From Pseudoxanthomonas suwonensis (lineage in GTDB: Bacteria > Pseudomonadota > Gammaproteobacteria > Xanthomonadales > Xanthomonadaceae): a stretch of DNA of 39,624 nt. Position numbers and translations under genes: made by a program. Position 1 is the stretch's first letter; the number at the start of each line of letters is the position of its first letter. Positions 1 through 39,624 of this stretch are shown in pieces. Below the pieces are notes generated by a model. The model saw only the letters and a list, made by a program, of their open reading frames with translations, made no database searches and was not told where the DNA came from. The DNA lies in the NCBI GenBank assembly GCA_030535605.1, contig JAUNRQ010000022.1:1-39624 (forward strand). Direction: 5' to 3'.

Positions 1-40
1 TGGCCGCCTTCTTGCGGGCCGGGGTCTTGCGCGTTGCCAT
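1..40 (-). CDS. N-terminus of an unidentified Lys/Arg/Ala-rich protein (partial)
   Basis: Only the first 13 codons lie in the window; the rest is beyond the left edge. The visible residues are MATRKTPARKKAA, a basic and alanine-rich start of the kind seen in histone-like or AlgP-like tails and in many other Xanthomonad proteins, so no function can be given. The start is well supported: an AAGGAG ribosome site lies seven bases upstream of the ATG on the minus strand. The gene would be read leftward, in the same direction as the rhomboid gene behind it. Confidence 0.6.
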   Translation of the reverse strand, partial: MATRKTPARKKAA

Positions 41-103
41 GGATTGCTCCTTTGCAGGGGACGCATCTTTCTTACCACGGTTGAGCGGCAGACCAGGTGA
101 GGG

Positions 104-724
104 TCAGAGGAAGGACGGGCTGCCCAATTGCTCCAGGAAGTGCGAGCCGACACGCGGCGACATCAGCAGCGTGAACAACACCCCGTAGATCGCACCGGCC
201 AGATGCGCGCCATGATTGATGCGGTCGCCGCCACGGCGATCCATCCAGAACGAATAGCCGACATACAGCACGGCAAACACGATCGCGGGCACCGGCACGA
301 AGAACACGAAGATCAACGACCACGGCGCGAACAGGATGTAGCCGAACAGTACGGCCGCCACCGCGCCGGACGCCCCAAGGCTGCGGAAACCCGGGTCATC
401 GCGGTGACGCAACCAGCTCGGCAGGATCGCCACCACCAGCGCCGACAGATAGAAGCCGAGGAACCCCAACGGGCCGATGATGGCGCTGAACACCGGCTCG
501 ACCGCCGTGCCGAAGAAATACAGCGTGATCATGTTGAACAGCAGGTGCATGCCATCGGCGTGGATGAATCCGTGCCCGAGGAAACGGTCGTACTGACGCT
601 GCCGCCGGATCGCCGGAGGCCAGAACATCAATCGATCCATCAAGCGACGATTGCCGAAGGCCTGCCATGACACCAGCACGGTGATGCCCAGCAGCATCCA
701 GGTGACCCAGGGCGTGCCGCTCAT
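104..724 (-). CDS. Rhomboid family intramembrane serine protease
   Basis: This 206-residue polytopic membrane protein is predicted to cut transmembrane substrates within the bilayer. The rhomboid signature is clear: HxxxxHLLFN at about residues 55-64 in the second helix, the catalytic serine in GASG (Ser119), and the partner histidine in HGAHLAGAIYG (His174). Several hydrophobic segments surround these motifs, as expected for a core rhomboid of six helices. I chose the ATG at 724 because AGGGGA stands about seven bases before it; the open frame continues further upstream but that part has no membrane or rhomboid character. It is divergent from the M14 peptidase gene. Natural substrates cannot be inferred. 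Confidence 0.9.
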   Translation of the reverse strand: MSGTPWVTWMLLGITVLVSWQAFGNRRLMDRLMFWPPAIRRQRQYDRFLGHGFIHADGMHLLFNMITLYFFGTAVEPVFSAIIGPLGFLGFYLSALVVAILPSWLRHRDDPGFRSLGASGAVAAVLFGYILFAPWSLIFVFFVPVPAIVFAVLYVGYSFWMDRRGGDRINHGAHLAGAIYGVLFTLLMSPRVGSHFLEQLGSPSFL

Positions 725-857
725 GGACGGTTCCCCTGCGGTGTCGAGTGGTGGTCCATCTGCGGCTCCGGATGACTGACCGCACCAGTGTAGCGGGCAC
801 GCTGCGCCTGTCGGCTCCGCCTGTCCTACCATTGGCCGGGTTGCCCGCAGGAGCCCG

Positions 858-2639
858 ATGCCCATGCCCACTTCCCGCCTGTTCGCCTGCGCCTTGGCTG
901 CCGCACTGGCCACGACTGCCGTCCCCGCCCATGCCGACGACTCGCTGCACACCGAAGCCGAACGCAGCGGCTTTGCGATCACCGGCCGCTACGCCGAAGT
1001 CGAGCGTCTTTGCGATGCCTTCCAGCAGGCCTACCCGCGTGCGGTGCGCTGCTTCCAGTTCGGCACCACGCCGCAGGGTCTCCCGATGAAGGCGATGGCG
1101 GTGTCCACGTCCGGCGCGCTCACGCCCGGGGCGGCGAAGCAACGCGGGCTACCCGTGGTGCTGGCGCAGGGCGGCATCCACGCAGGCGAGATCGACGGCA
1201 AGGACGCGGTGTTCTGGATGCTGCGCGAATGGCTGGGCGGACACGCACCGGCCGGGGTACTCGAGGCGCAGGTGCTGCTGTTCGTGCCGGTGTTCAACGT
1301 CGATGGCCACGAGAACTTCCGCGCCTGGCACCGCCCCAACCAGCGCGGACCGGAGCAGATGGGCTTCCGCGCCACTGCGCAGCGTTACAACCTCAACCGC
1401 GATTACGTGAAGGCCGACAGCCCGGAAATGGTGGCGATGCTGGGCCTGATCGATCAGTGGGATCCCCTGCTGCTGCTTGACCTGCACGCCACCAATGGCG
1501 CCCAGTTCCAGCACGACATTTCCATCACCGGCGAACCCATGCACGCCGGGGTGATGCAGCCGGCCGGGCGCGCGTTGAGGGACGGCATCATTGCCGGACT
1601 CAAGGCCGACGGCCACCTGCCGGTGGACTTCTATCCGAGCTTCGTGGAAAGCGACAACCCGGCCTCAGGGTTCGCGGAAGGCGTGATGCTGCCGCGTTTC
1701 TCCACCAGCTACCTGCAGGTGCGCCAGCGCATCGGCATCCTCGTGGAAACCCATTCCTGGCGCCCCTACCCGCAGCGGGTGCAGTCCACGCGGCGCACCG
1801 TCGAACACGCCCTGCGGCTGGTCGCCGACAACGCGTCGTCGTGGCTGGCACTGGCCGCCGATGCCGACCGCCAAGCCGCCGGCATCGGCGGCCGGGACGT
1901 GACCATGACCTGGAAGGTCGTGGATGAACCGGCCACCATCGATTTCCTCGGTTACGCCTACACGGTCGAACCGTCGGAGATTTCCGGCGGCTCGATGATC
2001 CGCTACGACGAGACCACCCCGCAGGTCTGGAAGGTCCCGCTGCGCAACAAGGTCACGCCCGATCTGGTACTGCCTGCCCCCGCGGCCGGCTATGTCGTGC
2101 CGGCGGCGTGGGCCGACGTGATCCGGCCGAAGCTGCAGGCCCACGGCATCGAACACCGAACCGTCGGTCGCGTCGTGGCCGGGCAGCCGGCGCGCTCCTG
2201 GGTGGCGAGCGACATCCGCTTCGCACCGGCAACCCTGGAAGGCCACCAGCGACTGAGTGCCAATGGCGAGTGGCAGGGCACGCGGGTCGACATCGCTGCA
2301 GGCGATGTGTTCGTGCCGATCGCCCAGCCCCGTTCCTGGCTGCTCATGCACCTGCTGGAACCGCAGTCACCCGACTCGCTGGCGGCATGGGGCTTCATGA
2401 ACACCGCGTTCGAACGCAAGGAATACATGGAGGCCTACGTGACCGAGTCGGAGGCCCGCCGGATGCTGCAGGACGATGCTGCGCTGAAGGCCCGGTTCGA
2501 GGCCAGGCTGCGCGACGACCCGGAATTCGCCGCCAGCCCGCGCACGCGGCTGGACTTCTTCTACCGCAATCACCCCGCCTGGGATCACGGCTTCGGCCGC
2601 TATCCGGTTCTGCAGGTCGATCACGTGCCGGGCGGCTGA
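858..2639 (+). CDS. Exported M14 family zinc carboxypeptidase
   Basis: This 593-residue protein begins with a signal peptide ending near AHA-D (about residue 27), so it should be exported to the periplasm or beyond. The M14 zinc site is visible as HAGEIDG, with His and Glu near residues 108 and 111, followed by the third ligand in DLHAT near residue 210. The likely catalytic glutamate lies in GILVETHS near residue 297. The C-terminal 250 residues contain no second catalytic domain that I recognise. An AGGAG lies just upstream of two in-frame ATGs (858 and 864); either could be used. The neighbouring genes do not indicate a pathway, so general peptide breakdown is the likely role. Confidence 0.9.
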   Translation: MPMPTSRLFACALAAALATTAVPAHADDSLHTEAERSGFAITGRYAEVERLCDAFQQAYPRAVRCFQFGTTPQGLPMKAMAVSTSGALTPGAAKQRGLPVVLAQGGIHAGEIDGKDAVFWMLREWLGGHAPAGVLEAQVLLFVPVFNVDGHENFRAWHRPNQRGPEQMGFRATAQRYNLNRDYVKADSPEMVAMLGLIDQWDPLLLLDLHATNGAQFQHDISITGEPMHAGVMQPAGRALRDGIIAGLKADGHLPVDFYPSFVESDNPASGFAEGVMLPRFSTSYLQVRQRIGILVETHSWRPYPQRVQSTRRTVEHALRLVADNASSWLALAADADRQAAGIGGRDVTMTWKVVDEPATIDFLGYAYTVEPSEISGGSMIRYDETTPQVWKVPLRNKVTPDLVLPAPAAGYVVPAAWADVIRPKLQAHGIEHRTVGRVVAGQPARSWVASDIRFAPATLEGHQRLSANGEWQGTRVDIAAGDVFVPIAQPRSWLLMHLLEPQSPDSLAAWGFMNTAFERKEYMEAYVTESEARRMLQDDAALKARFEARLRDDPEFAASPRTRLDFFYRNHPAWDHGFGRYPVLQVDHVPGG

Positions 2640-2657
2640 CAAGCGGACGGCCGCGTC

Positions 2658-3269
2658 TCAACCGGGTTTTCGCGCCTCGTACTTCCAGTTGCGGCGCTTT
2701 CCCTCGGCCAGCCACTGGATCGTCTGTGCAAGGCGTCGGGCGCGGGTGTCCTCACGCTTGGCCTCGGTGATCCATTCAATGTAGTCGCGCCGGGCGCTGG
2801 GCGGAAAGGAGTCGAACGCCGCACGTGCCTTCGCATTGCCCTGCAAGGCCGCGGCCAGCTCGGCCGGAACCGCCGGTGCCGCCGCGCCTTGCGGGCGGTG
2901 TTGGCCTGCGGCGCGGGCAGGCGCGGTGTCGGCCAGTGCCAGCGCCTTGCGGAGGTCGGCCTGCATGCCACGCTTGCCGGGAAGGTCCTTCACCGTCGCC
3001 ATGCGGCCGTAGCTGCCCATGCCGTCTCGCTCGACGTCCGCACCCATGACCTCCGCGTGGCGCCAGTAGCCGAATGACACATGCTGCTTGAACGCGGCCA
3101 TGGTGCAGAAGATGGCCCCACCGTGCAGAAACGCGGGCATGCCCCATTTGATGGCTTCCACGACGTCCGGACAGTTCCGATGAACCCGTTCGCGCAGTTC
3201 CGCCAGCAACGGCTGCGCGAACTCGGCGGCACCGGCGATATAGGCATCGACACGCGGGTCACGGGTCAT
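2658..3269 (-). CDS. YdeI/OmpD-associated family protein with DUF1801 domain
   Basis: This is a cytoplasmic protein of 203 residues. The N-terminal half is a DUF1801 (YdhG-like) domain, recognisable from DVVEAIKWGMPAF followed by a short beta region with HVSFGYW. The C-terminal half carries the YdeI/OmdA pattern, PAELAAALQ...ARAAFDSFPPSARRDYIEWI...AKREDTRARRL. The combination is common in soil and water bacteria, but its biochemical role is not established. The ATG at 3269 has GAGAAACC in front of it; a GTG 18 bases further upstream is possible but has no ribosome site. It converges on the M14 gene with only 18 bp between the stop codons. Confidence 0.8.
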   Translation of the reverse strand: MTRDPRVDAYIAGAAEFAQPLLAELRERVHRNCPDVVEAIKWGMPAFLHGGAIFCTMAAFKQHVSFGYWRHAEVMGADVERDGMGSYGRMATVKDLPGKRGMQADLRKALALADTAPARAAGQHRPQGAAAPAVPAELAAALQGNAKARAAFDSFPPSARRDYIEWITEAKREDTRARRLAQTIQWLAEGKRRNWKYEARKPG

Positions 3270-3344
3270 GCGGTTTCTCACGGACACGAGCCAGTGGCGA
3301 CTGTAGCGGGTGCCGGCTTCGCGTTGTCGATGGCCGGCGTGCGG

Positions 3345-4025
3345 TTACCAACGGTTGTTGTAGCCCGACTGCACCTGGATGCGTTCGGCGATCCAGCCAC
3401 CGGCCACCTGGCGCATCTCGATGCGCAGCACGTCACCGGCACGCAGCTGGTCGACGCGCACGAAGCGGCCACGATCCTCGACCCGGGTACGCTCGTCGAA
3501 GCGCACCTGCTGCTGCGGCCCGGAGTAGCCGCCGCGAGTGACACTGAGGGTACGGGTGCGGGTATCGATGTGGCGCAGCGAACCTTCCAGCACGTTCAAC
3601 TGGCCGACGCCCCCATACGGCGGTTGCTGGCCATACCCGCCCTGACGCACGTCACGCAGCACCTCGATGTGGCTGGCCTGGAAGCGGCCGCTCCATTGCT
3701 CGCCGTGCACGCGCACCACGTCCCCGCGCTCGAGGCCCTGCGGTGACAGCTCGCGCCCTTGGTACACCAGCCGGGTGCGTTGGTCGTAGTAGACCTCCGC
3801 GCGCTGACCTCCATAACCGCGCCCGTCGGCAAGCATGAATCGGCCGTTGCCGTGGTCGGTATCCAGCACCTCGCCTTCCACCTGCTGGCTGCGGGAGGAC
3901 GGATAGCCACCCGAAGGGTAGCCGCTGCCCGGATAGCCGGTACCGGGCAGCCCTGTGACGCAGCCGGCAAGCAGCAGCGCACAGGCGAGGGCGAACAACA
4001 GGGAGAGAGATGTCTTCAAGCGCAT
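3345..4025 (-). CDS. Lipoprotein with two tandem beta-rich (DUF5666-like) repeats
   Basis: The 226-residue product has a lipoprotein signal (LLLAGC, Cys near residue 21), so it should be lipid-anchored in the envelope. A short Gly-Tyr-Pro-rich linker follows the anchor (GYPGSGYPSGGYPSS). The remainder reads as two copies of a domain of about 80 residues; each starts with VEGEV or LEGSL, contains a (Y/F)D(Q/E)RTR(L/V) segment, then (L/G)xxGDVxR and ends in a WxxxRIxV-type strand. This resembles OB-like DUF5666 domains, but that assignment is from memory. The ATG at 4025 was preferred over a GTG nine bases upstream. Function unknown. Confidence 0.75.
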   Translation of the reverse strand: MRLKTSLSLLFALACALLLAGCVTGLPGTGYPGSGYPSGGYPSSRSQQVEGEVLDTDHGNGRFMLADGRGYGGQRAEVYYDQRTRLVYQGRELSPQGLERGDVVRVHGEQWSGRFQASHIEVLRDVRQGGYGQQPPYGGVGQLNVLEGSLRHIDTRTRTLSVTRGGYSGPQQQVRFDERTRVEDRGRFVRVDQLRAGDVLRIEMRQVAGGWIAERIQVQSGYNNRW

Positions 4026-4326
4026 GACGACCACCCGCAGTGGATTGTTGCCAACGACTATCCCGCGGCCGGCGTGAATGCTTCGCGAGTCGGGGCCGGT
4101 GCCCGATGACCCGCTTGGCCGGCGTTCAGTCTTGCGCCGAACGGCGACCGCCCTGCACGTGCTGCCGGCACGCCTGGGCGACGACGCACATCAGGCACCG
4201 GACGACGCCAACGGTTCGCTGCAAGGGAGGCAACACACGTTCGCGCTGCACCCGCACTGTTTCGAGTATCCGGATTGGCCGATTGCCGCGGCCCATCGAG
4301 TGGGCGACGCCCGTGGCTCCACCTGC
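4026..4326. other. Intergenic stretch without recognisable gene
   Basis: About 300 bases lie between the start of the lipoprotein gene and the end of selO, both on the minus strand. Open frames that cross it are continuations of antisense frames and show no family resemblance. I see no tRNA, terminator with a T-run, or repeat here. Confidence 0.5.
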
Positions 4327-5919
4327 TCAGGAACTGCAGGACAACATCGAACATCCCGGTGCGTCGCGTGCCCAGTCGGGTCGCCGCGTCACCAGTTCGG
4401 GATGTGCTGGCGGATCGTCGTACGGCCGGCGCAACGCCTGCAGCAGCGTACCGATGCCGTCCGGATCACCGGCCTCGGCCCGGTCGATGACCTTCTGCAC
4501 CAGCCAGTTGCGCGGAATCACCACCGGATTGGCCGCGCGCATGCACGCCTGGCGATCCGCTTCGTCGAAATCGTCATCCGCCACGCGCGCGCGATAGCGC
4601 GCCAGCCACGCATCCAGATGCGGCGCTTCAGCATCGCGCCGGGCGGCGTCATGGAACACCTCCGAGAACACGGACGGCGACAACTCCGACGCTGGCAGAC
4701 TGCCCAGCGCGCGGAACAGCAGCGTCATGTCCACCGATGCGGCCTGCATCCAGTCCTGCAACTGCGCCATCAGTTCGCGGTCACCGGCGCGCAGCGACGA
4801 CAAGCCCAGCTTGGCGGCAATGTCGCGCTGCTCGCAGGTCCGGTAATGCGTCGCGTACGCGTCCAGCCCGGCCTGCAGCGGCGCCGCATCACCTTCGAAC
4901 AGCGGTGCCAGCGCCTGCGCCAGCCGCCCGAGGTTCCAGTGCGCCACCCGCGGTTGCCATTGGTAGCGATAGCGACGCCCCGGCAGGTCGGTGGTGTTGG
5001 GCGTGAAGTCGGGATCGTAGTCATCCAGCCAGCCGTAGGGGCCGTAGTCGATGGTCAGTCCGAGGATCGACATGTTGTCGGTGTTCATCACGCCATGGAC
5101 GAAGCCGACCCGCATCCAGTGCGCGACCATCTCCGCGGTGCGCAGGGCCACCTCACGGAACCATGCGCCGTGGAGCGCCTTGCCGCTGCCGGACAGGTGG
5201 GGAAAGTCCCGGCGGATGCAGAAGTCGGCCAGTTGCTGCAGCAAACGGTATTCACCCCGCGCGGCCGGCAGTTCGAAGTGACCGAAGCGGATGAACCCCG
5301 GCGCGGCGCGGCAGACGATGGCACCGGGCTCGGGACGCGGATGCCCGTCGTAGAACATGTCGCGAACCACCTGCTCGCCTGTGCCGATGAGCGACAGCGC
5401 ACGGGTGGTCGGCACCCCAAGATGGTGCATGGCTTCGGAGCACAGGAATTCACGGATCGACGAACGCAGCACCGCGCGCCCGTCGGCGCCGCGCGAATAC
5501 GGTGTGCTGCCGGCACCTTTCAACTGCAGTTCCCAGCGCTTGCCCGACGCGGCTTGCACCTCGCCCAGCGAAATGGCCCGCCCATCGCCGAGTTGACCGG
5601 CCCAATGGCCGAACTGGTGACCACCATAGTTGCTGGCGAATGGCTGCATGCCCGGCAACAGCGCATTGCCCGCCAACACCTGTTTGAACGCTTCACCGTG
5701 GACGTCGGTCGCATCCAGTGCCAGCTCCGCCGCCATCTCCGGCGAATGCGCCAGCAGGACCGGCGCACGCACCGGGTCGGGATCGACTGCCGACCACAGC
5801 GCACCGTGCACCTGCCGCAACCGCGGGCCGCTTTCGGCGTCGCCGGGCAAATCACGAACGAAGGCGTTGTCGAACTGCAGGCGACGCAGGCCGGCGGTCA
5901 GTGGCAGGTCAGGCTTCAT
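4327..5919 (-). CDS. selO: Protein adenylyltransferase SelO (YdiU family)
   Basis: SelO is a pseudokinase-fold enzyme that transfers AMP from ATP to Ser, Thr or Tyr residues of other proteins and is linked to redox stress. The 530-residue length matches the bacterial family. Visible landmarks are the nucleotide-binding region with ELQLKGAGSTPYSR, the GRAVLRSSIREFLCSEAMHHLG block, and the metal/catalytic region HGVMNTDNMSILGLTIDYGPYG. The protein ends in LSCSS, the usual bacterial ending where the human enzyme has selenocysteine in place of Cys. The start at 5919 (MKPDLPL) was chosen by the family; there is no strong ribosome site. It is divergent from the DUF411 lipoprotein gene. Confidence 0.93.
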   Translation of the reverse strand: MKPDLPLTAGLRRLQFDNAFVRDLPGDAESGPRLRQVHGALWSAVDPDPVRAPVLLAHSPEMAAELALDATDVHGEAFKQVLAGNALLPGMQPFASNYGGHQFGHWAGQLGDGRAISLGEVQAASGKRWELQLKGAGSTPYSRGADGRAVLRSSIREFLCSEAMHHLGVPTTRALSLIGTGEQVVRDMFYDGHPRPEPGAIVCRAAPGFIRFGHFELPAARGEYRLLQQLADFCIRRDFPHLSGSGKALHGAWFREVALRTAEMVAHWMRVGFVHGVMNTDNMSILGLTIDYGPYGWLDDYDPDFTPNTTDLPGRRYRYQWQPRVAHWNLGRLAQALAPLFEGDAAPLQAGLDAYATHYRTCEQRDIAAKLGLSSLRAGDRELMAQLQDWMQAASVDMTLLFRALGSLPASELSPSVFSEVFHDAARRDAEAPHLDAWLARYRARVADDDFDEADRQACMRAANPVVIPRNWLVQKVIDRAEAGDPDGIGTLLQALRRPYDDPPAHPELVTRRPDWARDAPGCSMLSCSS

Positions 5920-5990
5920 GCCTGCAACATGGGGGCATTGCCGCGCCTTCCAACGCCTGCGCGGCCCCACCATTCCTGCCGAGGTTCATC

Positions 5991-6581
5991 ATGCCGTCGA
6001 CATTCCCCACCGTGCCCGCGCTGCAGTCCATGGCCATTGCTGCGCTGCTGGCCGCCTGCTCCGATCCCGGCCATGCACCTGTGACCGAAGCCACCAGCGC
6101 CGCCATCCGCACCGACGCCCCTTCCGCCGTGCAAGAGGATGAACCCTCCACCGCCGTGTCCACCACGCAGCTGGCGGCAACGACAGCTCCGGCGCATCTG
6201 CCGACGATGACCGTGCACAAGACGCCCGCTTGCGGTTGCTGCACGCTGTGGGTCGAACGCATGCGTGCGGCCGGTTTCAGCGTCGAGGAGGTCGTCGAAG
6301 ACGATCTCGGCCCGATCAAGCAACGGCTCGGCGTGCCCTACGGCAAGGGGTCCTGTCATACCGCCGAAGTCGGCGGTTACCTGATCGAGGGACATGTCCC
6401 GGCCGACGATATCAAGCACCTGCTGGCCGAACGCCCCGCCGCTCGTGGCCTGGTGCTGCCCGGCATGCCGATGGGTTCACCGGGCATGGAACATCCGGAC
6501 GGTGTGGTTCAGCCCTACACGGTGGAACTGGTTCGCCACGACGGCAGCATCGAAGCGTTCTCGCAGCATGGACAGCCGTGA
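5991..6581 (+). CDS. DUF411 metal-binding lipoprotein
   Basis: The 196-residue protein carries a lipobox-like LLAAC (Cys23), then a spacer rich in Ala, Thr and Ser, then a DUF411 domain from about residue 73. That domain shows a CGCC cluster (Cys81, Cys83, Cys84) and a later SCHTAEVGGYLIEGHVP segment (Cys122, His123), which is the family pattern and suggests soft-metal binding, probably copper. DUF411 proteins often sit beside copper-resistance genes; here there are none in view, so a role in copper handling is only suggested by family. GAGG lies six bases before the ATG. The lipobox follows a hydrophobic stretch that lacks positive charges at the N-terminus, so lipidation is likely but not certain. 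Confidence 0.82.
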   Translation: MPSTFPTVPALQSMAIAALLAACSDPGHAPVTEATSAAIRTDAPSAVQEDEPSTAVSTTQLAATTAPAHLPTMTVHKTPACGCCTLWVERMRAAGFSVEEVVEDDLGPIKQRLGVPYGKGSCHTAEVGGYLIEGHVPADDIKHLLAERPAARGLVLPGMPMGSPGMEHPDGVVQPYTVELVRHDGSIEAFSQHGQP

Positions 6582-6749
6582 CCCAACCCTCCGTTCAGCG
6601 AAGGTCGCTCCGCCTCCACGCGATGGCAGGCCACCACAAATGCAGCGAGGCACGTTCCAGCCCACGAAAATCAAGGCGACCTCCACGCCACCCGCGTAAA
6701 CTTGCACAGCAGTCCGGTGTCGCCGGTCGCTGAACAACCGGAGCCCGCC

Positions 6750-8603
6750 GTGAACACCCCCGCCAACGCGTTTGCCGCCCTCGGCCTGCCCGAGCACCTG
6801 CTCAAGGCACTGGTCGACGTCGGCTACGAAACTCCCTCGCCCATCCAGGCCGAGACCATCCCGCCGCTGTTGGCCGGTCGCGACGTGCTGGGCATGGCCC
6901 AGACCGGCACCGGCAAGACCGCCGCGTTCGCCCTGCCGGCGCTGGCAACCTTCGATCCCGCGCGGAAAGCACCGCAAACCCTGGTGCTGTGCCCGACCCG
7001 CGAGTTGGCCATCCAGGTGGCCGAGGCGTTCCAGAAGTACGCCGCGCACATGCCCGGTTTCCAGGTGCTGCCGATCTATGGCGGCCAAGGCTACGGCCCG
7101 CAGTTGCATGCGCTGCGCCGAGGCGTGCAGGTGGTGGTGGGAACGCCGGGCCGGGTGATCGACCATCTCGAGCGTGGCTCGCTGGACCTGTCGCAGCTGA
7201 AGATGCTGGTGCTGGACGAGGCCGACGAGATGCTGCGCATGGGCTTCATCGACGATGTCGAAGCGGTGCTCAAGAAAACCCCGGAATCACGCCAGGTGGC
7301 ACTGTTTTCCGCCACCATGCCGCCGCAGATCAAGCGCATCGCCCAGACCTACCTGCGCGAGCCGGTGGAAGTGGCGATCAAGGCCACCACCACCACGGGC
7401 GAGAACATCCGCCAGCGCTACTGGCTGGTCAGTGGCCTGCACAAGCTCGATGCCATCACCCGCATTCTCGAAGCGGAACCGTTCGACGCGATGATCGTGT
7501 TCGCCCGCACAAAGCTGGGCACCGAGGAGCTGGCCGAAAAACTGTCCGCGCGCGGGATCGCCGCGGCCGCCATCAATGGCGACATGGACCAGAAGGCACG
7601 CGAACGCACCATCGCACGGCTCAAGAACGGCGAACTGGACGTGCTGGTGGCCACCGACGTGGCCGCGCGCGGGCTCGACGTGGAGCGCATCAGCCACGTG
7701 CTGAACTACGACATTCCCTACGACACCGAAAGCTACGTGCATCGCATCGGCCGCACCGGGCGCGCCGGACGCAGTGGCGAGGCGATCCTGTTCGTCACCC
7801 CGCGCGAGCGCGGGATGCTGCGCGCGATCGAACGCGCCACTCGCCAACCGATCGAACCGATGCAGTTGCCGACGGTGGAAACCGTCAATGCCCAGCGCGT
7901 TTCGCGCTTCCGTGATCGCATCGGTGCCGCGCTCGGCAGCGGCGAAACCGCGGCATTCCGCGATCTGCTGGAAGCTTACGAGCGCGAGCAGAACGTGCCG
8001 ATGGCCGACATCGCCGCCGCGCTGGCGCAGCTGCTGCAAGGCGAAACGCCGCTGTTGCTGGAAGAACGGCCCGAGCCGCCGGCACGCAGCTTCGACGAGC
8101 GCCGCGAACGTGCGCCGCGCGAGCGTGGCGAGGGCAACGAACGCGGTCCGCGCCCACCCAGGCCACCGCGCGCCGCCCCCGAAGCCGGCATGCAGACTTA
8201 CCGTCTGGACGTCGGCTACCGGCATGGCGTGAAGCCCGGCAACATCGTCGGCGCCATCGCCAACGAGGCCGAGCTGGAATCGCGCTACATCGGCCGCGTC
8301 GACATCCGCACCGACTATTCACTGGTCGACCTGCCCGACGGCATGCCGCCGGAACTGCTGGCGTTCATGAAGAAGGTGCGCGTGGCCGGTCAGCCCATGC
8401 AGTTGCGGCTGGCAACACCCGCGGACATCGCCGAGCAGGACGAGCGCGGGTCCGGCTTCGTTCGCAAGGCACGTTTCGGTGGAGCGCGCGAGGCTGATGG
8501 CGAGCGCCCGCGCAAGCATTTCGACAGGAAGCCGGGCGGGTTCAGGAAGCGTCCCGGGTTCGGCACGCGCAGTGGCAACCCCGGGCCGCGCAAGCCCGAT
8601 TGA
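6750..8603 (+). CDS. DEAD-box RNA helicase of the DeaD/CsdA type
   Basis: This 617-residue ATP-dependent RNA helicase probably acts in ribosome assembly and cold-time RNA remodelling, as CsdA does. Motifs run in order: Q motif around TPSPIQ, Walker A AQTGTGKT (about 50-57), PTRELAIQV, TPGRVID, DEAD (about 156-159), SAT, ARGLDV and HRIGRTGRAGRSG (about 331). After an Arg/Glu-rich spacer, an RNA-binding DbpA/CsdA-type domain starts near residue 480 (YRLDVGYRHGVKPGNIVGAI), and the tail is basic and glycine-rich. The GTG start is favoured because GGAG sits six bases before it; a TTG 48 bases upstream has no such signal. Length and the C-terminal domain favour DeaD over RhlE or SrmB. Confidence 0.93.
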   Translation: MNTPANAFAALGLPEHLLKALVDVGYETPSPIQAETIPPLLAGRDVLGMAQTGTGKTAAFALPALATFDPARKAPQTLVLCPTRELAIQVAEAFQKYAAHMPGFQVLPIYGGQGYGPQLHALRRGVQVVVGTPGRVIDHLERGSLDLSQLKMLVLDEADEMLRMGFIDDVEAVLKKTPESRQVALFSATMPPQIKRIAQTYLREPVEVAIKATTTTGENIRQRYWLVSGLHKLDAITRILEAEPFDAMIVFARTKLGTEELAEKLSARGIAAAAINGDMDQKARERTIARLKNGELDVLVATDVAARGLDVERISHVLNYDIPYDTESYVHRIGRTGRAGRSGEAILFVTPRERGMLRAIERATRQPIEPMQLPTVETVNAQRVSRFRDRIGAALGSGETAAFRDLLEAYEREQNVPMADIAAALAQLLQGETPLLLEERPEPPARSFDERRERAPRERGEGNERGPRPPRPPRAAPEAGMQTYRLDVGYRHGVKPGNIVGAIANEAELESRYIGRVDIRTDYSLVDLPDGMPPELLAFMKKVRVAGQPMQLRLATPADIAEQDERGSGFVRKARFGGAREADGERPRKHFDRKPGGFRKRPGFGTRSGNPGPRKPD

Positions 8604-8606
8604 CCA

Positions 8607-8628
8607 CGCGCCGCAGCCTGCGGACGCG
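8607..8628. terminator. Possible hairpin terminator between convergent genes
   Basis: Just after the helicase stop, CGCGCCGC can pair with GCGGACGCG around a five-base loop (AGCCT), giving eight pairs with one bulged A. No T-run follows, so it may only be a 3'-end stabilising hairpin. It lies between the convergent helicase and S9 peptidase genes. Confidence 0.3.
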
Positions 8629-8702
8629 CCCTGACGGCGCCTCCGGGCTGATGTCTTCACCTTGGATTGGTGAACGCATTTGCCCGGTGCGCGTTGCGGC
8701 TA

Positions 8703-10790
8703 TCAGCGCCCGCGCGGCAGGTTGTATTCCTTGATCCAGCGCTTGACCTCGCCGTACCAGAAGATCGAGTTCTGCGGCTTCAGGATCCAGTGGTTCTCGT
8801 TCGGGAAGTAGACGAAGCGCGTGGGCACGCCGCGGTTGAGCAGCGTGTGATACAGCTCGATGCCGTGGTTCACCGGCACCCGCAGGTCGCTCTGACCGTG
8901 GATCACCAGCGTCGGCGTGTTGAAGCCACCGGCACCGTAGTGCGGCGAGTTGCGGCGCATCACCTCGAAGTTGCCCTCTTCCCAGAAGCCGCCGAACCGC
9001 GGGGTCACCGAAGAAAAGTCCGCCGCGTACTGGGTGTAGAGGTTGTACACGCCGGCATGGTTGATCAGCGCGTTGAACGGGTGCGGGCGCCCCAGTACCA
9101 CCGACGTCAGGTAACCGCCGTAGCTGGCACCACCAGCGACCATGCGGGTTTCATCGATCCATGGCTGCGCGGCGAACCAGTCGGCCGCCTTGATCACGTC
9201 CTGCCACGGCTGCTCGGCCCAGTCCGGGTTGATGGAATCGGTGAAGGCCTGGCCGAAGCCGGAGCTGCCGTGGAAGTTCGGCCACGCGGTGACGTAGCCC
9301 CAGCTGGAGAACACCTGCGCGTTCCAGCGGAAGCTCATGCCATCAGTGATCGCGCTGTGCGGCCCGCCATGGATCAGCAGGAACAGCGGGTAGGTTTTCG
9401 AGCGGTCAAAGCCCGGTGGATAGTTGATCCACATCTGGATCGGCGCGCCGTTGGCACCGGTGTAGGTGACCGATTCGTAGCTGCCCATGTCGGTATCGGC
9501 CAGCAGCGCGTCATTGACCGTGGACAGCTTGTCTGCGCGACCGTTGCGCGAATCGATCCGCACCAGCGTCGGCGGCTCGACGAAGGATTGGCGGATGCCG
9601 ACAAGCCATTCGTCATTGGCCACCGCCAGTTGGCCGAACGAGGTGTCGCCGGTCACCGCACGCGGTGCACCGGACAGTGGCAGCTCGTACACGCGCACGG
9701 TGCCGGCATCGTCGATGGCGCCATACAGGCGCTGGCTGTCTGCCGCCCACACCAGATTGGCGGCACTGCGATCCCAGTCGGCGAACAACTCGCGGATGCT
9801 GCCCTCACCGCGGTCGTGGATCATCAGCCGGCCCTGGTCGGCGTAGAAGCCGGGGATGCGCTGCTGCACGAAGGCCAGCAAGCGACCATCGGGGCTGTAA
9901 CGGGGGTTGCCGTCACCGGCCGGGTTGTCGGCAGTCAGGTTTCGCGGGCTTCCCCGAGGGGTGCCGTCGGCGTCCAGCGCCAGCAGGAACACGTCGCGGT
10001 TGCTGGCGTTGGCAGCGCTCGCGGTGTCGGCCACGAAGGCCAGTTCACGGCCGTCCGGTGCCAGGTCGAACAGGCTGTCGGTACCCTGCACCGAGCTGCG
10101 TGGCAGTGCGCGTCCACCGGGCTGGGTCAGGCCACGCACGCCGGCGTTGCCCGCGGTGTTGTCGATGGCAACGCTGAACACGTGGAACTGGCGCTCGTCC
10201 AGGAACTGGTCCCATGCCGTGACCGGACCGTTCTCGAACACCCGGCCGGTCATCTTCGCGTCCTTGCGCTGGTCCAGGCGAGCGCCCTGCCCGTCCAGCG
10301 GCAGATCCTCGAACACGCGCGAGACGAAGGCGATGCGCCGGCTGTCGCCGAACCAGCGCAGGCTCTGCACGCCGGTGGCCAAGGCCGTCAGCCGACGCGC
10401 CTCGCCACCGCCCACCGGCATCACGTACAGCTGCGCGGCCTTGTCCTCGCCACGTCGCGAGGTGAACGCCAGCCAGCGCCCGTCGGGGCTGACGGTCGGC
10501 GCGCCATCCTTGCCGGAATCGGTCATCCGGCGCTCGCCGCTGCCGTCGATGTTCCACGTCCAAAGATCGGTCAGCGCCTCGTCCCCGGGCACGTCGAAGC
10601 GGGTGACCGGCGCGATCACGCGCGCGCCGTCAGGCGTGATGGCCGGCGCGCCGATGCGCTGCAACTGCCAGCTGCGTTCGGCACTGAAGGGTTGCTTGCC
10701 TGTGGCCTGCACCTGTGGCGCCACGGCCAGCGCGGCAAACAGCAACAGCAACCCCGTGCACGCGGGCAACGCGGTGGAACGTCGAAGCAT
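8703..10790 (-). CDS. Exported S9 family (prolyl-oligopeptidase/acylaminoacyl-peptidase-like) peptidase
   Basis: The 695-residue serine peptidase has an N-terminal signal peptide (hydrophobic LLLLFAALAVAP..., cleavage near residue 29) and is expected in the periplasm. WD40/TolB-like beta-propeller repeats fill residues about 40-420 (APTVSPDGRWLAFTS, NPRYSPDGRLLAFV). The alpha/beta-hydrolase domain follows, with the nucleophile Ser556 in GGASYGGY, Asp635 in GQSDLRVP and His667 in NENHW, a complete triad in the usual S9 order. GGGGAGA stands just before the ATG. Related Xanthomonad enzymes cleave dipeptides or short peptides; the exact specificity is not visible. It is divergent from the flavoprotein gene. 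Confidence 0.93.
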   Translation of the reverse strand: MLRRSTALPACTGLLLLFAALAVAPQVQATGKQPFSAERSWQLQRIGAPAITPDGARVIAPVTRFDVPGDEALTDLWTWNIDGSGERRMTDSGKDGAPTVSPDGRWLAFTSRRGEDKAAQLYVMPVGGGEARRLTALATGVQSLRWFGDSRRIAFVSRVFEDLPLDGQGARLDQRKDAKMTGRVFENGPVTAWDQFLDERQFHVFSVAIDNTAGNAGVRGLTQPGGRALPRSSVQGTDSLFDLAPDGRELAFVADTASAANASNRDVFLLALDADGTPRGSPRNLTADNPAGDGNPRYSPDGRLLAFVQQRIPGFYADQGRLMIHDRGEGSIRELFADWDRSAANLVWAADSQRLYGAIDDAGTVRVYELPLSGAPRAVTGDTSFGQLAVANDEWLVGIRQSFVEPPTLVRIDSRNGRADKLSTVNDALLADTDMGSYESVTYTGANGAPIQMWINYPPGFDRSKTYPLFLLIHGGPHSAITDGMSFRWNAQVFSSWGYVTAWPNFHGSSGFGQAFTDSINPDWAEQPWQDVIKAADWFAAQPWIDETRMVAGGASYGGYLTSVVLGRPHPFNALINHAGVYNLYTQYAADFSSVTPRFGGFWEEGNFEVMRRNSPHYGAGGFNTPTLVIHGQSDLRVPVNHGIELYHTLLNRGVPTRFVYFPNENHWILKPQNSIFWYGEVKRWIKEYNLPRGR

Positions 10791-10852
10791 CGGTTTCTCC
10801 CCGGTCGATGGACAACCCCGTCATCATGCCCCATTCCAGCGACAATGCCCGG

Positions 10853-12037
10853 ATGGAAACGGCCTGGGACAGCATCATCATCGGCGGCGGCGCAGCGGGG
10901 CTGATGTGCGCGATCACCGCCGGCCAGCGCGGCCGCAAGGTGCTGGTGATCGAGCATGCCGAGCGCATCGGCAAGAAGATCCTGATGTCCGGCGGCGGGC
11001 GCTGCAACTTCACCAACACCGGCACCACGCCCGCACAGTACCTGTCGGCCAACCCCCACTTCTGCAAGTCGGCGCTGGCGCGCTACACGCCGGCGGATTT
11101 CATCGCGATGGTGGAACGCCACGGCATCGCCTATCACGAGAAGGAACTGGGCCAGCTGTTCTGCGACGAGTCCGGCAAGCAGATCGTGCGGATGCTGGCG
11201 GACGAGTGCGAATGGGCCGGCGTGACCATCCAGACCGGATGCACGGTGCAGTCGCTGCGGCGGGAGGACTCCGGAGATTTCGTGCTGGAAACCAGTCAAG
11301 GACGGCAGACCTGCGCCTCGCTGGTGGTGGCCAGTGGCGGATTGTCGATCCCGCGCATGGGCGCCACCGGGTTCGGCTTCGATCTGGCCCGGCAGTTCGG
11401 CCATGCCGTGCTTCCCACCCGTTCCGGGCTGGTGCCGCTGACGCTGTCCGGCATCCACCTTGAACGGGTTGCCGATCTCAGCGGGTTGTCACTGCCGGTT
11501 CAGGCGCGAGCGACCGGACCCGCCTTCCGCAATGCGATGCTGCTGACCCATCGCGGCCTCAGCGGACCGGCCATCCTGCAGGTGTCTTCCTATTGGCGCG
11601 AAGGCGAGCCGTTGCACATCGACCTGCTCCCTGGCAAGGACGCCTTGGACCTGCTGCAACACTGGCAGCACCAGCGCCGCAATGCGCAACTGCAGACCCT
11701 GCTCGCCGAGGTCCTGCCCAAGCGCTTTGCCCAGCGCCTGTGCGAGCACTGGCTGGACAGCCGACCGATGCGCCAGTACACGCCGAAAGAGTTGACCACC
11801 GTGGCCGACACCCTGCGCAAGTGGCCGATCAATGCCAGCGGCACGGAAGGCTACCGTACCGCTGAAGTCACGCTGGGCGGGGTGGATACCGACGGCTTGT
11901 CCTCCAGCACGATGATGTCCCGCACCGTGCCCGGCCTGTCCTTCATCGGGGAAGTCGTGGACGTCACCGGCTGGCTGGGCGGCTACAACTTCCAATGGGC
12001 CTGGGCGTCGGGGCACGCGGCCGGGATGGTGGTGTAG
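10853..12037 (+). CDS. YhiN/HI0933 family NAD(P)/FAD-dependent oxidoreductase
   Basis: This 394-residue flavoprotein belongs to the HI0933/YhiN (BaiN-like) group, whose physiological substrates are mostly unknown. The dinucleotide-binding start DSIIIGGGAAGLMCAI, the SGGGRCNFTN block that follows, ASGGLSIPRMGATG in the middle, and the C-terminal FAD region GEVVDVTGWLGGYNFQWAWASG are all characteristic. Its length is close to that of the E. coli protein. Start choice is uncertain: in-frame ATGs exist at 10808, 10826 and 10853, none with a clear ribosome site; the last fits the family best because the Rossmann strand follows at once. Confidence 0.9.
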   Translation: METAWDSIIIGGGAAGLMCAITAGQRGRKVLVIEHAERIGKKILMSGGGRCNFTNTGTTPAQYLSANPHFCKSALARYTPADFIAMVERHGIAYHEKELGQLFCDESGKQIVRMLADECEWAGVTIQTGCTVQSLRREDSGDFVLETSQGRQTCASLVVASGGLSIPRMGATGFGFDLARQFGHAVLPTRSGLVPLTLSGIHLERVADLSGLSLPVQARATGPAFRNAMLLTHRGLSGPAILQVSSYWREGEPLHIDLLPGKDALDLLQHWQHQRRNAQLQTLLAEVLPKRFAQRLCEHWLDSRPMRQYTPKELTTVADTLRKWPINASGTEGYRTAEVTLGGVDTDGLSSSTMMSRTVPGLSFIGEVVDVTGWLGGYNFQWAWASGHAAGMVV

Positions 12038-12106
12038 CCGTCTTCCTGAAGCCGCATCCTGCCGTGCAGAGTCGACGGGTGCTCGCGGGGAGCAGGCGAT
12101 CCGGCC

Positions 12107-12283
12107 TCAGAGCCACATCACCCGCACGAATTCCGCGGGCGTCACCCAGCCCAGGTAAGGTGCGAGCAGCCACCAGCCGGCGATCAGCAGGCCGGTGAAG
12201 GCCACGATCTTCAGCAACGCGCCGACCACCTTGAAGGCCATCCACGCAAACAGCACGACCAGCACGATCCCCAGCCAGGTCAT
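12107..12283 (-). CDS. Small membrane protein of 58 residues, coupled to trhO-like gene
   Basis: A short open frame begins at the ATG that overlaps the stop codon of the upstream TrhO-like gene (ATGA, four bases shared), so it should be translated by coupling. The product is very hydrophobic: it starts MTWLGIVLVVLFAWMAFKVV, continues through LLKIVAFTGLLIAGWWLL and ends in AEFVRVMWL. This fits two closely spaced membrane helices with lysines between and within them. I recognise no family. The overlap, the membrane profile and the absence of a better frame support a real gene; expression is not shown by the sequence. Confidence 0.65.
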   Translation of the reverse strand: MTWLGIVLVVLFAWMAFKVVGALLKIVAFTGLLIAGWWLLAPYLGWVTPAEFVRVMWL

Positions 12284-13050
12284 GACGCCGGCCCCGACGG
12301 CACGACCGGTGCCGCAGGCTCGTCACGAAGCGGCTTCAGGGTCGGATCCAGCGCAATGCGCTCGTCGAAGACGAAGCAGCCGCCCTCGTAGCCGTCGCCA
12401 CCGACCTGCTCGAAGTAACGCAGGATGCCGCCTTCCAGCTGCAGCACGTCGTCGATGCCGGCCTCGCGCATCCACGGCGCGGCCTTCTCGCAACGGATGC
12501 CGCCCGTGCAGAAGCTGACAACGGTACTGCCGCACAACTCCTCGCGCATGGCCTCCACCGCGACCGGCAGGTCGTTGAAATTGTCGATCGGCAACGTCCG
12601 GGCACCGGCGAACGTGCCGTAGGCGACTTCTTCGCGATTGCGCGTGTCCAGCAACACCAGCGGGCGTCCGGCATCGTCCTGCCCGGCAGCGATCCACCGC
12701 TGCAGGGTGGTCGCGGCCACCGCCGGTGCACGCGAGGGGCCAACGCCGGCAGCACGTCCGCCGAAGGGAACGATTTCACGCTTGCGCTTGATCTTCAGCC
12801 GTGCGAACGGAACGTGCCGGCTCCAGCTTTCCTTGGCGAGGATGTCGGCAAAGCGCGCATCATCACGCAGCACGCCGAGGAAACCGCGCACGGCAGATTC
12901 GTCGCCGGCAAGGAACAGGTTGATGCCCTCCGGGGCGATGAGCACCGTGCCGCGCAACCCGCGTGCCTGCGCAGCCTGCTCCAGCACCGCTGCCAGCGCG
13001 TCGCGGTCATCGACGGGAACGAAGTGGTAAGCGGCGATGTTGAGGATCAT
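12280..13050 (-). CDS. trhO: Rhodanese-domain protein, TrhO-like tRNA uridine(34) hydroxylase
   Basis: TrhO (YceA family) uses oxygen to hydroxylate uridine 34 in certain tRNAs, a step toward 5-methoxy- or oxyacetyl-uridine. The 256-residue product has the N-terminal UPF0176-type domain (AAYHFVPVDD...GTVLIAPEGINLFLAG) and a rhodanese domain from about residue 115 with the active loop FCTGGIRCEKA (catalytic Cys near 197). It then continues QLEGGILRYFEQVGG and CFVFDERIALDP, which are strongly conserved in the family. It is shorter than E. coli TrhO (about 350 residues), ending soon after FDERIALDP. The ATG at 13050 is the only sensible start. The downstream 58-residue membrane gene overlaps its stop. 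Confidence 0.82.
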   Translation of the reverse strand: MILNIAAYHFVPVDDRDALAAVLEQAAQARGLRGTVLIAPEGINLFLAGDESAVRGFLGVLRDDARFADILAKESWSRHVPFARLKIKRKREIVPFGGRAAGVGPSRAPAVAATTLQRWIAAGQDDAGRPLVLLDTRNREEVAYGTFAGARTLPIDNFNDLPVAVEAMREELCGSTVVSFCTGGIRCEKAAPWMREAGIDDVLQLEGGILRYFEQVGGDGYEGGCFVFDERIALDPTLKPLRDEPAAPVVPSGPAS

Positions 13051-13193
13051 GCGCGGGAACCGCCGGCAACCCCGCTGCCGTCAGCAGAGGGGTTCGAACC
13101 GCACTGCGGTCCGGGTGGAAAGGAGGCTGCCAATTGTGCCCGCATTCGGACGACCGGCGCAGCTTTCCCTGGCGGGAGCACATGCGCTTTCGA

Positions 13194-13213
13194 CCTCTCC
13201 CGGAGGGGAGAGG
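13194..13213. repeat. Palindromic intergenic element, CCTCTCCC/GGGAGAGG type
   Basis: A perfect eight-base stem, CCTCTCCC with GGGAGAGG, encloses a GGAG loop. The stem can extend outward after one unpaired A through TTTCG/CGAAA. It lies between the M17 and TrhO-like genes. The same arms recur at 39480-39501, with similar flanking bases (GCGCTT on the left in both), so this is a dispersed repeat rather than chance. It has no T-run. Confidence 0.7.
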
Positions 13214-13228
13214 CGAAAACGCGGGTAC

Positions 13229-14764
13229 TCAGCGGCCTTCGTGGTTGTCGCGGACCCACTGGTCCAGCAGGCGCACGCCGTAGGCGGTTGCGCCAGCCGG
13301 AACGGTGGCGCTGCCGCCGGACTCGACCCACGCCATGCCGGCGATGTCCAGATGGGCCCACGGCGTCGCACGGTCCACCCATTCGCCAATGAACCACGCG
13401 GCGGTACCGGAGCCCGGGCCGCCACCGCCGTTGCGCATGTCGGCGATCGGCGAGGCCAGGCGCGGGCCGTAGGAGTCCAGCAGCGGCATGCGCCAGACCT
13501 GTTCCCCGCTCTGGCGGCCGGCGCGTTCCAGCTGCGTTGCCAGGGTGTCGTCACGGGTGAACAACCCGGCGAAGTCCGGACCCAGGGCGGTGACGATGCT
13601 GCCGGTCAGGGTGGCGATGTCGATGATCGCGCGCGGCTTGTCCTGGCGCTGCACGTACCACAGTGCATCCACCAGCACCATGCGGCCTTCGGCGTCGGTG
13701 CTCATGACCTCGTAGGTCTTGCCCGACGCGGTGGTGATGACGTCCCCCGGACGGCCGGCTGTACCGGAAGGCATGTTCTCGGCGAGCGCGGCCACCGCCA
13801 CGGCATTGACCGGGGCACGGCGCGCGGCCAGCCCCAGCACGGTGGCCGAGGCCACCGCGGCGCCGGTCATGTCGTACTTCATCCGCCACATGTTGGACGA
13901 CGGCTTGATCGAGATGCCGCCGGTATCGAAGGTGATGCCCTTGCCGACGAAGGCCACCGGCGCGTCGCCGCTGCGACCGCCGTTGTAGCGGATCACCAGC
14001 ATCCGCGGCGGGCGGGCACTGCCCTGACCCACTGCCAGGATGCTGCCCATGCCCAGTCGCTGCATGGCGGGGACATCCAGCACCTCGATGGTGACCGGCA
14101 GGCCGCGGGCCTGCTCGCGCACGCGCTCGACGAAACTCTCCGGATAGATGGTATTGGCCGGCTCGGTCACCAGATCGCGGGCGAAGGCAACGGCATTGGC
14201 GGTCGGCTGCCAATGGCTGCTGAAGTCGCTTCCGGCACCGTTGCCGGCGGCGCTGCGAATGACCAGTTCGCCAGTGGAGGCCGGCGCCGCGTCTTCGCCG
14301 CCGGTACGGTAGCGGTCGAAGCGGTACTGGCCCAGCTGGGCGCCGAAGGCCAGCTGCGAGGCCGCGCCCGGTTCGCTGCCGTCCCACACCAGATCGACGC
14401 GCGGCGTCTTGCTGCGCGCGAACTGCTGCGCGACGCTGCCACCCACGTCACGCATCGTCCCGGCGTCGGCAGTGCCGGTCCCGGTGCCGATCACCAGCAG
14501 ACGGTCATAGCCGCCGAAGCCCGGCAGGTCCAGGCGGCTGCCCTTGCGGCCGGTGAACCCGGCGGCCTCGGCAGCACGGCGCAACGCACCACCGCTGGCG
14601 GCGTCGATCCGGGCGAAGCTCTGGCCCTGCAACCCCTGCGATGCGGTGATGGCAAGGCTGCCGGAGGCAGGCACGGCGGGGGCATCGAAACTCAGGGTGC
14701 GCTGTGCCAGCGCCGGACCGCAGCCCAGCATCAGGGCGGCGGCAAGCAGGAAGGAACGGGTCAT
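13229..14764 (-). CDS. Exported leucyl aminopeptidase (M17 family)
   Basis: This 511-residue metallopeptidase removes N-terminal amino acids from peptides. Unlike cytosolic PepA it starts with a signal peptide (FLLAAALMLGCGPALA-Q), so a periplasmic or secreted role is inferred. The M17 metal-binding residues are complete: VGKGITFDTGGISIKPSS near residues 275-290, KYDMTGA, and STDAEGR near 356 (the usual form is NTDAEGR). The C-terminus contains PWAHLDIAGMAW, also typical. GGAGAGG lies immediately upstream of the ATG. The N-terminal third is divergent, as in other exported Xanthomonad M17 enzymes. It may complement the exported M14 and S9 peptidases nearby in peptide scavenging. Confidence 0.92.
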   Translation of the reverse strand: MTRSFLLAAALMLGCGPALAQRTLSFDAPAVPASGSLAITASQGLQGQSFARIDAASGGALRRAAEAAGFTGRKGSRLDLPGFGGYDRLLVIGTGTGTADAGTMRDVGGSVAQQFARSKTPRVDLVWDGSEPGAASQLAFGAQLGQYRFDRYRTGGEDAAPASTGELVIRSAAGNGAGSDFSSHWQPTANAVAFARDLVTEPANTIYPESFVERVREQARGLPVTIEVLDVPAMQRLGMGSILAVGQGSARPPRMLVIRYNGGRSGDAPVAFVGKGITFDTGGISIKPSSNMWRMKYDMTGAAVASATVLGLAARRAPVNAVAVAALAENMPSGTAGRPGDVITTASGKTYEVMSTDAEGRMVLVDALWYVQRQDKPRAIIDIATLTGSIVTALGPDFAGLFTRDDTLATQLERAGRQSGEQVWRMPLLDSYGPRLASPIADMRNGGGGPGSGTAAWFIGEWVDRATPWAHLDIAGMAWVESGGSATVPAGATAYGVRLLDQWVRDNHEGR

Positions 14765-14897
14765 GGCCTCTCCGGCAGGTCAAGTGTTGGTCAACGAAAT
14801 ACTGTAACCATCCCCGCACCAGCCGCCGTGGGCCGTTCGTCATGGGCAAGGCGTCATGGGCACGAACTCACGCCCGCAACGCCGCAGTTCACCGGCC

Positions 14898-15266
14898 TCA
14901 ACGGCTGGACAGCCACCATGCAGGCACGAGCAGCAACGCCAGCAGCAGCACGATGCCGACGATGCTCAGCACGACCTTGACCGGATCGTCCCGGAACAGA
15001 TCGGCAAAGGTCTCGGCACTGCCATCTTCCAGCGCCTGCGCACGGGCCTCGCGTGCGCGCTGGGCACGCTGCCGCTGGTAGGCATCCATCAGTTGCCGCG
15101 CCTTGGCAAACTCACCCGCGTCGCGAATCCAGATGCCGCCGTGCGAGATGCCGAACGGGCTCGGACGGGTTTCGTACCAGTCGATCCGGTTCTCGTCGAG
15201 GAAGCGGCGTATGTCCTCGGCCTCGTCGTCCGGGACGTGGCGCAGGTTGAGCAGTCGCTTGGCCAT
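14898..15266 (-). CDS. DUF6164 family small membrane protein
   Basis: The 122-residue product starts MAKRLLNLRHVPDDEAEDI, a pattern I recall for DUF6164, a small family of unknown function found in gammaproteobacteria. The first 55 residues are soluble and charged (IRRFLDENRIDWYETRPSPFGISHGGIWI); an Arg/Ala-rich, probably helical stretch follows; the C-terminus has one membrane helix (VVLSIVGIVLLLALLLVPAWWL). The start lacks a ribosome site, but TATCAT lies exactly six bases upstream, which suggests a leaderless mRNA. A longer frame upstream (to 15311) is therefore unlikely to be translated. Confidence 0.8.
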   Translation of the reverse strand: MAKRLLNLRHVPDDEAEDIRRFLDENRIDWYETRPSPFGISHGGIWIRDAGEFAKARQLMDAYQRQRAQRAREARAQALEDGSAETFADLFRDDPVKVVLSIVGIVLLLALLLVPAWWLSSR

Positions 15267-15272
15267 GCCGGC

Positions 15273-15278
15273 ATGATA
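15273..15278 (-). promoter_or_regulatory. Candidate -10 box (TATCAT) for the DUF6164 gene
   Basis: TATCAT on the minus strand matches five of six consensus -10 bases. Only six bases separate it from the ATG, so transcription would start at or next to the start codon. No convincing -35 hexamer was found. Confidence 0.35.
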
Positions 15279-15338
15279 CGGCCCGCCGGTGCCACCGACC
15301 GTCCCGTCCACCCTGGCGCAAGCAGGCGCTGGCCCGGG

Positions 15339-15974
15339 TCAGCGCTTGCCGGTGACCGCGCGTCGCAGGTTGGCGCGGGCGGCGGCATCCAGCCGGGCGT
15401 GGAAGAAGTCCCCCAGGTAGATCCGCTCGCGTGCCAGCAGGCCCTTGAGGAACGCCCGCCGCTTGATCCGGAACAGCCAGCCCGGCACTACCGGGCGGTA
15501 TTCCGCGGCGATGGCGGCATCATACGCATCGAAACGTCGCGCGTCTGCACCTAGGATGGCCATGTCGCAATCCAGCAGGTTGCGCGCGTCTTCGGGATGC
15601 GGATCGTCGTCGAAGTCGGCCGGCACCAGTTGCCCGTGACGTGCGGTCAGCTCGATCAGGGCGGCGACCCGGATGGCATCGAGGCCCCGGTCGCCGAGCC
15701 AGCGGCCGATGCAATCGCGGGCAAACTGCGCCGAACGCGCCTCGTTGTCGCTGCGGCCGGGCTCGTGGATGGCATCGTGGAACAACAACGCCAGCCAGGT
15801 TTCGCGCGGCTGTGCCCAACCCGGCCCATCGGCGACGCTTTGCCAGTGCCCCAACACCTCCGCCACGTGGTCGAGCCCGTGGTAGGCGCGGGCCGGCGTC
15901 GCATGGGCGCGCTTCACCGCCTCCATCAGGCCGTCGGGCAACGACAACGCAGCGGGGGGCGGCGGAAGAGTCAC
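15339..15974 (-). CDS. HD-domain protein (predicted metal-dependent phosphohydrolase)
   Basis: The 211-residue protein contains HD-family landmarks in order: RAYHGLDHVAEVL near residue 30, LALLFHDAIHEPGRSDNEARS near residue 65, and LLDCDMAILG near residue 140, where the last Asp would complete the metal site. Xanthomonad homologues are often annotated only as an HD-domain or 'NMDA receptor subunit-like' protein, the latter a misnomer. Substrate unknown. I used the GTG at 15974 because the family begins shortly before the YHxxxH segment; an ATG at 16001 would add nine residues. It is divergent from the HPF-like gene. Confidence 0.78.
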   Translation of the reverse strand: MTLPPPPAALSLPDGLMEAVKRAHATPARAYHGLDHVAEVLGHWQSVADGPGWAQPRETWLALLFHDAIHEPGRSDNEARSAQFARDCIGRWLGDRGLDAIRVAALIELTARHGQLVPADFDDDPHPEDARNLLDCDMAILGADARRFDAYDAAIAAEYRPVVPGWLFRIKRRAFLKGLLARERIYLGDFFHARLDAAARANLRRAVTGKR

Positions 15975-16074
15975 GACACCAGCCTGACATGCGCCGGGCA
16001 TGATGGGAACCGGAACTTTCCGCCGCCGGGCCGCGTCCAACCCGGCATCACCCACATGACTCGAGGAACCGTGC

Positions 16075-16395
16075 ATGAAAATCCAGCTCAATACCGACAA
16101 CAACGTCCAGGGTGACGCCTCGCTGCAACGCCATGCGGAGGAAACCGTCACCAGCATCCTGGAGCGTTTCGCCGACCGCATCACCCGGGTGGAGGTGCAC
16201 GTGCACGACGACAACGGTCGCGACCGCACCGGCGAGGGCCTGGACAAGCACTGCACCATCGAGGCGCGGCTGAACAACATGCAGCCCTTGACCGCCAGCG
16301 ACAGCGCCAATGACGTCTCCAGCGCCGTGACCGGCGCGGCGCGCAAGCTGCAACGGGTGATCGAGACCGCGGTCGGCAAGCTCTCCACCCACTGA
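16075..16395 (+). CDS. HPF/RaiA family ribosome-associated protein
   Basis: The 106-residue protein has the beta-alpha-beta-beta-beta-alpha layout of ribosome hibernation factors: MKIQLNTDNNV, an amphipathic helix with ETVTSILERFADRITRVEVHVHDDN, then CTIEARL and a final helix (GAARKLQRVIETAVGKL). Such proteins bind the 30S decoding site and keep idle ribosomes inactive. It lacks the C-terminal dimerisation domain of long HPF, so it is of the short type. It is not next to rpoN, where the main hpf gene of proteobacteria usually lies, so this may be a second, stress-related copy. GAGGAA is six bases before the ATG. Confidence 0.85.
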   Translation: MKIQLNTDNNVQGDASLQRHAEETVTSILERFADRITRVEVHVHDDNGRDRTGEGLDKHCTIEARLNNMQPLTASDSANDVSSAVTGAARKLQRVIETAVGKLSTH

Positions 16396-16449
16396 GCTTG
16401 CTTGCAGCACAACCGCGGGTGCTTGCCACGCCGCCCGCCTGCGCTTGCT

Positions 16450-17268
16450 TCAGTCGCGCGGCGATTGCTGCCGCAAGGCGTCCGCGACGCGCACGAACAC
16501 GTCGTGCAACTCCCGTGCTCCGCGGCGTGACACACCCGCGCGGGCCCGGGACGGGTCGAATGTCGCTGGCCACGACGTGCCGGCGTGCCAGCCGAACGCC
16601 ACCTGGTTGCGCATCGTCGGCTCCGGCAGCAACAGCAGGCGCTTGCCGAAGCTGCGTCGCAGCCGTGCCAGATGCGGTGCCAGCTCCGGCGCGTACAGAT
16701 TGCTGGCCATCGCGCCGCCGGGGGCCAGTGCGGCATGGCAGGCGTCGTGGAACCCTTGCGTGGCCAGCGCGGCGGGAATCCCCTGCTCGTCGTAGCCATC
16801 GACCAGCAGCAGGTCGTAGCGTCCGGGACACTGCTGCACAAACCGTGCACCGTCGCCTTCGATGACCGTCAACCGGGCATCGTCATCGGGAATGCGGAAA
16901 CGTCGGCGCATGGCGATGACGTGCGGATTGATCTCCACCACCTCGATGCACGCCGCGGGCAGGTGTCGATGGCACCACTTGACCTGCGAGCCGCCGCCAA
17001 GACCGATGATGCCGATGCGTCGGGGATCGGGCCGCAGCAGCAGCGCACCAAGCATGGTGCGCGTGTACGGCACGAACAGGCGGTCGGGGGCCAGTCGCAG
17101 CATCCGGCTCTGTGTCACGCCCTCGGCGAAGCCGATCTCGCGCAGCCGCCAGCCGCGATCGATCACCTTCGGCGGACGCATCGCAACCGGGCACCCGTCG
17201 TCCGCGCCCTCACCCGTCTGCCGGGTCGTTGCCTCGCCCCGACGCCACCACCGCCAACCGTTCTTCAT
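16450..17268 (-). CDS. Spermidine synthase-like methyltransferase-fold protein
   Basis: The product of 272 residues has a Rossmann fold of the SpeE type: IGIIGLGGGSQVKWCHRHLP (nucleotide loop), VVEINPHVIAMRRRF, VIEGDGARFV and YDLLLVDGYDEQGIPAAL. These match the spermidine synthase-like proteins that use decarboxylated SAM or SAM. The usual aminopropyltransferase substrate residues are not obvious, so true polyamine synthesis is uncertain. The first 35 residues are basic and low in complexity. GGAG lies five bases before the ATG at 17268, which decides the start over the upstream ATG at 17286. It is divergent from the small lipoprotein gene by 57 bases. Confidence 0.78.
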   Translation of the reverse strand: MKNGWRWWRRGEATTRQTGEGADDGCPVAMRPPKVIDRGWRLREIGFAEGVTQSRMLRLAPDRLFVPYTRTMLGALLLRPDPRRIGIIGLGGGSQVKWCHRHLPAACIEVVEINPHVIAMRRRFRIPDDDARLTVIEGDGARFVQQCPGRYDLLLVDGYDEQGIPAALATQGFHDACHAALAPGGAMASNLYAPELAPHLARLRRSFGKRLLLLPEPTMRNQVAFGWHAGTSWPATFDPSRARAGVSRRGARELHDVFVRVADALRQQSPRD

Positions 17269-17325
17269 CCGCACTCCATCGGCCATCGTGCAATTATCAC
17301 CGTGGTCCGCCGTCCGGAGAGCGCC

Positions 17326-17817
17326 ATGCACCCCTTGATCCGCCTGCTTCCCCCGTTGTCACTGGCCATGCTGCTGATCGCATGCAGCCCTGCGACCGAT
17401 GACGGTCCGGGCACCGACGGCACGCCGAGCGCAGCAGCGACGCCGGTCGCCGCTGATGCCGACGCGCCCGGGTCCGCCATTCCCACCATCGAGGAAGCCG
17501 AAGCCACGGCGCCTGCCGTCAGCGATGACCGCATCCCGGCACCGTTCCACGGCGCCTTCGACGAAAGCGCCGCGTCTTGCGCAAGCGCCTCCGAAGCGCG
17601 GCTGGTGATCTCTGCCGAGGAATTGCGCTTCCACGAAAGCGTTGGCCGCGTGGAACGGGTCGAGATCCCTGCAGACAACGAAATCACCGTGCGACTGGCG
17701 ATGGAAGGCGAAGGCGAGCAGTGGCAGGCCAGCGAACGCTACGCCCTGTCAGCCGATGGCAGCGAGCTGTACGACCGCGGCCAGGAACCCGCCTTCGTGC
17801 GAGTGCGCTGCCGCTGA
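17326..17817 (+). CDS. Small lipoprotein of unknown function
   Basis: This 163-residue protein has a clear lipoprotein signal (PPLSLAMLLIAC, Cys near residue 21). Residues about 22-60 are a disordered Ala/Asp/Thr/Pro spacer. The C-terminal 100 residues form a compact predicted beta domain, with FHGAFDESAASCASASEARLVISAEELRFHES and a closing FVRVRCR; the two cysteines could form a disulphide. I do not recognise the family. GGAG stands seven bases before the ATG. It is followed after 22 bases by the convergent glycosyltransferase gene. Confidence 0.75.
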   Translation: MHPLIRLLPPLSLAMLLIACSPATDDGPGTDGTPSAAATPVAADADAPGSAIPTIEEAEATAPAVSDDRIPAPFHGAFDESAASCASASEARLVISAEELRFHESVGRVERVEIPADNEITVRLAMEGEGEQWQASERYALSADGSELYDRGQEPAFVRVRCR

Positions 17818-17839
17818 GTCCAGCGACGGCGGCAGCCGG

Positions 17840-19009
17840 TCATCGCAACGCGGCGTAGACCTCCACCAGCCGCTCGGTCAGCGGTCGCATCGACCACGCG
17901 GCAGCATCTTCGGGACCGGCCGCGGCCAGCCGCGCGCGCCATGCCGGGTCGCGCAGCACGGCGGCCAGCGTCTCGGCGAAGGCTGCTTCGTCCTCGTCGG
18001 CGACCACCGCGCCTCGCGTGCCGCGCAACACCGTGGCGGTGCCCATGACCGCGGTCGAGACCACCGGCACGCCCAACGCCAAGGCTTCGATCAGCACAAG
18101 GCCCTGGGTTTCGGTGGGCGATGCGAACACGAACACGTCGCCGGCACGGTAACAATCCAGCAAGGCACCATCGCGCGGAAGGTTGCCGAAGAAGTGCACA
18201 TGGCCACGCAACGGGCCATCTTCGGCCAGGGCTTGCAGCCGTTCCGCGTCCGGGCCCTCGCCGGCCACCAGGAACACCAATCCGGGAAACTCGGGCAGCA
18301 GTCGTTCCGCCACGCGCAGCAGGAAGGCAATGTTCTTTTCCACCGCCAGCCGGCTGATGGTGACGATCGCGGGCGTGCCGGTCACCGCGTGGCGCTGCCG
18401 GAAAGCGGTGCCGTCGCCGCCGGTGAACTCGTCCAGGTCGATGCCGGTCGGCAACACCGTGGACGGCGTGGTGATGCCGTAACCATCGAGCACCTCGGTC
18501 ATCTCCTGCGTCGGCACCACCAGGTGGTCGACGGCATGGCACAAGCGCCGCGACAGCGCGCGTGCCGCCCAGCGCAGGACACCCGCCGGCGCCCACGGCA
18601 GGTAGTGGGCGACGTACTCCTCGAAATAGGTGTGGTAGGTCTCGACCGTGGGAATGCCGCAGGCCCGGCCCAGCCGCACGCCAAGGCGGTGGGCCTGGAA
18701 CGGGGTGTGGATGTGGATCACGTCCCAATGCCGCGCCGCCAGCTGCGGCTGGACCTTGCGGACCGCGTCCGCGCGCAGCAGCCGGTCCTCCGGGTCGAAG
18801 ACGATCCGCCGCGCCGGCAGGCGCAGCAGTTCGATGCCGTCCTCCCGGGCACGGGCATCGGCGGTGGCGTTCTGGCCTTCACCGTAGTCCGGGGCCACCA
18901 GCGTGACCCGGTGCCCCTGCGCCAGCAGTTCGCGGGCGAAGCTGCGAATCGAGGTCGACACTCCGTTGACCCGCGGGAAATACACGTCCGACAGCATCAG
19001 GATGTCCAT
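17840..19009 (-). CDS. GT4-family glycosyltransferase (diacylglycerol-type GT-B)
   Basis: The 389-residue GT-B enzyme has both halves: an acceptor domain with SDVYFPRVNGVSTSIRSFA near the start and HIHTPFQAHRLG at about 105, and a donor domain with VSRLAVEKN-like TISRLAVEKNI, LVAGEGPDAERL and the EX7E motif in SPTETQGLVLIEALALGVP. The overall pattern is closest to retaining GT4 enzymes such as diacylglycerol glucosyl- or mannosyltransferases, so a role in glycolipid synthesis at the inner membrane is likely but not proved. The start lacks a ribosome site; CATAAC is eight bases upstream. It is divergent from metG. Confidence 0.85.
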   Translation of the reverse strand: MDILMLSDVYFPRVNGVSTSIRSFARELLAQGHRVTLVAPDYGEGQNATADARAREDGIELLRLPARRIVFDPEDRLLRADAVRKVQPQLAARHWDVIHIHTPFQAHRLGVRLGRACGIPTVETYHTYFEEYVAHYLPWAPAGVLRWAARALSRRLCHAVDHLVVPTQEMTEVLDGYGITTPSTVLPTGIDLDEFTGGDGTAFRQRHAVTGTPAIVTISRLAVEKNIAFLLRVAERLLPEFPGLVFLVAGEGPDAERLQALAEDGPLRGHVHFFGNLPRDGALLDCYRAGDVFVFASPTETQGLVLIEALALGVPVVSTAVMGTATVLRGTRGAVVADEDEAAFAETLAAVLRDPAWRARLAAAGPEDAAAWSMRPLTERLVEVYAALR

Positions 19010-19113
19010 CGGCCCAAGTTATGGGGCCCCGGTGACGGGCATGTTGCAAGCGTGGCCGGTGGATGCCCCGTGGCATACTTTCCGGTCATTTTCCCGCTCT
19101 CCTCCGGCCCGTC

Positions 19114-21195
19114 ATGCCCCGTACCGCCGTCGTCACCTGCGCCTTGCCCTATGCCAATGGCCCGCTGCACCTGGGCCATCTGGTCGGCTACGTCCAGGGC
19201 GACATCTGGACCCGTGCCGCGCGCATGGAAGGGGCGACGGTGCACTTCGTCTGCGCCGACGACACCCACGGCACGCCGATCATGCTGGCCGCGGAAAAAG
19301 CGGGTGTCACGCCGGAAACCTTCATCGCCGGCATCCAGGCCTCGCACGAGCGCGATTTCGCCGAGTTCGGCGTCGCCTTCGACCATTACGACTCGACCCA
19401 CTCGCCACACAATCGGGCAATGGTCGAGCGCATCTACAACGCGTTGGCCGGTGCCGGGCACATCAGCAAGCGCTCGGTGTCGCAGCTGTACGACCCGGAG
19501 CGGGGCATGTTCCTGCCGGATCGCTACGTCAAGGGAACCTGCCCGCGTTGCGCCACGCCGGAGCAGTACGGCGACAACTGCGAACAGTGCGGCGCGACCT
19601 ACGCGCCGACCGAACTGAAGGATCCACGCTCGGTGGTCTCCGGCGCCACGCCGGAACTGCGCGAGTCCGAACATTTCTTCTTCGAACTTGGCCACTTCGA
19701 AACCTTCCTGCGCGACTGGCTGGCCGGTGACGTGGCCGTGCCCGGCGTCAAGGCCAAGCTGGGCGAGTGGCTGGACGGCGACGGCGGGCTGCGCGCCTGG
19801 GACATTTCCCGCGATGCGCCCTACTTCGGCTTCGAGATCCCCGGCCAGCCCGGCAAGTTCTTCTACGTCTGGCTGGACGCACCGATCGGCTACCTGTCCA
19901 GCCTGCAGGCGCTGGCCCGGCAGGCAGGCTTGGATTTCGAATCGCTGATCGCCGCCGACAGCAGCGCCGAGCTGCACCATTTCATCGGCAAGGACATCGT
20001 CAACTTCCACGGGCTGTTCTGGCCCGCGGTGCTGCACGGTGCCGGCCTGCGCACACCCACCCGCCTGCACGTCAACGGCTACCTGACCGTCGATGGTGCG
20101 AAGATGAGCAAGTCGCGCGGCACCTTCGTGATGGCCCGCACCTACCTGGCCCAGGGACTGGATCCGGAGGCGCTGCGCTATTACTTCGCCGCCAAGTCCT
20201 CCGGGGGCGTCGATGACGTCGACCTGAACCTTGCCGATTTCGTCGCCCGCGTGAACGCCGACCTGGTCGGCAAGTTCGTCAACCTCGCCAGCCGCTGCGC
20301 CGGTTTCATCAGCAAGCGTTTCGACGGCGAACTGGCGGCCGAACTGCCGGATCCGGCGATGTACACGCGCTTCGTCGAGGCCCTCGGCCCCATCCGCGCC
20401 GCCTACGCCCGGAACGAAGCGGCCAGCGCCCTGCGTCTGGCCATGGCGCTGGCCGACGACGCCAACCGTTACATCGACGAGGAGAAGCCCTGGGTCATCG
20501 CCAAGGCCGAAGGCGAGGACGCGCGCCTGCAGGCGGTCTGCACCCAGGGCCTGAACCTGTTCCGGGTGCTGGCGATCGCACTGGCTCCGGTGCTGCCGCG
20601 CGTTGCCGCCGACGTCGCCGGATTTCTCGATGCCCCCATCGAACGCTTCAGCGATGCCGACGCGCCCCTGCTGGCCCATCGCATCCAACCCTACAGCCCC
20701 CTGTTCACCCGTATCGACCCGAAGAAGATCGACGCCATGACCGACGCCAGCAAGGACACCCTCGCCGCTTCCGCCGACAACGCCGCCACGCCGGCGAAGG
20801 CCACTGCCAAACAGACCGCCTCGCCCGCCAGCGCTGTCCAGGAAACGGCATCGGATGCACCAGCAACCATCGGCATCGACGACTTCGCGAAGCTGGACCT
20901 GCGCATCGGCAAGGTGCTGGTCTGCGAGTTCGTCGAGGGTTCGGACAAGCTGCTGCGCTTCGAACTGGATGCGGGCGAGCTCGGTACCCGCCAGATCTTC
21001 TCCGGCATCCGCGCCAGCTACGGTGAACCGGAAACGCTGGTCGGCCGCAACGTCGTGTTCATCGCCAACCTCGCGCCGCGCAAGATGCGCTTCGGTTTGA
21101 GCGAGGGCATGATCCTGTCGGCCGGATTCGACGGCGGCGCACTGGCGCTGCTGGACGTCGATGACGGTGGCCGCCCCGGCATGCCGGTGCGCTGA
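19114..21195 (+). CDS. metG: Methionyl-tRNA synthetase
   Basis: MetRS charges initiator and elongator tRNA-Met. The 693-residue protein has the class I signature HLGH (HIGH motif) near residue 19 and KMSKS at about 330-334. The zinc knuckle has four cysteines (Cys143, 146, 156, 159: CPRC...CEQC). After an Ala/Thr-rich spacer, a C-terminal tRNA-binding EMAPII-like domain begins near residue 590 (DDFAKLDLRIGKVLVCE) and ends the protein, as in long dimeric bacterial MetRS. The start at 19114 (MPRTAVVTCALPYANGPLHLGH) fits the family; the frame continues 17 codons upstream without support. It is followed after 25 bases by the HAD gene. Confidence 0.97.
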   Translation: MPRTAVVTCALPYANGPLHLGHLVGYVQGDIWTRAARMEGATVHFVCADDTHGTPIMLAAEKAGVTPETFIAGIQASHERDFAEFGVAFDHYDSTHSPHNRAMVERIYNALAGAGHISKRSVSQLYDPERGMFLPDRYVKGTCPRCATPEQYGDNCEQCGATYAPTELKDPRSVVSGATPELRESEHFFFELGHFETFLRDWLAGDVAVPGVKAKLGEWLDGDGGLRAWDISRDAPYFGFEIPGQPGKFFYVWLDAPIGYLSSLQALARQAGLDFESLIAADSSAELHHFIGKDIVNFHGLFWPAVLHGAGLRTPTRLHVNGYLTVDGAKMSKSRGTFVMARTYLAQGLDPEALRYYFAAKSSGGVDDVDLNLADFVARVNADLVGKFVNLASRCAGFISKRFDGELAAELPDPAMYTRFVEALGPIRAAYARNEAASALRLAMALADDANRYIDEEKPWVIAKAEGEDARLQAVCTQGLNLFRVLAIALAPVLPRVAADVAGFLDAPIERFSDADAPLLAHRIQPYSPLFTRIDPKKIDAMTDASKDTLAASADNAATPAKATAKQTASPASAVQETASDAPATIGIDDFAKLDLRIGKVLVCEFVEGSDKLLRFELDAGELGTRQIFSGIRASYGEPETLVGRNVVFIANLAPRKMRFGLSEGMILSAGFDGGALALLDVDDGGRPGMPVR

Positions 21196-21220
21196 CGCGC
21201 CCGATTCCGCTCACGAGCAC

Positions 21221-21562
21221 ATGCGCATGGACGGCGGCAAGGCGGGACGGCAGCTGGCACTGTTCGACTTCGACCACACCCTGACCCACGGCGACAGCCA
21301 TGCGAGGTTCCTGCGATCCATCGCACACCCGTCGCTGCTGCTGCAGGCGCGCTGGCGTATCGGCCGCTGGGTGCTTGGCTACCGCGCCGGACTGGTCAGC
21401 GCCGCCGCATTGCGGGCGCGGGTGACGCAGCTGGTGTTCACGGGCCACGACGCGGATGCCATCGCCAGCGCGGGCCTCCACGCCTGCGGCGACAGCAGCG
21501 AAGACCGTCCGATGCTGGCCCTCGCCCATGAGCGCTGGTACCGCGGCAAGCGGCTGGCATGA
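21221..21562 (+). pseudogene. HAD-superfamily IB hydrolase with internal in-frame deletion
   Basis: The 113-residue frame joins the two ends of a HAD-IB phosphatase without its middle. The N-terminus has the nucleophile motif LFDFDHTLTHGD, then RFLRSI, a helix-rich cap segment and RARVTQLVFTG. Directly after DADAIASAG the sequence jumps to [24 protein letters not shown], the C-terminal acidic motif. Full-length homologues have roughly 200 residues, so about 90-100 residues are missing, including the motif II Ser/Thr and motif III Lys. The reading frame is intact and its stop overlaps the rnfB start (ATGA), so it may survive only to keep rnfB translation coupled. Enzyme activity is unlikely. 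Alternative start: ATG at 21227. Confidence 0.75.
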
Positions 21563-22005
21563 TGGCCGGCATGCGTCAGTCCACGGACCTCGTCGAGCGG
21601 GTGGACCGCATCCTGCCGCAGACCCAATGCCGGCAATGCGGTTTCGATGGCTGCCGCCCGTATGCCGAAGCCATGGCCCGCGGCGAGGCAGGCACCGACC
21701 AATGCCCACCCGGCGGTGATGCCGGCGCGCGGGCATTGGCGCACGTGCTCGGCGTGCCGGCCCTGCCCTACGACCGCAGCCGCGGCATGCATCGGCCCGG
21801 CATGGTCGCGGTGGTGATCGAGGCCGACTGCATCGGCTGCACCAAATGCATCCAGGCCTGCCCGGTGGACGCCATCATCGGTGCTTCCCGGCTCATGCAC
21901 GTGGTGCTGGAACCGCTGTGCACCGGCTGCGATCTGTGCGTGCCGGCCTGCCCGGTGGACTGCATCGTAATGATCGAGAGCCAGAGCGACGTCGTTCCCA
22001 CGTAG
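21559..22005 (+). CDS. rnfB: Soluble RnfB-like iron-sulphur protein
   Basis: The 148-residue protein carries the RnfB-type four-cysteine domain ([18 protein letters not shown]...QCPPGG) followed by two 4Fe-4S ferredoxin motifs, [15 protein letters not shown] and [15 protein letters not shown]. It therefore could hold three clusters and pass electrons. E. coli RsxB (about 190 residues) has an N-terminal membrane helix; that is absent here, and none of the other rnf genes is near, so it is a soluble single protein as in other Xanthomonads. Its electron partners are unknown. Three close ATGs are possible (21559, 21562, 21571); the first overlaps the HAD stop codon. Confidence 0.88.
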
Positions 22006-22094
22006 GATTCAATGCGTGATCGCGATCACGACAATCGGACGATCCCCGACCGCATCCCGCACGCACTGCCCCGCCTGGAGCACGGCACCGGCGT

Positions 22095-23093
22095 TCACCG
22101 CGGACACGCACTGCAGATGCGTTCGACGCGGTAACCGCGGCCACGCAACTTGTCGACCACCCCGTCCTCGCCCAGCAGGTGCAGGGCACCGACCACCACC
22201 AGCGTGTGCCGGAACCCGGCATCGGCCAGCAAGGCTTCCAGCTTCGGGATCCACGCGTCGTTGCGCTGCACGTTGATGCGCGCGTAAAGGTCCGGGTATG
22301 CGTCGCGCATCGGCACCGCCATCTGCTGCCACAGGCCATCGGCATCTCCGGCGCGCCACATGCCGTGGAGCTTCGCGATCTCCTCCTGGCCATCGCGGCC
22401 GCTGCCACCAAGCGCTTCATCCAGGAACTGCAACTGTTCCTCGAGGCCCATGCCGGCAAGGAAGGCGATCTGCTCGTCGCCGGTTTCCAGGCCCAGTGAT
22501 GGCAGCGGTTGTTCGCCGCGTGCCGCGGCGGCCACGTGGTTGTCCAGCCCCAGCGCCGGGTCCAGGCCGAAGTTGCCCATTTCCACGAGACTGATGGTCA
22601 GTCCGGCGAACCACGGATGGAACATCTGCAAGGACTGCGGGGGAATCTGCGCCTTTTTCAACGCCCCGGCGTTGTCGCGGGTCCACGCCTGCAGGCCGGC
22701 GGCCAGTTTCGGCGGCAGGTCGCTGTCGAGCATGGTGCCGTCATGGCGCATGGCCGCGGCCAGCATCTTCATGGCCAGCTCCGGCGAATCCATCTCCCCC
22801 GGCGACAGCTCCAGCACCAGCCGGTCGGCAGCGGCCTGCACGGTGGTGACGTCGTCCGAGAGCGGGTAGTCGTCCGGCTTGAGCAAGTGGAAGGAGCCCA
22901 GCAGATACAGCGACCGCTCACCATTGCTGACCTTCCACAGCAGCGGTACCGGCGGCAGCTTCGCCTCGGTGCTGCTGCTCGCGGCCGGTGGCTGCGCGGC
23001 GCTCGACTGCGCGGGCAAGGAACCCGCCCACAGCAGGGCCGCGGCAAGGACGCCGGTCAGGACCGGGCGGCAACGACGGAAGACGTCACGCAT
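22095..23093 (-). CDS. TraB/GumN family exported protein
   Basis: The 332-residue protein starts with a signal peptide (LTGVLAAALLWAGSLPAQS), so it lies outside the cytoplasm. The TraB/GumN fold is recognised from PLLWKVSNGERSLYLLGSFHLL near residue 50, LVLELSPGEM, the GLDNHVAAAARG segment in the middle, and the C-terminal RNDAWIPKLEALL...HTLVVVGALHLLGEDGVVDKLRGRGY. GumN in Xanthomonas lies at the end of the gum cluster, but the function of the family, proposed to be metal-dependent proteases, is unsettled. The frame extends further upstream to 23264; the ATG at 23093 is favoured because the signal peptide begins there. Confidence 0.87.
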   Translation of the reverse strand: MRDVFRRCRPVLTGVLAAALLWAGSLPAQSSAAQPPAASSSTEAKLPPVPLLWKVSNGERSLYLLGSFHLLKPDDYPLSDDVTTVQAAADRLVLELSPGEMDSPELAMKMLAAAMRHDGTMLDSDLPPKLAAGLQAWTRDNAGALKKAQIPPQSLQMFHPWFAGLTISLVEMGNFGLDPALGLDNHVAAAARGEQPLPSLGLETGDEQIAFLAGMGLEEQLQFLDEALGGSGRDGQEEIAKLHGMWRAGDADGLWQQMAVPMRDAYPDLYARINVQRNDAWIPKLEALLADAGFRHTLVVVGALHLLGEDGVVDKLRGRGYRVERICSACPR

Positions 23094-23140
23094 GGGGGAT
23101 CTCGTCAAGGGATGCCGCTCGAGGATGACATGCCCAGGTG

Positions 23141-23165
23141 GCCAGCGGCCAGTGGCCAGTGGCCA
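23141..23165. repeat. Short tandem repeat of 7 bp (GCCAGTG)
   Basis: GCCAGCG, GCCAGTG and GCCAGTG follow one another, then a partial GCCAC. It sits between the start of the GumN gene and the end of mutL, outside any supported gene. Too short to suggest function. Confidence 0.5.
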
Positions 23166-23188
23166 CCACGCGTGGTCGGGCGTTGCAT

Positions 23189-24985
23189 TCAGCGTCCGCG
23201 CAGGAACCAGCGGTCGATGTCGGCCAACGTGAACCGCGCCCAGGTCGGACGGCCGTGATTGCACTGCCCGCTGCGTTCGGTGACCTCCATCTCCCGCAGC
23301 AGCGCGTTCATTTCCGGCAGCGTCAGGCGACGGTTGGCGCGGACCGCGCCGTGACAGGCCATGGTCGCGAGCAATTCGTCGCGCGCGGCGGACACGCGCC
23401 GACTGTGGCCATGCTCGCGCAGATCAGCCAGCACGTCGCGCAGCAGCGCTTCCACGTCACCGTCGGCCAGCAAGCTGGGCACGGCCCGCAGGGTCAGGGA
23501 CTGCGGGCCGGTCCGGGTGACCTCGAATCCCAGTTCAGCCAGTGTCACCGCCTCGCGCTCGGCAAGCTCGGCTTCGCGTTCGGCGACGGCCACGGTCATC
23601 GGCACCAGCAGTGGCTGCAGGCGCACGCCGTTGCCGTCATGCGCGGCCTTGAGCTTTTCGTAGCCGATGCGCTCGTGCGCGGCGTGCATGTCGATGACGA
23701 TCATGCCATCGGCGGTTTCGGCGAGGATGTAGATGCCATGCAACTGGGCGATGGCGTAGCCCAGTGGCGGCGTCGTGCCCGAAGCCGGCTCGGGCAACGG
23801 CTGATCCTCGCGCGGCGCATACAGTTGCGCGTAAGCCTCCCGCGCGTCGGCCACCTGCAGCCGCATCGGTGCCTGCCGATTGCCGAAGGCGACGGCCGTG
23901 CCGGCCAGCGGTTGCGCCGACGACGGTGCCCCGTCCGGCAGTCCATCGGCGGGCCGCTCGTCACTGCGCGGTGCGCCGGATTCGGCACCGGCGCGGGTCT
24001 GCGCCAGGGCCTGCTGCACGGTGCGGAAGACGAAGTCGTGGATCAGCCGCTGCTCGCGGAAGCGCACCTCGTGCTTGGCCGGATGCACGTTGACGTCGAC
24101 GGCACGCGGATCCAGGTCCAGGAACAGCACGTAAGCCGGCTGCCGGCCATGGAACAGCACGTCCTGGTACGCCAGCTTCACCGCATGGGCGATGCTGCGG
24201 TCGCGCACCGCGCGGCCGTTGACGTACACGTACTGCTGGTCGGTGCTGGCACGGTTGTAGGCCGGCCGCGCGATCCATCCGCCAAGGCGCAAGCCGGCGC
24301 CTTCGTGATCGATGGCGATGGCGTTGCGCGCGAACTCTTCTCCCAGGGTTTCCGCCAGGCGCTCGCCGAACAACGACTGTGCTTCGCCCTTGTAGCGACG
24401 CGACGGTCGGCCGTTGTGGCTAAGGCGCAATTCGACGTCCGGTCGCGCCAGCGCCAGCGAGCGCAGCCATTCCTCGATGTGCCCCAGCTCGGTGCGCTCG
24501 GCCCGCAGGAATCGCCGCCGCGCCGGCACGTTGTAGAACAGGTCGCGGACTTCGACGGTGGTGCCGGGCGGATGCGGCTTTGGTGCCGGCGGCTGCAGTC
24601 GTCCGTCCTCGACCCGGACCGCGGTGCCGTGCTCGTCATCGGCGCGGCGCGAGGTGATGGAAAATCGGCTGACCGATGCGATCGACGGCAGCGCCTCGCC
24701 ACGGAAGCCGAGCGTGGCCACGGCCTCCAGGTCGTCCAGCGAGGCGATCTTGCTGGTGGCATGGCGCTGCAACGCCAGCGACAGCTCATCGGGGGCGATG
24801 CCGCCACCATCGTCACGAATGCGGATCAGGCGCGCGCCGCCGTCCTCCAGATCGATGTCGATGCGCCGCGCGCCAGCGTCGAGGGCGTTCTCGACCAATT
24901 CCTTGACCACCGAAGCCGGCCGCTCCACCACCTCGCCGGCGGCGATCTGGTTGATGAGCGTGTCGGGAAGCGGGCGAATGGGCAC
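23189..24985 (-). CDS. mutL: DNA mismatch repair protein MutL
   Basis: MutL links mismatch recognition by MutS to strand incision and excision. The 598-residue protein has the GHKL ATPase motifs: [38 protein letters not shown] and [16 protein letters not shown] Pro/Ala-rich linker of roughly 70 residues follows, then the dimerisation domain. That domain contains [12 protein letters not shown], which fits the endonuclease pattern DxHAxxExxxxE, plus ACHGAVRA and QCNHGRP near the end, so intrinsic nicking activity is likely, as in Pseudomonas MutL. I chose the GTG at 24985 because [17 protein letters not shown] should follow at once; an ATG at 25063 would add an unrelated tail. It is the last gene of the nnrD-tsaE-amiC-mutL group. 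Confidence 0.95.
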
Positions 24986-25140
24986 GGCCGGCGGCAAGGC
25001 TGGGATGGCGGGGCATGATACCGGCCTGCGGCAACGATGGCCGCGGATGGCACCGTCCAGCACCGCGAGGGTCGCGGGTTTCAGTGACGGCGAATCGGGA
25101 ATGACGGAGGGCGCACGCGCAGCGCGGCCGGCGACGCGGA

Positions 25141-26700
25141 TCAGCGGCTGCCGGTGTTGGCCACCGTCGACGCTTCCGCACGTGCGGCGTACATCGTGCC
25201 CGGCGGTGGCTGGGCGGAGAAGTAGGTATGCACGCCCTGCAGGATGGCTCCCGCCATTCGCCGCTGGAACGCCGGATCGGCGAGGCGCCGCTCTTCCTCC
25301 GGATTGGAGATGAACGCGGTTTCCACCAGCATCGCCGGCATGTGTGCGGTGCGCAACACGGCGAAGTTGGCGCGCTCGACCCGGCGGATGGTGCCGACGC
25401 CCGACATGCTGTCGAGCACGTGGCGGGCGGCATCCTCGGACGCCTTCAGGTTGCCGCTCTGGGTCAGGTCCAGCAGCACCGAGTTGAGCGTGTCGTCGGT
25501 GCTGATCGGCCCGCGTCCGCCGATCAGGTCGGCGGCGTTTTCCTTGTCGGCCAGCCAGCGCGCACGCTGCGACGAGGCGCCACGCAGCGACAACACATAC
25601 ACCGAGCCGCCACGCGCGCTGCGGTTTTCCGCGGCATCGGCGTGGATCGACAGGAAGATGTCGGCCTTGGCCCGGCGCGCACGCGCCGCACGCTGGCCCA
25701 GCGGCACGAATTCATCGGCATTGCGGACCAGATAGGCCTGCAGCCCCGGCGTGGCATCGACTTGGCGCGCCAGTTCCCGGGCAATGCGCAGGGTCACGTC
25801 CTTCTCGCGCACACCATTCGGGCCGACCGCACCGGGGTCCTGGCCGCCGTGGCCGGCGTCGATGGCGACGATCAACGGCCGCATGCCCGTGTTGCGCAGA
25901 CGCAGCGCCGGCTGTGCGGCTGGCGAGGCCGCGACGGCCGCAGGCGTGGCCGCGGGTTGCGATGCGACCGGGCGGACACTGGCCGCTGCCGTGGGCGCGG
26001 CGGCTGCCGGCTCGCTGGCCGCCACGGGGTTGTTGCTGACGGACTCCAGGATGCTGCCGGGACTGCTCGCCGCCGGCACGGCTGCCGCCTGCGCGGACCC
26101 GGCCACCGTGCGGCCCTCAAGGATGGAGCGCGGATTGGCCGTGGCTGCGGCCTGCTGCACCACCGCGGCCACCGGCGCGGCGCTCGACGACACGGTGGCC
26201 GGCGTGGCGGGAGCCGGACCGGGCTGCGATGCGGGCGTCGGTACCGGGCCAGCGAGCGTCGAGGCAGGCACAGCGCTGCTTGCGACCACCGCCGGACCAT
26301 CACCGGGCCACTCGATGACCAGCCGTGGGCCGGCCGCGGTTTGCTCGATGCGTGGCGCCAACGCCACCACCGGATCAGCCAGGTCGAACACGATGCGGGC
26401 GGTACCGGGCACCGGCTGTCCGTTGCGCACGCCGCGGACGATGCCCGCGCCCGCGGGCAAGCGCACGCCGGCAGCCAGCCGCGACTGCGGCAGGTCGATC
26501 ACCAGCCGGTGCGGGTTGGCCAGGGAAATGACATTGAATTCGGACGCGCGATCCAGTTGCAGCTCGGCGCGGGTGCCGGTGGACCCGGTGTTGACGCTGA
26601 CACCCCGGATTTCCGCTGCATGGGCAAGGTTCCAGGCCAGGGCGAACAACAGGATCAACCCGAGGAAGACTTTCTGGACGGTGGTTCCCCGGGCGCGCAT
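25141..26700 (-). CDS. amiC: N-acetylmuramoyl-L-alanine amidase (AmiC/AmiB type)
   Basis: This 519-residue periplasmic zinc amidase cleaves the bond between MurNAc and the stem peptide, mainly during septum splitting. It has a signal peptide ([19 protein letters not shown]), an AMIN domain (about 30-125) that targets peptidoglycan, a long Ala/Pro-rich linker (about 130-280), and an Amidase_3 domain. Zinc and catalytic residues are visible in [29 protein letters not shown] and VETAFISN. The linker holds two copies of a PxSILE motif (Ser192 and Ser216). The gene lies between tsaE and mutL exactly as amiB does in E. coli. No LysM or SPOR domain is present. Confidence 0.94.
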
Positions 26701-26778
26701 GGGATGAAGTTAAACACCCGTTGCAGCCAAGCGCAAGGGGTTTTCCCTTAATAATCGATAACCTGCAGGAAACTCCTG

Positions 26779-27264
26779 TCAGTCGACAGCAACAAAGGAC
26801 TGCAACTTTCGGTGTCTTTCCACGGTCTGCAGCCATGCCTCGCCGTTGCTGCTGCCCGCCGTCAGCCGGGCACTGCGGCCCCCGCCATCCAAGGCCAGGA
26901 ACAGGTGAAGATCCGGGGACGGCAATGCCGGACCGCTGCGTTCCGGCCATTCGACCAGCCACAGGCGCGCATCGGCCGCGTCCAGACCGAGAAACTCCAG
27001 TTCCCCGGGGTCACCGATGCGGTACAGGTCCAGATGCAAGGCGTCGCCGCCGGCGACCGGGTAGCGCTCGACCAAGGTATACGTCGGACTGCGTACCGGA
27101 CCGGTGACGCCCAGTGCACGCAGCAAGGCACGGGCGACGGTGGACTTGCCCGCCCCCAGATCACCGTGCAGGTGCAGCACGGCGCGGGCAGGCACGCTGG
27201 CGGCGAGCGCGGCGCCCAAGGCATCGGTGGCCGCCGCGTCGGGCAGGAACAGCCGCACGCTCAC
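26779..27264 (-). CDS. tsaE: tRNA threonylcarbamoyladenosine biosynthesis ATPase TsaE
   Basis: TsaE is the ATPase of the TsaBDE complex that puts the t6A modification on A37 of ANN-reading tRNAs. The 161-residue protein has Walker A in HLHGDLGAGKST, the family motif SPTYTLVERY and the Walker B-like HLDLYRIGDPGELEFLGL, then WLVEWPER. It starts at a GTG that overlaps the nnrD stop (GTGA, four bases), with GGGAGG a few bases upstream, so translation should be coupled to nnrD. The gene order nnrD-tsaE-amiC is the same as in many gammaproteobacteria. Confidence 0.95.
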   Translation of the reverse strand: MSVRLFLPDAAATDALGAALAASVPARAVLHLHGDLGAGKSTVARALLRALGVTGPVRSPTYTLVERYPVAGGDALHLDLYRIGDPGELEFLGLDAADARLWLVEWPERSGPALPSPDLHLFLALDGGGRSARLTAGSSNGEAWLQTVERHRKLQSFVAVD

Positions 27265-28772
27265 GCCACCTCCCGGCCATCGCAGGCGGGGTTGGCCAGA
27301 CGCCGCAAGGCGGGAAGCAGGTCGGCAGGCAGCAAACCACGCTCACCATCCCCGGCTGCCAGATCGGCGGCTGCCGCATGCAGCAGTGCGCCCAATGCCG
27401 CGGCTTCGGGCGGCGCATGGCCCTGGGCACGAAGCGAGGCGATCACGCCGGTCAACACATCGCCCATGCCACCCACCGCCATGCCCGGGTTGCCGGCACC
27501 GATCAGCACCGGCAATCGACCGGGTGACGCGATCACGCTGCCGGCGCCCTTCAGCACCACCGTGCAGTCGAATCGAGAGGCCAGCGCCTGTGCGGCGCCG
27601 AGGCGATCACGTTCGATCCCGGCCACGTCACCCTCGCCGCCACCGGCCAGCAAGCGCGCGGCTTCACCCGGATGCGGGGTCAGCACGCAATCGCTGCCCG
27701 GCAACGTGCCCTCGTCTTCAGCCAGCAGGTTCAGCGCGTCGGCGTCCACGACCAATGGCCGCCCGGCGGCCAGCGCCTGCCCGAACAGCGCCCTGCCCCA
27801 GCGGCCGCGCCCCAGTCCGGGGCCGACCGCGAGCACGTCGACGCGCGCCGGCAACGGCGGCAATGCCTCGGCATCATCCGCGGCCAAGGCCATGCATTCC
27901 GGGCGCCGGGCGAGCAGCGGCCCGACATGCGCCGTCCGGGTGACAACGCTCGCCAGCCCGGCACCGGCGCGCAACGTGGCTTCGGCGCACAACAGGATGG
28001 CGCCACCGAAGCCGTGGTCACCGCCGATGCACAGAACGTGGCCATGCCTGCCCTTGTGCGCGATGCGCGATCGCGGCCGCAGGGCGGCGAGCGCGTCCGG
28101 TTGCAACCAGCCGGCATCCGGCGAGGATGCGGTGATGTCGTCGGGCGCCACGTCCAGCGATGCCAAGGCCAGCGTGCCGACGCAGTCAGCCGCGGCACCG
28201 GTCCGGTTGCCGACATGCCGGGCAATGAACTCCAGCGTACGGTGCGCGATGACGACAGCGCCCGGTACATGGCCGGTATCGGCATCCAGGCCGCTGGGAA
28301 CGTCCAATGCCAGCACCGGCTGGCCACTGGTGTTGACAGCATCGATCAACCCGGCGCACCCGGCATCCGGCGCACGGTCCAGGCCGATGCCGAACAACGC
28401 GTCGACCAGCAGGTCGGTGGTCGGCAGGCCGCCATCGAACACGGAAACCCGGCCGCCGGCGGCGACGAAGTCCGCATGCGCACGACGCGCCAGCGCGCTG
28501 CGTGGCGCATGGCCGGGCGGATGCACCACCTGCACGTCGCGGCCCGACTGCAAGGCATGCAGCGCCAGCACGTAACCGTCGCCGCCATTGTTGCCAGGTC
28601 CACACGACACGGCCAAGCGCAGCGCGCGTGGCCAATGCGCCAGCAGCTCGCGCCAAGCCGCCTGCCCGGCGCGCTGCATCAGCCGCATCGCATCGCCACC
28701 AAGCGCGGCACTGGCATGAGCTTCCATCGCGCGCAGGGCGTTGGCGCGGTACAGCGGCAAGGTCGGCAACAT
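27261..28772 (-). CDS. nnrD: Bifunctional NAD(P)H-hydrate epimerase/dehydratase
   Basis: This enzyme repairs damaged NADH and NADPH: the N-terminal YjeF domain (about 1-210) epimerises the hydrate and the C-terminal ribokinase-like domain (about 225-495) dehydrates it using ADP. Landmarks are SCGPGNNGGDGYVLA, LLVDALFGIGLDR and ALDVPSGLDADTG in the first domain, and GGDHGFGGA, VGPGLGRG, VLTPHPGEAARLL, VLKGAGSV and GNPGMAVGGMGDVLTGVI in the second. At 503 residues the fusion has the usual length. The start lacks a ribosome site but has TATAGA eight bases upstream. It shares a 24-bp intergenic gap with divergent queG. Confidence 0.95.
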   Translation of the reverse strand: MLPTLPLYRANALRAMEAHASAALGGDAMRLMQRAGQAAWRELLAHWPRALRLAVSCGPGNNGGDGYVLALHALQSGRDVQVVHPPGHAPRSALARRAHADFVAAGGRVSVFDGGLPTTDLLVDALFGIGLDRAPDAGCAGLIDAVNTSGQPVLALDVPSGLDADTGHVPGAVVIAHRTLEFIARHVGNRTGAAADCVGTLALASLDVAPDDITASSPDAGWLQPDALAALRPRSRIAHKGRHGHVLCIGGDHGFGGAILLCAEATLRAGAGLASVVTRTAHVGPLLARRPECMALAADDAEALPPLPARVDVLAVGPGLGRGRWGRALFGQALAAGRPLVVDADALNLLAEDEGTLPGSDCVLTPHPGEAARLLAGGGEGDVAGIERDRLGAAQALASRFDCTVVLKGAGSVIASPGRLPVLIGAGNPGMAVGGMGDVLTGVIASLRAQGHAPPEAAALGALLHAAAADLAAGDGERGLLPADLLPALRRLANPACDGREVA

Positions 28773-28780
28773 GCGCGGAT

Positions 28781-28788
28781 TCTATACT
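28781..28788. promoter_or_regulatory. Overlapping divergent -10-like box between nnrD and queG
   Basis: The eight bases TCTATACT contain TATACT on the plus strand (28783-28788) and TATAGA on the minus strand (28786-28781). Each hexamer is exactly eight bases from the start codon it faces, queG and nnrD respectively, and neither gene has a Shine-Dalgarno sequence. This suggests two leaderless transcripts from one box. No clear -35 element is seen on either side. Confidence 0.4.
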
Positions 28789-28796
28789 TCGATCCC

Positions 28797-29873
28797 ATGC
28801 AACCGGCCCCACCCTTCGATCCTGCCGCACTGGCCTTGCGCATCAAGGCACTGGCCGGCGAACACGGGTTCCAGCGCTGCGGCATCAGCGGCATCGACCT
28901 CGGCAAGGACGAGGCCCACCTGCTGGACTGGCTGCAGCAGGGCCTGCACGGCGACATGCAGTGGATGGCACGGCACGGCTCGCGACGCTCGCGTCCGGCG
29001 GAGTTGCTGCCCGGCACGATCCGGGTGATTTCCGTGCGGCTGGACCATGGTCGCGAGCACGCGCCTGCGTGGGACACGCTGGCCGATGGCGAGCGCGCCT
29101 ACGTCGCCCGTTATGCGCTGGGCCGCGATTACCACAAGATGATGCGTGGCCGCCTGCAGCGCATGGCCGAGGCCATCGGCGCTCTGGTGGGGCCATTCGG
29201 TCACCGCGTGTTCGTGGATTCGGCCCCGGTGCTGGAACGGGCGCTGGCGCGCGATGCCGGGCTGGGCTGGATCGGCAAACACACCTGCCTGATCGACAAG
29301 GATGCCGGTTCCTGGTTCTTCCTGGGCGAAATCTACGTCGACCTGCCGCTGCCGGTGGACGCTCCGACCGGCGACCACTGCGGCAGTTGCCGTCGCTGCA
29401 TCGATATCTGCCCGACGGCGGCGATCATTGCCCCCTACCGGCTTGATGCACGACGCTGCATCTCCTACCTCACCATCGAACACGAGGGCAGCATCGACGA
29501 AGAACTGCGGCCGTTGATCGGCAACCGCATCTTCGGTTGCGACGACTGCCAGCTGATCTGCCCGTGGAACAGGTTCGCGAAGGTCACCGCCGAGCCGGAC
29601 TTCGCACCACGCAACCGCCTCGACGAAGCGAAGCTGCTGGAGTTGTTCGCCTGGGACGAAGCCGAATTCCTGCAACGAACGGAAGGCTCGGCGATCCGTC
29701 GCAGTGGCTGGAAACGCTGGCTGCGCAACATCGCCATCGCCTTGGGCAATGCCCCGACCACGCCACGGACGGTCGCCGCGCTGCGATCACGCGCCGACAT
29801 CGACGACCCCATGGTCCGCGAGCACATCCACTGGGCGCTGGCGCGCCACGGCGTCCAACCGGCTGATCCGTAG
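28797..29873 (+). CDS. queG: Epoxyqueuosine reductase QueG
   Basis: QueG reduces epoxyqueuosine to queuosine in tRNA, using cobalamin and two 4Fe-4S clusters. The 358-residue product has RVISVRLDHG and YALGRDYHKMMRGRLQ in the cobalamin-binding part, the catalytic Asp in FVDSAPVLERALARDAGLGWIGK (near residue 140), then the cluster motifs CGSCRRCIDICPTAAI and CDDCQLICPWN. A C-terminal HEAT-like helical region follows (RNIAIALGNAP...IDDPMVREHIHWALARH). It lies back to back with nnrD, matching the yjeS-yjeF arrangement in E. coli. Confidence 0.95.
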   Translation: MQPAPPFDPAALALRIKALAGEHGFQRCGISGIDLGKDEAHLLDWLQQGLHGDMQWMARHGSRRSRPAELLPGTIRVISVRLDHGREHAPAWDTLADGERAYVARYALGRDYHKMMRGRLQRMAEAIGALVGPFGHRVFVDSAPVLERALARDAGLGWIGKHTCLIDKDAGSWFFLGEIYVDLPLPVDAPTGDHCGSCRRCIDICPTAAIIAPYRLDARRCISYLTIEHEGSIDEELRPLIGNRIFGCDDCQLICPWNRFAKVTAEPDFAPRNRLDEAKLLELFAWDEAEFLQRTEGSAIRRSGWKRWLRNIAIALGNAPTTPRTVAALRSRADIDDPMVREHIHWALARHGVQPADP

Positions 29874-30052
29874 ACCGGGCACGGTGGCGCACTGCCGGCG
29901 ACCAGCGTCCCGCGCGCGAGCCGTCGCGCCCGCGCGCGGCAGGCAAGACCGGGCGCCCGCAGGAGGGGTTCGGATTCGCGATCGCGACCAACCCCCGGCA
30001 CCTTGATCGAGCCCGTCGCACTTCCCGATCCCGCCACGCGACCCCGTCGACC

Positions 30053-30451
30053 TCAGCCGGCGCGATAATCCTCGTAGGACTTCTCTTCCACGTAGGTCGA
30101 TCCCAGCGCCAGGTTGATTTCCTTCTTCAGCCGGGCACGTTCGTCGTTCTCGACGTACACGCTGCGGGCGAGGCGGATGAATTCATCGTCGAACGCCTGC
30201 GCCTTCTCCTTCAGCCGGATATCGTCCTCGATCACCCAAAGCCGCTCGTTGACCGCCTTCAGGCCCTTGCGCAGTTCGGCGATGTTCTTCCCGGCCGCCG
30301 GATGGGCCATCCAGGTCTTCTCCAGCGCCGAAAGCTCGGTGCGCACGTTGGCCAGCTTGGCCTCGTCGGTCATGCGCTCGGACTTGATTTGCAGGATCGC
30401 GATCTTGTCCAGCAGCTCGCCGAAGGACACGGGGACGGAAATCTCGGACAT
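30053..30451 (-). CDS. DUF6165 family protein, function unknown
   Basis: The 132-residue protein begins MSEISVPVSFGELLDKIAIL, and continues with long charged helices (ERMTDEAKLANVRTELSALEKTW, AELRKGLKAVNERLWVIEDDI, DDEFIRLARSVYVENDERARLKKEINL), suggesting a helical bundle or coiled coil. It ends YVEEKSYEDYRAG. I recall this pattern as DUF6165, found beside tRNA or glycan genes in several proteobacteria, without known function. No signal peptide or membrane segment. The start at 30451 is favoured by the family; upstream frame is spurious. It lies next to the divergent tRNA-Ser. Confidence 0.78.
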   Translation of the reverse strand: MSEISVPVSFGELLDKIAILQIKSERMTDEAKLANVRTELSALEKTWMAHPAAGKNIAELRKGLKAVNERLWVIEDDIRLKEKAQAFDDEFIRLARSVYVENDERARLKKEINLALGSTYVEEKSYEDYRAG

Positions 30452-30577
30452 GGGGCAACTGTCTCGTGGGGAAACCGGCTCCCAGTGTAGCCCGCACGCG
30501 CCGCCCGGCGACTTGTTCGCGGACGCGCGGCCACGTATCATTCCCGCCCTTGGCCGCACCACCGGCCCACCGCTTCC

Positions 30578-30668
30578 GGGGAGGTGGCAGAGTGGTTGAA
30601 TGTACCTGACTCGAAATCAGGCATGCGTTTATAGCGCATCGGGGGTTCGAATCCCCCCCTCCCCGCCA
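30578..30668 (+). tRNA. tRNA-Ser (anticodon CGA)
   Basis: The cloverleaf can be drawn by hand. The acceptor stem is GGGGAGG with CCTCCCC, followed by discriminator G and an encoded CCA. The anticodon stem CCTGA/TCAGG holds the loop CTCGAAA, giving anticodon CGA at 30612-30614, which reads UCG serine codons. A long variable arm (ATGCG/CGCAT) is typical of serine tRNAs. The T stem is GGGGG/CCCCC around TTCGAAT. No copy of the 3' end was found elsewhere in the window, so there is no sign of an integrated element here. Confidence 0.96.
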
Positions 30669-30679
30669 GCACGTCCAAG

Positions 30680-30706
30680 CGCCCCCGCCCGGGGGCGTTT
30701 GCCGTT
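30680..30706 (+). terminator. Rho-independent terminator after tRNA-Ser
   Basis: CGCCCCCG pairs with CGGGGGCG across a very short loop (in practice about seven pairs around GCCC), followed by TTT and then GCCGTTTT. It begins 12 bases after the tRNA CCA end and has the expected orientation. Confidence 0.75.
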
Positions 30707-30765
30707 TTGACATCCACGATGCTGAAAACACCCACGAACCACCGTCAATCCGGCATTATCCGCCC

Positions 30766-31473
30766 ATGATCGAATTCGGCCATCTCACCCACCCCGGCCT
30801 GCGCCGCGACCTCAACGAAGATACCTACTACGGCGATGGAGCGCTCGGATTGTGGCTGGTGGCCGATGGCATGGGCGGGCACGAGTTCGGTGAACTGGCC
30901 AGCGCACTGGCGCGCGAGGTCATCGTCCGCGAGACCCGCGCCGGAACCCCGCTGGTGGACGCGATCCGGACCGCCGACGAGGAAATCCAGCGGGTGTCGC
31001 AGCGGCGGCGGGAGTCGTTGCCGATGGGCACCACCGTGGTCGCCGCGCGGATCGACGCCAAACGCCAGTTCGAGGTGGCCTGGGTCGGTGACAGCCGCGC
31101 GTATCTGTGGCAGCACGGCAAACTGCGCCAGATCTCGCACGACCACAGCTACGTGCAGGAACTGGTGCGCCAGGACGTGATCAGCAGCGAACAGGCGCGC
31201 AACCATCCGCGTCGCAACGTGGTCACCCAAGCGCTGGGGGTGACCGGCCGGGACCAGTTGAAGGTGGAAAGCGTCTCCGGCCAGCTGCTGCCTGGAATGC
31301 AGTTGCTGCTGTGCAGCGACGGGCTGACCGAGGAAGTCGACGAAGCCGGCATCACCCGGGTGCTCGCGCATGTCGAATGCAGTGCGCAGGAGTGCGTCGA
31401 CGGGCTGGTGGCGGCGGCGCTGGTCGGCGGCGGCTCGGACAACATCACCGTGGTGCTGGTGCGCCGGCACTGA
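30766..31473 (+). CDS. PP2C-type serine/threonine protein phosphatase (Stp1-like)
   Basis: The 235-residue soluble phosphatase has the PP2C metal motifs in order: GLRRDLNEDTYY near residue 11, VADGMGGHEFGELAS, GTTVVAA, WVGDSRAYLW, LCSDGLTEEV near 185 and SDNITVVLV at the C-terminus. Such enzymes dephosphorylate phosphoserine and phosphothreonine, often opposing an STPK kinase; none is in the window. It lies immediately before the SpoIIE-HATPase sensor and STAS genes (117 bases to the next start), which suggests a shared regulatory job, though the IR in the gap points to separate transcription of the sensor. The start has no ribosome site; CATTAT is six bases upstream. Confidence 0.9.
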   Translation: MIEFGHLTHPGLRRDLNEDTYYGDGALGLWLVADGMGGHEFGELASALAREVIVRETRAGTPLVDAIRTADEEIQRVSQRRRESLPMGTTVVAARIDAKRQFEVAWVGDSRAYLWQHGKLRQISHDHSYVQELVRQDVISSEQARNHPRRNVVTQALGVTGRDQLKVESVSGQLLPGMQLLLCSDGLTEEVDEAGITRVLAHVECSAQECVDGLVAAALVGGGSDNITVVLVRRH

Positions 31474-31508
31474 CGACATGGGCATGACCGGCGCCCGTGC
31501 GCTTCGGA

Positions 31509-31547
31509 TATAGTCGTCTTCAGCCGCGGGGTGCCGCTGAAGACGAC
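31509..31547 (+). promoter_or_regulatory. Possible promoter with a perfect 12-bp inverted repeat
   Basis: TATAGT at 31509-31514 is a good -10 candidate; ATGACC 19 bases before it is a weak -35. Beginning within that box, GTCGTCTTCAGC (31513-31524) is repeated in inverse as GCTGAAGACGAC (31536-31547), with 11 bases between. The arms match perfectly. As DNA this could be an operator that covers the transcription start; as RNA it would be a strong hairpin in the leader. No T-run follows, so it is not a classic terminator. It lies 44 bases before the sensor gene. Confidence 0.55.
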
Positions 31548-31590
31548 ATCGCATCGCGCGCGGCATCCACCCGGGGAGGACCGCCGCCCA

Positions 31591-33915
31591 ATGCCCTTGC
31601 GCAGTCTGGCAACGCGCCAAAGCCTGTGGTTGTTCGGTGCAGCAACGCTCGTGCTGCTGCTGGTCGGGAGCGTGGTGTTCTGGCTTGCCAACCGCGCCGT
31701 GCTGCGCGACGCGGAAACCTGGAACCTGCGCGCGGCCGAGCGCGGCGCGACGGCATTGGCGGAAGACATGACGCGGGTCGCTGCCTCGGCGCAGATCATG
31801 CGCGCGTTCGCCAACGAGGGCGGCATCCGGCCGAATGACGAGCGCCTGCTGGTCAAGGGCATCCTGGAAGCCAACCCGCTGCTCTCCAGCTTCGCACTGA
31901 TCCGCCTTCCGGACGACGGCCCGGTGGCGTCTCCGTACTGGTACCGCTCGCCGGACGGCTTCGTGCACCGCGACCTCGCCGAGGACGTCGCCGGCTATCG
32001 CTCGCAACCGTGGTTCATCCAGGGCATGAGCTGCGTCGACGGCTGCTGGGGTGAGCGCTTCCGCTCCGATGCCCGCGGCAAGGAACTGATGAATTACAGC
32101 CTTCCGGTCCATGTCGATGGCGCGCCGGTGGGGCTGGTCAGTGCCGATCTGGACATCGGCTGGCTGCAACGGCATGTCACCCATGCTTCGCGCGATGCGG
32201 TCATCGCGTTCATCATCGACCGCCGGTCCGGGCAGATCATCGCCCACCCGCAACCGGAGTACGTGGGTAGGTCACTGAACGACGCTATCGTCCCTGACCG
32301 TGGCAGCACGTTCGAGGAGGCCAGCGCGGTATTCACCAGCGAACAACCGGCAACGGTGACCGCCTGGTCACGCCTGCGAGACACGCGCACCCGGTACTTC
32401 ATCGCGTCGGTACCCGGCTCGAGCTGGACGCTGGCGATGAGCGTGCCGGAGCAGTCCGTGCTGGCAGGGGTCAGACGCATCCGCTGGATCAGCGGACTGC
32501 TGACCTTGCTCAGCCTGTCGTTGCTGGCGATTTTCGTCCGTCAGTACCTTGGTCGATCATTGCAGCCGCTGACCGAGCTCGACGCTGCCACCCAAAAGGT
32601 CGCCACGGGCGATCTGGACTTCGTGCTGCCGACACCACGACACCAGGACGAGGTTGGACGGTTGTCGCAATCGTTCTCGCACATGCAGCACCAGCTTCGG
32701 GCGTACTTGAGCCAGGTGGAAACCGAATCGGCACGACGTGAGCGTTCTCGCAGCGAGCTGGAGATCGCACGCCTGATCCAGCGCTCCATGTTGCCGGACG
32801 GCAGCGACGTGACCGGCACCGAGGGGATCGACTGCGCGGGTTTCCTGTTGCCGCAGAACTCGGTGGGCGGCGATTTCTACAGCTACGTCATGAACGGCGA
32901 CGTGCTTGCGTTCATCCTTGGCGACGTCTCGGACAAGGGCATCCCGGCGGCACTGATGACCGCCCGGGCACTGACCCTGTTCGATGCGGCGGCCCGCCAC
33001 CAACGCTCACCCGCCGCGCTGCTGTCGCGCCTCAACGCGGATCTGCACGGCAAGAACGACGCGTACATGTTCGTCACCGCCATCTGCGGCACGTTCGACC
33101 CGGCGCGGGGAATCCTGCATCTTGCCGGTGCCGGTCACGAGCCGCCGCTGCTCCATGACATCACCGGCGCATCAAGGCTGGACCTGGAGACCGGACCGGC
33201 ATTGGGCATCGACGCCACGGCGCACTATCCGGAGTCCACCGTGCAGTTGGTCCCGGGTCAGTCGCTGCTGCTGTACACCGACGGCATCACCGAGGCCATG
33301 TCGACGGATGGGACGATGTACGGGTTGCAACGCCTGCAGGAGGTGCTCGAGAAACCGATGCCGCCGAATTCAAGTGGATCCATCGAGCACGTCTTCGACG
33401 ATGTCCGCACGTTCGTGGGCGAAACGCCCCAGCACGACGACATCGCCCTGCTCAACCTGGGCTGGCGGCCGCCCGGGCAGTTGCATGCACGGCAATGGAC
33501 CAACCAGCGCGACAACATCGCACCGGCAATGGACTGGGTGGAACAACACGCGCGCCTGCTGGGGGCCGACGACACCCTGATCCTCGAGTTGCGCCTGATT
33601 GCCGAAGAATTGCTTGCCAACGCCATCGGACACGGTTACCCGGATGATCGTGACGGGACGATCCGGATCCAGCTCTCGCGCCATGACGACCTGTTCCGGC
33701 TGGTCCAGCGTGATACCGGCATCGCCTTCGACCCGACGTCATGGGAAGCCGAACCGGGGCGGGAGCCGGATTCGATCGGCGGCCACGGAATCCATCTGGT
33801 ACGCGCCATGGCGACCCGGCTGCGCTACCATCGATTGCAAGGTGCCAATGCGGTCGAGGTGCTGCTGCAACGCGCCTCGACTCCCACGCCAGCAGGAGCA
33901 GTCCATGAGTCTTGA
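31591..33915 (+). CDS. Membrane sensor with HAMP, SpoIIE phosphatase and RsbW-type kinase domains
   Basis: The 774-residue protein has a first membrane helix (about 11-33), a periplasmic sensing region of about 260 residues with a Cache-like look (PYWYRSPDG...GKELMNYSLPVHVDGAPVGLVSADLDIGWLQ), a second helix (about 297-317) and a HAMP segment. A SpoIIE/PP2C domain follows from about 390, with all metal motifs (VGGDFYS, GDVSDKG, YTDGITEA, QHDDIAL). The C-terminal HATPase_c domain (from about 660) keeps the N box EELLANAIGHGY, DTGIAFDP and GGHGIHLVRAMA. It may both dephosphorylate and phosphorylate the STAS protein encoded by the overlapping next gene. GGAGGA is 11 bases before the ATG, slightly far. 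Confidence 0.92.
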   Translation: MPLRSLATRQSLWLFGAATLVLLLVGSVVFWLANRAVLRDAETWNLRAAERGATALAEDMTRVAASAQIMRAFANEGGIRPNDERLLVKGILEANPLLSSFALIRLPDDGPVASPYWYRSPDGFVHRDLAEDVAGYRSQPWFIQGMSCVDGCWGERFRSDARGKELMNYSLPVHVDGAPVGLVSADLDIGWLQRHVTHASRDAVIAFIIDRRSGQIIAHPQPEYVGRSLNDAIVPDRGSTFEEASAVFTSEQPATVTAWSRLRDTRTRYFIASVPGSSWTLAMSVPEQSVLAGVRRIRWISGLLTLLSLSLLAIFVRQYLGRSLQPLTELDAATQKVATGDLDFVLPTPRHQDEVGRLSQSFSHMQHQLRAYLSQVETESARRERSRSELEIARLIQRSMLPDGSDVTGTEGIDCAGFLLPQNSVGGDFYSYVMNGDVLAFILGDVSDKGIPAALMTARALTLFDAAARHQRSPAALLSRLNADLHGKNDAYMFVTAICGTFDPARGILHLAGAGHEPPLLHDITGASRLDLETGPALGIDATAHYPESTVQLVPGQSLLLYTDGITEAMSTDGTMYGLQRLQEVLEKPMPPNSSGSIEHVFDDVRTFVGETPQHDDIALLNLGWRPPGQLHARQWTNQRDNIAPAMDWVEQHARLLGADDTLILELRLIAEELLANAIGHGYPDDRDGTIRIQLSRHDDLFRLVQRDTGIAFDPTSWEAEPGREPDSIGGHGIHLVRAMATRLRYHRLQGANAVEVLLQRASTPTPAGAVHES

Positions 33916-34303
33916 GGTGACGGTAGTCCAGGATGAGCGGCACGGCGTCGTGATGCGATTGGCCGGACGCCTGGACACGACCAATGCACAGACGATGGAC
34001 CAGCACGTCGACGACGCGCTGGCGATGCTCGGCGACGAGGGCGTGCTGATATTCGACATGGCAACGCTGGACTACATCTCCAGCGCCGGCCTGCGCTCGA
34101 TCTTCCGTGCCCGCAAGCTTGCCGGCAGCGCCGGCTCGCAGGCACTGCTGGTCAACTTGCAACCGCAGATCCGCAAGGTGTTCGACATCGTCAAGGCGGT
34201 GCCGCTGTCGGAGGTATTCGCCTCCGAACAGGAGCTGGAACACTACCTGGATACCATGCAACGCCGGGTCCTTGACGGCAGCCACGACGACGACAGCGGT
34301 TGA
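33905..34303 (+). CDS. STAS-domain anti-sigma factor antagonist
   Basis: The 132-residue protein is a single STAS domain of the SpoIIAA/RsbV type: VVMRLAGRLDTTNAQTMDQHVDDAL, then VLIFDMATLDYISSAGLRSIFRARK, then LVNLQPQIRKVFDIVKAVPLSEVF. The phosphorylatable serine is expected in DYISSAGL (Ser59 or Ser60). It would be switched by the kinase and phosphatase halves of the upstream sensor, whose gene it overlaps by 11 bases, with AGGAG seven bases before its ATG. The regulated partner (a sigma factor, an anti-FlgM factor or a cyclase) is not encoded in the window. A short acidic tail ends the protein. Confidence 0.92.
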   Translation: MSLEVTVVQDERHGVVMRLAGRLDTTNAQTMDQHVDDALAMLGDEGVLIFDMATLDYISSAGLRSIFRARKLAGSAGSQALLVNLQPQIRKVFDIVKAVPLSEVFASEQELEHYLDTMQRRVLDGSHDDDSG

Positions 34304-34394
34304 GCCACCGCGTCGCTCACGCCACGGCCCGGCCTGCTCGTGGCACCGGCATGACGGGTACGGACGGAACAGACGCGAACGCGTCACGCGTCAG

Positions 34395-34414
34395 CCGGTG
34401 CCAGGCCGCACCGG
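34395..34414. terminator. Possible bidirectional hairpin between STAS gene and dnaQ
   Basis: CCGGTGC and GCACCGG form a perfect seven-pair stem around CAGGCC. It lies in the 116-bp gap between two convergent genes, where a terminator for both is expected. No T-run is present on either strand, so confidence is low. Confidence 0.35.
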
Positions 34415-34419
34415 CCCGA

Positions 34420-35124
34420 TCAGGCCACTCCCACCCCCCAGGGATCGTTGCCGCTTCTGGCGGCAAGTGCACGCACCCGCAACAGGTGCAACTGCAGCTC
34501 CTCCGCCGTCGGCTGCACCCGAGGCCGCGGACCGCTGGGGCGCGCTGGTGCATGCGCGCTACGGCGCGGGCGCGTTTCGTCGCGCGGGGCGGCGAAGCCC
34601 AGCTCGTCCTGCCCTGACGTCAGCGCCAGGTAGACCTCGGCAAGGATCTGCGCGTCCAGCAGCGCGCCATGCAGCTGGCGATGGCTGTTGTCGACGCCAA
34701 GTCGCTTGCACAGCGCATCCAGCGAGTTGCGCTGTCCGGGGAAGCGTTCACGTGCCAGCAACAACGTGTCTAGCACACCGCAGCGATCAGCCATCGCCCC
34801 GCGGCCGTCAAGCAAGGACAGTTCGTGATCCAGGAAACCGATGTCGAACTGCGCGTTGTGGATGACCAGTTCGGCACCATCGACGAACTCGAGGAACTCG
34901 TCGGCGATGGCCGCGAACCTGGGCTTGTCGGCAAGGAACTCCAGTGTCAGGCCGGTGACTTCCTGCGCGCCGGGCTCGAATGCGCGCTCCGGGTGGATGT
35001 ACTGGTGCCAGGTGCGACCGGTCGGTCGTCGCTCCACCAGCTCCACGCAACCGATTTCGACCACGCGATTGCCCTTGCGCCATTCCAGGCCGGTGGTTTC
35101 GGTATCGAGGATGATCTGGCGCAT
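34420..35124 (-). CDS. dnaQ: DNA polymerase III epsilon subunit (3'-5' exonuclease)
   Basis: Epsilon proofreads in the replicative polymerase core. The 234-residue protein starts MRQIILDTETTGL, giving Exo I (Asp7, Glu9); Exo II is HNAQFDIGFLDHEL and Exo III is LHGALLDAQILAEVYLALT, with the expected histidine in DNSHRQLHGALLD. A disordered C-terminal segment rich in Arg, Pro and Ala (about 185-234) should bind the alpha subunit. It is read in the same direction as rnhA, with 56 bases between. The dnaQ-rnhA-methyltransferase-gloB neighbourhood matches E. coli dnaQ-rnhA-yafS-gloB. Confidence 0.95.
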   Translation of the reverse strand: MRQIILDTETTGLEWRKGNRVVEIGCVELVERRPTGRTWHQYIHPERAFEPGAQEVTGLTLEFLADKPRFAAIADEFLEFVDGAELVIHNAQFDIGFLDHELSLLDGRGAMADRCGVLDTLLLARERFPGQRNSLDALCKRLGVDNSHRQLHGALLDAQILAEVYLALTSGQDELGFAAPRDETRPRRSAHAPARPSGPRPRVQPTAEELQLHLLRVRALAARSGNDPWGVGVA

Positions 35125-35180
35125 GACGGTCCGGAGAAGTAGCTGGCAATACGGTAACGCAACAGGAAGCGGCGACGGGC

Positions 35181-35627
35181 CTAGCCGCCCGCCGCCTTCA
35201 GCCGCAACGCCTCGTCGCGTGCCAGCGCATCCACCCGCTCGTTGTCGGGATCACCGCTGTGGCCCTTGACCCAGTGCCATTGCACCCGGTGGCGTGCGGT
35301 GGCCTTCTGCAGGCGCTCCCACAGGTCGCGATTCTTCACCGGCTCGCCGGATGCGGTTCTCCATCCGCGACGCACCCAGTTCGCCAGCCATTGGGTGATG
35401 CCTTGGCGGACGTACTGCGAATCGGTGGTCAGATCGACTTCGCAGGCTTCGGTCAGGGTTTCCAGGGCGACGATGGCCGCCATCAACTCCATCCGGTTGT
35501 TGGTGGACTGCGCCTCGCCGCCGGACAGCGCGCGCTCGTGGCTGCCGTAGCGCAGCAGGGCGGCCCAGCCGCCGGGACCGGGGTTGCCCAGGCACGCCCC
35601 GTCGGTATGGATCTCGATGCGTTTCAC
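35181..35627 (-). CDS. rnhA: Ribonuclease HI
   Basis: RNase HI removes RNA from RNA-DNA hybrids such as R-loops and primers. The 148-residue protein has the complete acidic set: Asp in [17 protein letters not shown], Glu in [10 protein letters not shown], Asp in DLTTDSQYV and the final Asp in NERVDALAR, plus the HWVKGHSG loop. The start is a GTG (KRIEIHTDG follows) whose bases overlap the stop of the upstream methyltransferase gene as GTGA, so translation is probably coupled. Confidence 0.96.
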
Positions 35628-36301
35628 TGCAGCGCCTGTCCGTCCAGACTGCCTCGGAAAGCCGCGGCAGTTGCAAGGCGGGGAGCCCCTTGACGCACCG
35701 GCGTCAGCGGCAGCCGGCGCTTGTCGGCACACAACAGGTAGGCAGCGCGCATTCCCGCGCCCTGGCCGGGGTCTCCGCCGGTGTCGACCTGCCAGCGTGG
35801 TCCCAATCCGAGCGACACCGGCTCCGGCGTGAGGCCCGCCGCACGCAGGCGCTTGCGCCAGGACAGCGGTTCGGCGGCATGCAGACCCTGCCCCCGCCAG
35901 CGCAGGCGATACGGTGCCAACGGGTTCAACGCGAACAGGCACAAGCGGCCACCGGGCACCAGCAGACGCGCGCACTCCTGCAGCAGGCCCTGGTTGTCCG
36001 CCGGGCGTCCCGAGGGGTGCTGCAGCACGATCGTTCCGAAGGCTTCACTGGCCAGCGGCAGCCCGGCCGCGCAGCGGAAGGCACCACGCCAGCCGTTGCC
36101 ATCGGCCTGCAATTGCCAGCCGCGGCCACTGTCCGGCGCAGCGTCCACGGGCAGCGGTGCCAGCCAAAGCCACGGTTGGGCCGGCCGCTGGCGCAACGCT
36201 TCGGCCAGCAACGGCGCTTCGGCATCCAGCACCGCACGGCCTTCGGCCAAGCTGAACCAGCACGGAGGTTGCGGGGCTTCGGGATGCATCGACACGGGCA
36301 T
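35624..36301 (-). CDS. SAM-dependent methyltransferase-like protein (YafS-like position)
   Basis: The 225-residue protein has a class I methyltransferase outline: a weakly conserved N-terminal part ([22 protein letters not shown]), a central [45 protein letters not shown], typical of the motif after strand 4-5, and a C-terminal [11 protein letters not shown]. The classical glycine-rich GxGxG loop is not evident, so the SAM site may be degenerate. It sits where yafS lies in E. coli. The ATG at 36301 is supported by TAGAAT seven bases upstream (possible leaderless start); an ATG at 36289 is the alternative. Substrate unknown. Confidence 0.75.
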
Positions 36302-36307
36302 GGCGGC

Positions 36308-36314
36308 TATTCTA
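36308..36314. promoter_or_regulatory. Overlapping divergent -10-like box between methyltransferase and gloB genes
   Basis: TATTCTA holds TATTCT on the plus strand (36308-36313, for gloB) and TAGAAT on the minus strand (36314-36309, for the methyltransferase). Both match the -10 consensus in four or five positions. On the minus strand the box is seven bases from the ATG at 36301. On the plus strand transcription would begin near 36320. No convincing -35 was found. Confidence 0.35.
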
Positions 36315-36356
36315 CGCACCGCCCGCCTCCGGCCCAGGAAGCTGAACCACGACGTT

Positions 36357-37115
36357 TTGCAGCCGATCCCCGCATTCAACGACAACTACATCTGGATGTC
36401 CGCCACCGGCGGGCAACGGTTGCTGGTGGATCCCGGCGATGCCGCGCCGGTACTGGACGCACTGAACGCGGCCGGCGCAGTCCCCGCGGCGATCCTGCTG
36501 ACGCACCACCATGACGACCACATCGGCGGCGTGCCGGAACTGCTGCGGCACTGGCCGCAAACCCCCGTCTTCGCCCCGCACGACGAACGCATCGCCGTGC
36601 CTGCCCGCCGTGTGGCCGGGGGCGATGTCGTGTCCGTCGGGCGGTGGACCTTCACCGTCATCGACGTGCCCGGCCACACCCGCAGCCACATCGCCTTCCA
36701 CGGCCACGGACGACTCTTCTGCGGCGACACGCTGTTCAGCCTGGGCTGCGGACGCATGTTCGAAGGCAGCCCGGAACAGTTCGTGGCCTCGCTGGACGCC
36801 TTGGCGGCGCTGCCGGATGACACCCGCGTGTACTGCGCCCACGAGTACACGCTGGCCAATGCGGCCTTCGCGCGGGCGGTGGAGCCAGGAAACGTCCGGC
36901 TCGCCGAACGGACTCGCGAAGCGCAGGCGCAGCGCGCCGCCGGCCAGCCGACGTTGCCGAGCACCCTGGAAAGCGAACGCGCCTGCAATCCGTTCCTGCG
37001 CATCGACGTGCCCGAGGTGATCCAGGCCGTTGCCCGCCACGAGGGCCGACCTGCCGCGGACCGCGTCGCCACCTTTGCCGCCCTGCGGCGCTGGAAGGAC
37101 GGGTTCCGCGCATGA
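36357..37115 (+). CDS. gloB: Hydroxyacylglutathione hydrolase (glyoxalase II)
   Basis: Glyoxalase II hydrolyses S-D-lactoylglutathione to lactate and glutathione, the second step of methylglyoxal detoxification. The metallo-beta-lactamase fold and metal site are clear: PAFNDNYIW, ILLTHHHDDHIGGVPEL, VPGHTRSHIAFH, LFCGDTLFSLGCGRMFEG and YCAHEYTLAN, then the C-terminal substrate helix region with LPSTLESERACNPFLR. The start is uncertain. A TTG at 36357 gives 252 residues, the family length, with PIPAFNDNYIW right after it; an ATG at 36300 adds 19 residues but overlaps the opposite gene's start codon. The stop overlaps the mltD start (ATGA). Confidence 0.92.
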   Translation: MQPIPAFNDNYIWMSATGGQRLLVDPGDAAPVLDALNAAGAVPAAILLTHHHDDHIGGVPELLRHWPQTPVFAPHDERIAVPARRVAGGDVVSVGRWTFTVIDVPGHTRSHIAFHGHGRLFCGDTLFSLGCGRMFEGSPEQFVASLDALAALPDDTRVYCAHEYTLANAAFARAVEPGNVRLAERTREAQAQRAAGQPTLPSTLESERACNPFLRIDVPEVIQAVARHEGRPAADRVATFAALRRWKDGFRA

Positions 37116-38287
37116 GCATCCGTCACCTGCTGCATGCCGGATCGGCGTGCGTGCTGCTGGCCTGGCCAGCCTGGGCCACGGCCACCAGCCCCATCGGCAA
37201 TGCATCCGCAGCGCTTGAACTTCCCGTTGCCGACGGTTCCGGCGCCGCTGCCAGTGACACCGGCATCGCTGAAGGCGCAATGCCCGCGCCGCCGTCGAGC
37301 GGCCGCCGCACCGGCGCGGACATCTACCAGCGCTTCCGCGACGGCCTCGCCGACAAGAACTGCAGCGCCGCCGAGACCAGCCGCTGGCGACGCCACTTCG
37401 CCCACGCGCCCGGCCACCTGAGTGACAGCCAGCGCGACGTGCTGCCCCTGTTCGGCTACGTGGTCGACGAGTTGCTTGACGCCGGCCTGCCGACCGAGTT
37501 CGCCCTGATCCCGTTCGTCGAAAGCGGCTACCGCCCGGACGCGCGCAGCCCCAGCGGGCCGTTGGGAATGTGGCAGTTCATCGGCATCACCGCACGAAAC
37601 CAAGGCATCCCGATGCGCGGTGGATACGACGGGCGCCTGTCGCCGGTTGACTCCACGCGCGCGGCGGTGCGCTATCTGCGCACCTTGTACGGGCTGTTCG
37701 GCGGCAACTGGGAACTGGCGGTCATGGGCTACAACGCCGGGGAAAACCGCATCCTCGGCGCCATCCGCCGCAGTGGCCAACGCGTGGTCAATGCCGATCC
37801 GGCCAAGCTCGGCGGCATCCCCGACATCACCCGGGCCTACGTGCGCAAGCTGCATGCATTGGCCTGCGTGCTCGACGAAGCCGACGATCGCCCGCAATGG
37901 CGCACGGCCATGCAGCGCGAAGTGCCGACCTACACCGGCATCGAGCTGCCGCAAGGCACCCGCAGCCTGGACGACTGGGCCAATCGCCACGGCTACAACG
38001 CGCAACGCATTCGCCGGCTCAATCCTGCATTGGCCGGTGGCAACATCGCCGCGTTGCGAAGCACGCGCATCCTCGCCCCGTCGTCGGCAGCGGCGCTGGC
38101 CAGCACGGCGGCGACGGACGGCATCGCCAGCGCTGGCGTTCGTACCCATACCGTCGAACCGGGCGACACCGCCGGTGCCATCGCCCGCCGCCATGGCGTG
38201 CCGATCGCCGAACTGCTGCGCCGCAATGGCCTGCACCCGGCCAGCGTGTTGCGTCCCGGACAAGTCCTGCGCCTGGACGCGGACTGA
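37112..38287 (+). CDS. mltD: MltD-like lytic transglycosylase with LysM domain
   Basis: This 391-residue exported enzyme should cleave glycan strands between MurNAc and GlcNAc, making anhydro ends. It has a signal peptide ([13 protein letters not shown]), a long N-terminal helical region, then an SLT domain with the catalytic Glu in [25 protein letters not shown] (near residue 135) and the usual later blocks [21 protein letters not shown]-like [24 protein letters not shown]. One LysM repeat ends the protein ([29 protein letters not shown]). MltD of E. coli is a lipoprotein and is next to gloB; here no lipobox is seen. Start overlaps gloB by four bases. Confidence 0.9.
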
Positions 38288-38387
38288 GCCGACGCGCACG
38301 GCCTGGCCGCTCGGCCACGGGCAGCGGCGACCTGCCCGTGCCGGCATGGCAAACTTGCACAATTCACCCCGCAATCGAGAGCACACC

Positions 38388-39185
38388 ATGGGTTTCCTGA
38401 AAGGCAAGCGCGCGCTGATTACCGGCATCGCCAGTGACCGTTCCATCGCCAGCGGCATTGCCGAGGCCATGCACCGCGAAGGCGCGGAACTGGCCTTCAC
38501 CTACCAGACGGACAAACTCAAGCCGCGCGTGGAAAAGGCGGCCGCCGAACTCGGCAGCGACATCGTGATCCCGCTGGACGTGGCCGACGACACCCAGATC
38601 GATGCCTGCTTTGACGCCCTGTCGCAGCGCTGGAGCGACGGCTTCGACATCCTCGTGCATGCCATCGCCTTCGCCCCGCGCGAGGCCATCGCCGGCCAGT
38701 TCCTCGACGGATTGACCCGCGAGAACTTCGCCATCGCCCATGACATTTCCGCCTACTCGCTGGCGGCGCTCGCCAAGGCGGCACGCCCGCACATGGCCGG
38801 ACGCAAGGGCTCGATCCTGACCCTGAGCTACCTCGGCGCCGAGCGGGCGCTGGAAGGCTACAACGTGATGGGCGTGGCCAAGGCTTCGCTGGAAGCGACG
38901 GTGCGCTACCTTGCCTACAACCTCGGCCCGGAAGGCATCCGCGTCAACGCCGTGTCCGCTGGCCCGATCAAGACCCTGGCCGCGGCCGGCATCGGCGGAT
39001 TCCGCAAGATCCTCGGCCACGTCGAAGAGAACGCCCCGCTGCGGCGCACGGTGAACATCGAAGACGTCGGCAACGTCGCCGCGTTCCTGTGCTCGGACCT
39101 GGCCTCCGGCGTGACCGGCGAAGTCACCCATGTCGACGCCGGCTACAACATCCTCGGCATGACCGGTCTCAACAGCCAGGATTGA
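38388..39185 (+). CDS. fabI: Enoyl-ACP reductase FabI
   Basis: FabI reduces the trans-2-enoyl-ACP with NADH in each round of fatty acid elongation and is the target of triclosan-type drugs. The 265-residue SDR protein has [19 protein letters not shown] as dinucleotide loop, [11 protein letters not shown], then [29 protein letters not shown] with the two tyrosines (Tyr148, Tyr158) and Lys165 in the FabI order Y-x6-[12 protein letters not shown] and [11 protein letters not shown] follow. Length and motif spacing match E. coli FabI. GAGAG lies seven bases before the ATG. It is 100 bases from mltD and probably has its own promoter. Confidence 0.96.
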
Positions 39186-39248
39186 GCCCGTCGCGGGTCG
39201 ATGGGGGCCGCGGGGGACGTATTCCTTCGGCCATTCCTCAACCCGGGC

Positions 39249-39268
39249 CTCTCGCGTGCGCGGGAGAG
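39249..39268. repeat. Imperfect palindrome, CTCTCGCG/CGGGAGAG
   Basis: CTCTCGCG is followed by TGCG and then CGGGAGAG; the arms match at seven of eight positions. It is the same type as the elements at 13194 and 39480 and lies 63 bases after the fabI stop codon. Confidence 0.55.
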
Positions 39269-39479
39269 AAAATGGGCGAGGCGCCGGTTGAGGTGGCGAG
39301 CAGCCACAAACACCCGTCGACGCAACGGGGCAAGCTTCACCTGTGTCGCCAGCACCCACGGTCGGAACCCGGTTGGGGACAGCGAGCACGGCGCGACCTT
39401 CCGCATTCGACGCGTGCGCCGCGTGCACAGGTTGCTCGTTGAAGAAGCGGTCCGCCGAAGCCATGGCGCACGCGCTTCA

Positions 39480-39501
39480 CCTCTCCCGCATGCGGGAGAG
39501 G
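39480..39501. repeat. Perfect 22-bp palindrome, CCTCTCCCGCA/TGCGGGAGAGG
   Basis: The left arm CCTCTCCCGCA is matched exactly by the right arm TGCGGGAGAGG, so the whole 22-bp element is self-complementary. It has the same arms as the element at 13194-13213 and a similar left flank (GCGCTTCA here, GCGCTTTCGA there). It is intergenic, between fabI and the window end. Confidence 0.8.
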
Positions 39502-39624
39502 CCGAAGCCGCCCCGCCACGGCGGATGAATGGCGAGCACAGTGGAAACACGACGGTATCGGAGCCCGGTCTGACCTGCTCGACTTCTTCGGACCACTGAT
39601 TATTGGAGAACGGCTTCGGTGGAT

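Follow-up and report, generated by a model that had tools for sequence, protein, structure and literature searches.

The membrane sensor gene and the STAS gene that overlaps its end, in the 39,624-nucleotide stretch of DNA analyzed here (the window), quite likely form a two-gene partner-switching module in which the kinase and phosphatase halves of a single chain set the state of Ser60 in the STAS protein, with the target of the switch encoded elsewhere. The earlier note on this DNA described three open reading frames in a row, for a PP2C phosphatase, the sensor and the STAS protein, and read them as one unit. All three frames exist as it described and are intact, and the row stands as an arrangement of DNA; as a functional unit it does not hold up to synteny and a survey of gene neighborhoods. 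The result is a correction of a reading that took in a neighbor by chance: we judge the PP2C to belong to the core genome and the module to consist of two genes. The features, in window coordinates, are:

30766–31473, plus strand: Stp1-like PP2C phosphatase, 235 aa (PP2C_2/PP2C above cut-off)
31513–31547, no strand assigned: 15-nt inverted repeat with a 12 bp perfect stem in the PP2C-sensor gap, single copy in the genome
31591–33915, plus strand: fused membrane sensor, 774 aa from ATG 31591 (ORF open from GTG 31531)
31678–32475, plus strand: periplasmic double-Cache (PDC) sensor domain (Pfam MCP-like_PDC_1, 1.5e-7)
32551–32703, plus strand: HAMP domain (Pfam HAMP, 5e-10), then a long helical linker (model helices)
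32899–33465, plus strand: SpoIIE/PP2C-type serine phosphatase domain with intact metal site (SpoIIE, 2e-48)
33508–33855, plus strand: RsbW-type HATPase_c_2 serine kinase domain with intact N box and G boxes (1e-19)
33905–34303, plus strand: STAS protein of the RsbV/SpoIIAA type, 132 aa (Pfam STAS, 2e-15)
34082–34084, plus strand: Ser60 codon, predicted phospho-acceptor, aligned with SpoIIAA Ser58

A sensor with phosphatase and kinase on one chain

The sensor chain runs from a transmembrane segment through the double-Cache (dCache) domain, a second transmembrane segment and the HAMP domain to the SpoIIE phosphatase and, last, the HATPase_c_2 kinase. In a profile search MCP-like_PDC_1, HAMP, SpoIIE and HATPase_c_2 each score above the Pfam cut-off, which bears out the anatomy proposed beforehand (Cache-like, HAMP, SpoIIE, RsbW-type HATPase); the search of the sensor region, which had been suggested as a check, and the structural model make the Cache-like part a double-Cache domain. 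The likelier start, going by the sequence, is ATG 31591, since a GGGGAGG box lies upstream of it and the first residues of a Dyella homologue align there (MSLRSLAWRLALW in the sensor and MPLRSLATRQSLW in the homologue); on the same grounds a start at 31531 is less likely.

The metal- and ATP-binding motifs, which had been taken to be intact, have their residues present in the sensor, and those tested are conserved throughout, or in the majority of, 49 fused homologues. D448, D465, D584, D636 and D637 of the phosphatase (794-aa numbering) are invariant in these homologues, as are the G-box glycines and the N-box glutamate of the kinase. Of the 49, 48 retain the N-box asparagine and 41 the G1 aspartate, the other 8 having His there. 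Of the features that mark RsbU/RsbV/RsbW-type partner-switching modules, the locus has a SpoIIE-type phosphatase with an intact metal site, an RsbW-type HATPase_c_2 with intact N and G boxes, and a linked STAS protein with a phospho-serine motif. This upholds the proposal of a single membrane chain in which a periplasmic dCache input is connected to a phosphatase and a kinase, both intact, and which has its own STAS gene. A chain in which one catalytic half is dead or merely structural would act in one direction only, and loss of kinase activity in a similar chain is what the title of a paper on Rv1364c, as cited in PMC9138534, claims; since the metal- and ATP-site residues are all kept in the sensor and largely invariant across the fused homologues, we regard such a chain here as very unlikely.

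An AlphaFold2 model of the sensor, built on 32 sequences, has a mean pLDDT of 86 but a pTM of 0.48, so that the individual domains are good and their mutual arrangement is unsure. In the model the dCache part is bordered by two long helices, and the stretch from the HAMP domain to the phosphatase is a helical linker (helices 292–338 and 354–399 lie in the HAMP/linker region), as would be expected for a phosphatase dimer controlled through its linker. A linker mechanism has been proposed for HAMP-type phosphatases (PMC12143880). Foldseek returns the RsbU-RsbW tandem of Rv1364c as the best match of the model (3ke6, 2e-19). With VIA-align, Z is 28.7 for SiaA-PP2C (6k4e), 27.9 for Rv1364c, and 23–25 for the dCache structures 3lib (24.6), 7prq (24.0) and 9heh; the rmsd to Rv1364c is 12.9, and the two therefore do not match as one rigid body.

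At the pocket residues where dCache amino-acid receptors carry RPWY, the sensor has QPWF, and for this reason we predict no ligand. Several other phyla have a dCache-SpoIIE gene directly preceded by a gene for an NMT1/THI5-like periplasmic binding protein (Pfam ≤1e-31; L138:4336-5328, L140:4348-5361, L150:4389-5384, L148:3010-3993, L142:3004-3981 and L131:193-1212), which may deliver a ligand to the sensor in those phyla; the window contains no NMT1/THI5-like gene.

The STAS partner and the proposed switch

The STAS gene starts 11 bp before the sensor gene ends, a sign of a tightly coupled pair, and its product is the probable substrate of the sensor's kinase and phosphatase. In the genome, which is 82% complete, this protein is the only PF01740 match, and one RsbW-type HATPase is over threshold. 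When the protein is aligned with SpoIIAA, Asp57-Ser58 falls on Ser59-Ser60. The earlier note had named both serines as phosphosite; Ser60 is the likely one because it aligns with the phospho-serine Ser58, Ser59 being at the position of Asp57. An SSA-G-L motif is found in most of the collected STAS proteins (93 of 120 ORFs, overlapping loci being counted more than once).

The computation establishes the domain anatomy, the intact active sites, the pairing of the genes and their independence from the PP2C; from these features we infer the phosphorylation reactions, the direction of the signal and the target. The dCache domain would sense a small periplasmic ligand, and the HAMP domain and coiled-coil linker would pass the signal to a dimeric SpoIIE phosphatase, shifting the balance between it and the RsbW-type kinase that shares its chain. 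The kinase half would phosphorylate STAS Ser60 and the phosphatase half would dephosphorylate the STAS protein, one phospho-form of which would bind the target.

The PP2C gene and its neighborhood

The PP2C is related to Stp1/IreP and lies just under the curated cut-off: it aligns nearly end to end with the NCBIfam model NF033484 and scores 209 bits, where the cut-off is 230. Every same-family genome searched has an orthologue (24 of 24 with the window's own included, 23 of 23 without it), and of all 40 genomes searched 38 have one; it is as a rule single-copy, with 64–79% identity within the family. In eight relatives (L083, L084, L085, L087, L088, L089, L090 and L092) the gene adjoins dnaQ and rnhA across a gap of 51–240 bp with no gene between, and in 7 of these 8 tRNA-Ser(CGA) flanks it on the other side. 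The row of tRNA-Ser, PP2C, dnaQ and rnhA is a fixed neighborhood in relatives that have no sensor there, and in the window the sensor-STAS pair occupies exactly the gap between PP2C and dnaQ. A DUF6165 protein, encoded at 30053-30463 of the window (Pfam 2e-8), also stands beside tRNA-Ser(CGA) and PP2C in most of the relatives checked.

We surveyed the neighborhoods of 110 sensor loci, namely 20 from Rhodanobacteraceae, 36 from Lysobacteraceae and 54 dCache-SpoIIE loci from many phyla, scoring STAS genes within 1.5 kb. The PP2C is found in none of the 110, and in genomes that have both sensor and PP2C the two genes are far apart or on separate contigs. The earlier note had offered such a survey as a test of its reading, with the three genes being rarely together as the adverse outcome; this is the outcome for the PP2C, while the pairing of sensor and STAS is conserved. 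In the three-gene reading the free PP2C would also dephosphorylate this STAS protein and so add a second layer of control, and the three genes are indeed adjacent and co-directed, with 117 bp from the PP2C to the sensor (counted to ATG 31591). Against it stand the presence of the PP2C throughout the family in a conserved tRNA-Ser/dnaQ context, the empty PP2C-dnaQ junction in the eight relatives, its absence from all sensor loci surveyed, a hairpin between the PP2C and sensor genes, and three Ser/Thr kinases in the genome that could be its partners. Synteny and the survey lead us to reject the three-gene unit, and a second layer formed by the PP2C is most improbable; on the comparisons made here we judge the PP2C to be an unrelated housekeeping gene that neighbors the module without being a member of it.

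A consensus scan of the PP2C-sensor intergenic stretch finds no sigma-70-like promoter. The hairpin at 31513–31547 is without a T run and is a candidate terminator, operator or insertion scar; its single copy in the genome disposes of a genome-wide repeat.

Distribution and origin of the sensor-STAS pair

The STAS gene is adjacent to the sensor gene in 20 of 20 Rhodanobacteraceae loci and 34 of 36 Lysobacteraceae loci, and it lies within 1.5 kb of the dCache-SpoIIE gene in 26 of the 54 loci that come from named genomes across many phyla. In these three groups 17 of 20, 16 of 36 and 12 of 54 loci have the kinase fused to the sensor; otherwise it is often a separate gene next door, and many relatives encode the same domains as adjacent genes. 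These separate-gene versions are strong evidence for a joint function of phosphatase, kinase and STAS. A tree of 71 rows has at least 11 changes between the fused and separate-gene forms, which makes the single chain a variant that recurs; by this measure the fused chain is not unusual. As dCache-phosphatase-kinase chains are this widespread and interchange with separate genes, their novelty does not lie in the fusion. Literature searches found no paper on dCache partner-switch chains. In one Lysobacteraceae genome (L035:6887-11445) two sensor genes, one unfused and the other fused, stand in tandem with a single STAS gene.

The closest kin in an order-wide search come nearly all from one other family, at 36–38% identity, and we identify this family as Rhodanobacteraceae because the sensors of G541 and Dyella nitratireducens are identical. 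The Rhodanobacteraceae pairs (for example Dyella nitratireducens, L122/L259) have the same fused dCache-HAMP-SpoIIE-HATPase chain with STAS directly downstream. They are often at the tuf-ychF locus, whereas the window pair sits in the PP2C-dnaQ gap and is placed by the tree outside their clade, as its sister (99/98) on a branch of length 1.37. Transfer and differential loss are indistinguishable because of this position as sister to a clade on a long branch, and the GC content of the locus gives no sign of a foreign insert. On the tree the window sensor is also separate from the sensors of Lysobacteraceae, which in many cases are near a gene that we take to be aceE (this name, like that of a malic-enzyme neighbor, is our reading of the sequences). 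An origin of the window sensor among the aceE-locus sensors of its own family is not favored, given that it branches with Rhodanobacteraceae.

Known partner switches and the target

The tandem of phosphatase and RsbW-type kinase in one chain is shared with Rv1364c of Mycobacterium tuberculosis (3ke6), but there the input is a PAS domain and the STAS domain is on the same chain, whereas the window has a membrane dCache input and STAS as a separate ORF. A phosphatase of this type also occurs in the SiaA/SiaB/SiaC/SiaD system of Pseudomonas aeruginosa: among single domains SiaA-PP2C matches the structure of the sensor best, and among NCBIfam models SiaA gives its top match. Orthology to SiaA is rejected, as the NF038263 score is 113.9 bits against a curated cut-off of 700. 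In the Sia system the kinase SiaB is a protein of its own, the substrate SiaC takes its phosphate on Thr68, and the operon includes the gene for the target SiaD. HsbR-HsbA of P. aeruginosa and CrsR-CrsA of Shewanella combine phosphatase and kinase/anti-sigma factor in one chain with a separate STAS protein, but their input is a receiver and they have no membrane sensor, where the window chain has dCache and HAMP. The likeness to HsbR drawn by the earlier note fits the output half; the closest solved matches are Rv1364c and SiaA, and RpoS is recognised neither here nor in same-family genomes.

The search for RpoS gives no match over the cut-off in any same-family genome, the window's genome being 82% complete, which makes absences from it provisional. 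The HsbR/CrsR-RpoS scheme, known from Pseudomonas and Shewanella, thus seems not to apply in Lysobacteraceae, and the target of the module is probably not RpoS. Candidates are a diguanylate cyclase, another non-sigma effector, or an RpoD-like, RpoH-like or ECF factor. In three locus groups inspected we find no sigma factor, GGDEF protein or other target candidate linked to the module, which counts against both of the following readings. In one, the kinase half would be an anti-sigma factor and the STAS protein would compete with a sigma factor for binding. HsbR and CrsR act in this way on RpoS (PMC6482189), in Chlamydia an Rsb network controls how much of the housekeeping sigma factor is available (PMC4552016), and the genome at its 82% completeness has three Sigma70_r2 proteins that could serve (RpoD-like, RpoH-like and one ECF factor; L213, L214 and L212). 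With RpoS not recognised, and with the gene of the sole ECF factor seen followed by that of a 359-aa protein which may be its own regulator, we consider a sigma-factor target doubtful. In the other, as for HsbA and SiaC, one phospho-form of the STAS protein would bind and control a diguanylate cyclase or other enzyme with no sigma factor involved. The SiaA pathway, to whose phosphatase the structure is closest, ends in the cyclase SiaD, phosphorylated HsbA binds the cyclase HsbD, and few sigma factors face five GGDEF matches in the same incomplete (82%) genome; against it, the STAS protein is a PF01740 member. We advance an enzyme target tentatively.

It is also conceivable, if unlikely, that the pair is a stable orphan switch, a periplasmic one-chain sensor setting STAS both ways in lineages without recognisable RpoS, with a target of a class new to partner switching; were this true, such a target could be a non-cyclase enzyme, for instance, or, in a free-living gammaproteobacterium, the housekeeping sigma factor. 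The target of this STAS switch, which is conserved in many Rhodanobacteraceae and Lysobacteraceae, is a testable question. Two tandem STAS genes follow the kinase gene in Pseudoxanthomonas and relatives (L041:9360-10169, L042, L145 and L149:6404-7214), possibly as two competing outputs.
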